Positions 1 to 64,000 of a stretch of 64,000 nucleotides of DNA are shown here, piece after piece. Made by a program: the position numbers and the translations under genes. The stretch spans positions 62,001-126,000 of the forward strand of contig NZ_JAPMLL010000008.1 of the NCBI RefSeq assembly GCF_026410255.1, given 5' to 3'. Positions within the stretch are counted from its first letter, which is position 1; the number at the start of each line of letters is the position of its first letter. The notes below the pieces were generated by a model. The model was not told the DNA's origin. It saw nothing but the letters and a program-made list of their open reading frames with translations, and searched no databases. Source of the stretch: Xanthomarina sp. F1114. GTDB taxonomy: Bacteria; Bacteroidota; Bacteroidia; Flavobacteriales; Flavobacteriaceae.

Positions 1-289
1 AATCTTCAGACAGCTTGTTAATTAAGGTACTATCTGCTTGAAAAGATATTTTTTTAAACGTGTCGTCTAATCTATTATAGCGTAAAGATTCCTTATCTAT
101 TTTTTCCTCTCTATACAGTTTCCAATAATCCAGATTAATAGCTTCGTAATGATTTAAGAAATCCTCCAAATCTATAGCTACATTGTACATTCTAAATATT
201 TTATCGAAAGTTAGTGCCGAGTTTTTATCAAAATCCCAAAGGGTATGATCTAAATCGAAAAAAACATCTTTAATTCCTTCCATCTTCAT
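1..289 (-). CDS. YjjG-family HAD pyrimidine nucleotidase (partial, N-terminus)
   Basis: The gene runs off the left edge, so only about the first 95 residues are present. They read from a start at 289 (ATG AAG ATG GAA); a second in-frame ATG lies at 283 and may be the true start. The N-terminus carries the HAD motif I, FDLDHTLWDFD, with the nucleophile and acid/base aspartates, followed by a helical cap region. The wording DLDHTLWDFDKNS is typical of the YjjG family of 5'-nucleotidases, which hydrolyse non-canonical pyrimidine nucleotides in the cytoplasm. The start overlaps the last codons of the upstream deacetylase-like gene by 14-20 bp, so the two are probably co-transcribed and translationally coupled. 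The remaining HAD motifs lie outside the window. Confidence 0.85.
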   Translation of the reverse strand, partial: MKMEGIKDVFFDLDHTLWDFDKNSALTFDKIFRMYNVAIDLEDFLNHYEAINLDYWKLYREEKIDKESLRYNRLDDTFKKISFQADSTLINKLSED

Positions 290-1580
290 GTCCTGATTCT
301 AAAATAATATTAAACAATTCTTTATATCCTTTCCATCTGTCCACATCGCTAAAGGTATAATTATGAAAGATGGGGACAAATTCACCATTTACTTTCTTTA
401 CTTCATTAATTACTTGATTTAAGGCTTTTTTCTTATCTAATAGCGACTGATTTTTTAATAAAGAATAATCCAGCACATGGTAAGATGTTATCTTTAAAGG
501 TGTTTTAATTTCGTAATCTAAGTCGTAAAAGTAAAAAGGAGTACATGTTCCTGCCCTAAAACCAGCCTGGTTAATATAGCCCATGGTATAATCTTCAAAA
601 ATTTCCAATTCAACTAAGTTTCTATAAGATTCTGGTAAATTTAATTTAGAGAACGACTGTCTAGTGGCTGTTAAAGAGCTGTTCAAAATTGCTTCCATTC
701 GTTTTTTCTCCTTTTTAAGAATGGCTTTATCATCTAAAGCAAAGTAGGACACTTTTAGACCCACCTGGCAATAATCTGCTACCTGTTTGATTAGTGTAAT
801 AAACTTCTTTTTTTGGGCATCTACCCCTTTATCGTACGTAGAATAATCGCCAATTAAAAAGAAAAACAAGAACTTATAATTGGAGTGTTTCTGTTTATTA
901 ATAATATATTTAAAAGTATCATAGGTATCTCTTTTCAATCCAAAAAGCACCAGGTATCTATAATACAGTTTTTTAAAATTAAAATTCAAAATATCTTTAG
1001 CCGTTCCTCCCAGCGTCCTCATTATCCCTTTTAATTTAAAATTATAAGCTGAGGGTACATCGATAATAGGTTTTACTGAATAGGTTCTTTCTGGAAACTG
1101 AAAATCCGGATAATTTTGTTCTAGGACTTTTCTAAATTTAAAAGCCCAAATATCTATCACTGGTTGATGTAAAAAATGGTGTTCTAAGGCCAAACTTTCT
1201 TGAGCTGTAAACCGACCATATTCATCTTTTACATGCGGCAAATACTCTTCGTATCTACTAAGTAAATAAAAGCTAGCCGAAAATATATCGAAAGGGATAG
1301 CACTTTTTTCACCTGTATAAAAAAAGCATTTGGTTTCTTCCCAGTCTTGAACCTGGATTTCAACGTCTGAAATGCCCTGCTCAAAAAGAATGTCGTGGCT
1401 TCTTACAAATATCTCATTGCTTAAAGGCTGTCTGGTATAAGACATTTTTAGACTATCGTGGGCAATAAAGTCTTCTATAGTAGTCGTAAATTCCACAGGA
1501 ATACCCAATATTCTAGTAAAGATTTGTTTAAAAGAATATTTTAATCGCGGTGATATTTTATGTGTATAAACTAATAACAT
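270..1580 (-). CDS. Polysaccharide-deacetylase-like protein, probably catalytically degenerate
   Basis: A protein of 436 residues, starting at the ATG at 1580 (MLLVYTHKISPR); an upstream TTG at 1592 would add MLLY but is less likely. It resembles the Bacteroidota polysaccharide deacetylase family with an N-terminal DUF7033-like region, recognisable from the MLLVYTHKI start, the FDIFSASFYLLSRYEEYLP segment and a C-terminal NodB-like part with GFRAGTCTPFYFYD. From memory of the family, the metal-binding positions usually read DID, GLHPSY and SRQHY; here they read IDVPSAY, GLKVSYF and TRQSFSKL, so two expected histidines appear replaced by Lys and Ser. It may be a non-catalytic glycan-binding relative. 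Its stop overlaps the HAD gene start. A box close to TAnnTTTG (TAAATTTG) lies just upstream of the ATG. Confidence 0.7.
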   Translation of the reverse strand: MLLVYTHKISPRLKYSFKQIFTRILGIPVEFTTTIEDFIAHDSLKMSYTRQPLSNEIFVRSHDILFEQGISDVEIQVQDWEETKCFFYTGEKSAIPFDIFSASFYLLSRYEEYLPHVKDEYGRFTAQESLALEHHFLHQPVIDIWAFKFRKVLEQNYPDFQFPERTYSVKPIIDVPSAYNFKLKGIMRTLGGTAKDILNFNFKKLYYRYLVLFGLKRDTYDTFKYIINKQKHSNYKFLFFFLIGDYSTYDKGVDAQKKKFITLIKQVADYCQVGLKVSYFALDDKAILKKEKKRMEAILNSSLTATRQSFSKLNLPESYRNLVELEIFEDYTMGYINQAGFRAGTCTPFYFYDLDYEIKTPLKITSYHVLDYSLLKNQSLLDKKKALNQVINEVKKVNGEFVPIFHNYTFSDVDRWKGYKELFNIILESGHEDGRN

Positions 1581-1684
1581 GTATAAGAGCAAATTTAAAA
1601 TTTAAAACTCCAAAGACATAATAATTGTATTTTTTTTGACATTTACTTTATATGGGCACGTAGGAGGTTTGTAATTTGAAGTTT

Positions 1685-2383
1685 TCACAACAGGGATTCG
1701 TCTGCAAAGCTAAAATAGGCTTTTTCTGTTACGATTACGTGGTCTAAAACTTTTATATCCAAACTTTCTCCAGCCAGTTTTAACTTTCTGGTTATTTGCT
1801 TGTCGGCTTCACTAGGTTTTAAAGTTCCAGATGGATGGTTATGTACTAAAATAAGACCTGTAGCTCCCACTTCTAGAGCATTTTTAAGCACCAAACGTAC
1901 ATCGACCAGTGTTCCCGTAATGCCACCTTTGCTCAGTTGGTTTTTTTGAATAATTTTATTCGAATTATTTAAATATATAATCCAGAACTCTTCGTGTGGC
2001 AACTCGCCTAGAATGGGTTGCATGATTTGAAAAACTGATTGACTCGAAGTTATTTTCTTTTTTTGGATGAGCTCCTCTCCACCTCTTCTTCTTCCTAATT
2101 CCAGAGCAGCAGCAATGGTAATGGCTTTGGCTTCTCCAATGCCTTTAAAAGTCATTAATTGTTTTAAAGATAGTTTACCAAGCGCATTGAGCTTATTATC
2201 AACGCTTGCCAGGATGCGCTTGCTTAAATCGACCGCAGTTTCATTTCTACTACCAGAACCGATAAGAATGGCCACCAATTCGGCATCGCTTAAGCTAGCT
2301 TTGCCTTTATCGCGAAGTTTTTCTCGTGGCTGGTCTGTTTCGTTCCAGTTTTTGATTGAAAATGATGTCGGTTTGTTCTCCAT
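1685..2383 (-). CDS. radC: RadC family JAB/MPN-domain protein
   Basis: A full-length protein of 232 residues. The N-terminal part (about 20-100) contains the UPF0758 helix-hairpin-helix region, including LSDAELVAILIGSG and FKGIGEAKAITIAAALELGRR. The C-terminal part is a JAB/MPN metalloprotease-like domain with the signature VHNHPSG followed by KPSEAD, giving the HxH...D zinc ligands. RadC was originally linked to DNA repair, but that role is disputed in E. coli and the biochemical activity is unknown. The gene stands alone, on the minus strand, away from the accessory patch to its right. A TATGTTTG box on the minus strand (2388-2395) ends only five bases from the ATG, so the message would have almost no leader if that box is used. 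Confidence 0.93.
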   Translation of the reverse strand: MENKPTSFSIKNWNETDQPREKLRDKGKASLSDAELVAILIGSGSRNETAVDLSKRILASVDNKLNALGKLSLKQLMTFKGIGEAKAITIAAALELGRRRGGEELIQKKKITSSQSVFQIMQPILGELPHEEFWIIYLNNSNKIIQKNQLSKGGITGTLVDVRLVLKNALEVGATGLILVHNHPSGTLKPSEADKQITRKLKLAGESLDIKVLDHVIVTEKAYFSFADESLL

Positions 2384-2387
2384 ATAC

Positions 2388-2395
2388 CAAACATA
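2388..2395 (-). promoter_or_regulatory. Candidate -7 box of radC
   Basis: Read on the minus strand this is TATGTTTG, an exact match to the Bacteroidota -7 consensus TAnnTTTG. It lies immediately upstream of the radC ATG, which would make a leaderless or nearly leaderless transcript. No clear -33 TTG is seen, so the call is tentative. Confidence 0.35.
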
Positions 2396-2619
2396 AATAT
2401 AGTAAATATATCCTTGAAAAGTAAGGTCCTTAAATGCTCTTGAACTTTCTTCTTAGAAACACCCTAAATACGGAAAGTAAATGAATTTATTTAAGCGATT
2501 ACATCTCAGGTGAGATCCTAATTATTTTAGTGATTAATTACCATCTAATTAGTCGAAAAGCTACTGCGTCATGTCATCTTTTTTCAGGTGAAAAAGCAAG
2601 AAAACCGACACGAACTACA

Positions 2620-2663
2620 TACGGACTATCTACGGACTATCTACGGACTATCCACGAACCATC
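2620..2663. repeat. 11-bp tandem repeat, four copies
   Basis: The unit TACGGACTATC occurs three times without change (2620-2630, 2631-2641, 2642-2652) and a fourth time as CACGAACCATC (2653-2663). The period is close to one helical turn. No gene overlaps it. The copies could be binding sites for a regulator or the product of replication slippage; nothing in the sequence decides between these. Confidence 0.85.
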
Positions 2664-2762
2664 TAAACACAGAAAACCAAGTCATATTTAGTTTGACTCG
2701 TCCTAAAATAACTATACAGGTTATTAAATAAATCCTGATATAATTATACAACTCTTTTTGTT

Positions 2763-2796
2763 AATCCTAAAATGCCTGTACAGGCATTTTAGGATT
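2763..2796. repeat. Perfect 34-bp palindrome
   Basis: The sequence from AATCCTAAAATGCCTG to its exact reverse complement forms a perfect palindrome centred on GTAC, followed by TTTTA on the plus strand. A degenerate relative (TCCTAAAATAACTATACAGG and following TTATT) lies 40 bp upstream at 2701-2725. With no open loop it would extrude as a cruciform or bind a dimeric protein; as RNA it could act as a terminator, but no gene ends just upstream. Confidence 0.85.
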
Positions 2797-2895
2797 TTTA
2801 TATGTTTGATAGTTTTTCCATCTTTTTCTCAGGTTCGTTGTTTTTAAATTAAGGTTTTAGAGACGTGTATTTAATAATTTATATGAAAAAGTAGT

Positions 2896-2903
2896 TACTT
2901 TTG
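2896..2903 (+). promoter_or_regulatory. Candidate -7 box of the DUF4476 gene
   Basis: TACTTTTG matches TAnnTTTG and lies 42 bases before the ATG at 2946. The -33 region is AT-rich without a clean TTG. Confidence 0.5.
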
Positions 2904-2945
2904 GCACAGCTATTGAATCGCTTTAGTTTTTAAAATACAATCCTT

Positions 2946-3845
2946 ATGAAAAATATTACGCTATTAATATTATGTTTTGTTAGTCTATTCGCACATTCAC
3001 AAGAATCCAGATTAACTATTTTCTCTGAAGATGGAAATCCCTTTTATGTTGTCCTAAACGGCATTAGACAAAATGAAGAGCCTCAGGTAAATATTGCGAT
3101 AGATTATTTAGTGAATGATTATTACGACACTAAAATTATTTTTGCTGATACATCCCTTCCTGTTCTTGAAAAAAAGCATCTTATGGTAGTGGATGCTGAT
3201 AGCAGAAGAGGCGAAGTTGTTTATAAAATTAAGACCACTAGCCGAGGAAAAAAATTACGTTATTATTCGTTTACACCTTTTCAGCAAATTTTACCAGCAG
3301 CAAGTAATGTATCTGTCATTCATTACAATGCCAATCCGCTACCTCCAATTCAAACCATAACTCAAACAACTACAACCACTACCTCTGGTAATGGCGGCCC
3401 TATTAAGATTGGAGTTGATGTAAATGGAGATGGCAATAATGTAGGTGTCGGTGTTCATGTAAATTCTGGAGTACTAACCACTACTACACAAACTACAACA
3501 ACTACTATTGGAGTTCCCACTGATGTTGTTTTAGTAGAGGAAGCAGATTGTTATGCCATGTATGAATCAGATTTTAATCAGGCCTTAGAGTCCATTAATA
3601 AAAAAACGTTTTCAGATTCTAAATTAACACTTGCCAAACAGGTTACCAGAGGTAACTGTTTAACTTCAGCACAAATTGCACAAATTACAAGTTTATTCGA
3701 TTTTGAAGATACTAAGTTAGAGTATGCCAAGTTTGCCTATTCATTTTGTTATAATCCAGAAAATTATTGGAAAGTAACTAATGCTTTTGAGTTTGAATCT
3801 ACTATTGAAGAACTCCATGAATATATTGAGTCTCTTGGTTATTAG
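2946..3845 (+). CDS. Exported DUF4476 domain protein
   Basis: The protein has 299 residues. A signal peptide covers about residues 1-18 (MKNITLLILCFVSLFAHSQ). Residues 20-115 form an N-terminal beta-rich region seen in other Bacteroidota DUF4476 proteins. The middle (about 130-195) contains two threonine-rich runs, QTTTTTTSGNGG and TTTTQTTTTTIG, flanking a Gly/Val/Asn stretch. The C-terminal 90 residues match DUF4476: repeated patterns of the type F..AL..I....FSDSKL..AKQ, then QI..I.SLFDFEDTKLEYAKFAY. The function of this domain is unknown; it is usually found on exported proteins. The gene is monocistronic. The Thr-rich linkers look like flexible or glycosylated spacers, which is inference. 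Confidence 0.8.
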   Translation: MKNITLLILCFVSLFAHSQESRLTIFSEDGNPFYVVLNGIRQNEEPQVNIAIDYLVNDYYDTKIIFADTSLPVLEKKHLMVVDADSRRGEVVYKIKTTSRGKKLRYYSFTPFQQILPAASNVSVIHYNANPLPPIQTITQTTTTTTSGNGGPIKIGVDVNGDGNNVGVGVHVNSGVLTTTTQTTTTTIGVPTDVVLVEEADCYAMYESDFNQALESINKKTFSDSKLTLAKQVTRGNCLTSAQIAQITSLFDFEDTKLEYAKFAYSFCYNPENYWKVTNAFEFESTIEELHEYIESLGY

Positions 3846-3873
3846 TGCCCGAAGATTATAATAAATTATATCA

Positions 3874-3999
3874 ATGAAAAAATTGTTACTTATTGGGTTC
3901 ATAACATTTTTGTCTTATTCTTTACAATCTCAAAATAAAATAGGTGTGTTTGCTGGAGCTACCACAGCTTTAATCTTTTCGCTCAAGACCAATGCGTGA
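3874..3999 (+). pseudogene. Truncated exported-protein remnant
   Basis: A 41-codon frame begins 28 bases after the DUF4476 stop. It has a clear signal peptide (MKKLLLIGFITFLSYSLQSQ) followed by NKIGVFAGATTA, a start typical of flavobacterial outer-membrane beta-barrel proteins, then loses similarity to anything and stops at TGA 3997-3999. The mature part is far too short for such a protein. The break around 3970-3985 is where unrelated non-coding DNA leading to the toxin-antitoxin operon begins, so an insertion or deletion joined to the mobile pair is the likely cause. A genuine small exported peptide cannot be excluded. Confidence 0.55.
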
Positions 4000-4345
4000 A
4001 AAGTAAGTTCTATAAGGTGGTTTGATTGCTATGCTTTACATACCGACCGAGAGACCCATCCTCATTATCTCCAAACATTTTCCACCCAAAACCAAGGATG
4101 GGGTCGTTTCTGGTAAATAAATGAGACCCTTAGCTCAATTACAGTTTTGTTGCTCCTCTATTTATCACTACATTATATCTAAAGCAACACAGGATGCACA
4201 ACTACCGCCAACGCCGTAAACGCACTAGCGATTGAGATGATAGGACAAAAGAAAATAGTTACATCCAAAGACAATTGTAAGCCGTAAACTTGATTCGTTA
4301 AGACCAATACTTCGCTTATATAAAACCATTGGCCACAAGCAAAAA
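4000..4345. other. Non-coding stretch before the toxin-antitoxin operon
   Basis: About 345 bases with no usable frame. Base composition is somewhat richer in G and C than the flanks. A loose long-range inverted repeat joins AGACCCATCC (near 4050) to GGATGGGGTC (near 4100). I recognise no gene remnant or insertion sequence terminus in it. Confidence 0.5.
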
Positions 4346-4377
4346 ACACGTGTTAAATAAAAAATATTAACACGTGT
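4346..4377. promoter_or_regulatory. Inverted-repeat operator of the toxin-antitoxin operon
   Basis: Two perfect 11-bp arms, ACACGTGTTAA (4346-4356) and TTAACACGTGT (4367-4377), are separated by a 10-bp AT spacer. Each arm itself contains the palindrome ACACGTGT. The right arm lies where the -33 element of the downstream TAATTTTG promoter should be, so binding of the RHH antitoxin would block transcription. This is the expected layout for an autoregulated type II module. Confidence 0.65.
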
Positions 4378-4392
4378 CTAAAAATTATTTTG

Positions 4393-4400
4393 TAATTTTG
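4393..4400 (+). promoter_or_regulatory. -7 box of the toxin-antitoxin operon
   Basis: TAATTTTG matches TAnnTTTG and lies 27 bases before the antitoxin ATG at 4428, directly after the inverted repeat. Confidence 0.6.
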
Positions 4401-4427
4401 TAAAAAGGAACTTATAAACTCAGTGTC

Positions 4428-4679
4428 ATGAACACAAAGTTGACATTAACCATAGAAAAAGAAATAATTGAGAGAGCAAAAAACTATGCGAAAGAACAAA
4501 ATCGCAGTTTGTCTGATATTATTGAAAACTATTTAAAAATTCTTACCAAAGAAGAACGGAATCATAAAAGCAAAAAATTAAATCCAGCAGTAGCATCCCT
4601 AAAAGGTTCTTTCAAGATGCCAAAAGATATGGATTATAAAAAAGAACTTAAAAAGCGATTAGAAAAAAAATATTTATAA
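4428..4679 (+). CDS. Ribbon-helix-helix antitoxin (DUF6364-like)
   Basis: A basic protein of 83 residues. The first 40 residues (KLTLTIEKEIIERAKNYAKEQNRSLSDIIENYL) have the beta strand plus two helices of a ribbon-helix-helix DNA-binding fold. The C-terminal half is charged and probably disordered until it wraps the toxin (SLKGSFKMPKDMDYKKELKKRLEKKY), as in VapB/DUF6364 antitoxins. Its stop codon touches the toxin start with no spacer (TAA then ATG), showing translational coupling. It would bind the toxin and repress its own promoter through the inverted repeat at 4346-4377. The call rests on fold signature and gene order. Confidence 0.82.
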   Translation: MNTKLTLTIEKEIIERAKNYAKEQNRSLSDIIENYLKILTKEERNHKSKKLNPAVASLKGSFKMPKDMDYKKELKKRLEKKYL

Positions 4680-5102
4680 ATGGATAAAGTTCTAATTGAT
4701 ACAGATGTTCTACTTGATTTCTTCTTTGACAGAGAACCATTTGCAGAATACTCAGCTGAAATTCTAAATCTTTGCGCAGAAAAAGAAATAAAAGGATATA
4801 CAACTCCTGTAATAATTTCTAATGTTTATTATTTACTCAGAAAAACAGCAAAACACACTATTATAGTTGAAAAAATCAAACAACTTCTTAATATTATTGA
4901 CATTATAAAAATGGATAAAAACGCAGTCATAAATGCTTTGAACTCAGAATTTAAAGATTTTGAAGATGCATTGCAGAATTTTTCAGCTGTAGAAAATGGT
5001 CAAATAAAAATCATCCTCACAAGAAATATAAAAGATTTTAGAAAGAGTGAATTAGCTATTTTGACACCTGAGACATATTTGAAAGGAAAAGCCAGTAGTT
5101 AA
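4680..5102 (+). CDS. PIN-domain toxin (VapC-like ribonuclease)
   Basis: A protein of 140 residues with the PIN-domain pattern: LIDTDVLLDFFFDREPF at the N-terminus supplies the first metal-binding Asp, NVYYLLRK the conserved Asn/Thr-type strand-helix, FKDFEDALQ the second acidic cluster, and TRNIKDFRKS the final Asp region. PIN toxins are Mg-dependent ribonucleases that inhibit translation by cutting tRNA or rRNA; the target here is unknown. It directly follows the RHH antitoxin and nothing else is in the operon. The usual length is about 130-140 residues, so it looks intact. The wording LTRNIKDFRKSELAILTPE is typical of Bacteroidota PIN proteins. Confidence 0.88.
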   Translation: MDKVLIDTDVLLDFFFDREPFAEYSAEILNLCAEKEIKGYTTPVIISNVYYLLRKTAKHTIIVEKIKQLLNIIDIIKMDKNAVINALNSEFKDFEDALQNFSAVENGQIKIILTRNIKDFRKSELAILTPETYLKGKASS

Positions 5103-5233
5103 CAAGAATAACCAATTGCTTAGTTTTTATGTATTCGGGAAGTCCTACGGATTTTCCCTGGGGAGTTATTTAGATTAATAACTTTTTAGAGATGGTTTTT
5201 TAAAAAATTACGAGAGCATAAAAAAGCCAACTA

Positions 5234-6589
5234 TTATTTAATCAGCTGTTTCACAGCATCAAAATCCAAACCTCCATAATTTCCAGAACTCATCAACAAT
5301 AAGGCTTTGTTGTTAAAGTCTTGTGAGAATAAAAAGTTTTTAAATTCGTCTGGATTGGTGTAGATTATTAAGTCGTCAAGTTCAAAAGCATTTGCTATTT
5401 GCTCGTGGGTAACTTCTTCTAATTTTTTAATTTCTACGGCATGTGGCGAATAAAAAACCACAGCCACATCTGCTGCATCTAAAGCGCCTTTATATTCTTT
5501 TAGAAATTCAGCATTCAAACTGCTATAGGTATGTAATTCCAAACAGGCTATCAAGGTTCTATTTGGATATTGTTCTTTTAAAGCTTTGGTTGTTGCTTCT
5601 ACTTTAGAAGGCGAATGCGCAAAATCTTTATAAGCCACAGAGTTTTTACTTTCTGCAATTTTCTCCAAACGTTTGCTGGCTCCTTTAAAAGTAGCAATAG
5701 CTTCGTAGAAATCGTCTTCGTCAATACCCATATGTTGGCAAATCCATTTGGCTCCTGCCAAATTATTTAAATTGTGTTTTCCGAAAACTTCAATAGGCAA
5801 AGGACCTTCTGGGGTTTCTAAAAGGGTTTGTCCGTTTTCAACCGTATATTCTGGAGTTTGGTAAGGCAATTTTCTAATGGTATTTTCACTAGCTTCCACA
5901 ACCCGCACTACTTCTAGATCTTCGGCGTTATACGTGATGCTACCACCTTTGACAATACTATCTACAAAAATACGGAACTGTTCCACATAGCCGTCGTAAG
6001 TTGGAAACACATTAATATGATCCCAGGCAATGCCACTTAATAAAGCAATATTGGGTTTATAAAGATGAAATTTTGGACGTCTGTCTATGGGAGAGCTCAA
6101 ATATTCGTCGCCTTCCAAGACTATAAAGTCGTTTTCTTCGGTTAGCTTTACCATCACATCAAAACCTTCCAGTTGGGCACCAACCATATAATCGACATCG
6201 CGATTGTGGTAATGCATGACGTGAAGAATCATGGAGGTAATCGTTGTTTTTCCATGAGATCCACCAATTACCACCCGGGTTTTGGTTTTAGATTGTTCGT
6301 ATAAAAACTCTGGATAACTATAAATTTTTAGTCCTAATTCCTGAGCTTTTAAAAGTTCTGGATTGTCGGCTTTGGCATGCATTCCTAAAACAATAGCATC
6401 TAAATTATTGGTAATTTTTTCTGGGAACCAACCAAAAGTTTCTGGCAATAGTCCTTTGTTTGCTAATCTAGATTTTGAAGGTTCAAAAATAGTGTCGTCG
6501 CTTCCAGTTACTTGGTATCCTTTATTGTGTAAGGCTAAAGCCAAATTGTGCATGGCAGAACCTCCAATAGCTATAAAATGTACGTTCAT
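5234..6589 (-). CDS. mpl: UDP-N-acetylmuramate:tripeptide ligase (Mpl)
   Basis: A protein of 451 residues from the ATG at 6589 (MNVHFIAIGGSAMHNLALAL). A longer frame begins at 6613 but would lie inside a TATCTTTG promoter box. This is a Mur-ligase-family enzyme: the Rossmann-like N-terminal motif GGSAMHN, the ATP-binding P-loop GGSHGKTTITSM at about 110, and the central LEGDEYLSSPIDRRPKF segment characteristic of Mpl. It attaches recovered L-Ala-gamma-D-Glu-meso-DAP tripeptide to UDP-MurNAc in the cytoplasm, recycling peptidoglycan. It stands as a single gene on the minus strand with its own promoter; the TPR gene upstream also has one. Confidence 0.93.
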   Translation of the reverse strand: MNVHFIAIGGSAMHNLALALHNKGYQVTGSDDTIFEPSKSRLANKGLLPETFGWFPEKITNNLDAIVLGMHAKADNPELLKAQELGLKIYSYPEFLYEQSKTKTRVVIGGSHGKTTITSMILHVMHYHNRDVDYMVGAQLEGFDVMVKLTEENDFIVLEGDEYLSSPIDRRPKFHLYKPNIALLSGIAWDHINVFPTYDGYVEQFRIFVDSIVKGGSITYNAEDLEVVRVVEASENTIRKLPYQTPEYTVENGQTLLETPEGPLPIEVFGKHNLNNLAGAKWICQHMGIDEDDFYEAIATFKGASKRLEKIAESKNSVAYKDFAHSPSKVEATTKALKEQYPNRTLIACLELHTYSSLNAEFLKEYKGALDAADVAVVFYSPHAVEIKKLEEVTHEQIANAFELDDLIIYTNPDEFKNFLFSQDFNNKALLLMSSGNYGGLDFDAVKQLIK

Positions 6590-6610
6590 GGTTGTATTTT
6601 GTAGTGGTTT

Positions 6611-6618
6611 CAAAGATA
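6611..6618 (-). promoter_or_regulatory. -7 box of mpl
   Basis: On the minus strand this reads TATCTTTG, matching TAnnTTTG, and sits 21 bases before the ATG at 6589. It decides the start, because the longer in-frame start at 6613 falls within it. Confidence 0.6.
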
Positions 6619-6669
6619 CTTTTTTTTGAAAGAAACTTATAACTGATTTTATATAAAAGCTTCTACAAC

Positions 6670-7623
6670 TTAAAGTTTAGAAATAAGTTCTTTTTCTTCT
6701 TGAAACACTTCCATTTCCGGCAGGTCTTTAATAGCTAAATCAATGCACTTTAAAGCTTCTTTTTTATGGCTTTTCTGTCTATAAATTTGTGCCAATCTAT
6801 AATTTGCCCAAGCTATAGGCACGCCATCTTCCAGTGAATAATTTTTAATATAGGTTTTTAAACAAGCTTCCCCTTTATCCAATTGCGTATTATATTCGGC
6901 TGAGACTTTTCCTAACTGATAATGCAATGCGTTACGTTGCAATTTTTTCTGAGCCTCTTCAATATTAGAAATAGCTTTTTCTGGTTGTTTTTGGTTCTCG
7001 TAGAATTCACTAAGTTTGGTATAACAGGTAATAGACCCCCCTATTTCTATGGCTTTTTTATAATATCGTTCGGCTAATATTGGCTCGTCGTCATATTCAT
7101 AAATATAGCCTTTAGCCAGATAGCCATCGACTTTGGAAAGCTGCTCTAATTCTTCGGCATATTTTAAGGATGTACTTCTACTCCCACCAACAATAGCTGG
7201 TAATTGCATGTATAATTCTACCAATGCCCAACGTGCATCTATATGGTTTTTATCTAAGTCTGCAGCCGTTAAAAAGGCTTGTTTTAAGTCGCCTAAGTAA
7301 GCTAAGGCCGAAAATTTATTTACCGAAAGGGCTTTCATCCCCATAGCACCACCATATTTATAGTGATAATTGGCTTGGTCTGGTTTTATGCTTACCAACT
7401 TTTTGTATTGCTCCATGGCTTCATCCCATTTTTCCTGATAGGCGAAAGCATCTCCTAAAATTTCAATCGCTTTCAAGTCGTTTGGATTGTCCGCTACAAA
7501 AGGCATAGCTAATTGTTCCGCTTTTTGATAGTTTTTTTGCTCCAATAAGCGTTCAAGGTCTTGATAGGATGTTTGCGAAAAACTCCAAATAGGAAGCAAT
7601 AAAAGCCAAATTAAATTCTTCAT
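6670..7623 (-). CDS. Exported TPR-repeat protein
   Basis: The protein has 317 residues. A signal peptide (MKNLIWLLLLPIWSFSQ) is followed by a chain of tetratricopeptide repeats over most of the length, for example KAIEILGDAFAYQEKWDEAMEQYKKLVSIKPDQANYHYKYGGAMG and ARWALVELYMQLPAIVGGS. The latter segment, with AIVGGS, is shared by TPR proteins found in many Bacteroidota and Proteobacteria, but I cannot assign a function. It would act in the periplasm, probably as an interaction scaffold. A TACTTTTG promoter box (minus strand, 7643-7650) precedes it. It is divergent from the alpha-2-macroglobulin gene. Confidence 0.8.
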   Translation of the reverse strand: MKNLIWLLLLPIWSFSQTSYQDLERLLEQKNYQKAEQLAMPFVADNPNDLKAIEILGDAFAYQEKWDEAMEQYKKLVSIKPDQANYHYKYGGAMGMKALSVNKFSALAYLGDLKQAFLTAADLDKNHIDARWALVELYMQLPAIVGGSRSTSLKYAEELEQLSKVDGYLAKGYIYEYDDEPILAERYYKKAIEIGGSITCYTKLSEFYENQKQPEKAISNIEEAQKKLQRNALHYQLGKVSAEYNTQLDKGEACLKTYIKNYSLEDGVPIAWANYRLAQIYRQKSHKKEALKCIDLAIKDLPEMEVFQEEKELISKL

Positions 7624-7642
7624 ATCAACAACGGGCGAATAA

Positions 7643-7650
7643 CAAAAGTA
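7643..7650 (-). promoter_or_regulatory. -7 box of the TPR gene
   Basis: On the minus strand this reads TACTTTTG, matching TAnnTTTG, 20 bases upstream of the ATG at 7623. Confidence 0.55.
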
Positions 7651-7763
7651 AGCTTTCTATCTCATTAAAAAAATGCCTATTTTCACAGAACTAAATCTAT
7701 TTTTCTACTCATTTACATTTTTTGGAACGTATTTTGAGTAAGCCTTATTACAAATATTCTCTT

Positions 7764-10700
7764 ATGAAAAACTATATCGCTATAATCACCATTCTACTTT
7801 TTGCTCAATTCTCTCAAGCGCAAGACAAGCCTTACGACAAGCTCTGGAAGCAAGTTCAAGTTTTAGAAATGGACAATTTGCCTAAATCTGCTTTAAAAAT
7901 AGTAGACCAAATAGAAGTTTTGGCTAAAAAAGATGATAACAAACCTCAACAAATTAAGGTGCTGCTTTTTAAAAGCAAGTTTGCTTTAATTTTAGAGGAA
8001 GAAGCGCAGCTAAGCATTATTAAGGACTTTAAAACTGCCATTTCTAAGAACGAAACACCTATAAAAAATGTCTTAGAGAATATGCTCGCTACTATATACT
8101 GGCAATATTTTCAAGAGAATAGATACAAATTTTATAACAGAACAAAATTAAACGACAAAGACGTTGCCAGCGATTTTAGAACTTGGGATTTACAGACGAT
8201 TTTCAATGAGATTCAACTGCTCTATAAAAATTCTTTAAAGGAGGGTTTGGCACTTCAACAAGAGGATTTAAAGGAGTATTCTAGTATTTTAATAGAACAA
8301 AAAGGCTCCAAAATTTACAGACCCAGTTTGTATGATTTACTGGCTCATAATGCTTTGAGTTTTTATCAAACTACTGAAAACAGCATCACAAAACCGGCTT
8401 ATAAATTTGAAATAGATCAGGAAGCTTATTTAAGTGACTCTAATAGTTTTTCAAAACTACCTATCACCTCTCAAGATTCCACTTCTCTAGAGTTACAAGC
8501 TTTAAAGTTGTATCAAGATTTAATTAAGTTTCATTTAAAAGACAAGAATCCCGAAGCTTTGGCCGATGTCAATATTTTGCGCTACAACTTTGTAAAAGAA
8601 CATGCGACCTTTCAAAATAAAGACAGTTTATTGCTGCAAGCATACAAAACCGAAGCCCAACGTATAAAAACTCATGAAGCTTCAGGTCTATATCGTTTTG
8701 AAATTGCTAATATTTATTTTGAACAAGGTCAAGATTATCAGCCGGGAACAAACATAGAAAATCGTTGGAAAATAAAAGATGCCGTACAACTTTGCAATAG
8801 TATTATAAAGGAATTTCCCAATAGTAAAGCAGCCAAAAAAAGTCAGGTTCTTTTAAAACAAATACATCAGGAATCGCTAAAAATTATTGCAGAAAACTAT
8901 TTAGCTATTGGGCAAGATGCTAAAATCCTCGTGACTTATAAAAATATAAATGAATTGGATTTCAGCATTTATAGAATCTCTGAAAAGCAATTTAAAACTT
9001 TTAATGAAACCTATAAAACAGAAGATAAACTAGATTTTATTAATAAGCTAAGAGCAGAAAACACTTGGAAAAGCACGTTAAAAAATGAATTGGATTATCA
9101 GGAACACAGCAGCGAACTTTTAATTCCGAAATTAACTAATGGCAGGTATTTAATAGTTGCCAAAACCAATTCTAAAGAAAACACCTTTGCTTACAAAGTT
9201 ATACAAGCAACCAATATTGCTGTGGTTGAAAAAAATGGAAACGACAAGCAATTGTATCAGTTTATAGATAGACTTACAGGCGAACCTTTAAGCAATCTTC
9301 AGGTTGAAGTTACATATTTTATAAATTACAACGAGAATCAAAGCAGTAATACATATACAACTAACGATTTAGGGGAAATAGAATTCTTAAAGGGGTCTAA
9401 AGTTTGGTATAGAATAGGTTTAGAAGCTACTTGCTCTGAGGAAAAAGCCTATTTCGGAAATTATCATTTAAACAGAAGATATACTCCAAATACTTATCAG
9501 GAAGACTATAGGGGATTTGTTTTTACAGATAGAAGTATTTACAGACCGGGACAAACCGTTTATTTTAAAGGTATTGCGCTAAAAATTGAAGATGGAAAAT
9601 CTAAAGTTATCCCAAATGAATTATTTTATATAGAAGTTTACGATTCGAACGAGAACGAAATTGCTGAGTTAGAATTAAGCTCCAATGAATTTGGTTCTGT
9701 TTCAGGCGAATTTATTTTGCCTAATTCTGGTTTGAATGGAAATTATAGTATTGAGTTTTACGGAGACAAAAACGATGTGGATGTCGCACATTATTTTTCC
9801 GTAGAAGAATACAAACGTCCTAAGTTTGAAACCAAATTCAACCCAATTACAGAAAGCTTTAAAGTAAATGACTCCATAACTATAAAAGGTCATGCTTTAG
9901 CCTATGCCGGGAGTAATATTACCCATGCTAAGGTAGTTTATAGGGTACACAGGAAAGTGCAATATCCACGTTGGTATTATTGGTATCGACCTGCTTTTTA
10001 TAGTGAGCCCCAAGAAATAACTCATGGTGAAAGCCATACCAATGAAAAAGGTGAATTTGAAATCACTTTTAAAGCCATTCCAGATTCCAGTGTTGATAAA
10101 GACAATCTACCTATATTTAATTATGAAGTAACAGCAGATGTCACCGATTTAAATGGTGAAACACGCTCAGCAACAACCATTGTCAATGTTGGTTATCATA
10201 CCTTACTTGCAAGTATTTCACTTCATTCTTCTTTAGAAAAACAGAAAAAAGATCATAAGCTCACTATAGATACAAAAAACCTCAATGGCGAATTTGTTCC
10301 AGCTCAAGGAACCCTGAAAATTTATAAGCTTCAAGCACCAGAACATGTCTTACGTCCAAGACCTTGGAAGGCTCCAGATTATCAAATACTTTCTGAAACA
10401 GAATTTAAAGCTAAGTTTCCTTATGAAGCTTATACCAATGAAGACGATGCTAATAACTGGAAAAAAGGCGAACTTGTTTTAGAAAAATCATTTAATACTG
10501 AAAAATCTAAAGAGTTGGATCTAGGAAACATCAAAAAATGGGAATCTGGACAGTATGTGATTGTTTTAGAAAGCAAAGATAAATTTGGTCAAGCTGTCAA
10601 AGATGAAGCAAGAACCACTGTGTACAGCGATACTGATAAAACACTATCGGATAACCAATTATTTAGAATTTCTACCAATAAAGAGAATTATAATATCGAT

Positions 10701-13700
10701 GACACTGTAGAGCTATCTTTAGCTTCAGCAGCTAAAGATCTAAAGGTTACTGTTGAAATTGAAAAAAACAAAGAGACCATAAACACTTATGTCATTCCAT
10801 TAAACAACAACAAAAAAACCATTAGCATTCCTGTTAATAAAGCAGATTTGGGTGGGTTTGCTGTACATTATAGTTATGCTTATCAAAATAGTTTTGGTTC
10901 TGGCACTAAGATTATTTCTGTGCCTTATCCTAAAACCGACTTAGAAATTGAAACCACCACTTTTAGAGATAAATTACAACCTGGACAGGATGAAATCTGG
11001 AGTTTTAAAATAAAAGGTCCGAAAGGCGAACAGGTATCTGCCGAGTTATTAGCAAGTATGTACGATATGTCTTTAGACCAATTTAAACCTCATAGCTGGA
11101 CTTTTAATCCCATACAGCATCCTAGCTATTATTCGCATTATACCAGAAATGCCAGAACTAGTTTTTCTACGGAAGGGTTTCGAATTCAAAATTTAAATGG
11201 GTTCTATCTAAATTACCCACAAAATGTCTACGATCAACTAGATTGGTTTGGATTTAGTTTAACAGACTCTTGGGCAAGAAATAGATACCTTAGAAATATA
11301 AGAAATACAGCTTCATATAATAGCTCTTTAAAAAGTGGAGTTGTTAGTGGGACCATATATGACGAAAACGGATTGCCTTTACCAGGTGTCAATATTTTAA
11401 TTAAAGGAATAAACAAGGGGACCCAAACCGACTTTGATGGTCATTTTTCCTTGACGACAGAAACTGGCGATGTGCTTGTTATTAGTTTTGTTGGATATAC
11501 TACCAAAGAGTACACAATTGATGTAAATAACTCGTTTAGTCTCTCTATGTCTCCTGATGTAAATTCTATTGATGAAGTTGTAGTTACCGCTTTAGGGGTA
11601 CATAGAGAGGAAAAAGCTATGGGATATGCACCCGATAATATGCTCGCAGAGAGTATGGAAGACTCTGAGGCTCTCAATGAGGAGACTATAACCACCAATG
11701 TACCTATCTCCAAAAAAGAAGACTTCTCTCAAGTTCAAATCCGTAAAAACCTGCAGGAAACCGCCTTTTTCTTTCCACAGTTACAAACAGACGAAAAAGG
11801 GCATGTTAGTTTTAGTTTCACCACCCCAGAAGCCTTAAGCAAATGGAAATTGCAATTATTGGCACATACCAAAACTTTAGAATCAACAACAACTACCTTG
11901 GAAACAGTCACTCAAAAAGAGTTAATGGTGCTTCCAAATGTGCCACGTTTTTTACGTCAAGGAGATCAAATAACCATTAGTTCTAAGATTGCAAACTTGA
12001 CTAAGAAAGACTTGTCTGGACAAGCTGTTTTACAATTGTTTGATGCAATAAATGGAAAAGCTATTGATGCTGATTTAGGCAATACTTTAAACACAAAAAC
12101 TTTTACAGTTGCTAAAAAAGGAAACACTGAAGTCTCCTGGAGCTTATCCATTCCAGATTATGTGGATGCCATTCAGTATAAAATAATTGCGAAAGCAGGA
12201 GATTATAGCGATGGTGAACAAAATGCCCTTCCTGTACTATCAAACAGAATGTTGGTTACTGAAACTTTATCCATGTGGATACGCTCTAACGAAACCAGAA
12301 CTTTCACTTTAGACAAACTGAAGACAAATACTTCAACCACTTTAAAACACCATAAGCTAATGTTGGAAATGACGTCCAATCCGGCTTGGTATGCTGTGCA
12401 AGCCTTACCTTATTTAATGGAATATCCTTACGATTGTAATGAGCAGATATTTAGTCGATATTACGCGAATTCCTTAGCCAGCCATATAGCCAATTCCAAT
12501 CCTAGAATTCAGGAGGTTTTTAATCAGTGGCGGAGTTCGGATGCGCTTCTATCCAATTTAGAAAAGAATCAAGAATTAAAATCTATTCTTATTGAAGAAA
12601 CGCCTTGGTTGCGAGATGCTCAAAGCGAAACCGAACAAAAGAAACGTATTGCTTTGCTTTTCGATTTAAATAAAATGACGAGCGAATTACAATTAAACAT
12701 TAAAAAATTAGAGCAGAACCAAATGGGCAATGGGTCTTGGGCCTGGTTTCAAGGAGGAAAACCAAATCGCTTTATTACGCAACATATTATTTCTGGGTTT
12801 GGTCATCTAAACAAGTTACATGTCATTCCGAACGACAGTGAGGAATCTATGATTAAAAAAGCCATTAGCTATCTAGACAAAGAGTTTGTTGAAGAATACA
12901 GAAACATTACAAAATATAAGTCGGATGTAGATTTAAACTTAGATCATTTAAGTCATACGCAAGTGCATTATTTATATATGCGAAGCTTCTTTCCTGATAT
13001 TAAAAAGTCGAAAGAAGTTGAAAAAATCATCGCTTATTATCAAACACAAATTAAAAAATACTGGACCAGTCGCTCGTTGTATTCCAAAGGCATGATGGCT
13101 TTAATTTCTTATAGACAACAAGATAAGCATACGGCTTCAAAAATCTTAAAGTCTTTAAAAGAAAACAGCATTACGAGTGATGAATTAGGGATGTATTGGA
13201 AAGAAAATACAGCTTCTTGGTATTGGTATCAGGCGCCAATAGAAACTCAAGCACTAATGATTGAAGTTTTTGCTGAAGTTGGAGCGGTCATTCAGAGCGA
13301 AACGAAGAACCTAAAAGACATAGACAACCTAAAAATGTGGCTTTTAAAAAACAAGCAAACCAATAGTTGGAAAACTACGAAAGCTACAACCGAAGCAGTG
13401 TATGCTTTATTGCTTCAAGGTAGCGACTGGTTGTCTGTAACAGACATGGTTGATGTAGTTATTGGAGGAAACAACATAGAACCTTCTAAACTAGAAGATG
13501 TCAAAGTAGAAGCTGGAACTGGGTATTATAAAACGTCATGGACAGGAACTGATATTACACCAGAGATGGCAGAAGTTACTTTAACAAAAAAAGGTGAAGG
13601 TCTTGCTTGGGGAGCTTTATACTGGCAGTATTTTGAAGATTTAGATAAGATTACTTCGGCTGACCTGCCTGACGGCAGGCAGGAACATCCATTAACTCTT

Positions 13701-14108
13701 AAGAAAAAACTCTTCTTAAAAACCAATACAGATTTAGGTGAAGAAATTACGGAAATAACAGAAAACACAGAATTAGAAATCGGTGATTTAGTGCGAGTTA
13801 GAATTGAGCTAAGTAGCGATAGAGCTATGGAGTTTCTTCATATGAAGGATATGAGAGCGAGTGGTTTAGAACCGGTTAATGTACTTTCTCAATATAAATG
13901 GCAAGATGGTTTAGGCTATTATGAAAGCACCAAAGACGCCTCAACAAATTTCTTTTTTGATTATTTACCAAAAGGCGTTTATGTGTTTGAATACGATTTA
14001 CGTGTAAGTAATGCCGGAAATATGAGTAATGGGATTACGAGTATTCAAAGTATGTACGCTCCGGAGTTTAGTAGCCATAGCAAAGGTATTCGGATTTCTG
14101 TGGATTAA
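7764..14108 (+). CDS. Giant alpha-2-macroglobulin-like protein with a SusC-type regulatory insert
   Basis: A protein of 2114 residues from the ATG at 7764 (signal peptide MKNYIAIITILLFAQFSQAQ); a start at 7722 would bury the signal. N-terminal helical repeats (about 30-400) precede macroglobulin domains, including FTDRSIYRPGQTVYFKG near 590. Residues about 1190-1295 are a carboxypeptidase-regulatory-like domain ending in DEVVVTALGVHREEKAMGY, which otherwise marks the start of SusC/RagA TonB receptors. An A2M domain (FFFPQLQTDEKGHVSFSFTTPE) and the thioester motif CNEQ (Cys1558, Gln1561) follow. Such proteins are thought to trap foreign proteases. Three palindromic repeats are embedded in frame at 12822, 13287 and 13664, and the 3' end is copied seven times downstream. 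The usual neighbour pbpC is absent. Confidence 0.9.
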   Translation: MKNYIAIITILLFAQFSQAQDKPYDKLWKQVQVLEMDNLPKSALKIVDQIEVLAKKDDNKPQQIKVLLFKSKFALILEEEAQLSIIKDFKTAISKNETPIKNVLENMLATIYWQYFQENRYKFYNRTKLNDKDVASDFRTWDLQTIFNEIQLLYKNSLKEGLALQQEDLKEYSSILIEQKGSKIYRPSLYDLLAHNALSFYQTTENSITKPAYKFEIDQEAYLSDSNSFSKLPITSQDSTSLELQALKLYQDLIKFHLKDKNPEALADVNILRYNFVKEHATFQNKDSLLLQAYKTEAQRIKTHEASGLYRFEIANIYFEQGQDYQPGTNIENRWKIKDAVQLCNSIIKEFPNSKAAKKSQVLLKQIHQESLKIIAENYLAIGQDAKILVTYKNINELDFSIYRISEKQFKTFNETYKTEDKLDFINKLRAENTWKSTLKNELDYQEHSSELLIPKLTNGRYLIVAKTNSKENTFAYKVIQATNIAVVEKNGNDKQLYQFIDRLTGEPLSNLQVEVTYFINYNENQSSNTYTTNDLGEIEFLKGSKVWYRIGLEATCSEEKAYFGNYHLNRRYTPNTYQEDYRGFVFTDRSIYRPGQTVYFKGIALKIEDGKSKVIPNELFYIEVYDSNENEIAELELSSNEFGSVSGEFILPNSGLNGNYSIEFYGDKNDVDVAHYFSVEEYKRPKFETKFNPITESFKVNDSITIKGHALAYAGSNITHAKVVYRVHRKVQYPRWYYWYRPAFYSEPQEITHGESHTNEKGEFEITFKAIPDSSVDKDNLPIFNYEVTADVTDLNGETRSATTIVNVGYHTLLASISLHSSLEKQKKDHKLTIDTKNLNGEFVPAQGTLKIYKLQAPEHVLRPRPWKAPDYQILSETEFKAKFPYEAYTNEDDANNWKKGELVLEKSFNTEKSKELDLGNIKKWESGQYVIVLESKDKFGQAVKDEARTTVYSDTDKTLSDNQLFRISTNKENYNIDDTVELSLASAAKDLKVTVEIEKNKETINTYVIPLNNNKKTISIPVNKADLGGFAVHYSYAYQNSFGSGTKIISVPYPKTDLEIETTTFRDKLQPGQDEIWSFKIKGPKGEQVSAELLASMYDMSLDQFKPHSWTFNPIQHPSYYSHYTRNARTSFSTEGFRIQNLNGFYLNYPQNVYDQLDWFGFSLTDSWARNRYLRNIRNTASYNSSLKSGVVSGTIYDENGLPLPGVNILIKGINKGTQTDFDGHFSLTTETGDVLVISFVGYTTKEYTIDVNNSFSLSMSPDVNSIDEVVVTALGVHREEKAMGYAPDNMLAESMEDSEALNEETITTNVPISKKEDFSQVQIRKNLQETAFFFPQLQTDEKGHVSFSFTTPEALSKWKLQLLAHTKTLESTTTTLETVTQKELMVLPNVPRFLRQGDQITISSKIANLTKKDLSGQAVLQLFDAINGKAIDADLGNTLNTKTFTVAKKGNTEVSWSLSIPDYVDAIQYKIIAKAGDYSDGEQNALPVLSNRMLVTETLSMWIRSNETRTFTLDKLKTNTSTTLKHHKLMLEMTSNPAWYAVQALPYLMEYPYDCNEQIFSRYYANSLASHIANSNPRIQEVFNQWRSSDALLSNLEKNQELKSILIEETPWLRDAQSETEQKKRIALLFDLNKMTSELQLNIKKLEQNQMGNGSWAWFQGGKPNRFITQHIISGFGHLNKLHVIPNDSEESMIKKAISYLDKEFVEEYRNITKYKSDVDLNLDHLSHTQVHYLYMRSFFPDIKKSKEVEKIIAYYQTQIKKYWTSRSLYSKGMMALISYRQQDKHTASKILKSLKENSITSDELGMYWKENTASWYWYQAPIETQALMIEVFAEVGAVIQSETKNLKDIDNLKMWLLKNKQTNSWKTTKATTEAVYALLLQGSDWLSVTDMVDVVIGGNNIEPSKLEDVKVEAGTGYYKTSWTGTDITPEMAEVTLTKKGEGLAWGALYWQYFEDLDKITSADLPDGRQEHPLTLKKKLFLKTNTDLGEEITEITENTELEIGDLVRVRIELSSDRAMEFLHMKDMRASGLEPVNVLSQYKWQDGLGYYESTKDASTNFFFDYLPKGVYVFEYDLRVSNAGNMSNGITSIQSMYAPEFSSHSKGIRISVD
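11334..11650 (+). other. CarboxypepD-reg/SusC-plug-like insert inside the macroglobulin gene
   Basis: This part of the gene encodes VVSGTIYDENGLPLPGVNI, then KGTQTDFDGHFSL, VLVISFVGYTTKEYTI and DEVVVTALGVHREEKAMGYA. It is the standard domain found before the plug of SusC-like outer-membrane receptors, here lying between macroglobulin domains and the A2M/thioester half. Confidence 0.85.
12822..12848 (+). repeat. In-frame repeat element inside the macroglobulin gene (copy type 1)
   Basis: GTCATTCCGAACGACAGTGA plus GGAATCT is 27 bases, exactly nine codons (VIPNDSEES). It has ATTCC/GGAAT inverted arms and resembles the common intergenic Bacteroidota repeat with the form GTCATTCCGAAC...GAGGAATCT. 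It lies in the linker before KKAISYLDKEF. Confidence 0.7.
13287..13312 (+). repeat. In-frame repeat element inside the macroglobulin gene (copy type 2)
   Basis: GTCATTCAGAGCGAAACGAA plus GAACCT, translated VIQSETKNL. It looks like the widespread intergenic repeat GTCATTCTGAGCGAAGCGAA with a few changes. It interrupts an alpha-helical stretch between VFAEVGA and DIDNLKMWLL. Confidence 0.6.
13664..13683 (+). repeat. In-frame hairpin repeat inside the macroglobulin gene (copy type 3)
   Basis: CCTGCCTG-ACGG-CAGGCAGG, perfect 8-bp arms around a 4-base loop, translated in frame as LPDGRQ within TSADLPDGRQEHPLT. It is much richer in G and C than the surrounding gene, and the same CCTGCC...GGCAGG form is known to me as an intergenic repeat of flavobacteria. 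Confidence 0.75.
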
Positions 14109-14895
14109 TTTTTAATTACAAACATAGCACGATTGCTCTTATGAGATTCCTGCTTTCGCAGGAATGTGGTACGCTCCGGAGTTTAGTAACCATAGCGAAG
14201 GTGTTCGGATTTCTGTGGATTAATTTTTAATTACAAACATAGCACGAATGCTCTTATGAGATTCCTGCTTTCGCAGGAATGTGGTACACCCCGGAGTTTA
14301 GTAACCATAGCAAAGGTGTTCGGATTTCTGTGGATTAATTTTTAATTACAAACATATAACGATTGCTCTTATGAGATTCCTGCTTTCGCAGGAATGTGGT
14401 ACGCTCCCGAGTTTAGTAGCCATAGCAAAGGTGTTCGGATTTCTGTGGATTAATTTTTAATTACAAACATAGCACGATTGCTCTTATGAGATTCCTGCTT
14501 TCGCAGGAATGTGGTACGCTCCAGAGTTTAGTAACCATAGCGATGGTGTTCGGATTTCTGTGGATTAATTTTTAATTACAAACATATAACGATTGCTCTT
14601 ATGAGATTCCTGCTTTCGCAGGAATGTGGTGCGCTCCGGAGTTTAGTAGCCATAGCGAAGGTGTTCGGATTTCTGTGGATTAATTTTTATAAAAAGATGT
14701 GTATTATAAAGATTCCTGCTTTCGCAGGAATGTGGTACGCTCCCGAGTTTAGTAGCCATAGCGAAGGTGTTCAGATTTCTGTGGATTAATTTTTATAAAA
14801 AGATATGTATTATAAAGATTCCTGCTTTCGCAGGAATGTGGTACACTCCCGAGTTTAGTAGCCATAGCGATGGTGTCCGGATTTCTGTGGATTAA
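14109..14895 (+). repeat. Seven tandem copies of the macroglobulin 3' end plus a palindrome
   Basis: Starting right after the macroglobulin stop, a unit is repeated seven times: five units of 115 bp (stops ending at 14223, 14338, 14453, 14568, 14683) and two of 106 bp (14789, 14895). Each unit holds an AT-rich spacer, the palindrome ATTCCTGCTTTCGCAGGAAT, and a copy of the last 17 codons of the gene with its stop (YAPEFSSHSKGIRISVD-type tail). Copies differ by substitutions only in this tail (Ala/Thr, Ser/Asn, Lys/Glu/Asp, Ile/Val, Arg/Gln and silent third-position changes in the Pro and Val codons); none has an indel there. No independent gene is likely: the longest frame across the units runs through the palindromes. 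Confidence 0.93.
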
Positions 14896-14923
14896 TTTTT
14901 ATAAAAAGATATGTATTATAAAG

Positions 14924-14989
14924 ATTCCTGCTTTCGCAGGAATATTTATATCTTGAGTGGCGAATTGAGATTCCTGCTTTCGCAGGAAT
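14924..14989. repeat. Two orphan palindromes closing the tandem array
   Basis: Two further exact copies of the 20-bp palindrome ATTCCTGCTTTCGCAGGAAT lie at 14924-14943 and 14970-14989, without an attached tail copy. They mark the right end of the array, shortly before the next gene. Confidence 0.9.
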
Positions 14990-15031
14990 TATTAACTTTG
15001 TATATTACTAATCTATTGAAGAACCTTTAAG

Positions 15032-15499
15032 TTGACAAATCCATTGAAGTTTTTGATTTTTTTATTTTTAATCAGCTCATGCGCCACTACTAAGGAGCAA
15101 ACGAATGAAAAAGAAGTTCCTGCCAGAATTGTATTCTTAACGTATCATATTAAAAAGAATACAAAAAAAGAAAGTGACATCACTTTTCTCAATCACAAAT
15201 TAGTAGATGGCAAAATTAAAGGCTATTCCAACAACGAAAAAAATCTCTCTGAAGGAGATTTAGAATGTGCTTTTTTAGATAAAGACCGAAAGGTTTTACA
15301 AGTAGTAAAGGTTGAAAACCCTTTAAGGAAAGTTGTTGAATACGTTAACGATTCCAACCATTTAGAAAAACGTATAATTGAATTAGATAGTACACAATTT
15401 GTAATAAGAGCTCCCTATATGGAGAACACAAAGTATCTTGAAATAAGTGAAATTAGTTCAGACAAAACACCAAGAAAACTATTGACCACCAAACTGTAA
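15032..15499 (+). CDS. Predicted lipoprotein upstream of the M64 peptidase
   Basis: A protein of 155 residues beginning at TTG 15032 (a second TTG at 15044 is possible; there is no ATG nearby). A signal sequence ends in a lipobox, FLFLISSC, with Cys at about residue 17, so it should be lipid-anchored. The rest is a small beta-rich, charged domain with no family I recognise (RIVFLTYHIKK, GYSNNEKNLSEGDLECAFLD). It ends four bases before the start of the secreted M64 peptidase, so the two are almost certainly one operon. A role as accessory or inhibitor of the peptidase is only a guess from the pairing. Confidence 0.72.
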   Translation: MTNPLKFLIFLFLISSCATTKEQTNEKEVPARIVFLTYHIKKNTKKESDITFLNHKLVDGKIKGYSNNEKNLSEGDLECAFLDKDRKVLQVVKVENPLRKVVEYVNDSNHLEKRIIELDSTQFVIRAPYMENTKYLEISEISSDKTPRKLLTTKL

Positions 15500-15503
15500 T
15501 TAT

Positions 15504-16904
15504 ATGAAACACACATTACTCTCTCTCCTTACCTTATTAGTTTTTCAAATTTCTTTTGCCCAGGTATTTGAAGGTGAATACATCAAATATTCTGGCGATA
15601 TGGATAATCGCATCAATATTGTTATTATGGGAGATGGCTATCAAGCCAGCGAATTTGATAAATTTGAAACAGATGCTAGTAACTTTATGACAGACCTGTT
15701 TAGCCAGTCGCCTTTCTCTGAATATAGCGATTATTTTAATGTCTATATTATTAAAGTTCCTTCCAACGAAAGTGGTGCCAGTCACCCAGGAAATGCCAAT
15801 GACATAGAAAATTGTGCAGATGTTCCAATAACTGTAGTAGACAATTATTTTGGCACCAGTTATGATAGTTATGGAACACATAGATTGTTATACACAGAAA
15901 ATTCTGCCACTATAATGAGTGTTTTAGCAGATAATTTTCCCCTATACGATCAAGGTCTATTACTTGTAAACGCCCCTTATTACGGTGGAAGTGGTGGCGC
16001 TTTTCCAATAGCCTCAACAGGAGAATATGCCAGTGAAATTGCCATTCATGAAATTGGTCATTCGCTTGTTAATTTAAAAGACGAGTACTATCCAGGAGAT
16101 ATATTGGCCGAAGAGGGCATAAATATGACTCAAGAAACCAATCCTGATTTAGTAAAGTGGACCAATTGGATAGCTAGTAATGGGGTTGGAATTTACGCCT
16201 ATTGCCCACCTGGAAGTGGAGCGTGCTCAACCTGGTACAGACCTCATCAAGCATGTAAAATGCGTGTTTTGGGGAACTCTTTTTGCGCTGTTTGTAAAGA
16301 AGGAGTTATAGAAAAGATACACGATCTTGTTTCGCCAATAGACGCTTATTCCCCTAATAGCAGTCCTATTGAAGATCCAAATTTCCCTCTTGAGTTTAAT
16401 TTATTTTTAAACAGTCCTTTACCAAATACTTTAGAAAGCTCATGGTCACTTAATTCGAATGCTTTTGCTTCAGATGTGGACCATATCAGTCTTTTAGAAT
16501 CCGATGTAACTGAGGGCGCCAACAGTTTAACTGTAGTAGTAACAGATAATACCCCGCTTCAAAGAATCGATAATCATGAAACCATACATGCATATACGGT
16601 AAATTGGAACATTAATATGTCGACTATTGGAATTGCCGAAGTTACAAGTGAAGAAAATAACTTAAGTATCTCTATGTTTCCAAATCCATCTCAAGACCTG
16701 GTAAATTTTTCATTTAAAAATACCTTAGGCGCTGACTTAACTATTGAAATTATTAGTCTAGATGGTAAAAAAATATTGACTACTGATATTTCAAACAATG
16801 AAAATTCAACCATAGATATCAGCACATTTAGTGCAGGAGTTTATCTGGTTAATTTTTACTCAAACAAAGTCCTAATTGCTAATAAAAAACTTATTAAAAA
16901 TTAA
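15504..16904 (+). CDS. Secreted M64-family metallopeptidase with T9SS sorting domain
   Basis: The protein has 466 residues. A signal peptide (MKHTLLSLLTLLVFQISFAQ) leads into an IgA-peptidase M64-type catalytic region: NRINIVIMGDGYQASEFDKF near 30, and the zinc motif HEIGHSLVNLKDEYY near 180, giving HExxH plus a downstream Asp/Glu. Several cysteines (CPPGSGAC, CKMRVL, CAVCKEG) may form disulfides. The C-terminal 80 residues (SMFPNPSQDLVNFSF ... GVYLVNFYSNKVLIANKKLIKN) are a type A sorting domain recognised by the type IX secretion system, so the enzyme should be exported across the outer membrane and its tail removed. It follows the small lipoprotein by four bases and is closed by a strong terminator. 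Confidence 0.92.
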   Translation: MKHTLLSLLTLLVFQISFAQVFEGEYIKYSGDMDNRINIVIMGDGYQASEFDKFETDASNFMTDLFSQSPFSEYSDYFNVYIIKVPSNESGASHPGNANDIENCADVPITVVDNYFGTSYDSYGTHRLLYTENSATIMSVLADNFPLYDQGLLLVNAPYYGGSGGAFPIASTGEYASEIAIHEIGHSLVNLKDEYYPGDILAEEGINMTQETNPDLVKWTNWIASNGVGIYAYCPPGSGACSTWYRPHQACKMRVLGNSFCAVCKEGVIEKIHDLVSPIDAYSPNSSPIEDPNFPLEFNLFLNSPLPNTLESSWSLNSNAFASDVDHISLLESDVTEGANSLTVVVTDNTPLQRIDNHETIHAYTVNWNINMSTIGIAEVTSEENNLSISMFPNPSQDLVNFSFKNTLGADLTIEIISLDGKKILTTDISNNENSTIDISTFSAGVYLVNFYSNKVLIANKKLIKN

Positions 16905-16943
16905 TGACATTTTAACTTACTATATAACTTCATCTTAATAAAT

Positions 16944-16972
16944 AAAAAAGAGGCCTTTTAAGCCTCTTTTTT
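16944..16972 (+). terminator. Terminator after the M64 peptidase
   Basis: Perfect 11-bp arms AAAAAAGAGGC and GCCTCTTTTTT around a 7-base loop, ending in a T-run. Because the left arm starts with A-run it could work in both directions. Confidence 0.85.
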
Positions 16973-17080
16973 CATTGTTTTACGTTCTAATTAGTAAGTC
17001 GTTTTTAAATTAATAAAATTGGACCTAAGTAAGTGGATTGCTGTTTCGAAACGAGATAAGATTCATTAAATGACAGCATT

Positions 17081-17806
17081 TTATTTGCTTGAAGGCATGG
17101 TTGGTCTTACTTCAATTTTACTTGGTAGAGTTCTTGGATTCATTTTTAATAAATCTACAACCAGCTCTCCTATATCTTCAATTTGAATTTTCCAGGCGTC
17201 ATTTTCGTCTGGCTCGTTTCCGTTAAAATGTGTAGAAACCGATCCAGGCATAATAGTACTAACTTTTATACCATATTTTCTTAAATCGAGCATAACAGCT
17301 TGAGTAAATCCAGTAACACCAAACTTACTAGCATTATATGCAGAGCCACCGGCAAAGAAATTAGTACCAGCTAAACTTGAAATGGTAATATAATAGCCTT
17401 TTGTTTCTTTTAAGGCATCCACACTCGCTTTTATCGAATTAAAAACTCCTGTTAAATTGGTGTCGATGGTTTCTTCCCATTGCTCTTTTGTTAACTCTTC
17501 GATACTACCAAAGTGACCTAAGCCCGCATTGGCTAATACTATATCCAATTTCCCAAACTGTTCTACAACCTGTTTTACCGCCTTTTCCTGACTTTCTAAA
17601 CTACGCACATCGGCTTCCAAACCAATGACCTTAGCTGTCGTTTTAGCGTCTTGCTGCAATTGCTTTGCAGCAGCTTCTGCAGCCGCTAAACTTCTACTAG
17701 TAATAGCAACATGAATACCTTGATTAATTAAAGATTGAGCAATTCCGTATCCTATACCTTTTGTGCCTCCTGTAATAAGAGCCACTTTATTTTGTAATCC
17801 GTCCAT
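17081..17806 (-). CDS. SDR-family oxidoreductase (FabG-like)
   Basis: A classical short-chain dehydrogenase of 241 residues. The cofactor motif TGGTKGIG lies at 12-19, NAG at 93-95, the catalytic Ser at 143/144 and YNASK with Tyr157 and Lys161. After the cofactor-binding motif a basic residue (TSRSL) suggests NADP(H). It resembles 3-oxoacyl-ACP reductases and other carbonyl reductases, but the substrate cannot be read from sequence. The C-terminus IEVRPTMPSSK (RPT-P) is a feature I associate with a Bacteroidota subgroup annotated simply as SDR. It is encoded alone, with 86 bases separating it from the DUF4136 gene. Confidence 0.88.
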   Translation of the reverse strand: MDGLQNKVALITGGTKGIGYGIAQSLINQGIHVAITSRSLAAAEAAAKQLQQDAKTTAKVIGLEADVRSLESQEKAVKQVVEQFGKLDIVLANAGLGHFGSIEELTKEQWEETIDTNLTGVFNSIKASVDALKETKGYYITISSLAGTNFFAGGSAYNASKFGVTGFTQAVMLDLRKYGIKVSTIMPGSVSTHFNGNEPDENDAWKIQIEDIGELVVDLLKMNPRTLPSKIEVRPTMPSSK

Positions 17807-17892
17807 AGTTTATATTTTAATATGAACTCAAAGTTACAAAATGAAACTGGGCTTAGGTATTTTGAAATGTTATGAAAATGATAAAGTTGTTC

Positions 17893-18414
17893 CTATTTTT
17901 TTGGTGGAAAGCCTTCTAATACTTTAGCTACAATTTCTCTGAATTTTGCCTCACGTTCTTCAGGATAATCCCTAGGAACATCAGACTCGCTAGTAATAGC
18001 TTGCCAAAATAACTGATTGGTATTAGCATCTACAAACTCGAATTTAATTTGTCTAGACATATTAGCTTGACCAATAGGGATTCCTACAGAAATGCCTCCT
18101 CCCACATTTCCTCCTCCACCTCCAACACCAACGCCAAGAGAGGAGTTATTGTATGCATCTTCATAAGTAGAGCTTTTAATATTTATAATAAAATCGGAGT
18201 TTACTGAAAGTATAAATCCTCTAGAAGCCATAGCATCATCCAATGCTTTAAATAAGCGTTTGGAATCGAATTCGCTCAAGCCTGTATTCATATTAGTAAA
18301 GTAACTATAGGATTTGTATTTGGAAAAATCGGTGGTTTTATCGTAATCGAAATTCACGCTAACACCGCAGGACAAGCAGATAAATAGAAAAAATATTGAG
18401 GCTAACTTTTTCAT
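17893..18414 (-). CDS. DUF4136 lipoprotein
   Basis: A protein of 173 residues. Signal sequence MKKLASIFFLFICLSC with lipobox LSC, so it is predicted to be lipid-anchored. The body matches DUF4136: VNFDYDKTTDFSKYKSYSYF at the start, DDAMASRGF in the middle and a C-terminal LFWQAITSESD...KVLEGFPPK. A glycine-rich loop (LGVGVGGGGGNVGGGISVGIPIG) is inserted in the middle, which is common in this family. Its function is unknown. It lies between the channel gene and the SDR gene, all on the minus strand. Confidence 0.85.
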   Translation of the reverse strand: MKKLASIFFLFICLSCGVSVNFDYDKTTDFSKYKSYSYFTNMNTGLSEFDSKRLFKALDDAMASRGFILSVNSDFIINIKSSTYEDAYNNSSLGVGVGGGGGNVGGGISVGIPIGQANMSRQIKFEFVDANTNQLFWQAITSESDVPRDYPEEREAKFREIVAKVLEGFPPKK

Positions 18415-18457
18415 TTTTATTTTAAAGATAAGAAATCCTCCTTAAATGAAAACAAAA

Positions 18458-19171
18458 TTATTCCTTAGTTTCATTATGGTCCACAGATTTTGTAAGTGCA
18501 GACGAAATAATTCCCGTTGGAATAGCAACTATACCTAAACCTATAAGTAATATAAAGAAAGTAAATATTTTACCCCCGGCAGTAATTGGATAAACATCTC
18601 CATAACCCACTGTAGTTAGTGTTACAATAGCCCACCACAGGCTATCTAAGATCGAAGCAAAATGCTCGGGTTGTGCTTCGTTTTCAAAATAATAAATACC
18701 AACTGCCGAAAAATAAATTAAAATAAGAGTGATAAAAAGAAATAAAAGTATCTCTTCTTTGGCCGATTTTATGGCATTTGTAAAATGATTCAGAGCACGG
18801 TTATAACGCACTAATTTAAACACCCGTAATAATCTTAGAAGACGCAAAGCTCTTAACGAGCGTAAATCGACTCCAAAACTTAAATAGAAAGGCAGAATGG
18901 CAAATAAATCTATAAGACCATAAAAGCTAAAAATAAATTTTAGCTTTTTATCAGAAACATAGATTCTTAAAATGTATTCTACAGTAAAAATAACGACACA
19001 AAAAACCTCTATAAGGTAGAGGATAAAGCGCGTTTTAGGTTCTAAATCGGGAGTGGTTTCTAAAGTAAAGGTTACAATAGAAATTAAAATAAGTATCTGA
19101 ATAAAGATAGCAAAGAACTTACTTGCTTTATTATCGTTTATCTCAACAATATTTTTTATGCGTTCTTTCAT
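18458..19171 (-). CDS. Voltage-gated-type potassium channel / ion transporter
   Basis: A protein of 237 residues with the Kv-type layout: S1-S4 helices in the first 135 residues, an S4-like arginine-rich segment (LRSLRALRLLRLLRVFKLVRY), then S5, a pore helix and the potassium selectivity filter TTVGYGDVYP, followed by S6 (GKIFTFFILLIGLGIVAIPTGIISSAL). It should form a tetrameric inner-membrane K+ channel. Its start is six bases after the obg stop, so it is translated from the same message. There is no C-terminal ligand-binding domain. Confidence 0.9.
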   Translation of the reverse strand: MKERIKNIVEINDNKASKFFAIFIQILILISIVTFTLETTPDLEPKTRFILYLIEVFCVVIFTVEYILRIYVSDKKLKFIFSFYGLIDLFAILPFYLSFGVDLRSLRALRLLRLLRVFKLVRYNRALNHFTNAIKSAKEEILLFLFITLILIYFSAVGIYYFENEAQPEHFASILDSLWWAIVTLTTVGYGDVYPITAGGKIFTFFILLIGLGIVAIPTGIISSALTKSVDHNETKE

Positions 19172-19177
19172 AAAAAA

Positions 19178-20176
19178 CTACTCGTTCAGCATCTTCCAAA
19201 GTTTATCTTTTAATTCGGTAAGTCCTTGTTGCGCTACCGAAGAAATAAACATATATTCCACTGGAAGTGTGTTGTCTAATTCTGCCTTTAGTTCTGCTTT
19301 TAGTTCGCTATCTAACATATCACTTTTAGAGATAATCACAAAACGCTCTTTATCTAGAATTTCCGGATTGTAACGCTTTAATTCATCCACTAGAATATCG
19401 TATTGTTTTCTAATATCTGGAGCATCTGCAGGAATTAAAAATAATAAAACTGAGTTTCTTTCAATATGACGCAAAAAGTAATGACCAAGTCCTTTTCCTT
19501 CAGCAGCACCTTCAATAATTCCAGGAATATCTGCCATTACAAAGGTTTTAAAATCGCGATATTCTACAATTCCTAAGTTGGGTTTCAAGGTGGTAAATTC
19601 GTAATCTGCAATTTTAGGTTTGGCTGCACTTAGTACAGAAAGCAAGGTTGATTTCCCCGCATTTGGGAAACCTACTAAACCAACATCTGCTAAAATTTTA
19701 AGTTCTAAAACAATATCAATTTCCTGCCCTGGAATTCCTGGTTGAGCATATCTTGGTGTTTGGTTTGTAGACGATTTAAAGTGCCAGTTACCACGTCCAC
19801 CTAAACCACCTTGAGCAATAATTTTTTCTTCCCCATCTTTGGTAATTTCAAAAAGGACTTCGTTGGTTTCTCTATCTCTAACTAAAGTTCCCAGAGGCAC
19901 ATCCATATACACATCCTGTCCATCGGCACCAGTACTTCTACTTTTACCACCATGCTCGCCATGCCCAGCTTTAAAATGTCTTTTAAATTTGTAGGTAAAA
20001 AGCGTCCAAAGATTTGCATTTCCACGCATTATAACATGACCTCCACGTCCTCCATCTCCTCCATCCGGACCTCCTTTTTCTATAAATTTCTCCCGGTGTA
20101 AATGCGCAGAACCTTTACCTCCATTTCCGGAAGATACATGCAGTTTTACAAAGTCAACGAAATTTCCTTCTGTCAT
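19178..20176 (-). CDS. obg: GTPase Obg/CgtA
   Basis: A protein of 332 residues. The N-terminal Obg fold (1-155) is glycine-rich: [37 protein letters not shown]. The G domain follows with [11 protein letters not shown] (G1), the switch-I threonines in [27 protein letters not shown] (G3) and ISKSDM (G4). The C-terminal OCT extension seen in Firmicutes is absent, as expected for Bacteroidota. Obg acts in large-ribosomal-subunit assembly and stress signalling in the cytoplasm. It lies between the hpt-adk fusion gene and the channel gene. A short inverted repeat, TCCACT-AC-AGTGGA (20185-20198), lies in its leader. Confidence 0.95.
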
Positions 20177-20238
20177 ATTATTTTTCCACTACAGTGGACA
20201 TTGTATTAAATGAAACTAATTGTTTTTTAGATCTTGCA

Positions 20239-20261
20239 TTTACCTATTAAAAATAGGTAAA
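20239..20261. repeat. Hairpin between hpt-adk and obg
   Basis: TTTACCTATT-AAA-AATAGGTAAA, ten perfect base pairs around a 3-base loop, with no T-run after it on the minus strand. It could attenuate or protect the message between the two genes. Confidence 0.45.
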
Positions 20262-20277
20262 GCAATTAAAGATATTC

Positions 20278-21387
20278 TTATAATTTATCGATTACATCAC
20301 TTAAACGCTTGGTAATATCTTCAATACTTCCAACGCCATCCACGCCAAAATACTTATTTTGATCTGTATAGTAATCTTTTAAAATAGCTGTTTTACTATA
20401 ATATTCTTTAATTCTATTTCTAATAATGCCTTCGTCAGCATCGTCTGGACGACCGCTAGTTTTTCCTCTTTCCAATAAGCGTTCTACTAAAATCTCGTCG
20501 TCCACTTCCAAGGCAACCATGGCATCAATTTGAGAGTCTTTAGAGTCCATCAATTTATCCAAAGCTTCTGCCTGGGCATTTGTACGTGGAAACCCATCGA
20601 AAATAAAGCCTTTAGCATCCGCATTTTTTTCAACTTCGGCATTTAACATATCGATTGTTACTTGGTCTGGAACTAGTTCTCCTTTATCCATATAAGATTT
20701 AGCAATCATTCCCAAAGCTGTTTCATTTTTTATATTAAAACGAAACACATCTCCCGTAGAAATATGTACCAAATTATACTTTTCTTTTAAAAAATTAGCT
20801 TGTGTTCCTTTTCCAGCTCCTGGAGGGCCAAATAGTACGATATTCGTCATATGTTGTGTTGTTTTTAGTTGATATATTGCTGGTAAATCTCTACCCAACC
20901 CATTGTAATCTAAGCCATAACCTACAATAAATTTATTTGGTATTTCAATCCCTACATAATGTAATTTAAAATCTTTTTTATATGCTGTTGGTTTGTAAAA
21001 CAAGGTAGCGATAATCAATTGTTTTACATTTTCACTTTTAAATATTCTATGAACTTCTTCTAAGGTGTTTCCAGAATCGATAATATCTTCTAAGATAACA
21101 ACCGTTCTTCCGCTTAGATCTTGAGTTAAGCCAATTAAGCGCTGGATATCTTCGGTCGATTTTACACCTTCATAAGAAGCTAATTTAATAAAAGTGACTT
21201 CACAAGGTTTTGGATATTTTTTTACAAAATCGCTAACAAACATAAACGAACCGTTCAGAATACCAATAAACACAGGTACTTCGTCCTTTAGGTCGTTGGC
21301 AATTTCCTGAACCATACGCTGTACAGTTTTCTGTATTTCTTCTTCTGAAATAAACGGCTTGAATTGTAAATCGTGAAGTTTGACCAC
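20278..21387 (-). CDS. Hypoxanthine phosphoribosyltransferase-adenylate kinase fusion
   Basis: One uninterrupted 369-residue frame encodes two full-length enzymes. Residues 1-179 are a hypoxanthine-guanine phosphoribosyltransferase with the PRPP loop VVILEDIIDSGNTL and the GLDYNGLGRDLPAIYQLK C-terminus. Residues 180-369 start at an internal Met (20850) and are a complete short-lid adenylate kinase: P-loop GPPGAGKGT, FDGFPRTNAQAEAL, GKTSGRPDDADEG. Only four residues (TTQH) link them. The pair would join purine salvage to AMP phosphorylation in one polypeptide. Internal initiation at 20850 could also make free kinase. obg lies downstream. I believe this fusion occurs in other Flavobacteriaceae but cannot check here. 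Confidence 0.92.
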   Translation of the reverse strand: MVKLHDLQFKPFISEEEIQKTVQRMVQEIANDLKDEVPVFIGILNGSFMFVSDFVKKYPKPCEVTFIKLASYEGVKSTEDIQRLIGLTQDLSGRTVVILEDIIDSGNTLEEVHRIFKSENVKQLIIATLFYKPTAYKKDFKLHYVGIEIPNKFIVGYGLDYNGLGRDLPAIYQLKTTQHMTNIVLFGPPGAGKGTQANFLKEKYNLVHISTGDVFRFNIKNETALGMIAKSYMDKGELVPDQVTIDMLNAEVEKNADAKGFIFDGFPRTNAQAEALDKLMDSKDSQIDAMVALEVDDEILVERLLERGKTSGRPDDADEGIIRNRIKEYYSKTAILKDYYTDQNKYFGVDGVGSIEDITKRLSDVIDKL

Positions 21388-21493
21388 TTGATATATTTTT
21401 TTTTAGAAATGCAAAGATAATCATTTGATTAAGGTTTTACGAATTCTCATTTAGATTGTTTTAGATTTAGTTTTTTCAAAGGCATTTGATTTG

Positions 21494-21501
21494 TACTTTT
21501 G
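21494..21501 (+). promoter_or_regulatory. -7 box of purK
   Basis: TACTTTTG matches TAnnTTTG and lies 16 bases before the ATG at 21518. It overlaps the longer in-frame start at 21491 and so argues for the shorter protein. Confidence 0.6.
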
Positions 21502-21517
21502 TGAAAAATCTAACAAA

Positions 21518-22672
21518 ATGAATTTTTTCTCATCAAGTTTCAAACTAGGTATTATTGGTGGTGGACAGCTAGGTAAAATGTTACTTTACGACACCCGAAA
21601 ATTTGATATTTATACAACTATTTTAGATCCTAGTAACGAGGCGCCAAGCAAAATGGCTTGTAATGAGTTCTTTTTAGGAGATTTAATGGATTTTGATGCG
21701 GTTTACAATTTTGGAAAGCAAGTAGATATACTGACTTTCGAAATTGAAAATGTAAACACAGATGCACTTGAGGCTTTAGAAAAGGAAGGTGTTAAAGTTT
21801 ATCCTTCTTCTAAAACGCTTCGCACTATTCAAAACAAATCCACTCAAAAATTATTTTATAGAGATCACGATATTCCAACGGCCAATTTTTCGAGATTTGC
21901 CTATGCTTCAGAAATTATAGATGCTGTAACTAATGGCGGTTTAAAATTTCCATTTGTTTGGAAAAGCGCTCAATTTGGTTACGATGGTAATGGCGTAAAA
22001 ATTATTAGAACAGAAGCCGATTTAAAAGATTTGCCAAATGTGGAATGCATTACGGAAGACATGATTCCTTTTAAAAATGAACTAGCAGTTATTGTTGCCA
22101 GAAATTTTAATGGTGAAGTTGTTACTTATCCTGTTGTAGAAATGGAATTTCATCCAGAAGCCAATCAGGTTGAATATGTTATTTGTCCGGCAAGAATAGA
22201 GGAGAAAGTTGCTAAAAAGGCTACAGAAATTGCATTAAACGTCTCTCAGGCATTTAATCATGTTGGCTTATTGGCTGTAGAAATGTTCCAAACCCAGGAC
22301 GATGAGATTATTGTTAACGAAGTAGCACCAAGACCTCATAATTCTGGACACCATACTATTGAATCGAGTTATACTTCGCAATTTGAACAACATATTAGAG
22401 CTATTTTAAATTTACCTTTAGGAAAAACAGACAGTCAGCTAGGCGCTGTTATGGTCAATTTAGTAGGAGCCGAAGGGTATACTGGAAATGTGGTTTACCA
22501 AAACATAGATGACATTATGAAATTGCCTGGAGTAACACCACATATTTATGGTAAAAAACAAACCAGACCTTTTAGAAAAATGGGGCATGTTACTATTGTG
22601 AATCAAGATTTAAATGAAGCCAGAAGGATTGCAGAGAAAGTTAAAAACACGATTAAAGTTATAAGCGAGTAA
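21518..22672 (+). CDS. purK: 5-(carboxyamino)imidazole ribonucleotide synthase (PurK)
   Basis: A protein of 384 residues from the ATG at 21518; the upstream TTG frame covers the promoter. ATP-grasp enzyme: N-terminal LGIIGGGQLGKMLL, central ATP-binding FPFVWKSAQFGYDGNGV, and the catalytic region EVAPRPHNSGHHTIE. It uses ATP and bicarbonate to convert AIR to N5-CAIR in purine synthesis. purE follows after two bases, so the two consecutive steps are made from one message, as in most bacteria. Confidence 0.96.
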   Translation: MNFFSSSFKLGIIGGGQLGKMLLYDTRKFDIYTTILDPSNEAPSKMACNEFFLGDLMDFDAVYNFGKQVDILTFEIENVNTDALEALEKEGVKVYPSSKTLRTIQNKSTQKLFYRDHDIPTANFSRFAYASEIIDAVTNGGLKFPFVWKSAQFGYDGNGVKIIRTEADLKDLPNVECITEDMIPFKNELAVIVARNFNGEVVTYPVVEMEFHPEANQVEYVICPARIEEKVAKKATEIALNVSQAFNHVGLLAVEMFQTQDDEIIVNEVAPRPHNSGHHTIESSYTSQFEQHIRAILNLPLGKTDSQLGAVMVNLVGAEGYTGNVVYQNIDDIMKLPGVTPHIYGKKQTRPFRKMGHVTIVNQDLNEARRIAEKVKNTIKVISE

Positions 22673-22674
22673 TT

Positions 22675-23157
22675 ATGAGCAAAGTAGGAATTATTATGGG
22701 AAGCAAAAGCGACCTGCCAGTTATGCAAGAAGCCATTGATATTTTGAAGGAATTAAAAATTGATGTGGAGGTAGACATTGTTTCAGCACATAGAACGCCA
22801 GAAAAACTATTCGATTATGGCAAGCATGCACATACCCGTGGTTTTTCGGTTATAATTGCTGGAGCCGGAGGTGCTGCACACTTACCAGGAATGATAGCGT
22901 CTTTATCTCCCCTTCCAATTATTGGTGTACCCGTAAAAAGTAGTAATTCTATAGATGGATGGGATTCTGTTTTATCTATTTTACAAATGCCTGGGGGAGT
23001 TCCTGTAGCCACAGTAGCCTTAAACGGTGCAAAAAATGCTGGAATTTTAGCAGCTCAGATTATGGGTAGCTCAGACCCAATTGTCTTGGATAGAATAATT
23101 GCTTATAAAGAAAGTTTAAAAGCCAAAGTGATTCAATCTGCAGAAGATTTAAAATAA
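22675..23157 (+). CDS. purE: 5-(carboxyamino)imidazole ribonucleotide mutase (PurE)
   Basis: A protein of 160 residues, the standard size of class I PurE. The N-terminus GIIMGSKSDLPVM binds the substrate phosphate, SAHRTPEKL carries the catalytic His, and GAGGAAHLPGM is the conserved glycine-rich loop. It converts N5-CAIR into CAIR by moving the carboxylate. It starts two bases after purK and is followed directly by a strong terminator. Confidence 0.97.
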   Translation: MSKVGIIMGSKSDLPVMQEAIDILKELKIDVEVDIVSAHRTPEKLFDYGKHAHTRGFSVIIAGAGGAAHLPGMIASLSPLPIIGVPVKSSNSIDGWDSVLSILQMPGGVPVATVALNGAKNAGILAAQIMGSSDPIVLDRIIAYKESLKAKVIQSAEDLK

Positions 23158-23184
23158 AAAACCTCGACTTGTGGTCGAGGTTTT
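23158..23184 (+). terminator. Terminator of purKE
   Basis: AAAACCTCGAC-TTGTG-GTCGAGGTTTT: 11 perfect base pairs, 5-base loop, T-run at the end. Confidence 0.85.
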
Positions 23185-23366
23185 AAACGCTATTAATCAA
23201 TTATTTTAAAGAGTCACTTAAACTCTCATGAAAAATCTGATGCAAAAATAGTCACATATATTGTATTTTAAACAACGTACTATCATAAAATAAAGTTAAT
23301 AATTTCAATCTTTGTCACCTTGTAAGAAAAGTAAGGCTCTGATTGTTAAATAGAACCATTTTTTAA

Positions 23367-25403
23367 ATGAATATCTTAAATAAACCTTTCGATACAGAAT
23401 TTCAAACCGCCCCATTTTCAAAAATTAAAAATGAACATTTCTTGCCAGCTTTTACAGAAGCTATAGAAAAAGCAAAACAAGAAATTGATGCCATTACAAA
23501 TAACTCTGAAACGCCAACTTTTAAAAACACGATTGAGGCTTTAGATTTTTCTGGAGAGGAATTAGATAGGATTTCAAGTATTTTTTTTAATTTAAATTCT
23601 GCCGAGACCAGCGAAGAAATTCAAAAAATAGCTCAAGAAGTATCTCCTCTTCTATCAGAATTTAGTAACGATATTACTTTAAATGAAGAGCTCTTTAAAC
23701 GTGTCAAGTCTGTTTACAAGGAAAAAGATAGCTTGACTCTAAACACCGAACAAAAGACGCTTTTAGACAAAAAATATAAAGGGTTTTCAAGAAACGGTGC
23801 CAATTTATCTGAAGAGAAAAAGCTAGAACTACGAGATATTGATAAAAAATTAAGTCAGTTAAAATTGAACTTTGGCGAAAATGTATTGGCAGAAACCAAT
23901 AAGTTTGACATGCTAATTACCAATGAGGAAGATTTATCTGGTTTACCGGAAGGTGCCAAAGAAGCTGCCCAGCAATTAGCCGAATCTAAAGACCAAAAAG
24001 GCTGGTTAATCACTTTAGATTACCCGAGCTACATTCCTTTTATGACCTATGCGGACAACAGAGACCTGCGTAAACAACTAGCTATTGCTTCTGGAGCAAA
24101 AGCTTTTAAAAACGATGCTTTAGACAATCAGGAAAACGTTTTACAAATTGTTAAGTTGCGTCATAAAAGAGCTAATTTATTGGGGTATAAAACACATGCG
24201 CATTTTGTTCTTGAAGAGCGTATGGCTAAAACTCCAGAGAAAGTAAAAACTTTTTTAAACGAACTTCTGGAAAAAGCAAAACCTGCAGCCTTGAAGGAAT
24301 TTAAAGAATTAGAAGATTTTGCTAAAGAATTAGATGGTATTGACCAATTACAAAAATGGGACGGTGGCTATTACGCCGAAAAATTAAAACAGAAACGCTT
24401 TGATTTAGACGACGAAAAGCTAAAGCCTTATTTTAAACTTGACAATGTTATTCAGGGGGTTTTTACTATTTCGGAAAAATTATATGGTTTGCATTTTGAA
24501 GAAATTTCGACCATCGATACCTACCATGAAGATGTTTTAACCTATAAAGTTACAAACGACAAAGGCGAATTGGTTTCCATTTTTTATGCCGATTTCTTTC
24601 CAAGACCTGGTAAAAGAAATGGGGCCTGGATGACTTCTTATAAACCTCAATATGTAAAAGATGGTGAAAATTCTCGTCCGCATATTTCTATCGTTTGCAA
24701 TTTTACAAAACCAACAAAAAGCAAACCTTCACTTTTAACTTTTAACGAAGTAACCACTTTATTTCACGAGTTTGGTCATGCTTTACATGGCATGTTAGCC
24801 AATACCACCTATCCGAGTATTTCTGGAACCAGTGTGTTCTGGGATTTTGTAGAATTACCAAGTCAGGTGTTAGAGAACTGGTGTTATGAAAAAGAAGCTT
24901 TGGAGTTATTTGCTACTCATTATCAAACCGGAGAAGTAATTCCTATGGCTTTAATTGAGAAAATAAAGGCATCCGCTACTTTTCATGAAGGTATGCAAAC
25001 CTTACGTCAATTAAGTTTTGGTTTATTAGATATGAGTTGGCACGCCAGTGAGACACCAGAGAATATCAAAAATGTCAAAACGCATGAATTAGAGGCTTTT
25101 GAAAACACCAAACTATATCCAGATGTCGTAGAAAACTGTATGAGCACTTCGTTTTCTCATATTTTTCAAGGAGGCTATAGCTCGGGATACTACAGTTATA
25201 AATGGGCAGAAGTTCTGGATGCAGATGCTTTTGAATTCTTTATAGAAAAAGGTATTTTCAATACGGATGTTGCTACAAAATTTAAAGACTTTGTTTTATC
25301 TCAGGGAGGTACAGAAGACCCTATGATTCTTTATAAGCGCTTTAGAGGTCATGAACCTCAACCAGACGCTTTATTAAAACGTGCTGGATTGATAAAGAAG
25401 TAA
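23367..25403 (+). CDS. M3-family oligopeptidase / peptidyl-dipeptidase
   Basis: A protein of 678 residues without a signal peptide. The thimet-oligopeptidase signature LFHEFGHALHGML (HExxH zinc site) lies near residue 465, followed by the third ligand in FWDFVELPSQVLENW. The N-terminal half is helical, as in Dcp and OpdA. These zinc enzymes degrade short peptides in the cytoplasm; whether this one releases dipeptides (Dcp) or cleaves internally (OpdA) cannot be decided, although GYSSGYYSYKWAEVLDADAF at the C-terminus is close to Dcp. It is monocistronic, with a terminator behind it. Confidence 0.92.
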   Translation: MNILNKPFDTEFQTAPFSKIKNEHFLPAFTEAIEKAKQEIDAITNNSETPTFKNTIEALDFSGEELDRISSIFFNLNSAETSEEIQKIAQEVSPLLSEFSNDITLNEELFKRVKSVYKEKDSLTLNTEQKTLLDKKYKGFSRNGANLSEEKKLELRDIDKKLSQLKLNFGENVLAETNKFDMLITNEEDLSGLPEGAKEAAQQLAESKDQKGWLITLDYPSYIPFMTYADNRDLRKQLAIASGAKAFKNDALDNQENVLQIVKLRHKRANLLGYKTHAHFVLEERMAKTPEKVKTFLNELLEKAKPAALKEFKELEDFAKELDGIDQLQKWDGGYYAEKLKQKRFDLDDEKLKPYFKLDNVIQGVFTISEKLYGLHFEEISTIDTYHEDVLTYKVTNDKGELVSIFYADFFPRPGKRNGAWMTSYKPQYVKDGENSRPHISIVCNFTKPTKSKPSLLTFNEVTTLFHEFGHALHGMLANTTYPSISGTSVFWDFVELPSQVLENWCYEKEALELFATHYQTGEVIPMALIEKIKASATFHEGMQTLRQLSFGLLDMSWHASETPENIKNVKTHELEAFENTKLYPDVVENCMSTSFSHIFQGGYSSGYYSYKWAEVLDADAFEFFIEKGIFNTDVATKFKDFVLSQGGTEDPMILYKRFRGHEPQPDALLKRAGLIKK

Positions 25404-25412
25404 TAGTGGAAT

Positions 25413-25448
25413 AAGACCTGTTAAGTTTTCAAAAAGCTAACAGGTCTT
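25413..25448 (+). terminator. Terminator of the M3 peptidase gene
   Basis: AAGACCTGTTA and TAACAGGTCTT, perfect 11-bp arms around a 14-base AT loop, followed by ATTTAC. Confidence 0.75.
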
Positions 25449-25458
25449 ATTTACAAAA

Positions 25459-25486
25459 TAAACTTTCAATAATTATTGAAAGTTTA
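25459..25486. promoter_or_regulatory. Perfect 28-bp palindromic operator upstream of the GbsR gene
   Basis: TAAACTTTCAATAA and its exact reverse complement form a 28-bp palindrome centred at 25472/25473. A TTG inside the right half (25476-25478) lies 18 bases before the TATATTTG -7 box, so the palindrome covers the -33 element. This is the expected site for autoregulation by the winged-helix dimer encoded just downstream. A 22/28 match lies upstream of the next gene at 26061-26088. Confidence 0.75.
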
Positions 25487-25496
25487 AAAATTATTA

Positions 25497-25504
25497 TATA
25501 TTTG
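25497..25504 (+). promoter_or_regulatory. -7 box of the GbsR-type regulator
   Basis: TATATTTG matches TAnnTTTG, 32 bases before the ATG at 25537 and 18 bases after a TTG in the palindrome. Confidence 0.65.
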
Positions 25505-25536
25505 TAGAGTTAAATAAAAATTAATAATACAAAAGC

Positions 25537-26040
25537 ATGAATTACGAAGAAGCGAAGACAAAGTTTATAAGTACTTGGGGAAGTTTAGGTACACTTTGGG
25601 GCATTAATAAAGCCATGGCTCAAATTCAAGCTTTACTTTTTATCTCTACTCAACCTCTCTCGATGGAAGATATTATGGAGGAACTACAAATTTCAAGAGG
25701 AAACACAAGTATGAACCTACGCCAGCTTATAGACTGGGGAGTTGTTGTAAAAGAACTAATTCCAGGGGAGCGAAAAGAGTTTTTTACAACCGAAAAAGAT
25801 GTACAAGAATTAGCAAGAATAATTGCTAAAGAGCGCAGTAGAAGAGAAATTAAACCTGTAATAAAAGTATTAAACGAGGTTTCTTCGATAAAAGATGATG
25901 GTTCAGAAAAAACAAAGGAGTTAATAAAGCAAACCAAAGCCTTACACGAACTAACACAAGATTTGGATACAATAATGAACAAAATGGTCAACCAAAAACA
26001 AAATTGGTTAACAAAATCTATATTAAAATTCATTAAATAA
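25537..26040 (+). CDS. GbsR/MarR-family transcriptional regulator
   Basis: A protein of 167 residues. Its N-terminal part has the GbsR winged helix: AQIQALLFISTQPLSMEDIMEELQISRGNTSMNLRQLIDWGVV, with the recognition helix around SRGNTSMNLRQL, then a wing (ELIPGERKEFFTT). The C-terminal 60 residues form a dimerisation coiled coil. Relatives control betaine or osmolyte genes in some bacteria, and in Flavobacteriaceae they often sit next to a TIGR01777 epimerase, as here. The perfect palindrome at 25459-25486 suggests autoregulation, and the similar site at 26061 suggests it also controls the next gene. The inducing ligand is unknown. Confidence 0.88.
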   Translation: MNYEEAKTKFISTWGSLGTLWGINKAMAQIQALLFISTQPLSMEDIMEELQISRGNTSMNLRQLIDWGVVVKELIPGERKEFFTTEKDVQELARIIAKERSRREIKPVIKVLNEVSSIKDDGSEKTKELIKQTKALHELTQDLDTIMNKMVNQKQNWLTKSILKFIK

Positions 26041-26060
26041 TTTTAATGTTTTTTTTAAAA

Positions 26061-26088
26061 TGTAGTTTCAATATTTTCTGAAAGTTTA
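26061..26088. promoter_or_regulatory. Second operator-like site before the epimerase gene
   Basis: A 28-base stretch matching the GbsR-gene palindrome at 22 of 28 positions, with TTTCAATA and TGAAAGTTTA fully kept and the left end degenerate. It ends 44 bases before the epimerase ATG. This would place regulator and epimerase under the same repressor. Confidence 0.6.
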
Positions 26089-26132
26089 ATAATACCTAAA
26101 CGAACATCAACTATTACAAAAACCGTCTAATC

Positions 26133-27035
26133 ATGAAAACAATTATTATTGCCGGAGGAACAGGATTTCTAGGTCAAATTTTAGAAAAGCACTTTTCTAG
26201 TAAAGGTTATTTTATTAAAACTCTAACTAGAAAGCCCATAAAAAAGAATGACATTTATTGGGACGCAAAAAGTTTAGGGAACTGGACAAGGGAATTAGAA
26301 AACACCTATGCATTAATTAATCTAACAGGTAAATCTGTTGATTGCCGATATACTGAAAAGAACAAGAAACTAATTTATAATTCCAGAATTGATTCAACTC
26401 AAATTTTGGGAGTCGCTATTAATTTATGTGATAATCCACCAATCATCTGGTTGAACTCCTCAACAGCAACTATTTATAAAGATTCAATAAACAAGAAAAT
26501 GGATGAAGAACATGGCGACATTGGTGATGACTTCTCGATGAACATTGCAAAATCATGGGAGAAATCATTTTACGCCATTAAAAATACAAGAACACGAAAA
26601 ATAGCATTACGAACCGCCATAGTATTAGGCAGAGCAGGCGGCGCCTTAACTCCGTTAAAACGTTTAACTAAACTTGGCTTAGGGGGATATCAAGGAAATG
26701 GAAATCAGAAAGTAAGTTGGATTCATCAAGAAGACTTTGCTAGAGCCGTAGAGTATTTAATGAATCATGAATCTTTAGAAGGAAACTTCAACCTATGTGT
26801 ACCAAAGCCCACAGATAACAAAACATTAATGCGTGGATTACGAAATGTTCTCGATGTTCCAATAGGAATAAACCATCCAGTTTGGCTACTAAATTTTGGA
26901 GCTAAGTTAATTGGCACAGAAACCGAATTAGTTTTAAAAAGCAGAAATGTGATTCCTAAACGCCTTCTTGAGACTCAATTTAAATTTAAATTTACGAATA
27001 TTGAGGAAGCATTATCTAACTTAATAAAAACCTAA
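26133..27035 (+). CDS. TIGR01777-family epimerase/oxidoreductase
   Basis: A protein of 300 residues of the atypical SDR family related to SDR39U1 and E. coli YfcH. The N-terminal NAD(P) motif is GGTGFLG (residues 8-14). Typical family segments are LINLTGKSVDCRYTEKNKK, SSTATIYKDS, LRTAIVLGRAGGALTPLKRL and WIHQEDFARAVEYL. The C-terminal DUF1731 part follows (VPKRLLETQFKFKFTNIEEAL). Substrates of this family are unknown. The upstream regulator and shared operator imply it is induced together with the regulator. The ECF sigma gene begins 54 bases further on and may be co-transcribed. Confidence 0.9.
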   Translation: MKTIIIAGGTGFLGQILEKHFSSKGYFIKTLTRKPIKKNDIYWDAKSLGNWTRELENTYALINLTGKSVDCRYTEKNKKLIYNSRIDSTQILGVAINLCDNPPIIWLNSSTATIYKDSINKKMDEEHGDIGDDFSMNIAKSWEKSFYAIKNTRTRKIALRTAIVLGRAGGALTPLKRLTKLGLGGYQGNGNQKVSWIHQEDFARAVEYLMNHESLEGNFNLCVPKPTDNKTLMRGLRNVLDVPIGINHPVWLLNFGAKLIGTETELVLKSRNVIPKRLLETQFKFKFTNIEEALSNLIKT

Positions 27036-27089
27036 ACCTTTTTATTGGTATAATTTAATTATTTTTGAAGCAAACTGTTCAAAAGAACT

Positions 27090-27647
27090 ATGCCAAAACA
27101 CCTCATAAATCCGAATACATGGATAGACAAGTATTCCGATTATCTTTTCAATTTCACTATTTCTCGTGTAAACGATAGAGAGAAAGCCAAAGATTTGGTT
27201 CAGGATACTTTTTTTGCTGGTTTAAAATCTATGAAGAATTTTAAAGGAGAAGCTAGTGAACGCACCTGGCTGATTTCAATTTTAAAACGAAAAATTATTG
27301 ATCACTATCGGAAAATTAATTCTATTAAAGGACAGGCCGAAATTAGGGTAGAATTTAATTCGGATGAGGATGATGACGGAAGTTGGTTAGAAAAAAGAGT
27401 TGCAGACCCAGATTATAAAACAGCAGAAGACAACCTAGTTAACGACGAACTTGGGGAAGCTATTTATATGTGCTTAAGCAAGCTTCCAAAAAAACAAGCT
27501 ACTGTTTTTAGAATGAAAACCATTGAAGGTTTAGAAACTGAAACAATTTGTAATGATTTGAATATCACCCCGTCTAATCTGTGGGTAATTGTTCATAGAG
27601 CAAGAATAGCCATGGCAGAATGCATGGAAAAAAACTGGTTTAAATAA
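27090..27647 (+). CDS. ECF-type sigma-70 factor
   Basis: A protein of 185 residues. Region 2 is YLFNFTISRVNDREKAKDLVQDTFFAGLKSMKNF with the -10 helix region ERTWLISILKRKIIDHYRK; region 4 is LPKKQATVFRMKTIEGLETETICNDLNITPSNLWVIVHRARIAM. A long acidic linker (EFNSDEDDDGSWLEKRVADPDY) separates them, as in the Bacteroidota group related to ECF sigma factors with a short zinc-type anti-sigma. The small gene two bases downstream (27650) is likely its partner. Target promoters are unknown. Confidence 0.9.
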   Translation: MPKHLINPNTWIDKYSDYLFNFTISRVNDREKAKDLVQDTFFAGLKSMKNFKGEASERTWLISILKRKIIDHYRKINSIKGQAEIRVEFNSDEDDDGSWLEKRVADPDYKTAEDNLVNDELGEAIYMCLSKLPKKQATVFRMKTIEGLETETICNDLNITPSNLWVIVHRARIAMAECMEKNWFK

Positions 27648-27649
27648 TA

Positions 27650-27922
27650 ATGAAAGAGCTAAAGAAAAAATCATACTTGTTTATATCCTGTGACGAAGCA
27701 CAACATATTTGTGACAAAGCACAGTATAATGAGGCTTCTTCCTGGGAAAAATTTAAACTTAGGCTGCGTTATTTTTGGTGTAGAATAACAAAAAAGTATG
27801 TCAACCAAAATATTAAATTAACTCAAGCTATTGATGCCTCTAAAGTAACTTGTTTAAATACTGAGGAAAAACAATTTTTAGAACAAAATCTCCAACAAGA
27901 ATTAAAAAAGCAACAAGAGTAA
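27650..27922 (+). CDS. Small Cys/His protein, probable anti-sigma factor
   Basis: A protein of 90 residues starting two bases after the ECF sigma gene. It contains the pattern SCDEAQHICDKAQYNEASSWEKFKLRLRYFWCR, where a His and Cys are followed by another Cys 30 residues later. This resembles the zinc-binding anti-sigma (HC2-like) helices of short cytoplasmic anti-sigma factors, although the second CxxC cysteine is missing (WCRITKKY). No transmembrane segment is present. Its last 21 bases overlap the end of the convergent UbiA-like gene. The function is inferred from gene position and motif only. Confidence 0.65.
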   Translation: MKELKKKSYLFISCDEAQHICDKAQYNEASSWEKFKLRLRYFWCRITKKYVNQNIKLTQAIDASKVTCLNTEEKQFLEQNLQQELKKQQE

Positions 27923-28735
27923 TACCAACCAAAATACCGGAATGCCTTCTACCCAGAAAGAACTGTAATACTTAGCTTGATTCTTCTTTGCAAAAATTAA
28001 AAACAACAAGCATATAAAAGTTATTATTAGTAAGGCTAAAATCTGATATTCGTTGGTGTCATTCTTTAAGAATTCCAGAAAGAAAAAAATCATCAACAGC
28101 AGAACACCTATTATTTTGGTCTTTTTAATTCCTATCTGCTGAGGAATTGTTGCCAATTTAATACTGTCGTAATTTAAGTCCCTAATTTCAAAAGGGATCA
28201 TTAAAGCAAGTACAAAAACAAATCTTTGTACAACCGTAATAATGACATCTGCATGTATAGAAACCCTGTTGTTTATTAAAGGTAATACAACTGTTACTCC
28301 TGCCCAAACCGAAGCAATTATATACACTTTTAGTCCACTAATACTTCTCAGGTTTTTATGACTATCGTACATCCGTTTCTTAGGTAAAAACGGAACAGCG
28401 TATAAAAAAGTTATAAGTCCAAAACCTAAAATAACCAATAAGGTAACAGGTTCTAATTGCCAAGCAAAATAGCACATTAGCAGAAAACATATAAGCGAAA
28501 ATATCTGGACCATTCTAAGCCAGTTAGTTAAACTTCTGTGATGAAAGCGTGCTCTTCCAAAATACTTTACAAAATTATAACCAGAAACAGAGGCGAAAAA
28601 TATAAAGTAAAGCACCGTTTCATCATAAGGAACATGAAATTCTAGCAGGGTTATCCACGACAAGGCAAAGACAGATAATGCCACGTGAATGCTACTATCT
28701 AAATAAAAATTGAATACTTGCTTCACCAAACTCAT
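27902..28735 (-). CDS. UbiA-like polytopic membrane protein
   Basis: A protein of 277 residues from the ATG at 28735 (MSLVKQVFNFYLDSSIHVALSV); the frame is open further upstream. It has eight or nine hydrophobic helices. The family resemblance to UbiA prenyltransferases comes from the segment PFEIRDLNYDSIKLATIPQQIGIKKT, which matches the second aspartate-rich motif. The first motif (NDxxD) is not seen at the expected place, where GYNFVKYFGRARFHHR is found instead, so classical prenyl transfer is doubtful. It converges on the sigma/anti-sigma pair and overlaps its end by 21 bases. Confidence 0.7.
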   Translation of the reverse strand: MSLVKQVFNFYLDSSIHVALSVFALSWITLLEFHVPYDETVLYFIFFASVSGYNFVKYFGRARFHHRSLTNWLRMVQIFSLICFLLMCYFAWQLEPVTLLVILGFGLITFLYAVPFLPKKRMYDSHKNLRSISGLKVYIIASVWAGVTVVLPLINNRVSIHADVIITVVQRFVFVLALMIPFEIRDLNYDSIKLATIPQQIGIKKTKIIGVLLLMIFFFLEFLKNDTNEYQILALLIITFICLLFLIFAKKNQAKYYSSFWVEGIPVFWLVLLLLLF

Positions 28736-28821
28736 AAAACAAAAGTACATAAACTGTTAACAATCTTTTCAATTGGTTAAAAACTTTAGTTATCATTAAC
28801 AAAAAAACGTGAATTATTGCG

Positions 28822-28829
28822 TAATTTTG
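28822..28829 (+). promoter_or_regulatory. -7 box of gcvP
   Basis: TAATTTTG matches TAnnTTTG and would give a leader of about 87 bases before the gcvP ATG. Confidence 0.55.
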
Positions 28830-28844
28830 CACTTTAAAAATCAT

Positions 28845-28869
28845 CTATCATTCTTAACAAAAATGATAG
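28845..28869 (+). promoter_or_regulatory. Hairpin in the gcvP leader
   Basis: CTATCATT and AATGATAG form a perfect 8-bp stem with a 9-base loop, within the 5' leader. It is too small and lacks the conserved cores of a glycine riboswitch. Confidence 0.5.
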
Positions 28870-28922
28870 TGCATTAAAACGGAATTTTCGAGAAATCGGA
28901 TACATAACACAACTAAATTTTA

Positions 28923-31772
28923 ATGAACACAACTAATTTCGCACTTCGCCACATTGGTCCAAGAGAAGAAGACCAAATCCAAATGCTTAAAGCTATTGGA
29001 GTTGAATCTATGGATCAACTTATTTTTGAAACACTTCCTGATGGTATTAAATTACAAAAGCCATTAGATTTAGACGAGCCTATGAGTGAATATGAATATT
29101 TAACCCATATTCATGAGTTATCTAAATTAAATAAAACATATAAAACCTATATAGGTCTCGGGTATCACCCAACTATTTTACCTCCAGTTATTCAACGTAA
29201 CATTCTTGAAAACCCAGGTTGGTACACAGCATATACGCCTTACCAAGCAGAAATTGCTCAAGGACGTCTAGAAGCTTTATTAAATTTTCAAACGATGGTT
29301 TCAGACCTTACAGGTATGGAGCTTGCCAATGCCTCTCTTTTAGATGAAAGTACGGCAGCAGCAGAAGCCATGAGCTTATTGTTTGCTGTTAGAGAAAGAG
29401 AGCAGAAGAAAGCTAAAGTTAATAAGTTTTTTGTTTCGGAAAATATTTTACCTCAAACCTTATCTTTACTTCAAACCAGATCAACTCCTCTAGGAATAGA
29501 ATTAGTAGTTGGTAACGAAGACACTTTCGATTTTTCTACAGAATTCTTTGGAGCAATCTTACAATATCCTGGTAAAAACGGACAGATTACTGATATTAAA
29601 ACCTTTATAGAAAAAGCAAATGACGTAAATATTAAAGTAGCTGTTGCTGCCGATATTTTAAGTCTTGTTATGCTGGAAGCACCAGGGAAATTTGGTGCCG
29701 ATGTGGTAGTAGGAACTACGCAACGTTTTGGAATTCCAATGGGATATGGCGGACCTCACGCTGCTTATTTTGCAACTAAAGACGCTTATAAAAGAGACCT
29801 TCCAGGACGTATTATTGGTGTTACCAAAGACATGAATGGAAATCGTGCTTTACGTATGGCTTTACAAACACGTGAGCAACATATTAAGCGAGACAGAGCA
29901 ACTTCAAATATCTGTACTGCACAAGTGTTACTAGCAGTAATGGCTGGAATGTACGCTGTATATCACGGACCAAAAGGTTTGGAATTTATTGCTAATAAGG
30001 TTCATTCTACAGCTACTACAGTTTCTAATGTCATAGAGAAATTAGGCTTTAAACAAACAAACACCTCCTTTTTTGATACATTAAATGTGCATGCCGATAG
30101 TGCTAAAATAAAAGCCCTTGCAGAAAAAAATCAAGTTAATTTCTTCTATCCAGACGCCAATACAGTTACCATTTCAATTAATGAAACCACTAACTTAAAA
30201 GATGCCAACGAAATTATTGCCATTTTTGCTGAAGCAGCTGGAAAGGACACTATTAAAGTAACCTCCCTATTAGAAGAAAATTATATTTCTGAGAATCTTC
30301 AGAGAACCTCAGATTTTTTAAATTTAGATGTTTTTAATTCCCATCATTCTGAAACGGAATTAATGCGTTATATTAAAAAATTAGAGCGTAAGGATTTATC
30401 GTTAAATCACTCTATGATTTCTTTAGGATCTTGTACTATGAAATTAAATGCAGCTGCAGAAATGCTGCCTTTAAGTTCACCTAACTGGGGCAGTGTTCAC
30501 CCTTTTGTTCCAATAGAACAGGCAGAAGGTTATCAAATTATTTTAAAAGAATTAGAAGACCAGTTAACTGAAATCACAGGTTTTGCTGCTACTTCTTTAC
30601 AACCAAATTCTGGAGCACAAGGTGAATATGCCGGTTTAATGGTTATTAAAGCTTACCATGAATCTCGTGGAGACCACCATAGAAACATTTGTTTAATTCC
30701 ATCTTCAGCTCACGGAACTAATCCTGCAAGTGCTGTTATGGCTGGAATGAAAGTAGTTGTAACTAAATCTACAGACAAAGGAAATATCGATGTTGAAGAT
30801 TTACGTAAGAAAGCGGAATTACACAAAGATAATTTATCATGTATTATGGTAACTTATCCGTCTACTCACGGTGTTTACGAATCTGCCATCAAAGAAATTA
30901 CACAAATAATTCATGATAACGGGGGACAAGTTTATATGGATGGTGCCAATATGAATGCTCAAGTAGGATTAACAAATCCTGGACATATTGGAGCTGATGT
31001 ATGTCACTTAAACCTTCATAAAACCTTTGCTATTCCTCATGGAGGTGGAGGTCCTGGCGTTGGTCCAATTTGTGTAGCCAAACAATTAGCGCCATTTTTA
31101 CCTGGAAATCCAATTATAAAAACGGGAGGAGACCAGGCTATTACTGCTATTTCCAGTGCGCCATATGGTTCTTCTTTAGTTTGTTTAATTTCTTACGCTT
31201 ATATTAAAATGTTAGGTGCTGAAGGTTTAACACAATCCACTAAAACAGCTATTTTAAATGCCAACTACATCAAACAACGCTTACAAGGACAATTTGACAC
31301 CTTGTATTCTGGAGAACGTGGTCGTGCAGCACACGAAATGATTGTAGATTGCAGACCTTTTAAAGCCCATGGCATTGAAGTATCTGATATTGCTAAGCGT
31401 TTAATGGATTACGGGTTTCACGCGCCAACAGTATCGTTTCCTGTAGCAGGAACTTTAATGATAGAACCAACTGAGAGCGAAAGCAAAGCTGAAATGGATC
31501 GTTTTTGTGATGCCATGATATCCATTAAAAAAGAAATTGATTTAGCAACAAAAGACGATGAGAACAACGTATTGAAAAATGCGCCTCATACCTTAGAGAT
31601 GTTAACAGCTTCTGAATGGCTCATGCCGTATTCGAGAGAAACAGCTGCCTATCCGTTAGATTATATTAGAGATAATAAATTTTGGCCAACTGTAAGACGT
31701 GTAAACGATGCTTATGGAGACAGAAATTTAATATGTACTTGCGCTCCAATTGAAGAGTATATGGAGGCATAA
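28923..31772 (+). CDS. gcvP: Glycine dehydrogenase (decarboxylating), P protein
   Basis: A single-chain P protein of 949 residues, covering both halves that are split into gcvPA/gcvPB in some bacteria. The N-terminal start FALRHIGPREEDQIQML, YTPYQAEIAQGRLEAL and the PLP-binding lysine region LNLHKTFAIPHGGGGPGVG (near residue 700) are all present. It decarboxylates glycine and passes the aminomethyl group to the H protein of the glycine cleavage system. No other gcv gene is nearby. The leader is about 87 bases and contains a small hairpin. A strong terminator follows. Confidence 0.97.
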   Translation: MNTTNFALRHIGPREEDQIQMLKAIGVESMDQLIFETLPDGIKLQKPLDLDEPMSEYEYLTHIHELSKLNKTYKTYIGLGYHPTILPPVIQRNILENPGWYTAYTPYQAEIAQGRLEALLNFQTMVSDLTGMELANASLLDESTAAAEAMSLLFAVREREQKKAKVNKFFVSENILPQTLSLLQTRSTPLGIELVVGNEDTFDFSTEFFGAILQYPGKNGQITDIKTFIEKANDVNIKVAVAADILSLVMLEAPGKFGADVVVGTTQRFGIPMGYGGPHAAYFATKDAYKRDLPGRIIGVTKDMNGNRALRMALQTREQHIKRDRATSNICTAQVLLAVMAGMYAVYHGPKGLEFIANKVHSTATTVSNVIEKLGFKQTNTSFFDTLNVHADSAKIKALAEKNQVNFFYPDANTVTISINETTNLKDANEIIAIFAEAAGKDTIKVTSLLEENYISENLQRTSDFLNLDVFNSHHSETELMRYIKKLERKDLSLNHSMISLGSCTMKLNAAAEMLPLSSPNWGSVHPFVPIEQAEGYQIILKELEDQLTEITGFAATSLQPNSGAQGEYAGLMVIKAYHESRGDHHRNICLIPSSAHGTNPASAVMAGMKVVVTKSTDKGNIDVEDLRKKAELHKDNLSCIMVTYPSTHGVYESAIKEITQIIHDNGGQVYMDGANMNAQVGLTNPGHIGADVCHLNLHKTFAIPHGGGGPGVGPICVAKQLAPFLPGNPIIKTGGDQAITAISSAPYGSSLVCLISYAYIKMLGAEGLTQSTKTAILNANYIKQRLQGQFDTLYSGERGRAAHEMIVDCRPFKAHGIEVSDIAKRLMDYGFHAPTVSFPVAGTLMIEPTESESKAEMDRFCDAMISIKKEIDLATKDDENNVLKNAPHTLEMLTASEWLMPYSRETAAYPLDYIRDNKFWPTVRRVNDAYGDRNLICTCAPIEEYMEA

Positions 31773-31790
31773 CTTTCAAATAGTTATAAA

Positions 31791-31821
31791 TTAAAAAGCC
31801 CTCGTTTTGAGGGCTTTTTAA
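31791..31821 (+). terminator. Terminator of gcvP
   Basis: TTAAAAAGCCCTC-GTTTT-GAGGGCTTTTTAA: 13 perfect base pairs and a 5-base loop. Confidence 0.85.
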
Positions 31822-31951
31822 TTATAAAACCCTTAAAAAATTCATTTATTAATACGAATTTGACAAAAAAACGCTATTATTATAAAAATGAATATGCTAA
31901 CAATTAATTTATGATTAATTTAGCATTAGCCCAATATTTAACAGCAAACTA

Positions 31952-33010
31952 ATGGCAATAAAAATTACAGGAACTGGGAGTTATATTCCGAATAATATAG
32001 AAAGGAATGAAGACTTTATAAGTCATCAATTTCTAAATGAAGACGGCTCGTCTATCAAGCATCAAAACGATGTTATTATAGAGAAATTCAAAGCCATTAC
32101 TGGTATTGGAGAACGACGATATGCCGAGGATCATTTAACCACATCTGATCTTGCTTTTTTTGCAGCTAAAAAAGCCATTGAAGACTCAAAAATTGATCAA
32201 GAAGAACTGGACTATATTATTGTGGGTCATAATTATGGCGATGTAAAACACAATACTGAACAAAGCGATACGGTTCCAAGTATTGGCTCCAGAGTGAAGC
32301 ATCTTTTAGGAATTAAAAATCCAAAATGCGTTGCTTACGATGTTCTTTTTGGATGTCCAGGCTGGAACGAAGGTCTTATTCAAGCCAACGCATTTATAAA
32401 GTCTGGAATTGCAAAAAAATGTCTGGTCATTGGTGCAGAAGCACTATCTCGTGTTATTGATAAACACGATAGGGATTCCATGATTTATAGTGATGGTGCT
32501 GGGGCCGTAGTTCTTGAAAAAACTAGCGATGAGGGCGGAATAATTACTCATGAAAGCGCAACCTACGCCTTAGACGAAGCTCATTTTATATATTTTGGAG
32601 AAACGAATAATCCAGAAATTACAGATCAGCGTAAATATATTAAAATGTATGGCAGAAAAATTTATGAATTTGCCTTAAATCATGTACCAGCTGCTATGAA
32701 ATCCTGTTTGGATAAAAGTGGTTATGGCATTCATGATTTAAAGAAGATTCTGATTCATCAAGCCAATGAGAAAATGGATGAAGCCATTGTGCAACGTTTC
32801 TATAAATTATATAATATGGACATGCCAAAAGATATTATGCCCATGACTATTAACAAACTAGGAAATTCTAGCGTGGCAACAATTCCAACCCTATTAGATT
32901 TAATTTTGAAAGGCGAACTTGAAGGGCATTCCATTAACAAAGACGATGTTATTATGTTTGCCAGTGTTGGTGCCGGAATGAATATTAATGCTATTGTTTA
33001 TAAAGTTTAA
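31952..33010 (+). CDS. FabH-like 3-oxoacyl-ACP synthase III family protein
   Basis: A thiolase-fold enzyme of 352 residues. The catalytic Cys lies in VLFGCPGWNEGL, the His in ILIHQANEKMDEAI and the Asn in NKLGNSSVATIPTLL, so the Cys-His-Asn triad is complete. The N-terminal segment ITGTGSYIPNNIERNEDF is typical. An insertion around residues 30-60 (FLNEDGSSIKHQNDVIIEKF) distinguishes it from housekeeping FabH and is common in Bacteroidota paralogues of unknown substrate. It is followed by a methyltransferase and a glycosyltransferase; the combination hints at lipid or surface-glycan modification, which is inference. Confidence 0.88.
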   Translation: MAIKITGTGSYIPNNIERNEDFISHQFLNEDGSSIKHQNDVIIEKFKAITGIGERRYAEDHLTTSDLAFFAAKKAIEDSKIDQEELDYIIVGHNYGDVKHNTEQSDTVPSIGSRVKHLLGIKNPKCVAYDVLFGCPGWNEGLIQANAFIKSGIAKKCLVIGAEALSRVIDKHDRDSMIYSDGAGAVVLEKTSDEGGIITHESATYALDEAHFIYFGETNNPEITDQRKYIKMYGRKIYEFALNHVPAAMKSCLDKSGYGIHDLKKILIHQANEKMDEAIVQRFYKLYNMDMPKDIMPMTINKLGNSSVATIPTLLDLILKGELEGHSINKDDVIMFASVGAGMNINAIVYKV

Positions 33011-33024
33011 CCAACAAGATTTCT

Positions 33025-33040
33025 CCCAATAGTTATTGGG
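33025..33040. repeat. Intergenic palindrome, CCCAATA type
   Basis: CCCAATA-GT-TATTGGG, seven perfect base pairs, just after the FabH-like gene. It resembles the flavobacterial intergenic repeat CCCGATAGCTATCGGG with two changes. Confidence 0.55.
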
Positions 33041-33062
33041 TATGCAGAAAATAAAATGAGAT

Positions 33063-33078
33063 TCCTGCATTCGCAGGA
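33063..33078. repeat. Divergent copy of the ATTCCTGC palindrome
   Basis: TCCTGC-ATTC-GCAGGA, preceded by GAGAT as in the macroglobulin array, with one loop change (ATTC for TTTC). It ends seven bases before the methyltransferase ATG and so lies in the translation-initiation region. Confidence 0.8.
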
Positions 33079-33084
33079 CATATT

Positions 33085-33606
33085 ATGTACGAAAACACCT
33101 ATCCCAATAAGCGCTTTAAACACACGACCGAATTTCTTGAAAAACATATTACAAGCCATTCAACCATTTTAGATTTGGGGGTTGAAAATCCATTTACAGA
33201 AATCATGAAACAACATGGTTTTAAAGTAACAAATACCCAAGGGGAAGATTTAGACATAAACACCACGGGCATTGAAAACTCGGATGCAGATGTGGTAACC
33301 GCTTTTGAAATATTTGAACACCTTCTCTCCCCTTTTACCGTTTTAAAATCTATAAAGGCCGACAAACTTGTTGCCAGTGTGCCTTTAAAACTCTGGTTTT
33401 CTTCGGCCTATAGAAGCAAAACAGATATGAGAGATAGGCATTATCACGAGTTTGAAGATTGGCAATTTGATTGGCTTTTAGAAAAGGCAGGATGGAAAAT
33501 AATAGACAGACAAAAATGGACCAATCCCACAAAAAAAATTGGAATCCGTCCTATTTTACGATGGTTTACACCGAGGTATTATATTGTTTATGCTAAAAGA
33601 ATTTAG
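33085..33606 (+). CDS. Class I SAM-dependent methyltransferase
   Basis: A short methyltransferase of 173 residues. The SAM-binding motif I is degenerate (STILDLGVENPFTEIM), followed by VTAFEIFEHLLSPFTVL, a typical motif II/III with the EHL signature, and LEKAGWKIIDRQKW near the C-terminus. The substrate is not known. It starts immediately after a copy of the ATTCCTGC palindrome, and the glycosyltransferase gene begins 24 bases downstream, so the two are probably co-expressed. Confidence 0.8.
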   Translation: MYENTYPNKRFKHTTEFLEKHITSHSTILDLGVENPFTEIMKQHGFKVTNTQGEDLDINTTGIENSDADVVTAFEIFEHLLSPFTVLKSIKADKLVASVPLKLWFSSAYRSKTDMRDRHYHEFEDWQFDWLLEKAGWKIIDRQKWTNPTKKIGIRPILRWFTPRYYIVYAKRI

Positions 33607-33630
33607 CGTTGAATTTTAATTATTAAACCT

Positions 33631-34473
33631 TTGAATTTCTACATAGTTATCCCTGCTCATAACGAAGAAGCTTGCATCCAGCAAACGCTTGGCTCTTTAA
33701 CTGCGCAAACGCTATTACCAAAACAGGTAGTTGTAGTGAATGATAATTCTACGGATAACACGCAACAAATAGTTGAAGAATTTACTTCAAAACATCACTG
33801 GATCTCATTAATAAATACAAGCTCTTCAGATAAACATTTACCGGGCTCAAAAATTATCAATGCCTTTTATCAAGGCTATAAAACTTTAGATCAAGACTTC
33901 AATGTGATTTGTAAGTTTGATGCCGATTTAATTTTTCCGATCAATTATTTAGAGAAGTTGGCCTTTCATTTTAATAATAACGAGAAACTTGGGATGGTTT
34001 CTGGGTTTTGTTATATTGAAAAGAATGACACCTGGGTTTTAGAGAATCTGACCAGAACAGACCATATTCGTGGGGCTTTAAAAGCTTATAGAAAAGCCTG
34101 TTTTATTCAAATAGGAAAACTCAAGCCGTCCATGGGTTGGGACACAGTAGACGAGTTATTGGCCAAGTTTTACGGCTGGGAACTACTTACAGACCAAACA
34201 CTACATGTCAAGCATTTAAAACCTACTGGAATAAGCTATAATAAAGCATCCAAGCACCTACAAGGAGAAGCCATGTATAAAATGCGCTATGGGTTTATAA
34301 TTACGTTGATTTCTGCCTTAAAATTGGCCTATAAAAAAGAAAGTTTCAATCTTTTTACAGATTATATGGCGGGTTATTTTAAAGCGAAAAGAGAAAAGCT
34401 TCCGTTTTTAGTTTCGGAAGAACAAGGAGAGTTTATTCGGAGAACACGCTGGAAGGGTATGATTAGAAATTAA
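33631..34473 (+). CDS. Family 2 glycosyltransferase
   Basis: A protein of 280 residues with a TTG start at 33631 (no ATG fits). The GT-A fold is clear: FYIVIPAHNEEACIQQTLGSL, VVVNDNSTDNTQQIV, and the metal-binding FDADLIFPINYLEKL. There is no membrane anchor. The nucleotide-sugar donor and acceptor are unknown; the FabH-like and methyltransferase genes upstream suggest a small surface-molecule modification cluster. Confidence 0.87.
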   Translation: MNFYIVIPAHNEEACIQQTLGSLTAQTLLPKQVVVVNDNSTDNTQQIVEEFTSKHHWISLINTSSSDKHLPGSKIINAFYQGYKTLDQDFNVICKFDADLIFPINYLEKLAFHFNNNEKLGMVSGFCYIEKNDTWVLENLTRTDHIRGALKAYRKACFIQIGKLKPSMGWDTVDELLAKFYGWELLTDQTLHVKHLKPTGISYNKASKHLQGEAMYKMRYGFIITLISALKLAYKKESFNLFTDYMAGYFKAKREKLPFLVSEEQGEFIRRTRWKGMIRN

Positions 34474-34504
34474 ATAAAACATCTATCTTCTTTGCATAAT
34501 TTCA

Positions 34505-35314
34505 TTAATTAAAACTCCATCCTTTATAACTTGCTGAAGCCTCTAGTTTATTTTCTAAAACATCGTCTAATTCTGGAAAGAAATCTATTCCCGTTAGTTT
34601 TTCAATAGAATCCACAGGAACCACAAATTTATATAAAGGATCTCTGGAGTTTTCATGAGGTATTAAAAAAGCAATCATTTTTGTTTCTCCGGAGTTGGTG
34701 TCGATCAAAATTTTATAAAACTGTTTTGGGACTGCCACTTTTTCATCACCAATAGTTTTTAACTGGTCTTCTAAAACGCCCCCTGTAACCACAAACACCC
34801 CGTTGTATTTACTTGCCCAGTATCTCACTTTCTGCTCTAAAGTGTTCCATATACCCGCATTGAACTCATGATTTTGTGGACTGATATTACTTGTTAAAAA
34901 GGTTTCGTTAAAAGCTTCCTGACTATAAGCCCTATCTCCTGCTGGACATAAATGTCCTCTATCAAAGCCTGAGTTCTTATAGTTTCGCCAATGAGCAGCT
35001 CCTGTTTTTACGGCTGGATCTACTTCAAAGTACGGTCTGGTAAAATTGGTATTAGAGAGATGTTCTTTTTTAAGTTCATAAGCTACCCATTCGGCTTGTT
35101 CGTGTGGCTCGCTATAAGACAAGGAATAACTTTCATGATGAATTACTTGTCCGCTGGTGCTTGTTGGCAAGAAGAATTCGTTGGTATCAGATTTTACTGT
35201 TTTACCAGAAACTACACTATCTTGCTTTTCCTTTTCGTCTAAATAAAACTCGAAGAATAACACGCTAGAAAGAATTAGAGCACCTATTATGGAGTATATA
35301 CTGCGTTTGTTCAT
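34505..35314 (-). CDS. Membrane-anchored DNA/RNA non-specific endonuclease
   Basis: A protein of 269 residues of the NUC1 (beta-beta-alpha-metal) family. The catalytic motif is FDRGHLCPAGDR with the DRGH core, followed by the metal-binding Asn in TFLTSNISPQNHEFNAGIWNTLE. An N-terminal hydrophobic helix (SIYSIIGALILSSVLFFEFYL) would anchor it in the membrane or act as an uncleaved signal, placing the nuclease outside the cytoplasm. It probably degrades nucleic acids for nutrition or as protection. It is encoded downstream of valS on the same strand but behind a terminator. Confidence 0.92.
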   Translation of the reverse strand: MNKRSIYSIIGALILSSVLFFEFYLDEKEKQDSVVSGKTVKSDTNEFFLPTSTSGQVIHHESYSLSYSEPHEQAEWVAYELKKEHLSNTNFTRPYFEVDPAVKTGAAHWRNYKNSGFDRGHLCPAGDRAYSQEAFNETFLTSNISPQNHEFNAGIWNTLEQKVRYWASKYNGVFVVTGGVLEDQLKTIGDEKVAVPKQFYKILIDTNSGETKMIAFLIPHENSRDPLYKFVVPVDSIEKLTGIDFFPELDDVLENKLEASASYKGWSFN

Positions 35315-35321
35315 ATAAAAA

Positions 35322-35352
35322 AACCTGCCAGATTTTTAAAGCCTAGCAGGTT
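35322..35352 (-). terminator. Terminator of valS
   Basis: Arms AACCTGC and GCAGGTT; on the minus strand the hairpin is followed by seven T. It lies between the valS stop and the endonuclease start. Confidence 0.7.
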
Positions 35353-35359
35353 AATTTTT

Positions 35360-37996
35360 CTATTTCAAGCTAGCCAAACTAGCCTTCAAGGTTTCAATTT
35401 TAGCTAAAGCATCTGCTTCTTTGTTGCGCTCGTTTGCAATAACTTGCTCTGGGGCTCCAGCCACAAAACGTTCGTTTGCTAATTTCTTTTGAACAGATTT
35501 TAAAAAGCCTTCGGTATATTTAAGTTCTTGGTTTAGTTTCTCAATTTCAGCATCCACATCAATTGCTCCAGCCATTGGAATAAAATACTCGTTGGATTTT
35601 ACTCTAAAAGTTAATGCGCCTTCAACAGCTTCTGAAGTGTACGCGATACGTTCTAAATTTCCTAGTTTTGCAATAACCTCATCGAAAGTATTTGCTGTAT
35701 TTTCATTATTTATCACTGAAAAACCTATAGCATCTTTAAAAGCAATATTCTTTTCTTTTCTAATGGTTCTAATTCCTGAAATCACCTCTTGAGCAAATTC
35801 AAATTCTGAAATAAGGTTTTCATCAATTGGTTTGGTTTCTGGCCATCTTGCAATAATAAGAGCTTCTTCTGGTGTTCTTTCAGACATATATTGCCAGATT
35901 TCTTCCGTAAGAAATGGCATAAATGGGTGCAATACTTTTAAAATATCTTCAAAAATAGCAACCACACTTTTTAGTGTTTTTGCATCAATTGGTTGCTGAT
36001 AAGCTGGTTTTACAATCTCTAATAACCAGGAAGCAAAATCGTCCCAGATTAATTTATAAGTCGACATTAAAGCATCGGACAATCTGTATTTGCTATAATG
36101 ATCTTCAAGGTCGATGAGTGTTTTTTGAAACTTCGCTTCAAACCAATCGATAGCAATTTCGCTCGATTTAGGTTGTGGAATAGAATTATCAACTTCCCAT
36201 CCATCTACTAGTCTAAAGGCATTCCAAATTTTATTAGCAAAGCCTTTTCCTTGGTTACACAACGCTTCATCGAACATTAAGTCGTTTCCAGCAGCCGAGC
36301 TTAATAACAAACCAACCCGAACGCCGTCTGCGCCATAATCGTCAATAAGTTTTAAAGCATCAGGAGAATTCCCAAGAGATTTGCTCATTTTTCTACGTTG
36401 CTTATCACGCACCAAACCTGTTAAATAGACATTATTGAATGGTTTTTCACCTTTATATTCGTATCCGGCAATAATCATTCTTGCTACCCAGAAGAATAAA
36501 ATGTCTGGGCCAGTTACTAAATCATTGGTTGGATAGTAATATTTAATGTCTTCGTTTTCTGGATTTCTAATGCCGTCAAACACACTCATTGGCCATAACC
36601 AGGAAGAGAACCAAGTATCAAGAGCATCTGTATCTTGACGCAAATCTTTAGCTGTTAGCTGCTGATTGTTGGTTTTAGCTTTTGCTAATTCCACAGCCTT
36701 TTCGATAGTTTCTGCCACCACAAAATCCTCTTTTCCATCGCCATAGAAATAGGCTGGAATTTGTTGTCCCCATAGTAATTGTCTAGAAATATTCCAATCG
36801 CGAATATTTTCCATCCAATGTCTGTAGGTGTTTTCAAATTTCTTAGGAAACAACTTGATTTCGGCATTTTCTCCTAAAACGGCATCGATAGCAGGTTTTA
36901 CCAAATCCTCCATTTTTAAGAACCATTGGTCGCTTAATCTAGGTTCGATAACAGCTTTGGTACGTTCGGAGGTTCCAACTTTATTTATATGTGTTTCGGT
37001 TTTAACTAAAAAGCCTTTTTCTTCTAATTCTTTTGAAATTTCTTTTCTAACAACAAAACGGTCTTTTCCTTCGTAATGCATTCCGAAGCTATTTAAAGTG
37101 GCATCGTCGTTAAAAATATCAATAACTTCTAATTTGTGTTTATCGCCAAGATTCTTATCATTTTCATCGTGAGCAGGCGTTACTTTTAAACATCCTGTTC
37201 CAAATTCCACATCCACATATTCATCTTCTATAATTGGAATGACGCGATTACATAATGGCACAATGGCTTTTTTTCCTTTTAAATGAGAAAAACGCTCGTC
37301 GGTAGGATTAATACAAATAGCTGTATCTCCCAAAATAGTTTCGGGGCGTGTAGTTGCAATTGTCACTTTTTCGTCGCTTCCTTCAATAGCATATTCTAGA
37401 TAGTATAAGAGTCCTTGACGTTCTTCATGGATTACCTCTTCGTCTGAAAGTGTGGTTTTGGCTTCTGGATCCCAGTTAACCATTCTATAGCCACGATAAA
37501 TTAGACCTTTGTTATGCAAATCGACAAAAACCTTGATTACGGATTCAGACATATCGTCATCCATTGTAAATTTGGTTCTATCCCAGTCGCAAGAGCATCC
37601 TAACTTTTTAAGTTGTTCTAAGATAACACCACCATATTCGTGAGTCCAATCCCAGGCATGGGCCAAAAACTCTTCGCGCGTTAAACTATTTTTATCTATT
37701 CCTTGTTCTTTTAATTTGGCAACCACCTTTGCTTCTGTTGCAATAGAGGCATGATCTGTACCTGGCACCCAACACGCATTTTTTCCTAATAAACGGGCGC
37801 GACGGATTAAAACATCTTGAATTGTATTGTTTAACATATGCCCCATATGCAAGACTCCTGTTACATTTGGAGGAGGTATTACAATGGTATATGGTTCTCT
37901 TTCGTCAGGTGTTGAATGAAAATAATTGTGTTTCATCCAGTAGTCGTACCATTTACTTTCTACTTGACCGGCAACATATTTTGATGGAATTTGCAT
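35360..37996 (-). CDS. valS: Valyl-tRNA synthetase
   Basis: A protein of 878 residues from the ATG at 37996 ([20 protein letters not shown]). An in-frame ATG at 38029 would lie inside the -7 box. The class I signatures are [17 protein letters not shown] (HIGH-type) and KMSKSLGN. The editing domain lies between them ([13 protein letters not shown]). The anticodon-binding domain and the C-terminal coiled-coil arm ([23 protein letters not shown]) are present. It charges tRNA-Val in the cytoplasm. It has its own promoter and terminator. Confidence 0.97.
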
Positions 37997-38026
37997 ACTT
38001 TGGAATAGTTTTTGAAATATAACATG

Positions 38027-38034
38027 CAAAAGTA
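38027..38034 (-). promoter_or_regulatory. -7 box of valS
   Basis: On the minus strand TACTTTTG, matching TAnnTTTG, about 30 bases before the ATG at 37996; it overlaps the alternative start at 38029. Confidence 0.6.
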
Positions 38035-38123
38035 CTTATATTTATTTTTTCGATAAAATTATCTGACTGTATATTCGCTATTTATATAAGTTTAACATTT
38101 TTATAATGATGTCATACGTCTAA

Positions 38124-38131
38124 TAATTTTG
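38124..38131 (+). promoter_or_regulatory. -7 box of the DUF1573 gene
   Basis: TAATTTTG matches TAnnTTTG, 51 bases before the ATG at 38183. Confidence 0.55.
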
Positions 38132-38182
38132 CAAAACATCTAAAAAGTAACTAAGTTTACCCTCTTAAAAAATCATAAAATT

Positions 38183-38608
38183 ATGAAACATTTATTTACA
38201 GTATTGTTTATCAGTTTGTTGAGTTTCTCTGTTTCTGCTCAAGAAAAAGCAGCGAAAATTGAATTCAAAACAGATGTTATTGATTACGGAACAATAGATA
38301 AAGGAGCCGATGGTGTTCGTGTATTTGAGTTTACAAATACCGGAAATGCCCCTTTAATTATTTCTAAAGTTAATTCCAGCTGTGGATGTACGGTTCCAAA
38401 AAAACCGGAAGGACCAATTTTACCTGGTGAAACTGGTGAAATTCAAGTAAAATACGATACAAACCGTGTGATGCCAATTAGAAAGACAATAACAGTAATT
38501 TCTAATGCAGATACACCAACGGTTGCTTTAAAAATTAAAGGTGAAGTTATTGACCCAAGTAAAACAAGTGTTCTTAAGAAAAAGAATTCTAGTGTTATGC
38601 AGGAGTAA
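38183..38608 (+). CDS. Exported DUF1573 protein
   Basis: A protein of 141 residues with a signal peptide (MKHLFTVLFISLLSFSVSAQ). The body is a single DUF1573 immunoglobulin-like domain: DVIDYGTIDKGADGVRVFEFTNTGNAPLIISKVNSSCGCTVPK, then PILPGETGEIQVKYDTNR. The Cys pair in SSCGCT is characteristic. It belongs to the wider HYDIN/ASPM-like fold family, exported and of unknown function. It is monocistronic, between valS and a bidirectional terminator. Confidence 0.88.
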   Translation: MKHLFTVLFISLLSFSVSAQEKAAKIEFKTDVIDYGTIDKGADGVRVFEFTNTGNAPLIISKVNSSCGCTVPKKPEGPILPGETGEIQVKYDTNRVMPIRKTITVISNADTPTVALKIKGEVIDPSKTSVLKKKNSSVMQE

Positions 38609-38631
38609 AAATTACTACCTAGTCTTAATAA

Positions 38632-38661
38632 AAAACCTTGAGAAATATTTCTCAAGGTTTT
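38632..38661. terminator. Bidirectional terminator between convergent genes
   Basis: AAAACCTTGAGAAAT and its reverse complement form a perfect 30-bp palindrome with A- and T-runs at the ends. It serves the DUF1573 gene on the plus strand and the protease gene on the minus strand. Confidence 0.85.
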
Positions 38662-38664
38662 TTT

Positions 38665-39993
38665 TTATGGCTTAAACACATCTTCCAAATAGAAAACAAA
38701 ATCCAGCACAACTCCGGCTCTTTCTACTTCCAGCTTTATACGCTGACCGGCCTTACCATAGAATATATGAGTAATTTCTTGTAAAGTATATCTATCTGTA
38801 GATCTATTGTTTATGGTTAATAGCACATCATTAAGTTTTAAGCCAGCTCTATCTGCCGGCGAGTCCTTTCGTAATTCTACAATAGAATAGGCAGGTTTTA
38901 GTGTTAGTTTGTATTTAGGGTTTAAAATAATGGCGGTATTATTCTCCATAAAATCGTTTTGAGATAGGTGGTCGTAATTTTTCTCTTTAGACAATCTTAG
39001 TGTATTTTGAGCTAATTCTATCCCACTTTTATTGTAACTAAAGGGAGTTTTAAAATACTTGTTTTTCTTTAAGGTCATTGTTTTACTAGAGTAGTCAACA
39101 ATCAGGTTAAATCGTTTTAAAAGCTCTCCGGCAACGCTTCCGTTTCTATCTTTATGTTGTTTAACATAAATTAAAGACTCTGAATTTGGAAAAGACACAT
39201 TTACATCTTCCAAGGTAAAACTATTTAAAGAAACCTCTGAAATCCTAGATCTTTTGCCATAAACACTACCCGTTAAGCCATGCCCTAAAAAATCGTCAAA
39301 AAACATGTCCCCTACCTCAATCCCTAAACTATCTTCCTGAAAAAGCCACAAAGCATCACTCCCTCCAGAATCTATCAATAGTTTTACTGGAATTTGTTTA
39401 TTTCTAATGTTTACATCTGCATAAATATATGGCTTGTTTTTATAAAATTCCATGGGTAATATTTCGCAAGAACGACAGGATTTATATTTATAAACCTTCG
39501 GATTTGTCAGCCTTATATATTTGGAAACATAATTTATTTCAACCACAAAGTCTTTAAACAAATCGTAGCCAATAATTCCATGTAAAGGAATTCCCAATCT
39601 TGGTGCAAAATCTAAATGTGCACTATATACGGCATACAGCTCTTGATCTAAATTAATAGCATCTCCAATTTTAGAAAAATTACGTGTAGACCTCAAGGCT
39701 TTAACTGCCTCGCCTTCACCTAAACCTCTTAAGAAAATGGTTTCTGTGTTTCTAATTTGAAGGGAATCTGAAATATTTAAAAAGTTAAAAATAATAGTTT
39801 TATTCACGCCTGTATCTAATATAAACGACAGCGCAACACCATTAATTTCGACCGGGATAATAATGAGATTGTTTATTAGTTTAAATCGGATTTTATCTGA
39901 CTCTTTTTTGTTTTGAATAACAAATTTACTTTGAGATAAAGCTGCAGTTTGAAAGCAACAAGCAAAAAGTAAAAACCAGATAAACTGTTTCAT
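38665..39993 (-). CDS. Exported aspartyl (retropepsin-like) protease with PDZ domain
   Basis: A protein of 442 residues. A signal peptide (MKQFIWFLLFACCFQTAALSQ) is followed by two retropepsin-type repeats: LSFILDTGVNKTIIF (DTG) near 60 and KLLIDSGGSDALWLF (DSG) near 205, each with downstream hydrophobic-Gly segments (LHGIIGYDLFKDFVV; VAGELLKRFNLIVDY). The C-terminal PDZ domain (YSIVELRKDSPADRAGLKLNDVLLTINN) would bind peptide ends. Bacteroidota carry several such proteins; their substrates are unknown. It converges on the DUF1573 gene across a shared terminator. Confidence 0.9.
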   Translation of the reverse strand: MKQFIWFLLFACCFQTAALSQSKFVIQNKKESDKIRFKLINNLIIIPVEINGVALSFILDTGVNKTIIFNFLNISDSLQIRNTETIFLRGLGEGEAVKALRSTRNFSKIGDAINLDQELYAVYSAHLDFAPRLGIPLHGIIGYDLFKDFVVEINYVSKYIRLTNPKVYKYKSCRSCEILPMEFYKNKPYIYADVNIRNKQIPVKLLIDSGGSDALWLFQEDSLGIEVGDMFFDDFLGHGLTGSVYGKRSRISEVSLNSFTLEDVNVSFPNSESLIYVKQHKDRNGSVAGELLKRFNLIVDYSSKTMTLKKNKYFKTPFSYNKSGIELAQNTLRLSKEKNYDHLSQNDFMENNTAIILNPKYKLTLKPAYSIVELRKDSPADRAGLKLNDVLLTINNRSTDRYTLQEITHIFYGKAGQRIKLEVERAGVVLDFVFYLEDVFKP

Positions 39994-40217
39994 ATAGGTG
40001 CGTATTAAAAATAGACAGAATTTACACTTTTAAAAACTCTAAAACCACTCAAACAAAAAGAAACACAATAAGACATTAACAATCAATCTGCCAAGCACTT
40101 AAAGCTCTATAAAACCCTCTCTAAAGTTCTTATAATTGAATTTACAAAAACTTTAAGACAATTTTAAAAACCTTTCAGAATATTTTTAGAACTTTGCTTC
40201 TTTAATACATCCTAATT

Positions 40218-41408
40218 ATGCCAGCAATATCAAAAAAAGGGCAGCACATGCCACAATCGCCAATTAGAAAGCTAGTACCTTATGCTGAATTGGCTTATAG
40301 TCGAGGAAAAACTGTATATCATTTAAATATTGGTCAGCCAGATATTAAAACTCCTGAAATAGCTCTAGACGCTGTTAGAGTGCACTCTCTAGACATTTTA
40401 GCTTATACAAGATCTGAAGGTTCTGATAAATACAGAGCAAAAATTGCCGATTACTACAGCAAGCACGACATTCAAGTTACTAAAGATAATATTATTGTAA
40501 CTACAGGAGGAAGCGAGGCTTTAATGTTTGCCTTTGGAAGTGTTATGGATACAGATGATGAAATTATTATTCCAGAGCCTTTTTATGCTAATTACAACGG
40601 ATTCTCTACAGCTTCCGGTGTAAATATTGTTCCTGTAATTTCTAAAATTGAAGACAACTTTGCTTTACCTCCAATCGAGGAATTTGAAAAGTTAATCACG
40701 CCTAAAACAAAAGCAATTTTAATTTGTAATCCCGGAAATCCTACTGGTTATCTATATTCTAAAGAAGAAATAGGAAAATTAGCTGATATCGTAAAAAAAC
40801 ATGACCTCTTTTTAATTTCGGATGAAGTTTATAGAGAGTTTGCATACGATGGTATTGCGCATTATTCTATTATGCAGGAAGAAGGTATAGCAGACCATGC
40901 CATAATGATCGATTCTGTATCTAAACGTTATAGCATGTGTGGCGCAAGGATAGGTTGTTTGGTTTCAAAAAACAAAGAAGTAATAAATACTGCATTAAAA
41001 TTTGCTCAGGCTAGATTAAGTCCGCCAACTTTAGCGCAAATTGCCAGTGAAGCAGCCTTACAAACACCACAAAGTTATTTTGATGGGGTTATAGAAGAAT
41101 ATGTTGAACGCAGAAACACCTTGATTTCTGAGTTAGAAAAAATAGACGGAGTAAAAGTAGCTAAACCTAAAGGAGCCTTTTACTGCATTGTAGAACTCCC
41201 TGTAAAAAACTCGGATGCATTTGCACAGTGGCTTTTAGAAAGTTTTGACGTTGATGGAGAAACTGTTATGGTAGCTCCTGCAGCTGGTTTTTATTCTACT
41301 CCAGGAGTTGGATTAAACCAAATTAGAATTGCCTATGTTTTAAATCAGGAAAGTCTTATAAAAGCTGTGAGCATTTTAAAAGAAGCCCTTAAAGTATATA
41401 AAGATTAG
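40218..41408 (+). CDS. PLP-dependent aminotransferase, class I/II
   Basis: A protein of 396 residues. YHLNIGQPDIKTPEIALDAV at the N-terminus, TTGGSEALMFAFGSV for the cofactor phosphate, CNPGNPTGYLYSKEE, ISDEVYREFAYDG and the Schiff-base lysine in DSVSKRYSMCGARIG. The C-terminal Arg that binds the alpha-carboxylate is in NQIRIAYVLN. It belongs to the aspartate/aromatic aminotransferase fold-I group; the exact amino acid cannot be read from sequence. murB overlaps its stop codon by one base, so the genes form an operon. Confidence 0.92.
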   Translation: MPAISKKGQHMPQSPIRKLVPYAELAYSRGKTVYHLNIGQPDIKTPEIALDAVRVHSLDILAYTRSEGSDKYRAKIADYYSKHDIQVTKDNIIVTTGGSEALMFAFGSVMDTDDEIIIPEPFYANYNGFSTASGVNIVPVISKIEDNFALPPIEEFEKLITPKTKAILICNPGNPTGYLYSKEEIGKLADIVKKHDLFLISDEVYREFAYDGIAHYSIMQEEGIADHAIMIDSVSKRYSMCGARIGCLVSKNKEVINTALKFAQARLSPPTLAQIASEAALQTPQSYFDGVIEEYVERRNTLISELEKIDGVKVAKPKGAFYCIVELPVKNSDAFAQWLLESFDVDGETVMVAPAAGFYSTPGVGLNQIRIAYVLNQESLIKAVSILKEALKVYKD

Positions 41409-42421
41409 TGCAAATTAAACACAACATATCTTTAAAGACATATAACACCTTTGGGATAGATGCTTTGGCCAAACATTTTGTTACTATAAACAGTATTGTA
41501 GAGCTAAAACAAGCACTTTCTTTAGAAGGCTATCCAGACATTTTTGTGTTAGGAGGAGGAAGTAATATGTTACTAACAAAAAATATTGATGCCCTTGTAT
41601 TGCATTTAAATATCAAGGGCATTTCTATTGTTTCTGAAGACGAAGATTCTGTTTTAATACAAGCTAATGCTGGCGAAAACTGGCACGAGTTTGTTCTTTG
41701 GTGCTTAGCTAATAATTTTGGCGGACTTGAAAACCTGTCTTTAATTCCAGGAAATGTTGGCTCGGCTCCTATTCAGAATATTGGAGCTTATGGCGTGGAA
41801 CTAAAAGACTCTTTTGTGTCTTGCCAAGCTTTAGATATAGCTTCAAAAACCTTAAAAACATATTCAAAAGAGGCCTGTAAGTTCGGTTATAGAAATTCCA
41901 TTTTTAAACAAGAGAAAAAAGGAAAATGTATTATTTGTAATGTTACATTTAAACTTTCCAAAAAGCCTCACACCCTTCACACCTCTTATGGATCTATTGC
42001 TAATCAATTAGCTATAATGAATATTATACATCCCAGCATTCAAGATGTTTCTCAAGCTGTGATAAAAATTAGACAAAGCAAGCTGCCAGATCCAAAACAA
42101 ATAGGCAATAGTGGTAGCTTCTTTAAAAACCCTGTTGTTTCAACAGAGATTTACTCGAAATTACAAGAAAACTTCCCGGATATTCCTGGATACCCTGTTT
42201 CTGAAACAGAAATAAAAGTTCCTGCAGGTTGGCTTATTGAGAAAGCAGGCTTTAAAGGAAAACAATTTGGAGAATATGGCGTTCATAAAGAGCAAGCTTT
42301 AGTATTAGTAAACTACGGAAATGCAAAGGGCCAAGAAATCTTGGAATTGGCAAGGTTAATCCAAAAAACTGTCAAGCAGCTTTTTAACATTGTAATAGAT
42401 GCTGAAGTAAATATTATTTAA
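41408..42421 (+). CDS. murB: UDP-N-acetylenolpyruvoylglucosamine reductase (MurB)
   Basis: A protein of 337 residues, type I MurB length. The GTG start at 41408 overlaps the TAG of the aminotransferase (TAGTG). FAD-binding: VLGGGSNMLL near 47 and LSLIPGNVGSAPIQNIGAYGVEL. The catalytic serine loop is GNSGSFFKNPVVS, and a final Glu lies in KEQALVLVN or the following helix. It reduces the enolpyruvyl group to give UDP-MurNAc in peptidoglycan synthesis, cytoplasmic. Confidence 0.96.
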   Translation: MQIKHNISLKTYNTFGIDALAKHFVTINSIVELKQALSLEGYPDIFVLGGGSNMLLTKNIDALVLHLNIKGISIVSEDEDSVLIQANAGENWHEFVLWCLANNFGGLENLSLIPGNVGSAPIQNIGAYGVELKDSFVSCQALDIASKTLKTYSKEACKFGYRNSIFKQEKKGKCIICNVTFKLSKKPHTLHTSYGSIANQLAIMNIIHPSIQDVSQAVIKIRQSKLPDPKQIGNSGSFFKNPVVSTEIYSKLQENFPDIPGYPVSETEIKVPAGWLIEKAGFKGKQFGEYGVHKEQALVLVNYGNAKGQEILELARLIQKTVKQLFNIVIDAEVNII

Positions 42422-42436
42422 ATTAAAAAAAATCTC

Positions 42437-42444
42437 TAACTTTG
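42437..42444 (+). promoter_or_regulatory. -7 box of the second ECF sigma gene
   Basis: TAACTTTG matches TAnnTTTG, 39 bases before the TTG start at 42484 and 15 bases after the murB stop. Confidence 0.55.
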
Positions 42445-42483
42445 ATTTTTTGCATCATATAATAATCTTATAATTAACCAAAC

Positions 42484-43017
42484 TTGAGTACACCCATCGA
42501 ATTGGAAATAGTTGGCTTACTCCAAAAAGGAGATAAAAAAGCCATTACTCTGCTATATGAAAATTATGCAGATGCCTTATATGGTGTGATTTTAAAGGTG
42601 TTAAACGACGAGGAACTCGCTCAAGACGCCTTACAAGAAACCTTTATTAAGGTCTGGAAAAACGCAAAATCGTATAACAGTAAGAAAGCTAAATTATTTA
42701 CTTGGCTTTATCGAATTGCTTACAATACAGCTATCGACAAAGTAAGATCGCAAACAAATAAAACAAGTAAGGAAATCCAAATTGAAGCTTCTAACGTATA
42801 TAAGTTAACATCGGAGAGTTTAAATCAAGATGTTATGGATCTTAAAACCCATTTAAAATCCATAGACGAAAAATATCAAATAGTAATTAATGCGCTCTAT
42901 TTTGAGGGCATGACACAACAAGAAGCAAGTGATGAATTGGATATTCCACTTGGGACTATTAAATCAAGATTAAAAATAGGATTACGTGAATTGAAAAAAA
43001 TTTACGATCCAGAATAA
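42484..43017 (+). CDS. ECF sigma factor paired with an RskA-type anti-sigma
   Basis: A protein of 177 residues with a TTG start at 42484 (no ATG fits the N-terminus). Region 2: LYENYADALYGVILKVLNDEELAQDALQETFIKVWKNAKSYNSKKAKLFTWLYRIAYNTAIDKVR. Region 4: YFEGMTQQEASDELDIPLGTIKSRLKIGLRELKK. The next gene, eight bases away, encodes a membrane-anchored anti-sigma, so this is a standard membrane-signal ECF system. It probably autoregulates through the TAACTTTG promoter or an own promoter not recognised here. Confidence 0.92.
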   Translation: MSTPIELEIVGLLQKGDKKAITLLYENYADALYGVILKVLNDEELAQDALQETFIKVWKNAKSYNSKKAKLFTWLYRIAYNTAIDKVRSQTNKTSKEIQIEASNVYKLTSESLNQDVMDLKTHLKSIDEKYQIVINALYFEGMTQQEASDELDIPLGTIKSRLKIGLRELKKIYDPE

Positions 43018-43025
43018 ACCGAGTC

Positions 43026-43817
43026 ATGAATGATAAAATAAATACATTTTTAAATTCTGACCTATTAGAAAAGTATCTTTTAGGTGATACAACTTTTGCT
43101 GAAACAGAGAAAGTTGAAACTTACCTATCTAAATACCCAGAGGTTCAGAATGCCTACAACGCCTTACAAGCTAATTTAGAAATCGCTTCTAAAAGTCAAG
43201 CCGTTGAAGCTCCTAAACACATTTTAAATAATATTTTAAATGAGTTAGATAATGCTCCAGTAGTTAGTATAAAACCATCAAACAAATACAAAAAGTGGTA
43301 CCACTTAAGTATTGCTGCTTGTTTTGCGGCTTTAATTTTTGCTGGAACTTCGTTTATATTTTATACACAAAACATCAGCTTAAAAACTGAAAACCAAAAA
43401 ATTGTAGATGAGATATACGACTTAAGGAATGATATTAGCCTAAATAACAGCAAACTAACAGATATTATGTTGCAGTTTAAACAACTTAATAATCCGGAAA
43501 CAGAAAAATACATTATTAAGGGAAACAACAGAGCTAAGAACCTTAAAACAGTTGCTTATATTAACCCTAAAGAGAAAACATCTATGATAGATGTGGTTTC
43601 TTTACCACAACTACCAGAGGAAAAGTGTTATCAAATTTGGGCTCAAGTTCAGGACAATATGGTTAGTCTAGGAATTTTGAGTGAAACAGACAGAGAATTA
43701 AAACAGATTCCTTACACTGAAAACGCTTTAGGCTTAAGTATAACTATTGAGAATAAAGGAGGAAATCAGACAGGATCCAAAGAGAATTCTGTAGCAGAAA
43801 TCACTCTACAAAAATAA
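43026..43817 (+). CDS. Membrane-anchored anti-sigma factor (RskA-like)
   Basis: A protein of 263 residues. The N-terminal cytoplasmic part (DLLEKYLLGDTTFAETEKVETYLSKYPEVQNAYNAL) is the zinc-less anti-sigma helix bundle. A single transmembrane helix (YHLSIAACFAALIFAGTSFIFYTQ) lies near residue 95. The extracytoplasmic part is a short coiled coil plus the RskA C-terminal domain with VAYINPKEKTSMIDVVSLPQLPEEKCYQIWAQVQDNMVSLGIL. It should sequester the upstream sigma factor until a periplasmic signal triggers its release. A terminator follows. Confidence 0.9.
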   Translation: MNDKINTFLNSDLLEKYLLGDTTFAETEKVETYLSKYPEVQNAYNALQANLEIASKSQAVEAPKHILNNILNELDNAPVVSIKPSNKYKKWYHLSIAACFAALIFAGTSFIFYTQNISLKTENQKIVDEIYDLRNDISLNNSKLTDIMLQFKQLNNPETEKYIIKGNNRAKNLKTVAYINPKEKTSMIDVVSLPQLPEEKCYQIWAQVQDNMVSLGILSETDRELKQIPYTENALGLSITIENKGGNQTGSKENSVAEITLQK

Positions 43818-43847
43818 AATTAAAAAGCGCCATAAACTTTTTAGTTT

Positions 43848-43887
43848 AAAGCCTCACTTTTATTAAAAAATGTGAGGCTTTATTTTT
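43848..43887 (+). terminator. Terminator of the sigma/anti-sigma operon
   Basis: AAAGCCTCAC (43848-43857) pairs with GTGAGGCTTT (43872-43881), followed by ATTTTTA. Confidence 0.8.
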
Positions 43888-43909
43888 ATCTCTTCTCATT
43901 AAAAAATCG

Positions 43910-43917
43910 TATTTTTG
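43910..43917 (+). promoter_or_regulatory. -7 box of the small membrane protein gene
   Basis: TATTTTTG matches TAnnTTTG, 53 bases before the ATG at 43971. Confidence 0.5.
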
Positions 43918-43970
43918 CACTAAAATTTGAGGCCATTTTAAACAAGCCTTAAAATTAAACTAAGCATAAC

Positions 43971-44174
43971 ATGAAATTATTCTTTATAACTTTAATTTTA
44001 TTAGGTATTGCCATCGCTGGTATTGCTATTAAACTTTGGGCGAAAAAAGACGGAAAATTTGCCGGCACATGTGCCAGTCAAAATCCTGCCCTTAACAAAA
44101 ATGGGGAATCTTGTGGTTTTTGTGGAAAAACCCCAGAGCAGTATGCCGATTGTAACGAACCTTCACATTCATAA
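43971..44174 (+). CDS. Small membrane protein with a cysteine-rich tail
   Basis: A protein of 67 residues. One N-terminal transmembrane helix (LFFITLILLGIAIAGIAIKLW) is followed by a short domain with four cysteines: GTCASQNPALNKNGESCGFCGKTPEQYADC. The CxxC and flanking Cys could bind a metal or form disulfides. I recognise it as a small protein conserved in Flavobacteriaceae, of unknown function. The glycosyltransferase begins seven bases downstream, so the two are co-transcribed. Confidence 0.75.
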   Translation: MKLFFITLILLGIAIAGIAIKLWAKKDGKFAGTCASQNPALNKNGESCGFCGKTPEQYADCNEPSHS

Positions 44175-44180
44175 CGCTGT

Positions 44181-45293
44181 ATGTTGATACTTGATGTGGC
44201 ATTCTACGCCTTTTTGGTGGTAGTTATTATTCAAGTTATATACTTAATTTTTTTCTTCGGAAAATTCGCTTTCCTAAAAGAAGAAAAGATATCCACCAAA
44301 TCAATTCCAGTATCAGTTATAGTTTGCGCTAAAAATGAAGCAGAGAATTTAAAAATATTCTTGCCTTCCATTATTAATCAAGACTATTCAGATTTTCAAA
44401 TTGTATTGATTAATGACGCTTCTTACGACAACACTTTTGAAGTTATGGAGGCCTTTGCACTCCAACACGAAAACATAAAACTAGTTAATGTAGTGAACAA
44501 CGAGGCGTTTTGGGCCAATAAAAAATATGCATTAACACTTGGTATTAAAGCCGCAAAGCATAATCACCTTCTATTTACAGATGCAGATTGTAAACCTGTA
44601 TCAAAACATTGGATTAGCGAAATGAGTTCTCATTTTAGCGATAAAAAATCCATAGTACTAGGTTATGGCTCTTACACAAAGATTAAAAAATCGTTTCTTA
44701 ACAAGCTCATTCGTTACGAAACATTTTTAACCGCTGTTCAGTATTTTTCATTTGCAAAATTGGGCATGCCTTATATGGGAGTTGGCAGGAACTTAGCTTA
44801 TACAAAAGAAGCGTTTTTTAATGCTAATGGATTTATGAGTCATATGTATATTCGTTCGGGAGACGATGATTTATTTATTAATCAAATAGCTACAGCAGAA
44901 AATACAGAAATTTGCTTTTCTTCCGAAAGTTTTACCCAATCTACCCCTAAAACCACTTTTAAAGAATGGCTTTTTCAAAAAAGAAGACATATAACAACTG
45001 CCAATCATTACAAAACCAAACACAAAGTCTTTTTAGCCCTATTTTATATTTCCAATATTTTATTTTGGGTTTTAGCCATAGGTTTATTAATTCCACTCTT
45101 TAAATGGGAGTTTGTAATTTGCTTATTTCTAATTAGGAATATTGCTCAGTTTATTGTTTATAATCAAGCCTCTAAAAAGCTCAAGGAAAAAGATTTATTA
45201 ATTTACATTCCCGTTTTAGAACTTTTTTTAATAGCTTTCCAATTAAGTATCTTTATAAACAACTTGATCTCTAAACCTAAACATTGGAAATAA
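44181..45293 (+). CDS. Membrane-bound family 2 glycosyltransferase
   Basis: A protein of 370 residues. One N-terminal transmembrane helix, then a GT-A domain: IPVSVIVCAKNEAENLKIFLPSI, VLINDASYDNTFEVME, HLLFTDADCKPVS and the product-binding QKRRHITTANHY. Two or three C-terminal membrane helices complete a processive-type topology. It should transfer a sugar from a nucleotide donor at the inner membrane; the acceptor is unknown. It ends overlapping the third ECF sigma gene by ten bases, which indicates co-translation. Confidence 0.87.
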   Translation: MLILDVAFYAFLVVVIIQVIYLIFFFGKFAFLKEEKISTKSIPVSVIVCAKNEAENLKIFLPSIINQDYSDFQIVLINDASYDNTFEVMEAFALQHENIKLVNVVNNEAFWANKKYALTLGIKAAKHNHLLFTDADCKPVSKHWISEMSSHFSDKKSIVLGYGSYTKIKKSFLNKLIRYETFLTAVQYFSFAKLGMPYMGVGRNLAYTKEAFFNANGFMSHMYIRSGDDDLFINQIATAENTEICFSSESFTQSTPKTTFKEWLFQKRRHITTANHYKTKHKVFLALFYISNILFWVLAIGLLIPLFKWEFVICLFLIRNIAQFIVYNQASKKLKEKDLLIYIPVLELFLIAFQLSIFINNLISKPKHWK

Positions 45294-45838
45294 AAGAAGC
45301 TATACAAAAAGCTAAACAAAACGATCAAAAAGCATTTAACTTTCTATTAGATTCGTATTGGGATTACGTCTATGGTTTTCAGCTTAAACGCATAGAAAAT
45401 GAAAACGACGCCGAAGATATCACAATTCAAACTTTCTCTAAGGCTTTTGATAAAATCGCTTCGTTTAACGATAAGTATGTTTTTAAAACCTGGTTAATCA
45501 CTATTTCTAAAAATATTCATATTGATTTATTACGAAAAGAAAAAAGACAACCTTCCCGCTCTATTTCCAACGACAATGACGATTCGTTTTACGATATTTT
45601 AGATGAGTCTCCTTCTGCTGAAGACAAATTAATTACCGAACAAAATTTAGCCAAATTACTCCGCGATATTAAAAAGCTAAAACCTCACTATCAGGAGGTA
45701 ATTAATTTAAGGTACTTTCAAGAGTTAAGCTATAAAGATATTTCTAAAGAGCTAAATGAGCCCATTAATAACGTAAAAGTAAAATTGTTAAGAGCAAAAA
45801 AGCTACTTGCTGCTATAATAAAGAATAAGTCGAACTGA
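45284..45838 (+). CDS. Third ECF sigma factor, without an adjacent anti-sigma
   Basis: A protein of 184 residues, TTG start at 45284, overlapping the glycosyltransferase end by ten bases. Region 2: SYWDYVYGFQLKRIENENDAEDITIQTFSKAFDKIASFNDKYVFKTWLITISKNIHIDLLRK. Region 4: YFQELSYKDISKELNEPINNVKVKLLRAKKLL. The linker is acidic (NDNDDSFYDILDESPSAED). Unlike the two other sigma genes in the window it is followed by lipA with its own promoter, not by an anti-sigma gene, so its control must lie elsewhere or in its coupling to the glycosyltransferase. Confidence 0.9.
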   Translation: MEIKEAIQKAKQNDQKAFNFLLDSYWDYVYGFQLKRIENENDAEDITIQTFSKAFDKIASFNDKYVFKTWLITISKNIHIDLLRKEKRQPSRSISNDNDDSFYDILDESPSAEDKLITEQNLAKLLRDIKKLKPHYQEVINLRYFQELSYKDISKELNEPINNVKVKLLRAKKLLAAIIKNKSN

Positions 45839-45911
45839 AACTTTTTTACAAAAAGGCCTTTTTCACCCTCCATTTTTATTTAGCTTAAGTAATAGTTCTA
45901 TCTTACTTTTG

Positions 45912-45919
45912 TATCTTTG
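45912..45919 (+). promoter_or_regulatory. -7 box of lipA (two adjacent candidates)
   Basis: TATCTTTG (45912-45919) matches TAnnTTTG; a second match, TACTTTTG, lies directly upstream at 45904-45911. The lipA ATG is at 45941. Confidence 0.6.
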
Positions 45920-45940
45920 TTTTACCAAAAAACTCTGTAA

Positions 45941-46819
45941 ATGGACATCAAAACAGCTTCAAACACCTTACCTGCAAGAGAGGCCAAACCTAAATGGTTA
46001 CGCGTAAAATTACCTACTGGTAAAAAATATACCGAACTAAGAAGTCTTGTGGACAAGTATAAATTAAATACCATTTGTACCTCTGGAAGCTGTCCGAATA
46101 TGGGAGAATGTTGGGGAGAAGGAACAGCAACTTTTATGATTTTGGGTAATATTTGCACCCGTTCCTGTGGTTTTTGTGGGGTTCAAACAGGACGTCCAGA
46201 AACTTTAGATTGGGACGAACCAGAAAAAGTAGCTCGCTCTATAAAACTGATGAAAATTACACATGCCGTTTTAACAAGTGTAGATAGAGACGACTTAAAA
46301 GATATGGGAAGCATTATGTGGGCAGAAACTGTAAAATCTGTTCGTAGAATGAATCCAGAAACTACGTTAGAAACCTTAATTCCCGATTTCCAAGGAATAG
46401 AACAACATATAGATAGAATTATAGATGTGGCTCCAGAAGTTGTGTCTCATAATATAGAAACGGTAAGACGTTTAACAAGAGAGGTTAGAATTCAGGCAAA
46501 ATACGACCGAAGTCTTGGGGTTTTAAAATACTTAAAAGAACAAGGTCAGCGAAGAACCAAGTCTGGAGTTATGTTAGGACTTGGAGAAACCCGTGAAGAG
46601 GTTATTGAAACTCTACACGATCTTAGAGAAAATGATGTAGATGTAGTAACTATTGGTCAATATTTACAACCAAGTAAAAAGCATTTACCTGTCAAGCAAT
46701 TTATATTGCCAGATCAATTTGACGAATATAAACACATTGGATTAGATTTAGGTTTTAGACATGTAGAAAGTAGTGCTTTGGTTCGTTCGTCTTATAAAGC
46801 TCAAAAACATATAAATTAA
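45941..46819 (+). CDS. lipA: Lipoyl synthase
   Basis: A radical SAM enzyme of 292 residues. The auxiliary [4Fe-4S] cluster ligands are in [12 protein letters not shown] (CX4CX5C) and the SAM cluster ligands in CTRSCGFC (CX3CX2C). The C-terminal serine ligand is in the RSSYKA segment. It inserts two sulfur atoms into octanoyl groups on lipoyl domains. It overlaps the gap gene by one base (TTAATG). The glycine cleavage gene gcvP is elsewhere in the window and depends on lipoylated H protein. Confidence 0.97.
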
Positions 46820-47817
46820 TGATTCATGTTGCTATAAACGGTTTTGGGCGTATTGGTAGACGCGTTTTCAGACTATTACAAGACAATAAAAACATTCAAG
46901 TTGTTGCTGTAAACGATCTTGCAGACACTAAAACTTTAAGCCATCTTCTTAAATACGATAGTATTCATGGCATCTTTAAAGAACAGGTTTCTTTTGATGA
47001 AACACATATAATTGTAAACAATAGAAAGATTCCTTTTTCTAGAGCCAATCATCCAAAAGACATCAATTGGAAACCTTATCAAGTGGATATAGTTATAGAG
47101 GCCAGTGGAAAGTTTAAAACTCGTGAAGCTTTAGAAAATCACATTAAAAACGGTGCTAAAAAGGTTATTTTAAGTGTTCCGCCATTAGAGGATGATATAA
47201 AAACCCTTGTATTAGGGGTTAATAACTCGATACTTACCGGAGACGAAAACATAGTATCTAATGCTTCTTGCACCACAAATAACGCTGCACCAATGATTGA
47301 TATAATCAACAAACTTTGCGGCGTAAAGCAAGCATATATAACAACTGTGCATTCTTACACTACAGATCAAAGTTTGCATGATCAACCTCATAAAGACTTA
47401 CGCCGTGCCAGAGCTGCTGGCCAATCTATAGTTCCTACAACTACTGGAGCTGCAAAAGCTTTAACTAAAGTGTTTCCAGAATTATCAGAGGTTATTGGAG
47501 GTTGTGGAATTAGAGTGCCAGTTGCAAATGGTTCCTTAACCGATATTACCTTTAATGTAGAAAGAACAGTGAGCATTGAGGATATTAACAATGCGTTTAA
47601 AAATGCCTCGCAAAATAGTTATAAAGGAATTTTAGAATACACAGAAGATCCAATAGTTTCTATAGATATAGTTGGAAATACACACTCTTGTATCTTCGAT
47701 TCTCAAATGACTTCTGTTATAGGAAACATGGTGAAAATAATTGGTTGGTACGACAACGAAACAGGATATTCCAGTCGGATAATTGATTTAATTTGCAATA
47801 TGTCGATAAAAAAGTAG
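46819..47817 (+). CDS. gap: Glyceraldehyde-3-phosphate dehydrogenase, type I
   Basis: A protein of 332 residues. NAD-binding INGFGRIGRRVFRLL, catalytic Cys in SNASCTTNNAAPM, catalytic His in TTVHSYTTDQ and the phosphate-binding PTTTGAAKAL. Some wording (TTVHSYTTDQSLHDQPHKDLRRARAAG) is close to the second GAPDH paralogue found in many bacteria; whether it works in glycolysis or gluconeogenesis cannot be said. It overlaps lipA by one base, an unusual partner. Its stop lies within the inverted repeat CGATAAAA/TTTTATCG (47804-47826). Confidence 0.93.
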   Translation: MIHVAINGFGRIGRRVFRLLQDNKNIQVVAVNDLADTKTLSHLLKYDSIHGIFKEQVSFDETHIIVNNRKIPFSRANHPKDINWKPYQVDIVIEASGKFKTREALENHIKNGAKKVILSVPPLEDDIKTLVLGVNNSILTGDENIVSNASCTTNNAAPMIDIINKLCGVKQAYITTVHSYTTDQSLHDQPHKDLRRARAAGQSIVPTTTGAAKALTKVFPELSEVIGGCGIRVPVANGSLTDITFNVERTVSIEDINNAFKNASQNSYKGILEYTEDPIVSIDIVGNTHSCIFDSQMTSVIGNMVKIIGWYDNETGYSSRIIDLICNMSIKK

Positions 47818-47836
47818 CTTTTATCGAATAAATATT

Positions 47837-47844
47837 TATATTTG
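47837..47844 (+). promoter_or_regulatory. -7 box of the hybrid kinase gene
   Basis: TATATTTG matches TAnnTTTG, 22 bases before the ATG at 47867. Confidence 0.6.
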
Positions 47845-47866
47845 TTTTTACTAGTTAACTAAAAAA

Positions 47867-50092
47867 ATGTCCCGATTCAACAATTACATATGTGCTATTA
47901 TACTGTTGTTGAGCTTTAGCGCTTCATCTCAAACTTCTATGGATGAAGACCCTGAAACTATTCAAAATACCATAGACTTTCGTATAAATCAAGCCCAAAA
48001 CGACATTGATAAAAATGCCTACTACGAAGCCAAAGAAAAATATGAAGAAGCTTTAGCTTTAGCCATAAAAATAGACAACCAAAAAAGCATTGGTATTATT
48101 TATTCTAAAATAGGAAAGCTACAATATATTATTGAAGAACCAGACGACGCTATAAAATCTCTTATTAAGGCAAACGAGGTTCAACGTTTTGCTAAAGACG
48201 ATATTAATCTAGCGGAAACCTATAAGATTTTAGGAAATGTTTATTCCAGTAAAAAACAATATCAGCAAGCTTTAGATTATTACAAATCTTCTAAAACACT
48301 TTTTGAACAAGAAGGTTTAAATAATTTTGTGGCTGAAGTTCTTCTAAAAGAAGGTATTACTTATATACAATTAAAAGACTATAAACGTGCAAAATCGCAT
48401 CTCTTAGAATCTATAGTTATAGCAAAAAGATACGATCTAAGAAAAATTTTAAGTAGTGCAAAAATACATTTAGGCACAGCTTTATTTAATTTAGGAGAAA
48501 AGCAAGAGGCTTTAAAACAAGCTACTGAAGGTTTGGAGATAGCTAAAGGCAACGACTTTAATAATGTATTAAATGACGGGTATTTATCTCTAAGCTACTT
48601 GGTTCAAGAAACAGGAAACTACCAATTAGCCAACGAATACTTAAGAAACCACATTACGCTTCACGATTCTTTATTGTCTTTAAAACGAAACAGTCTTTCT
48701 CAAGAAAAGAGACTACAATTACTTATAGACAACCAAACTGAATATCAGAAAAAGCAAATGGCAGATTTGGAAGAGCAAAAAGCCGCTAATAATCTTAACA
48801 AGTTAACCACTATTTTAAGTATTGCTTTAATTACAATTTTATCTCTATTAACCTTATCTCTTTATAAAAACAATAATATTAGACTAAAAACAAATAACAT
48901 GCTGCACAAAAAAAATGCAGAGTTAATTGTTGCTAAAGAAAAGGCAGAACTAGCGTCAAAAACAAAAGCTAATTTCTTGTCTACTGTAACCCACGAGTTA
49001 AGAACGCCACTTTATGCTGTAACGGGATTAACTAATATGCTACTGGAAGAAAACCCAAAACCAAATCAAGTTCAGCATTTAAAGTCTTTAAAATTCTCTG
49101 GAGATTACCTACTAACTTTTATCAACGACATTCTTCAAATTAATAAAATTGAAGCTAATAAAGTTGATATAGAACAGGAAGCTTTTAGCCTTAAAAAGAA
49201 AATGACCAACATCATTGCTGCCTTAAACAACTCTGCAGCAGACAATAATATTAAAATTCATTTAGAGTACGATTCGGAGCTTCCGGTGAATTTTATAGCA
49301 GATCAAATTAAAATCTCACAAATTTTAATCAATTTAGTGGGGAATGCCATCAAGTTTACAAAAGATGGAGATATATGGGTAAGAGCCATTTTAAGTAATA
49401 AAACTGATGACACCTATCAAGTTAGATTTGAAATTGAAGATAATGGAATAGGAATAAGTCAAGAAAAGCAAAATCAACTTTTCGAAAGCTTTTCTCAAGG
49501 TTCTATTCAAATTAACAGAAAATATGGAGGAACAGGACTTGGTCTTTCTATTGTAAAAGGCTTAATACAAATTCTAAAAGGAACTATTTCTTTAGAAAGT
49601 GAACTTGGAAAAGGCTCTAAATTCATCTTTGAAATACCATTGAAATATGCAGAAAAAGTAGAGAAACACAAAGAAATTCACTACTTCGAAAACATGAATG
49701 AAATAGACCTGCAAGACATTAACATTCTAGTTGTTGAGGATAACAAAATCAATCAAATGATTACCAAGAAAATCCTTAACAAAATGAAGTTAAATTGTGA
49801 TGTAGTAGATAATGGAGAAGATGCCGTAGACATAGTTAAGCACAAAGATTATCACGTTATTTTAATGGATATCCACATGCCAGGCATTAGCGGTTTAGAA
49901 GCTACCAGAATTATTAGAACTTTTAATAAGAACATTACTATTTTTGCGCTTACAGCTGTTACTTTGGAAGATAAAATGCACGAATTTGATGAAGCCGGAT
50001 TCGATGATATTATTTCTAAACCTTTCAAACAAGAGGACTTTGAGAAAAAGCTATATGAAGCATTGATTCAACAAGATTCTCAAACGGTTTAA
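47867..50092 (+). CDS. TPR-containing hybrid histidine kinase/response regulator
   Basis: A protein of 741 residues. Signal peptide (MSRFNNYICAIILLLSFSASSQ), then about six periplasmic TPRs (40-290), a transmembrane helix near 313-332 and a short coiled coil. The HisKA domain has the phosphoacceptor His376 in VTHELRTPLYAV; HATPase boxes are NLVGNAIKFT, DNGIGIS and GGTGLGLS. The C-terminal receiver domain carries the phosphoacceptor Asp668 in LMDIHMPG. With no DNA-binding output, it should pass phosphate to another protein. The stimulus is probably sensed by the TPRs. It converges on lpxK, overlapping it by four bases. Confidence 0.94.
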   Translation: MSRFNNYICAIILLLSFSASSQTSMDEDPETIQNTIDFRINQAQNDIDKNAYYEAKEKYEEALALAIKIDNQKSIGIIYSKIGKLQYIIEEPDDAIKSLIKANEVQRFAKDDINLAETYKILGNVYSSKKQYQQALDYYKSSKTLFEQEGLNNFVAEVLLKEGITYIQLKDYKRAKSHLLESIVIAKRYDLRKILSSAKIHLGTALFNLGEKQEALKQATEGLEIAKGNDFNNVLNDGYLSLSYLVQETGNYQLANEYLRNHITLHDSLLSLKRNSLSQEKRLQLLIDNQTEYQKKQMADLEEQKAANNLNKLTTILSIALITILSLLTLSLYKNNNIRLKTNNMLHKKNAELIVAKEKAELASKTKANFLSTVTHELRTPLYAVTGLTNMLLEENPKPNQVQHLKSLKFSGDYLLTFINDILQINKIEANKVDIEQEAFSLKKKMTNIIAALNNSAADNNIKIHLEYDSELPVNFIADQIKISQILINLVGNAIKFTKDGDIWVRAILSNKTDDTYQVRFEIEDNGIGISQEKQNQLFESFSQGSIQINRKYGGTGLGLSIVKGLIQILKGTISLESELGKGSKFIFEIPLKYAEKVEKHKEIHYFENMNEIDLQDINILVVEDNKINQMITKKILNKMKLNCDVVDNGEDAVDIVKHKDYHVILMDIHMPGISGLEATRIIRTFNKNITIFALTAVTLEDKMHEFDEAGFDDIISKPFKQEDFEKKLYEALIQQDSQTV

Positions 50093-51093
50093 GATTTTAA
50101 ATAGTCTAAAATCTCCTTATTAAATTCCTCAGGTTTATCTAAAGAAACCTCAATTGGAAGGTAAAATAATTTATCTTTTAAGGATTTCTCATCCTTTAAT
50201 CTCATAAAGTCTTTTTCGGTTGTAAGAATAAAATCCAAACGGGATAAATCTAAAATTTCCTTAGCAGAAAAATTATGATGATCTTTAAAATTTAAATGAT
50301 TAAACTCTAAATTATTCGACTTTAAATATTGAATCAACGGATCTGGATTCGCAATTCCAGTAACCAATGTAAAACCCTTTAATTGAGCTAACCCTAGACG
50401 TTCTGTTTGGGAGAAAATATTATTAGAATAAGAAATTGAACTAAAAAAAACCGACTGACCAGCTTCCGTATTTAATCTAACTCTAATCTCTTCTTTTTCC
50501 TTATCAGATATATTAATTGGGCACTTAGTTACCACAATTATATGAGCTCGTTTAGCCCCTTTTTTAGGTTCTCTAAGGTTTCCTGTTGGCAAAACAATAT
50601 CGTTACAATACAAATCTCCGTATGCCGTTAACAGGATATTAAACCCAGCATGTACTTTTCTATGTTGGAAAGCATCATCCAACAAAATTACATCTGGCTT
50701 ATTATTCAAAGCATGCAAATTTTCTATCCCATTTTGTCTATTTGCGTCTACAGCAACTAGAATCTCATCCCCGAATTTATTATAAAATTGAAAAGGTTCA
50801 TCACCAAGGGTTTTTGCAGAATCTGTAGTACCAGCCAATTTAAAACCTTCACTTTCACGTTTATATCCTCTACTTAAAGTGGCCAGTTTATAATCAGATT
50901 TTAATAAGCGAACCAAATATTCAATCATTGGCGATTTTCCAGTACCACCAACACTTAAGTTACCGACACAAATAATCGGAAATGCATAAGATTTGCTTTT
51001 CTTCCAACCCAAGTCGTATAATTTATTCCTGGTCCAAGTCACTAAATAATAGATTGGAACAATAGGAAATAAGATGTAGCGTAAGAATTTCAT
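50089..51093 (-). CDS. lpxK: Tetraacyldisaccharide 4'-kinase (LpxK)
   Basis: A protein of 334 residues. N-terminal amphipathic/membrane helix (FLRYILFPIVPIYYLVTWTRNKLYDLG), Walker A at GNLSVGGTGKSPMIEYLV, and the DDAFQHRKV motif that holds the catalytic Asp-Asp-His. Further family markers are NGIENL, TGIANPDPL and LTTEKDFMRL. It phosphorylates the 4' position of the lipid A disaccharide at the inner membrane. It is transcribed away from the Nif3-like gene and shares a 52-base divergent promoter region with it. Confidence 0.96.
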   Translation of the reverse strand: MKFLRYILFPIVPIYYLVTWTRNKLYDLGWKKSKSYAFPIICVGNLSVGGTGKSPMIEYLVRLLKSDYKLATLSRGYKRESEGFKLAGTTDSAKTLGDEPFQFYNKFGDEILVAVDANRQNGIENLHALNNKPDVILLDDAFQHRKVHAGFNILLTAYGDLYCNDIVLPTGNLREPKKGAKRAHIIVVTKCPINISDKEKEEIRVRLNTEAGQSVFFSSISYSNNIFSQTERLGLAQLKGFTLVTGIANPDPLIQYLKSNNLEFNHLNFKDHHNFSAKEILDLSRLDFILTTEKDFMRLKDEKSLKDKLFYLPIEVSLDKPEEFNKEILDYLKS

Positions 51094-51113
51094 TAAAGCG
51101 AAATTAAAAATTT

Positions 51114-51121
51114 TATCTTTG
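51114..51121 (+). promoter_or_regulatory. -7 box of the Nif3-like gene
   Basis: TATCTTTG matches TAnnTTTG, 24 bases before the ATG at 51146. Confidence 0.6.
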
Positions 51122-51145
51122 TTTGAAACTTAATAACATAAAATT

Positions 51146-52240
51146 ATGATAGTTCAAGATGTCATAAATCATATTGAAGCACTTTCTCCTTTAGCTTACG
51201 CCGAAGATTTCGACAATGTAGGCTTACTTGTTGGAAATAAAAACCAGAAATTAACTGGAGTTCTAGTTACCTTAGATACTTTAGAAACTGTAGTTGACGA
51301 AGCTATAGAAGCTAATTGCAATCTGATTGTTAGCTTTCATCCCATTATTTTTAAAGGTTTAAAAACGCTAACTGGCAGCAATTATGTAGAGCGTGTGGTA
51401 ATAAAAGCGCTAAAAAACGACATAGCCATTTACGCCATGCATACGGCTCTAGATAATTCCGTCTTGGGAGTTAACAATATGATTTGTGAAAAACTAGGTT
51501 TAAAAAACCGTAAGATTTTAATTCCACAAGGTCAAACCATCAAGAAGCTTATTACTTTTGTCCCAAAGAATGAAGCTGAAACTCTAAGAAGCGCTCTATT
51601 TGAAGCAGGAGCAGGAAGCATTGGAAATTACAACAACTGTAGTTTTAATACAGAAGGAATTGGCACCTATAAAGGCAATGAAGATTCTAATCCAACCCTT
51701 GGAAAAAAAGGAGAAACTCATCGGGAAGCAGAAACTCAAATTTCTGTTACTTTTCCAAAACACTTAGAATCTCAAATTCTAAAAGCACTTTTTAAAACTC
51801 ATTCTTATGAAGAAGTTGCTTATGAAATAACAACACTTGAAAATAAAAATCAAAATATTGGAATGGGAATGATTGGAGAACTGGAAGAGGAAATGTCTGA
51901 ATCCGATTTTTTCAATCTTCTAAAAACCAATATGCAAGCTGCAGGCATTAGACATTCTAAAAAACTTAATAAAAACATTAAAAATGTAGCTGTTTTAGGC
52001 GGCTCAGGAAGTTTTGCTATTGGGGCGGCTATGGCTGCTCAGGCCGACATTTTTGTGACTGCAGATTTAAAGTATCACGACTTTTTTGCAGCTGAGAACC
52101 AGATTGTTTTGGCAGATATTGGGCATTATGAAAGTGAACAATTCACAAAAAACCTTTTAGTTGCATATCTTACAAAAAAAATCACTAATTTTGCAATCGT
52201 TTTATCAAAGACAAACACCAATCCTGTTAAGTATTTTTAA
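51146..52240 (+). CDS. Nif3-like dinuclear metal centre hexameric protein
   Basis: A protein of 364 residues, the long form with an inserted domain. Metal-ligand regions: SFHPIIFKGLKTL, MHTALDNSVLGVNN and DIGHYESEQF near the C-terminus. The central insert (about 130-230: FVPKNEAETLRSALFEAGAGSIGNYNNCSF) is the PII-like/YqfO domain. The family (DUF34/NIF3) is universal and has GTP-cyclohydrolase-like or phosphatase hints, but no settled role. The next gene, three bases on, encodes the zinc-ribbon-family coiled coil that usually accompanies it, supporting a joint job. Confidence 0.93.
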   Translation: MIVQDVINHIEALSPLAYAEDFDNVGLLVGNKNQKLTGVLVTLDTLETVVDEAIEANCNLIVSFHPIIFKGLKTLTGSNYVERVVIKALKNDIAIYAMHTALDNSVLGVNNMICEKLGLKNRKILIPQGQTIKKLITFVPKNEAETLRSALFEAGAGSIGNYNNCSFNTEGIGTYKGNEDSNPTLGKKGETHREAETQISVTFPKHLESQILKALFKTHSYEEVAYEITTLENKNQNIGMGMIGELEEEMSESDFFNLLKTNMQAAGIRHSKKLNKNIKNVAVLGGSGSFAIGAAMAAQADIFVTADLKYHDFFAAENQIVLADIGHYESEQFTKNLLVAYLTKKITNFAIVLSKTNTNPVKYF

Positions 52241-52243
52241 ACT

Positions 52244-53023
52244 ATGGCAAAAAAGAAAGAAGCAACTGTAGAAGAGCGTTTAAGAGATTTATACGACTTA
52301 CAACTTATCGATTCTCGTATCGATGAAATTAGAAATGTTCGTGGAGAACTTCCTTTAGAGGTTCGTGATTTAGAAGATGAAGTTGCCGGACTAAGCACTA
52401 GATTAGAGAAATTAGAATCTAGCTTAGAGTCTATAGACAACCAAATTAGCGACAAAAAGAATCTAATTGAAGAATCTAAATCGCTAATAAAAAAATACAA
52501 CGAGCAACAAAAAAATGTTAGAAATAACAGAGAATTTAACTCGATTACTAAGGAAATTGAATTTCAAGATTTAGAGATTCAACTTGCCGAAAAGCATATT
52601 AAAGAATTTAAAGTTCAAATAGAACAGAAAAAAGTAGTTATTTCTGAAACTAAAGATCGTTTAAAAGAGCGTCAGTCGCATTTAAAACACAAAAAGAGTG
52701 AATTGGATGCTATTTTAGCGGAAACTGAAAAAGAAGAAACTGCTTTGATTAAAAAGTCTGAAGAGTACAAATCAAATATTGAAGAACGTTTAGTAAAAGC
52801 TTATACTCGAATTAGAGTTAATGTAAAAAACGGACTTGCAGTTGTACCAATTGAAAGAGGTGCTTCTGGTGGTTCTTTCTTTACTATCCCGCCACAAGTA
52901 CAGGTGGAGATTGCTTCTCGTAAAAAAATTATTACAGACGAGCATAGTGGTCGTATTCTTGTAGATGCTGCCTTAGCTGAAGAACAAAAAGAAAAAATGG
53001 ACAAAATGTTTTCTAAACTATAA
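52244..53023 (+). CDS. Coiled-coil 'C4-type zinc ribbon' family protein lacking the cysteines
   Basis: A protein of 259 residues: a long antiparallel coiled coil (about 15-190) followed by a compact C-terminal domain. In relatives this domain is a zinc ribbon with two CxxC pairs (wording such as CGGCF...CEHCGRIL). Here the matching positions read ASGGSFFTIPPQ and DEHSGRILVD, so all four metal ligands are gone while the surrounding residues, including GRILVD, are kept. It can no longer bind zinc. It lies three bases after the Nif3-like gene, its usual partner. The function of the family is unknown. A terminator follows. Confidence 0.88.
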   Translation: MAKKKEATVEERLRDLYDLQLIDSRIDEIRNVRGELPLEVRDLEDEVAGLSTRLEKLESSLESIDNQISDKKNLIEESKSLIKKYNEQQKNVRNNREFNSITKEIEFQDLEIQLAEKHIKEFKVQIEQKKVVISETKDRLKERQSHLKHKKSELDAILAETEKEETALIKKSEEYKSNIEERLVKAYTRIRVNVKNGLAVVPIERGASGGSFFTIPPQVQVEIASRKKIITDEHSGRILVDAALAEEQKEKMDKMFSKL

Positions 53024-53044
53024 GCCATTTCAATAATATATTTT

Positions 53045-53073
53045 AAAGCCTTCATATTTATGAGGGCTTTTTT
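53045..53073 (+). terminator. Terminator after the Nif3/coiled-coil operon
   Basis: AAAGCCTTCAT and ATGAGGGCTTT pair with one mismatch (10 of 11), followed by TTT. Confidence 0.75.
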
Positions 53074-53141
53074 ATTTAAAATTATCAGCATTATATTTTA
53101 AGGTTTTTATCTTTATCCCGACCAACTTTAAAAAGAAAACA

Positions 53142-53810
53142 ATGCTCAATATAAAATCCCTATTCCCTACTCTATTAGCTGTTCTATTATTTAGTTGCAA
53201 TAATATGGCACAACAGAACACAGAACAACAAGCTGTAATAAATGCCACACCCATTGAAGTTCCTTTACAGAACGGAAAAGCAAAAGCATATTTTGCCAGT
53301 GGTTGTTTTTGGTGTGTGGAAGCTATTTACGAAAGCGTTTATGGCGTAGAAGAAGTTATTTCTGGGTATGCTGGCGGACATACAAAAAACCCGACATACG
53401 CATCTAGTAATACTGGAAGAACAGGTCATGCCGAAGCTGTTGAAGTTATTTATAATCCAGAGCAAGTTAGTTTTTCTACTTTGGTAGATGTGTATTTTGG
53501 CTCTCAAAATCCAACCCAAGTAAATGGTCAAGGTCCAGATAAGGGATCTCAATATCGGTCTATTATTTTCTATCAAAATGATGAACAAAAACAAATTATT
53601 GAAGAAAAAAAAGAAGTCCTAGCTAAAAAACTGAATGCCTCTATTGCTGCTGAAGTTTACCCTTTCACTCAGTTTTGGATTGCAGAAGATTACCATCAAA
53701 ACTACGAAAAACTTCATCCAGAAAACTCGTATATACAGAATGTATCCATTCCAAGGTTAAAAAAGTTTAAAAGTAAATTCCCTGAATTACTCAAAGAAAA
53801 TAAGAAGTAA
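53142..53810 (+). CDS. msrA: Lipoprotein peptide-methionine (S)-S-oxide reductase
   Basis: A protein of 222 residues. An N-terminal lipoprotein signal (MLNIKSLFPTLLAVLLFSC) places the enzyme outside the cytoplasm, anchored by lipid. The MsrA domain follows: AYFASGCFWCVEAIYESVYGV with the catalytic Cys of GCFWC, SGYAGGHTKNPTY, TGHAEAVEVIYNP and GSQYRSIIFY. It repairs the S-epimer of oxidised methionine. No second resolving Cys motif is visible at the C-terminus. No msrB domain is fused and none is adjacent. Confidence 0.95.
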   Translation: MLNIKSLFPTLLAVLLFSCNNMAQQNTEQQAVINATPIEVPLQNGKAKAYFASGCFWCVEAIYESVYGVEEVISGYAGGHTKNPTYASSNTGRTGHAEAVEVIYNPEQVSFSTLVDVYFGSQNPTQVNGQGPDKGSQYRSIIFYQNDEQKQIIEEKKEVLAKKLNASIAAEVYPFTQFWIAEDYHQNYEKLHPENSYIQNVSIPRLKKFKSKFPELLKENKK

Positions 53811-53813
53811 ATT

Positions 53814-54614
53814 TCACTTCTTAGTTGCCTTTACCTCAAAAATTAATGGATAGAGTTTATCTTTAGTAACAAACATACCTGATGTGTTTTCAACTAAATC
53901 CGGCAGTACATTATACGGACTTTCATTGTATTCGTTTAAATAATCAATTTGTAAACCAGCTTCTATTAAAGCGTTAATTACTTCGCTCAAGCCGTGGTTC
54001 CAACCATATTCTTTACTTATCATCTCAGATTCTGTATTGGCATAAGTACCTTGATATTCTTCATAAATAACCTCGTCTTGCATATACCCGTATTTCATAA
54101 TTGGTTTTCCTTCTAAATAATCGAACATCCATACAATAGGATGAAATTCAACCATATAAAAAGTTCCACCTTTATTTAAACGTTCGGCAATCATTTTTCC
54201 CCAAGGTTTTAAATCTGGCAGCCAACCAATTACACCATAACTGGTAAAAACAATATCGAAACTATCTTTTATAAACTCTGAAGTGTTTAAGACATTACAA
54301 CATACAAACTGAGCATCCAGATTTAATTCATTATTTAAATGTTTGGCTAAGCTAACACCTTCGTCACTTAAATCCACACCAACACATTTTGCTCCTAATC
54401 TGCTCCAACTTAAAGTATCTTGTCCAAAATGAGATTGTAAATGCAACAGGTTTTTTCCTTTTACATCTCCCAGAGCTTTTATTTCATATGGCATTAAAGA
54501 AGATTTTCCTTTTTTAAAAGCGTCAAGTTGATACATCTCACTTTTAGCATGAATTTTCACTTTTTCATTCCAAGTCGTTTTATTTGCTTTAAAATAGGAA
54601 TCGTACTTAGTCAT
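53814..54614 (-). CDS. Class I SAM-dependent methyltransferase
   Basis: A protein of 266 residues. SAM-binding motif I is degenerate but recognisable (KNLLHLQSHFGQDTLSWSRLGAKCVGVDLSDEGVSLAK), followed by FDIVFTSYGVIGWLPDLKPWGKMIAERL and GGTFYMVEFHPIVWMFDY. LQSHFGQD is typical of a methyltransferase subgroup found across bacteria whose substrate is unknown. It converges on msrA, with three bases between the stops. Confidence 0.88.
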   Translation of the reverse strand: MTKYDSYFKANKTTWNEKVKIHAKSEMYQLDAFKKGKSSLMPYEIKALGDVKGKNLLHLQSHFGQDTLSWSRLGAKCVGVDLSDEGVSLAKHLNNELNLDAQFVCCNVLNTSEFIKDSFDIVFTSYGVIGWLPDLKPWGKMIAERLNKGGTFYMVEFHPIVWMFDYLEGKPIMKYGYMQDEVIYEEYQGTYANTESEMISKEYGWNHGLSEVINALIEAGLQIDYLNEYNESPYNVLPDLVENTSGMFVTKDKLYPLIFEVKATKK

Positions 54615-54703
54615 AGTTGCATATTTTGTCGTGCTAAGATATTATATAATAACAAAAGATAAATTCTTGACATCTAATTTTATTATCTTAGCTAAATAAA
54701 ACT

Positions 54704-55378
54704 ATGAAAAATATAAGCCTCTTTATTGGTATTCTATTTCTCTGTTCTTCTTGTAAATCAGATAAAAAAGAAACGGTCTTAGAACCAGAAACACCCCTCA
54801 CAACTGCTGAGAAAATAGCTCATGCTTATGGCATAGACCATTGGAGTAAGGTTCAAGAAATTGCTTTCACCTTTAATGTAGACAAAGACAGTACACATTT
54901 TGAACGCTCCTGGATTTGGCAACCAAAAACGAATCTAGTGACTCATATCTCTACTAATGATACAATCCAATATAACAGAACTAAATTAGATAGTATCGCA
55001 ATAGCCACAGATAAAGCTTTTATAAACGATAAATATTGGTTGTTAGCGCCTTTTAATTTGGTTTGGGACGAAGGCACAAATTTTTCTGAGCCTGTAAAAG
55101 AAATGAGTCCTATAAGTAAGAAAACTCTAAATAAAATAACCCTTACTTATTCTAACGAAGGTGGTTATACTCCTGGAGATGCCTACGACTTATATTATAA
55201 TAACAATTATCTTATTGAAGAATGGGTTTACAGAAAAGCTAATGCCAAAGTACCCACTCTGATTACTACTTGGGAGAATAATAAAAACTTCCACAATCTC
55301 ATAATTTCTCTAAATCATGCAAAAGAGGACAACAATTGGGAGTTGTTTTTTACAAATGTATCTATAAAGTTAGAATAG
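54704..55378 (+). CDS. Hypothetical lipoprotein
   Basis: A protein of 224 residues with signal sequence MKNISLFIGILFLCSSC and lipobox CSSC. The mature part starts with a low-complexity linker and continues as a beta-rich domain (KVQEIAFTFNVDKDSTHFERSWIWQPKTNLVTHI), with spaced aromatic residues. I do not recognise a named family with certainty; the pattern resembles flavobacterial lipoproteins of the DUF6503 type. It is divergent from the methyltransferase gene. Confidence 0.7.
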   Translation: MKNISLFIGILFLCSSCKSDKKETVLEPETPLTTAEKIAHAYGIDHWSKVQEIAFTFNVDKDSTHFERSWIWQPKTNLVTHISTNDTIQYNRTKLDSIAIATDKAFINDKYWLLAPFNLVWDEGTNFSEPVKEMSPISKKTLNKITLTYSNEGGYTPGDAYDLYYNNNYLIEEWVYRKANAKVPTLITTWENNKNFHNLIISLNHAKEDNNWELFFTNVSIKLE

Positions 55379-55449
55379 AAACATCCAAACTCATCAATTG
55401 AAACGTATATATAATGTAATTTTCCGCTATATGCGTCTATATATATTTA

Positions 55450-55490
55450 AAGCGCTTTCTCTTTTATAGGTGAAGCGCTTTCTCTTTATA
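55450..55490. repeat. Direct repeat with internal AGCGCT palindrome
   Basis: AAGCGCTTTCTCTTTTATA (55450-55468) and AAGCGCTTTCTCTTTATA (55473-55490), spaced by four bases and differing by one T. They could be regulator sites for the operon or a slippage product. Confidence 0.6.
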
Positions 55491-55664
55491 AAAAACATTT
55501 GTTTTATAGATTTATAGACTTCTTCCTTCACACAGAATTCACAAAAAATCATCAGTTTAAAACAGTAATTTTTACACTTATCTTTTTAGGTTAATACGAA
55601 AAATATCTGCGAAATTAATTTTAACTGTCATTATCTAATCCTTCATTCCTAAATTTATAATTCT

Positions 55665-55672
55665 TATTTTTG
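55665..55672 (+). promoter_or_regulatory. -7 box of the kynurenine operon
   Basis: TATTTTTG matches TAnnTTTG, 24 bases before the kynU TTG start. Confidence 0.55.
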
Positions 55673-55696
55673 TTGGAAACCGAAAAATAACACACA

Positions 55697-56965
55697 TTGT
55701 CCAACTACAAATTAGGTCTTGATTTCGCAAAAGAACAAGACAAAAACGACCCGTTATCTCATTATAGAGAACAATTTCATATTCCAAAAGATAAACATGG
55801 AAACGATTGGTTGTACTTTACCGGAAACTCTCTGGGACTACAGCCAAAAAGCACACAAAAATACCTGCAACAGGAATTAGACGATTGGGCAAACTTAGGT
55901 GTAGAAGGGCATTTTGAAGCTAAAAATCCTTGGATGCCATACCATGAATTCTTAACAGATTCTATGGCTAAAATTGTAGGTGCAAAACCAATAGAGGTGG
56001 TAACCATGAATACCTTAACAACCAATTTGCATTTGTTAATGGTCTCTTTTTACCAACCCACAAAAACTAAATATAAAATTGTTATTGAAAGCGATGCCTT
56101 TCCTTCAGACAGATATGCTGTTCAAACTCAATTAGAATTTCATGGTTTTGATGCTAAGGAAGGACTGATTGAATGGACACCTAGAAAAGGAGAAGATCTT
56201 CTAAACATGGAAGATTTAGAAACCATTCTAGAAAAACAAGGAGATGAAATTGCCTTGTTACTAATTGGAGGTGTTAATTATTATACAGGACAATATTTAG
56301 ACATAAAAAAAATAGCCCAATTAGGTCGTGCAAAAAACTGTATGGTTGGGATAGATTTGGCACATGGTGTTGGAAATATTAATCTGGAACTTCACGAATC
56401 TGGAGTCGATTTTGCAGCTTGGTGTACTTATAAATATTTAAATTCTGGCCCAGGAAGTTTAGGTGGCCTATTTGTTCATGAAAAACATGCTCATAATAAA
56501 GAATTAAAGCGTTTTGCTGGTTGGTGGAGTCATAATAAATCTACACGGTTTAATATGCGTCAACCTTTAGATGTTATTCCGGGAGCAGAAGGCTGGCAAC
56601 TTAGTAACCCTCCAATTTTATCCATGGCTGCTATAAAAGCATCTTTAGATATGTTTAACGAAGTTGGTATGGAAGCTATTCGCAAGAAATCTATAAAACT
56701 AACTGGCTACTTCGAGTTTTTATTAAACGAATTAAATAACGACAAGATTAAAATTATTACTCCTTCAAACCCAAAAGAAAGAGGTTGTCAGCTTTCCATT
56801 CAAGTAAAAGATGCCGATAAAAATTTACATAAAAAATTAACAGAGGCGCATATCATTACAGATTGGAGAGAACCAGATGTTATACGTTGTGCACCTATAC
56901 CGCTCTACAATTCGTATGAAGATGTATATAAAATGGTTTCTAAACTAAAGGAACTTTTAAAATAA
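55697..56965 (+). CDS. kynU: Kynureninase
   Basis: A PLP enzyme of 422 residues with a TTG start (MSNYKLGLDFAKEQD). Family markers are DWLYFTGNSLGLQPKST, GIDLAHGVGNINLELHESGVDFAAWCTYKYLNSGPGSLGG with the Schiff-base Lys in the TYKYLNSGPG segment, and GWWSHNKSTRFNM. It hydrolyses 3-hydroxykynurenine to 3-hydroxyanthranilate and alanine. It is the first gene of a seven-gene catabolic set on one strand, 75 bases before kmo. Confidence 0.95.
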   Translation: MSNYKLGLDFAKEQDKNDPLSHYREQFHIPKDKHGNDWLYFTGNSLGLQPKSTQKYLQQELDDWANLGVEGHFEAKNPWMPYHEFLTDSMAKIVGAKPIEVVTMNTLTTNLHLLMVSFYQPTKTKYKIVIESDAFPSDRYAVQTQLEFHGFDAKEGLIEWTPRKGEDLLNMEDLETILEKQGDEIALLLIGGVNYYTGQYLDIKKIAQLGRAKNCMVGIDLAHGVGNINLELHESGVDFAAWCTYKYLNSGPGSLGGLFVHEKHAHNKELKRFAGWWSHNKSTRFNMRQPLDVIPGAEGWQLSNPPILSMAAIKASLDMFNEVGMEAIRKKSIKLTGYFEFLLNELNNDKIKIITPSNPKERGCQLSIQVKDADKNLHKKLTEAHIITDWREPDVIRCAPIPLYNSYEDVYKMVSKLKELLK

Positions 56966-57040
56966 TCTGGTATATGCAGAGAAGTAAAGAGTCTTAATAT
57001 CGATACTACCATTATGCTAGCTTTAAAAATAAAAAATTAA

Positions 57041-58474
57041 ATGGAGGTTAAGAATAAAAAAAGAGAGACCAAACAAAATGTATTAATTATAGGAGCCGGA
57101 CTTTGTGGAAGCTTATTAGCTTTACGTTTAGGCCAACGTGGATACAACGTAACCCTTATGGAAATGCGTCCAGATTTACGAAAAGTAGATATTAGTGTTG
57201 GTCGCTCTATTAATCTAGCACTTTCAGATCGTGGAATTAATGCCATGAAACTAGTTGGGCTTGAAGAAAAAGTAAAACCCTTATGCATTCCTATGAATGG
57301 GCGTATGCTTCACGATATAGAAGGAAATACTATTTTGGCACCTTATAGTGGGCGCGAACACGAATATATCAATTCTATTTCTCGTGGCTTATTAAATGGT
57401 TTACTTTTAGATGAAGCAGAAAAACACGATAACGTCGCTATTCATTTTAATAGAAAATGTGAATCAGTAGATTTCGAAAATACCACAGCTTTATTTACAA
57501 ATACGGAAACCAATACCCAGTTTGTAGAAGATTCAGATATTATAATTGCTACAGACGGAGCAGGCTCTGCCATGAGACAAAGTTATTATTTAGGTAAGAA
57601 ATTCCTATTTAGTTTTTCTCAAGACTGGTTATCTCACGGCTATAAAGAACTTTGCTTCTTACCTAATGAAGACGGAGGTTATAAAACATATAAAAACGCG
57701 CTTCATATTTGGGGAAGAGAAGATTTTATGGTTATAGCTTTACCAAATTTAGATGGTAGTTTTACTGTCACTTTATTTTTAAGTTTTGATGAAGGGGAAT
57801 ATAATTTCAACAATCTAACAACCAAAGAACGGGTTTTAGAATTCTTCAACAGGTATTTTAAAGATGCCTTAGATTTAATGCCTAATCTAGTAGATGATTT
57901 TTTCGAAAATCCAACTTCTCCTCTCGGCACTGTAAAATGTTCGCCGTGGCATTATAAAGGAAACACCTTATTAATGGGAGATGCTGCCCATGCTATCGTG
58001 CCTTTTTACGGACAAGGTATGAATGCTTCTTTTGAAGATGTTGTAGAGTTTGATAAGGTTTTAGATGAAAATCACGAAGACTGGGAAACCACTTTCAAGG
58101 TATATGAAAAATCTCGTAAAAAAGATACAGATGCCATTGCCGATTTAGCTATTGACAACTTTTACGAAATGAAAGGACATGTAAATCATGTGAATTTTAG
58201 AGAAAAACGCGACCTAGAAATGGCTTTCGAAAAGAATTTTCCAAATGAATACTCATCAAAATATTCCTTGGTAACCTTCAATGAAAATATTAGCTATAGA
58301 GAGGCCTTATTAAGAGGTCGTGCTCAAGACAAAGCTATTTTAAATATGCTAGCAGACGGAGTCATTCAAAACATCAATAACATGAGCGATCAAGAGTTAA
58401 AAAATACGTTAGAAAAAGTAAGGGCGGCAACAGATAATATTATCGAAGATGATAGAATTGCTGGCCTGGCATAA
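57041..58474 (+). CDS. kmo: Kynurenine 3-monooxygenase
   Basis: An FAD-dependent aromatic hydroxylase of 477 residues. NADB motif IIGAGLCGSLLALRLGQRG, then EMRPDLRKVDISVGRSINLALSDRGI, the family's most specific stretch. ATDGAGSAMR and the flavin-phosphate region GDAAHAIVPFYGQGMNASFED are present. The C-terminal extension (about 390-477) would hold the membrane-associating part. It hydroxylates L-kynurenine at C3 with NADPH and oxygen, supplying kynureninase. Confidence 0.95.
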   Translation: MEVKNKKRETKQNVLIIGAGLCGSLLALRLGQRGYNVTLMEMRPDLRKVDISVGRSINLALSDRGINAMKLVGLEEKVKPLCIPMNGRMLHDIEGNTILAPYSGREHEYINSISRGLLNGLLLDEAEKHDNVAIHFNRKCESVDFENTTALFTNTETNTQFVEDSDIIIATDGAGSAMRQSYYLGKKFLFSFSQDWLSHGYKELCFLPNEDGGYKTYKNALHIWGREDFMVIALPNLDGSFTVTLFLSFDEGEYNFNNLTTKERVLEFFNRYFKDALDLMPNLVDDFFENPTSPLGTVKCSPWHYKGNTLLMGDAAHAIVPFYGQGMNASFEDVVEFDKVLDENHEDWETTFKVYEKSRKKDTDAIADLAIDNFYEMKGHVNHVNFREKRDLEMAFEKNFPNEYSSKYSLVTFNENISYREALLRGRAQDKAILNMLADGVIQNINNMSDQELKNTLEKVRAATDNIIEDDRIAGLA

Positions 58475-58558
58475 ACGTCTCTCCCCTAGTTAAGGATAGA
58501 CTGAGTAAGCAAAATTAAAATAAATTTTAACATCAGTATTCTTTATCTGCCCAGATAA

Positions 58559-58585
58559 GAGTCTCTCCCTTTACGGGAGATTAAG
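58559..58585. repeat. Hairpin before the ridA-like gene
   Basis: GTCTCTCCC-TTTAC-GGGAGA with a following GTGGGA resembles another flavobacterial intergenic repeat type. It lies just before the start of the RidA-family gene. Confidence 0.4.
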
Positions 58586-59034
58586 TGGGATTAATTATGA
58601 GCAACGATAAAAAAGATGTTTCTGCTTCTTCAGGAACCAAAGTAACCCCAAGAGGTGCTTATCCGCACACAAAACGTGTAGGAGACTTTATTTTTGTATC
58701 TGGAACAAGTTCTAGAAGAGCAGACAATACCATTGCAGGTGTTGATATAATTGATAATATGGGAACTAAGCATTTAAATTCTGAAGTTCAAACGCGCGAA
58801 GTCATATTAAATATTGAGAAGAATTTAGCCAAAGAAGGAGCCACCTTAAGAGATGTGGTAGATGTTACTTCCTTTTTAGTTAATATGAATGATTTTGCAG
58901 GCTATAATAAAGCTTATGCCGAGTTTTTTGATAAAGAAACAGGTCCAACCAGAACAACAGTTGCAGTTCATCAATTACCACATCCAGATTTGGTGGTGGA
59001 AATTAAGGTTATGGCTTATAAGAAAAAAGATTAA
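58585..59034 (+). CDS. RidA-family protein, probable 2-aminomuconate deaminase
   Basis: A protein of 149 residues; the frame starts at 58585 but the ATG at 58597 ([13 protein letters not shown]) is an equally good start. The RidA/YjgF/Rid fold is visible: [52 protein letters not shown] and [21 protein letters not shown]. RidA-type 2-aminomuconate deaminases (AmnD/NbaF) belong to this family. Its place between kmo and the semialdehyde dehydrogenase gene makes that role likely; general enamine deaminase activity is the alternative. Confidence 0.85.
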
Positions 59035-59107
59035 AGAACCAAGACAAGAGAACAAAGACTCAATACGTCTCTATTCTTTTATCTTTTGTCTTTTATCATT
59101 GAATGAA

Positions 59108-60547
59108 ATGAACATACAAAACTACATAAACGGAAATTTCCATAATCCAATTCTAAACAATTGGATAGACAACTACAATCCCTCTAATGGCGAAGTGTAT
59201 GGGCAAATTCCAAACTCTTCAAAAGAAGATGTAGAGAATGCTTACATAGCAGCTAAATCGGCTTTTCCTAGTTGGTCTCAAACCACTTTAGAGGAACGTA
59301 GTAGAATCCTCATTAAAATTTCAGAATTATTAGAAACAAACCTACAACGTTTTGCTGAAGCTGAAAGTAAAGACAATGGCAAACCGGTTAGTTTAGCAAA
59401 AGCAGTCGATATTCCACGAGCAGCAAGTAATTTTCGTTTTTTTGGAAATGCTATTACCCAATTCTCTAGCGAAAGTCACGAAAGTGTTGGACAAGATGCC
59501 ATAAATTACACCTTACGCCAACCTATTGGAGTTGTTGGATGTATTTCACCATGGAATTTACCACTCTATCTGTTTACCTGGAAAATAGCACCAGCCATTG
59601 CAGCTGGAAATTGCGTGGTTGCTAAACCTAGTGAGGTCACGCCAATGACTGCTTATTTACTAAGCGAAATATGCAACGAAGCAGGTTTACCTAAAGGTGT
59701 TTTAAACATAGTTCATGGTTTAGGAACCACAACGGGGCAAGCTATTATTGAACATGCTGATATAAAAGCCATTTCTTTTACGGGCGGAACGGCTACTGGC
59801 GCTCATATTGCCAAAGTAGCAGCTCCCATGTTTAAAAAGTTATCTCTGGAATTGGGAGGCAAAAATCCAAATATCATTTTTGCAGATTGCGATTACGACG
59901 AGATGTTAGAAACAACTGTTCGTTCTTCCTTTGCCAATCAAGGTCAGATTTGTCTTTGTGGAAGTCGCATTTTTGTAGAGGCATCTATTTATGAGACATT
60001 CAAAGCAGATTTTGTAAAAAGAATAAAAGCGCTTAAAGTAGGGCATCCATCGGAGGCGTCATCAAATATTGGCGCATTGGTATCAAAACCTCATCTTGAA
60101 AAAGTGATGGAATATATTGAAATTGCAAAGCAAGAACAGGGAAACATTCTTTGCGGTGGCAATAAAGTAACAGTAGAAGGATTTGAAAACGGATATTATT
60201 TGGAACCAACCATAATAGAAGTTCCAAATGATGAATGCCGAGTCAACCAAGAAGAAATTTTTGGACCGGTTGTTACAATTATGTCCTTTACTCGCGAAGA
60301 TGAAGTCCTTCAAATGGCTAACAAAGTAAAATACGGTTTATCGGCCACTTTATGGACCAACAATTTAAAACGCACCATGCGCATGAGCAACCAGTTGCAA
60401 GCAGGAATTGTTTGGGTAAATACTTGGATGATGCGCGATTTACGAACCCCTTTTGGAGGCGTAAAAGCATCAGGTGTTGGACGTGAAGGTGGTTTTGAAG
60501 CTCTGCGCTTTTTTACTGAAGCAAAGAATGTTTGTATAAAATATTAA
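59108..60547 (+). CDS. Aldehyde dehydrogenase, probable 2-aminomuconate-6-semialdehyde dehydrogenase
   Basis: A protein of 479 residues from the ATG at 59108 (MNIQNYINGNFHNP); the open frame reaches further upstream through ridA but without a plausible start. The ALDH features are PWNLPLYLFTWKIAPAIAAGNCVVAKPSE, SFTGGTATGAHI, the catalytic Glu in LELGGKNPNIIF, the catalytic Cys in NQGQICLCGSR and EEIFGPVVTI. It should oxidise the semialdehyde made by ACMS decarboxylase to 2-aminomuconate, using NAD. The short REP-like hairpin at 60549 lies directly behind its stop. Confidence 0.92.
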   Translation: MNIQNYINGNFHNPILNNWIDNYNPSNGEVYGQIPNSSKEDVENAYIAAKSAFPSWSQTTLEERSRILIKISELLETNLQRFAEAESKDNGKPVSLAKAVDIPRAASNFRFFGNAITQFSSESHESVGQDAINYTLRQPIGVVGCISPWNLPLYLFTWKIAPAIAAGNCVVAKPSEVTPMTAYLLSEICNEAGLPKGVLNIVHGLGTTTGQAIIEHADIKAISFTGGTATGAHIAKVAAPMFKKLSLELGGKNPNIIFADCDYDEMLETTVRSSFANQGQICLCGSRIFVEASIYETFKADFVKRIKALKVGHPSEASSNIGALVSKPHLEKVMEYIEIAKQEQGNILCGGNKVTVEGFENGYYLEPTIIEVPNDECRVNQEEIFGPVVTIMSFTREDEVLQMANKVKYGLSATLWTNNLKRTMRMSNQLQAGIVWVNTWMMRDLRTPFGGVKASGVGREGGFEALRFFTEAKNVCIKY

Positions 60548-60548
60548 A

Positions 60549-60566
60549 TTCCTGTTTTCGCAGGAA
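60549..60566. repeat. Degenerate copy of the ATTCCTGC palindrome
   Basis: TTCCTG-TTTTCG-CAGGAA, two bases after the aldehyde dehydrogenase stop, related to the macroglobulin-array palindrome with G-to-T change in the loop-proximal stem. Confidence 0.75.
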
Positions 60567-60612
60567 ATCGAAGATTTAGCCTAGCTAATCTTATAAATTG
60601 AAACGAAATATT

Positions 60613-61395
60613 ATGAATTTAAATTTAAATAACAAATACGCATTAGTCTGTGGTAGCACAGCAGGAATAGGAAAAGCAACAGCTATATCTTTAGCTTCTG
60701 AAGGAGTAAAAGTTACTTTAATAGCTAGAAACGAAGAAAAGTTAAAAGCGGTTTTAGCTGGTTTACCTCATCCTGAAAATCACGATTATATAGTAGCAGA
60801 TTTTTCTAATCCCGTACAATTAAAAACAAAAGTAACTGAATATATTGCTAAAAATCACGGCTTCCATATTTTGGTAAACAATACGGGAGGCCCAAAAGGA
60901 GGACCCGTTTTTTCGGCCGACTTAAGCGAGTTTGAAAATGCCTTTACACAACATTTAAAATGTAATCATGTATTGGCACAAGCCGTTGTTCCTTTTATGA
61001 AAGAAGCTGAATATGGTCGGATTATTAGTATTATTTCAACATCTGTAAAACAACCTCTAGATGGATTAGGAGTAAGTAATACCATTCGTGGTGCGGTTGC
61101 CAATTGGAGTAAAACCCTGGCCAACGAGCTTGGTTCTTTCGGGATTACGGTAAATAACGTTCTTCCGGGTGCAACTGGTACCGAGCGTTTATCAGAAATT
61201 ATTAAGAACAAGTCGGCTAAAGCAGGCAATTCGGAAGAAGAAGCTGCCAATGCCATGAAACAAGCCGTGCCAGCAAAACGATTCGCCAAACCAGAAGAAT
61301 TGGCATATGCCGTTACCTTTTTAGCTAGCGAATGTGCGAGCTATATTAACGGAATTAACCTGCCTGTTGATGGTGGAAGAACAAAATCTTTGTAA
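60613..61395 (+). CDS. SDR-family protein with altered catalytic residues in the kynurenine operon
   Basis: A protein of 260 residues from the ATG at 60613 (MNLNLNNKYALVCGSTAGIG); a TTG at 60598 would add five residues. Cofactor motif GSTAGIG at 14-20, NNTGG at 89-93. The active-site Ser is present (142/144), but the YxxxK position reads SNTIR (155-159), so Tyr and Lys are replaced by Ser and Arg. A subgroup of SDRs with an LSNxxR-type site is known to me, without a clear reaction. The gene sits between the semialdehyde dehydrogenase and dioxygenase genes. No textbook step of the pathway needs it, so its role is open. Confidence 0.88.
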   Translation: MNLNLNNKYALVCGSTAGIGKATAISLASEGVKVTLIARNEEKLKAVLAGLPHPENHDYIVADFSNPVQLKTKVTEYIAKNHGFHILVNNTGGPKGGPVFSADLSEFENAFTQHLKCNHVLAQAVVPFMKEAEYGRIISIISTSVKQPLDGLGVSNTIRGAVANWSKTLANELGSFGITVNNVLPGATGTERLSEIIKNKSAKAGNSEEEAANAMKQAVPAKRFAKPEELAYAVTFLASECASYINGINLPVDGGRTKSL

Positions 61396-61429
61396 CTTTA
61401 TATAATTATTAAATTAACCATATAAAATC

Positions 61430-61966
61430 ATGAGCAAACTCGTATCACCTTTAAATTTCAAAGCTTGGATTGAAGAAAACAGACATCTTTTAAAGCCACC
61501 GGTAGGTAATAAAGTTGTTTGGAAAGATGGCGATTTTATTGTCATGGTTGTTGGAGGTCCAAATAGCAGAAAAGATTATCACTATAATGAAACCCCTGAG
61601 TTTTTCTATCAAATAGAAGGAGATATGGTTTTAAAAGTGATAGATGAAGGCAAACCGAAAGACATTCATATTAAAGAAGGAGACATTTTTTTATTGCCTC
61701 CCAAAGTGCCTCATTCCCCACAAAGAAAAGCTAATACTGTTGGTTTAGTAATAGAGTATCCCAGAGAAGAAGGCGTTCAAGATGCCCTACTTTGGTTTTG
61801 CGAAAATTGTACGACTAAACTCTATGAGGAAGATTTTACGGTTGAAAATATTGAAACAGATATGCCAAAAATTTTCGACAAATATTATGGCGATAAAGAT
61901 AAACGCAGTTGCCCTAATTGTGGCCACGTGATGCAGCCTCCTACAAAAGTTAAATTAGAAGATTAG
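61430..61966 (+). CDS. nbaC: 3-hydroxyanthranilate 3,4-dioxygenase
   Basis: A protein of 178 residues. The cupin iron ligands lie in DYHYNETPEFFYQIEGD (His, Glu) and PHSPQRKA (His). The C-terminal rubredoxin-like site of bacterial enzymes is present: CENCTTKL and CPNCGHVM, giving two CxxC pairs. It opens the ring of 3-hydroxyanthranilate with oxygen to form ACMS. This product cyclises spontaneously to quinolinate unless the next enzyme, encoded just downstream, removes the carboxyl group. Confidence 0.95.
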   Translation: MSKLVSPLNFKAWIEENRHLLKPPVGNKVVWKDGDFIVMVVGGPNSRKDYHYNETPEFFYQIEGDMVLKVIDEGKPKDIHIKEGDIFLLPPKVPHSPQRKANTVGLVIEYPREEGVQDALLWFCENCTTKLYEEDFTVENIETDMPKIFDKYYGDKDKRSCPNCGHVMQPPTKVKLED

Positions 61967-62025
61967 TTGGTAGTTGGTAGAAACAATTAAAAGATAGAGA
62001 TGCTTTAATAAGCTCAATTTAATAT

Positions 62026-63114
62026 ATGAAAGAAAATCGTAAATTAAGAATAAACGGTCACTCACACCTACTTCCTTATCCTGAGGAAATTCCTCAATTT
62101 ATGAAGGATAAAGAGATTTTTTGGGTAGATGAAGACCGGAAATACATGCTTCAAAAAGACTGGAATCGTCCAATAACGGATTCAAGTTTCTTTTTAAATG
62201 AAAAGTTAGCTTGGATGGAACGTTTTAAGATTGACCATGCTGTTGTTTTAAATTTATCTCAATTATATGGAAATGGTTTGCGTGTAGAAGAGATGAAGCA
62301 AGCCTTGCGTTTTCAAAATGATTTTAATGCAAAAGTACAACGCGAAAACCCGAGTAAATTTACATGTGGTTTTGTGGTGCATCCTGGATTTGTTCGTGGT
62401 GCTTGTTGGGAAATTGAACGTTGTGTTGAAGAGTTAGGCATGCAACTTCTTTGTTTACCTACTCACTATATGGATACTATTGGAACTTGGCGTTGTATTT
62501 TTGACGAAGAAAACGAGCCAATCTTTGAAATGGCTAATAAATACAATTTAGCTGTTGAAATTCATCCATATGACGGTGAAAAGTTTATCAAATTAGAAAA
62601 TATCTCTTGGCGTTTTCACTTAATTTGGATGTTGGCACAATGTGCTGATGCCTATCATTTTTTAACATTAAATGGCTATCAAGACAAATATCCTAATATG
62701 CGAACTTGTTTTGCTCATGGTGGACAATTAGCTCAGATTAATTTAGGAAGACGTATTCAAGGTTTTGATGGAAGACCTGATTTATTTGAAGGTAAAAGTC
62801 ACCCAAGAAAAGCTGTGGGACATAAAAACATCTTTTTCGACACGCTAGTTCACGATACTGGCGGTTTAGAATTGCTTATAAAAAATCAAGGTTCAAAACA
62901 GGTTTTAATGGGATTAGACGATCCATATCCTTTAGGAGAAATGGAAAGCTCGAAACAGTCTTCTTATCCAGGAAAGATTTTAGATTTAGCCATAGAGCGA
63001 AACATTATTACCGAGGTTGAACACGATGCTATTTGGCAGGACAACGTGATTCAATGGTTATGTGGAGATGATCAAGCCGCTAAAGATAAATTAGTAAAAA
63101 GAATTTTATCATAA
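62026..63114 (+). CDS. 2-amino-3-carboxymuconate-6-semialdehyde decarboxylase (amidohydrolase family)
   Basis: A TIM-barrel amidohydrolase of 362 residues. The N-terminal HxH metal site is in INGHSHLLPYP; the next His in VEIHPYDGE, and TCFAHGGQLAQINLGRRIQGF plus LMGLDDPYPLGE supply the later His and Asp ligands. This matches the ACMSD family, though the N-terminus is longer (ENRKLRINGHSH instead of a direct MKIDIHSH) and the sequence contains insertions. It decarboxylates ACMS to 2-aminomuconate-6-semialdehyde, channelling flux away from quinolinate. The terminator behind it closes the operon. Confidence 0.9.
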   Translation: MKENRKLRINGHSHLLPYPEEIPQFMKDKEIFWVDEDRKYMLQKDWNRPITDSSFFLNEKLAWMERFKIDHAVVLNLSQLYGNGLRVEEMKQALRFQNDFNAKVQRENPSKFTCGFVVHPGFVRGACWEIERCVEELGMQLLCLPTHYMDTIGTWRCIFDEENEPIFEMANKYNLAVEIHPYDGEKFIKLENISWRFHLIWMLAQCADAYHFLTLNGYQDKYPNMRTCFAHGGQLAQINLGRRIQGFDGRPDLFEGKSHPRKAVGHKNIFFDTLVHDTGGLELLIKNQGSKQVLMGLDDPYPLGEMESSKQSSYPGKILDLAIERNIITEVEHDAIWQDNVIQWLCGDDQAAKDKLVKRILS

Positions 63115-63124
63115 GTAAAAAAAT

Positions 63125-63158
63125 AAGGCCTTTCATTTTTAAAAACTTGAAAGGTCTT
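63125..63158 (+). terminator. Terminator of the kynurenine operon
   Basis: AAGGCCTTTCA pairs with TGAAAGGTCTT (one G-T pair) around an AT loop, followed by TTA. Confidence 0.7.
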
Positions 63159-63167
63159 TTATAAAAT

Positions 63168-63809
63168 ATGCACTTCCTACCAGAAAAAATAGACGAATAT
63201 GTAGTTGCTCATTCTGAAACAGAACCAGAATTACTGAAGGAACTCACCCGTGAAACTTATCAAAAAATATTACAGCCTATTATGCTTAGCGGACCTTATC
63301 AAGGCCGTGTTTTAAGTATGATTTCAAAATTAATTAGACCAAAAACTATTCTAGAGCTAGGAACGTTTACTGGTTACGCCACTTTAAGTCTGGCAGAAGG
63401 TTTACAAGCTTCGGGAGAAATCCATACGATAGATGTAAATGAAGAGTTAGTAGATTTTCAACGTAAATATTTTGATAGATCAAACTATGGGCAACAAATT
63501 TACCAGCACTTAGGAAATGCTTTAGATGTTATTCCAAGATTAGACATGAGTTTTGACTTAGTCTTTATTGATGCAGACAAGCCAAACTACTCTAATTATT
63601 TTCATGCCATTATAGACAAGTTAAATCCTGGAGGTATCATTATATCAGACAATGTGCTTTGGCACGGGAAAGTTATCGAAAAACTTAATCCTAAAGACCT
63701 TTCAACTAAAGCTGTTTTAGATTTTAATACCTTATTAAAAAATGATGAGAGAATAGAAAGTGTCATGCTTCCTATTAGAGACGGTTTGACTATTAGCAGG
63801 AAAAAATAA
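63168..63809 (+). CDS. O-methyltransferase (catechol/caffeoyl-CoA type)
   Basis: A protein of 213 residues of the Methyltransf_3 family. SAM motif LELGTFTGYATLSLAEGL near 65, acidic loop IHTIDVNEEL, metal/catalytic segment FDLVFIDADKPNYSNYF (the DADK motif) and IIISDNVLWHGKV (DN motif), matching divalent-metal-dependent catechol-type enzymes. The start lies nine bases after the operon terminator, so transcription may come from read-through or an unseen promoter. Its place next to 3-hydroxyanthranilate metabolism allows an ortho-aminophenol or catechol substrate, which is inference only. Confidence 0.9.
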   Translation: MHFLPEKIDEYVVAHSETEPELLKELTRETYQKILQPIMLSGPYQGRVLSMISKLIRPKTILELGTFTGYATLSLAEGLQASGEIHTIDVNEELVDFQRKYFDRSNYGQQIYQHLGNALDVIPRLDMSFDLVFIDADKPNYSNYFHAIIDKLNPGGIIISDNVLWHGKVIEKLNPKDLSTKAVLDFNTLLKNDERIESVMLPIRDGLTISRKK

Positions 63810-63884
63810 AATTAGCTATAGTGAGTCTTGAATGTCCTTACTTTCTGTTGGTTCAACAATAAGTTTGCTACTTTTACAGAACTA

Positions 63885-64000
63885 TTACATCTTTCGTTTA
63901 ACAGAACCAGCAAAATCTTCCACTTCGTCTCTTACTTTATTGAGTTCTTCTTGAACATCTTTAGTAATACTAGTGTCAATACCGTTCTTTTCGGCACTCT
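63885..64000 (-). CDS. Sec-independent translocase TatA (partial, C-terminus)
   Basis: The last 37 codons of a minus-strand gene enter the window from the right edge, ending at TAA 63885-63887. The visible tail is SAEKNGIDTSITKDVQEEL followed by NKVRDEVEDFAGSVKRKM. This acidic, helical tail matches, from memory, the C-terminus of flavobacterial TatA (after the ...DIKSEI segment). The transmembrane and amphipathic helices lie outside the window, so the call is tentative. It converges on the O-methyltransferase gene. Confidence 0.6.
   Translation of the reverse strand, partial: SAEKNGIDTSITKDVQEELNKVRDEVEDFAGSVKRKM

Follow-up and report, generated by a model that had tools for sequence, protein, structure and literature searches.

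In enteric bacteria, tandem duplications have been reported with REP sequences at their joins, and a hairpin with a GAAA loop is a feature of diversity-generating retroelements. In those parts of the published accounts that were available to us, large REP clusters are described as mostly tandem reiterations that include flanking DNA of variable length (PMC3733652), tandem REPIN units are likewise seen to take in flanking sequence (PMC3116915), and the dRS3 elements of Neisseria are arranged in large clusters (PMC3733652, PMC3898611). Neisseria also carries silent C-terminal cassettes behind surface-protein genes, as at maf/fha, and mosaic arrays with silent pilS cassettes, according to the portion of the source at hand (PMC3898611). 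We here describe a tandem array from Xanthomarina sp. F1114 in which the repeated flank is the end of an alpha-2-macroglobulin family gene. The window, that is, the whole stretch of 64,000 nt that was analysed, contains the following features:

7722 to 14108, forward strand: alpha-2-macroglobulin family gene (Pfam: MG2, bait region, A2M, bMG10)
14054 to 14108, forward strand: native tail of the gene (its final 17 codons and the stop), which opens the repeat
14109 to 14144, forward strand: spacer type A, from the gene stop to the first palindrome
14146 to 14165, no strand: palindrome 1
14169 to 14223, forward strand: tail copy 1 (YAPEFSNHSEGVRISVD, then stop)
14261 to 14280, no strand: palindrome 2
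14284 to 14338, forward strand: tail copy 2 (YTPEFSNHSKGVRISVD, then stop)
14376 to 14395, no strand: palindrome 3
14399 to 14453, forward strand: tail copy 3 (YAPEFSSHSKGVRISVD, then stop)
14491 to 14510, no strand: palindrome 4
14514 to 14568, forward strand: tail copy 4 (YAPEFSNHSDGVRISVD, then stop)
14606 to 14625, no strand: palindrome 5, the final one with spacer type A before it
14629 to 14683, forward strand: tail copy 5 (CAPEFSSHSEGVRISVD, then stop), the first with spacer type B
14712 to 14731, no strand: palindrome 6
14735 to 14789, forward strand: tail copy 6 (YAPEFSSHSEGVQISVD, then stop)
14818 to 14837, no strand: palindrome 7
14841 to 14895, forward strand: tail copy 7 (YTPEFSSHSDGVRISVD, then stop)
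14924 to 14943, no strand: palindrome 8, closing the last unit
14970 to 14989, no strand: palindrome 9, isolated

The macroglobulin gene is 6.4 kb long and encodes 2128 amino acids counted from a TTG start, and its repeated tail of 17 residues begins four residues before the Pfam match to bMG10 ends. The array proper (14054-14943) starts with this tail, and Tandem Repeats Finder recovered it as 7.5 copies of period 115 at 14054-14901 (93% matches, score 1328) together with a second call of period 106 at 14604-14943. Each unit runs in the order gene tail, spacer, palindrome, with spacer type A behind tails 0-4 (five) and type B behind tails 5-7 (three); every tail copy is preceded by a palindrome and GTG, the gene's own tail by ...AGTAT. 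The palindrome is 20 bp long, ATTCCTGC-TTTC-GCAGGAAT (in full ATTCCTGCTTTCGCAGGAAT), and its nine copies, eight of which close a unit, are without a single difference; with up to two mismatches it has 11 matches in the window, against 0.03 expected. Behind palindrome 9 the sequence resembles, by eye, an intergenic sequence of another genome of the genus (G001). The initial annotation had described seven spare copies of the gene end (17 codons and the stop) behind the gene, tail-to-tail steps of 115 bp (five) and 106 bp (two), the same 20-bp palindrome in every unit and the absence of indels and internal stops from all tails, and on each of these points our analysis agrees with it; its list of residue changes was correct as far as it went but incomplete, one copy having also changed Tyr to Cys. 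Two neighbouring observations may be recorded. Within the macroglobulin gene, at 13664-13683, a palindrome of a second family (CCTGCCTGACGGCAGGCAGG) is placed in frame, and the surrounding stretch is seven residues longer than in the six same-genus orthologs. Two reading frames downstream of this gene, whose product resembles a protease inhibitor, a protein of the IgA-peptidase M64 family with a Por secretion tail is encoded (15504-16904). To judge from the names of its relatives, the host presumably lives in a marine habitat.

In its body the palindrome resembles the CGTC-1 REP/dRS3 class, having an 8-bp stem, AT at the ends and a 4-nt loop, and, as far as the available parts of PMC3733652 and PMC3898611 describe these elements, it shares with them a location mostly behind coding regions and the lack of a known dedicated transposase. 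The outer flanks do not conform: TGAG or AAAG stands before the body and GTG after it, in place of the CGTC and CCA of CGTC-1 REPs. The CGTC/TGTC/CCTC tag is absent on both strands of the array palindromes and the CCA tail in either orientation, and an NGTC tag is found at 5 of 56 oriented sites of the genus. That CCA occurs at none of these 56 sites carries no weight, as the sites had been chosen for CT at that position; TGTC together with CCA is present at the unoriented L158 and L178, and CCA-tailed sites are also found in other genera. Unlike in CGTC-1 REPs, the unit in the array includes a gene end. The head-to-tail succession of palindrome and flanking DNA is that of tandem REP/REPIN clusters as the accessible sections of PMC3116915 and PMC3733652 present them, with the differences that the flank is here the end of the adjacent gene (17 codons and the stop), every unit thus carrying a spare gene end, and that the palindromes are single rather than paired as in REPINs. 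Like the neisserial mosaic arrays (pilS, maf/fha), the locus is repeat-rich DNA beside a gene and holds unexpressed gene pieces; however, those cassettes encode alternatives, in the part of PMC3898611 at hand, whereas here 17 ortholog-conserved residues are repeated and altered in the copies. Among the matches listed by a literature search covering titles and the beginnings of abstracts, with most subscription journals outside it, there was no in-frame cluster of gene ends. Mobilisation by a RAYT is not supported, because the sole Y1 transposase match of the genome (L016 1850-2150, at the end of contig C54) is flanked by a different palindrome array (CCGTACCTGACGGCACGG type) and no matching RAYT was found; this other tandem array extends to the contig end. 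The Y1 profile had no match in four of the eight genus genomes, including G007 with its 12 palindromes, and no mobilising enzyme for the palindrome was identified. Relatives of the array were also absent from the plasmid collection.

The eight tails differ at 10 positions, all within the first 39 of the 60 compared, the last 21 being invariant (chance of such a placement, 0.008). Measured against the majority tail, 4 changes are silent and 7 are replacements, random change predicting 22-28% silent; the synonymous versus nonsynonymous check proposed in the initial annotation returns a ratio that is near the neutral expectation and fits neutral drift, with no sign of coding constraint in the macroglobulin copies. 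For comparison we used 86 macroglobulin ortholog loci, of which 82 are distinct, four pairs being identical across the 660 nt compared; four of the six same-genus loci correspond to the records of Bizionia arctica, Formosa maritima, Xanthomarina gelatinilytica and Flavobacteriaceae bacterium LYZ1037 (660 nt identical), which places the host among the flavobacteria of that group. In these 86 loci the tail residues Y, A, P, E, S9 and G are invariant, while F, S, S, H, E and R are present in 82-85, and the mean frequency of the major residue is 0.963 over the first 13 tail residues versus 0.865 over the last 302 residues, a region in which 36 of 271 windows are as conserved as those 13. Since several copies change residues kept in the orthologs (Y to C, A to T, S to N, E to K or D, R to Q), the spare tails are probably not maintained as protein. 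At the Glu position, which is Glu in 82 and Lys in 3 of the 86 loci, Lys is found in the gene's own tail and in copies 2 and 3. Eleven of the 15 informative split pairs among the eight tails are incompatible with one tree; simulated trees without exchange reached this value in 0.1-7% of cases (12-20 mutations, all sites), in at most 11% when the first 40 sites were considered and in at most 33% when only ten hot sites mutate. Sequence exchange between tail copies is therefore likely but not proved, and the earlier statement that such exchange preserves frame and stop is correct.

An exact search with the palindrome across its own genome (G000) returned 17 sites, of which nine are those of the array, two lie at C2:94840-94973 and six are singles. 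The pair on C2 sits 3′ of a DEAD-box helicase gene (Pfam DEAD, Helicase_C) whose product is taken to be intracellular, and the last ~45 nt of this gene recur twice in 114-bp units (L001 1430-1740, L135), with a palindrome of the same family as that of the macroglobulin array and another loop. The third helicase tail runs into a terminator-like hairpin. In the same-genus genome G001 (L139, minus strand) the helicase ortholog has one spare tail, which comes after a palindrome that is broken up by a second repeat; across the eight genus genomes, helicase spare tails occur in these two and in none of the other six, and a helicase-junction pattern allowing up to two mismatches was found, among 397 family genomes (a sample that does not include G001), in the own genome only. 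A common origin of the two helicase cases, sought in their spacers, is unsupported, as 62 of 1000 shuffles were equally alike. The spare and gene tails of G001 differ by 4 nt in 33 (junction codon left out), all silent, with P 0.0005-0.003 if the tail were non-coding, which suggests that both once served as coding sequence. No other observation speaks as strongly against purely passive decay, and on coding constraint the helicase gene points the opposite way to the macroglobulin copies. Elsewhere in the genus, inspection by eye places a palindrome of G007 (L138/L188) flush with the stop of a convergent gene, behind the helicase terminator, and at the same position G006 (L136) has ~30 nt of other sequence, as if an intergenic stretch had been replaced.

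Spare tails were found in none of the 86 macroglobulin ortholog loci, 85 of which offered at least 500 nt behind the stop and the remaining one 157 nt only. Nor did any of 80 named macroglobulin loci contain tandem repeats of period 40 or more under settings that do find the array of the window, and in four of the 86 a palindrome lies no more than 250 nt from the macroglobulin stop, with no tail copies. A tail detector applied to 1469 distinct ORF ends (204 loci plus the window) gave 10 rows, four of them being the macroglobulin array and the two helicase cases and six (L124, L133) being ORFs inside palindrome arrays, which we judged spurious. Duplicated gene-end flanks were seen only at the two helicase sites among 83 palindrome sites scanned (up to two mismatches, genus loci including the helicase locus, macroglobulin array excluded); at L178 the duplicated flanks consist of further palindromes, and the flank-duplication score was at most 15.5 at random positions compared with 24.5-62.5 at the helicase and L178 sites. 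Palindrome pairs at 95-125 bp exist in 15 and pairs at 126-156 bp in 13 of 397 family genomes, the own genome included in both counts, and tandem arrays of palindrome plus spacer without gene tails do occur elsewhere in the family. When 256 ORF ends from 43 loci were scanned (part of the pairs listed, one being the own array, mostly from other genera), no gene tail near a palindrome pair was judged real outside the own array, all other matches lying within palindrome arrays. At one such locus, L223 (G350:C16), the palindrome provides the last codons and stop of a minus-strand ORF of ~395 codons (513-1700). The palindrome alone is insufficient for tail copying. A cause specific to macroglobulin can be set aside as well, given the helicase gene with the same build and the 86 macroglobulin loci without spare tails; because the helicase repeats the build and the macroglobulin orthologs do not, tail copying tracks the palindrome and not the macroglobulin.

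Palindromes of the genus (loci L003-L008 and L145-L204) also show a one-sided relation to coding sequence. Both arrays were excluded, as were sites less than 300 nt from the end of a locus, and orientation by the CT that follows the palindrome body was possible for 56 of 65 sites, the nine unorientable ones being dropped. Counting stop codons up to 5 nt away and in-frame ATGs up to 8 nt away, a coding edge was found at the non-CT end of 40 of the 56 and at the CT end of two (32/45 vs 2/45 once sites with similar flanks are merged), it being understood that the genes are plain open reading frames and the ATGs not proven starts. Ten groups of genus sites have similar coding flanks in different species, and in both arrays the docking (non-CTC) end touches the start of each spare tail. 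In other genera a coding edge is present at 4/30 vs 1/30, with 76 of 106 sites unoriented, and since the effect is weak there, docking may be confined to this genus. Di Nocera and colleagues have described REPs that lie under 20 bp from the 3′ end of an ORF, as well as stop codons supplied by the termini of REPs (PMC3733652); compared with what the available part of that report contains, the one-sidedness is an addition.

We regard it as probable that the array arose by palindrome-linked tandem amplification, the spare tails drifting neutrally with exchange, and we hold with similar confidence that it represents a tandem cluster of a REP-like palindrome whose repeated flank happens to cover the 3′ terminus of the gene beside it. 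Of the two explanations in the initial annotation, amplification driven by the palindrome is the better supported, by an unrelated gene with the same units and by the array's possession of 9 of the 17 exact palindromes of the genome. As to the founding event, we infer that a REP-like palindrome would have settled 3′ of the gene and that a duplication, one of whose joins lay at the edge of the palindrome, would then have copied the last ~57 nt and the spacer. Unequal crossing-over between the 106-115-bp repeats may have brought the number of tails to eight, after which the spare tails would drift neutrally and exchange among them would shuffle the variants. The gene would stay intact throughout because every tail-to-tail exchange restores the same frame and stop. 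Against this reading stand the palindrome sites that lack tail copies, the only moderate strength of the split-pair test, the want of an identified recombinase and the draft state of the assembly; moreover, in the helicase arrays it is the last tail, not a palindrome, that touches the downstream sequence, contrary to a simple duplication of tail, spacer and palindrome, and the silent-only differences of G001 are unlike decay.

Since a tail stands at either end of the helicase arrays, a serious rival, although on balance an unlikely one, is that by replacement or insertion at the 3′ end a segment with a foreign spacer and palindrome was joined to the gene and gave it a new tail, the native tail and its native downstream sequence being left behind and tandem growth following later. 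The last tail of the own helicase array does precede a terminator-like hairpin placed, by eye, as in several orthologs, the four silent changes in G001 look as if both tails had coded, and macroglobulin spacer B shares TATTATAAAGAT with a downstream sequence of G007 (by eye); however, the likeness between the helicase spacers of G000 and G001 is not significant, no donor is known, and the variation of the macroglobulin copies looks neutral, not coding. Rather doubtful, too, is a broader model in which the palindrome is an oriented joining end whose non-CTC side docks to the adjacent coding edge (stop or start codon) and occasionally picks up the 3′ end of the gene that lies on the opposite side, so that spare ends could later replace the expressed end and 3′ ends would be duplicated and swapped by a one-ended process not recognised so far. 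It could also be that the repeated hairpins act on transcript ends, with the tail copies as passengers. The nine palindromes are identical whereas the tails vary, terminator-like matches are in excess in the region (6 found vs 1.1 expected) and members of the family in the genus sit just behind stop codons, but of the nine palindromes only 8 and 9 qualify as terminator-like when the sense strand is read, two folded units are no stabler than shuffles (z -0.84, -1.45) and the three Rfam matches (E 0.25-0.7) fall far under the gathering scores of their families. A structured RNA is not supported, on these last two grounds, and an RNA-level role is very unlikely.

The remaining explanations have still less in their favour. 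The initial annotation had considered the array a reservoir for switching the C-terminus of a surface protein that meets foreign proteases, a use for which the intact frame of every copy, the mosaic pattern, the neisserial precedent (PMC3898611, as far as that source was available) and the Lys shared by the own tail with copies 2 and 3 could be adduced. Yet the first 13 tail residues are nearly invariant across orthologs and the copies alter invariant ones, only 17 residues, from four before the end of the bMG10 match, would be exchanged, silent and replacement changes (4 vs 7) do not suggest usable alternatives under coding constraint, and the helicase gene carries the same arrangement; we consider such a reservoir highly improbable. 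An artefact of assembly in copy number or order might be suspected in 115-bp units from a 56-contig draft, on which both copy number and order rest, but each tail copy has its own sequence, the array lies inside a 185-kb contig and a second genome shows a simpler case, so that we give this explanation hardly any credence. A diversity-generating retroelement, finally, was suggested by 3′-end variation next to a hairpin (compare the available part of PMC3240598), by the shape of that hairpin and by the involvement of A in 8 of 10 variable sites. It can be dismissed almost with certainty: the genome has a single RVT_1 match, a defence enzyme of the DRT2 type encoded on another contig, no template-like copy is seen among the eight tails, and the mutation pattern is wrong, with T/C differences at two variable sites and many adenines that stay constant. 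The DRT2-type reverse transcriptase itself lies at L205 (G000:C54:123725), where its opposite-strand neighbour matches no PADLOC model.

Most likely, then, the spare gene ends arose incidentally as the repeats multiplied and are not a stock of useful protein variants, and that the organism would benefit from an exchange of macroglobulin tails is unlikely and receives no support from the comparison of sequences. Short 'spare ORFs' behind genes can accordingly be debris, which is a warning for their interpretation. Small palindromic repeats can copy gene ends, and not intergenic DNA alone, with frame and stop kept, and such copying is a cheap route to C-terminal change. The one-sided docking gives a quantitative clue to how REP-like repeats without a transposase settle.
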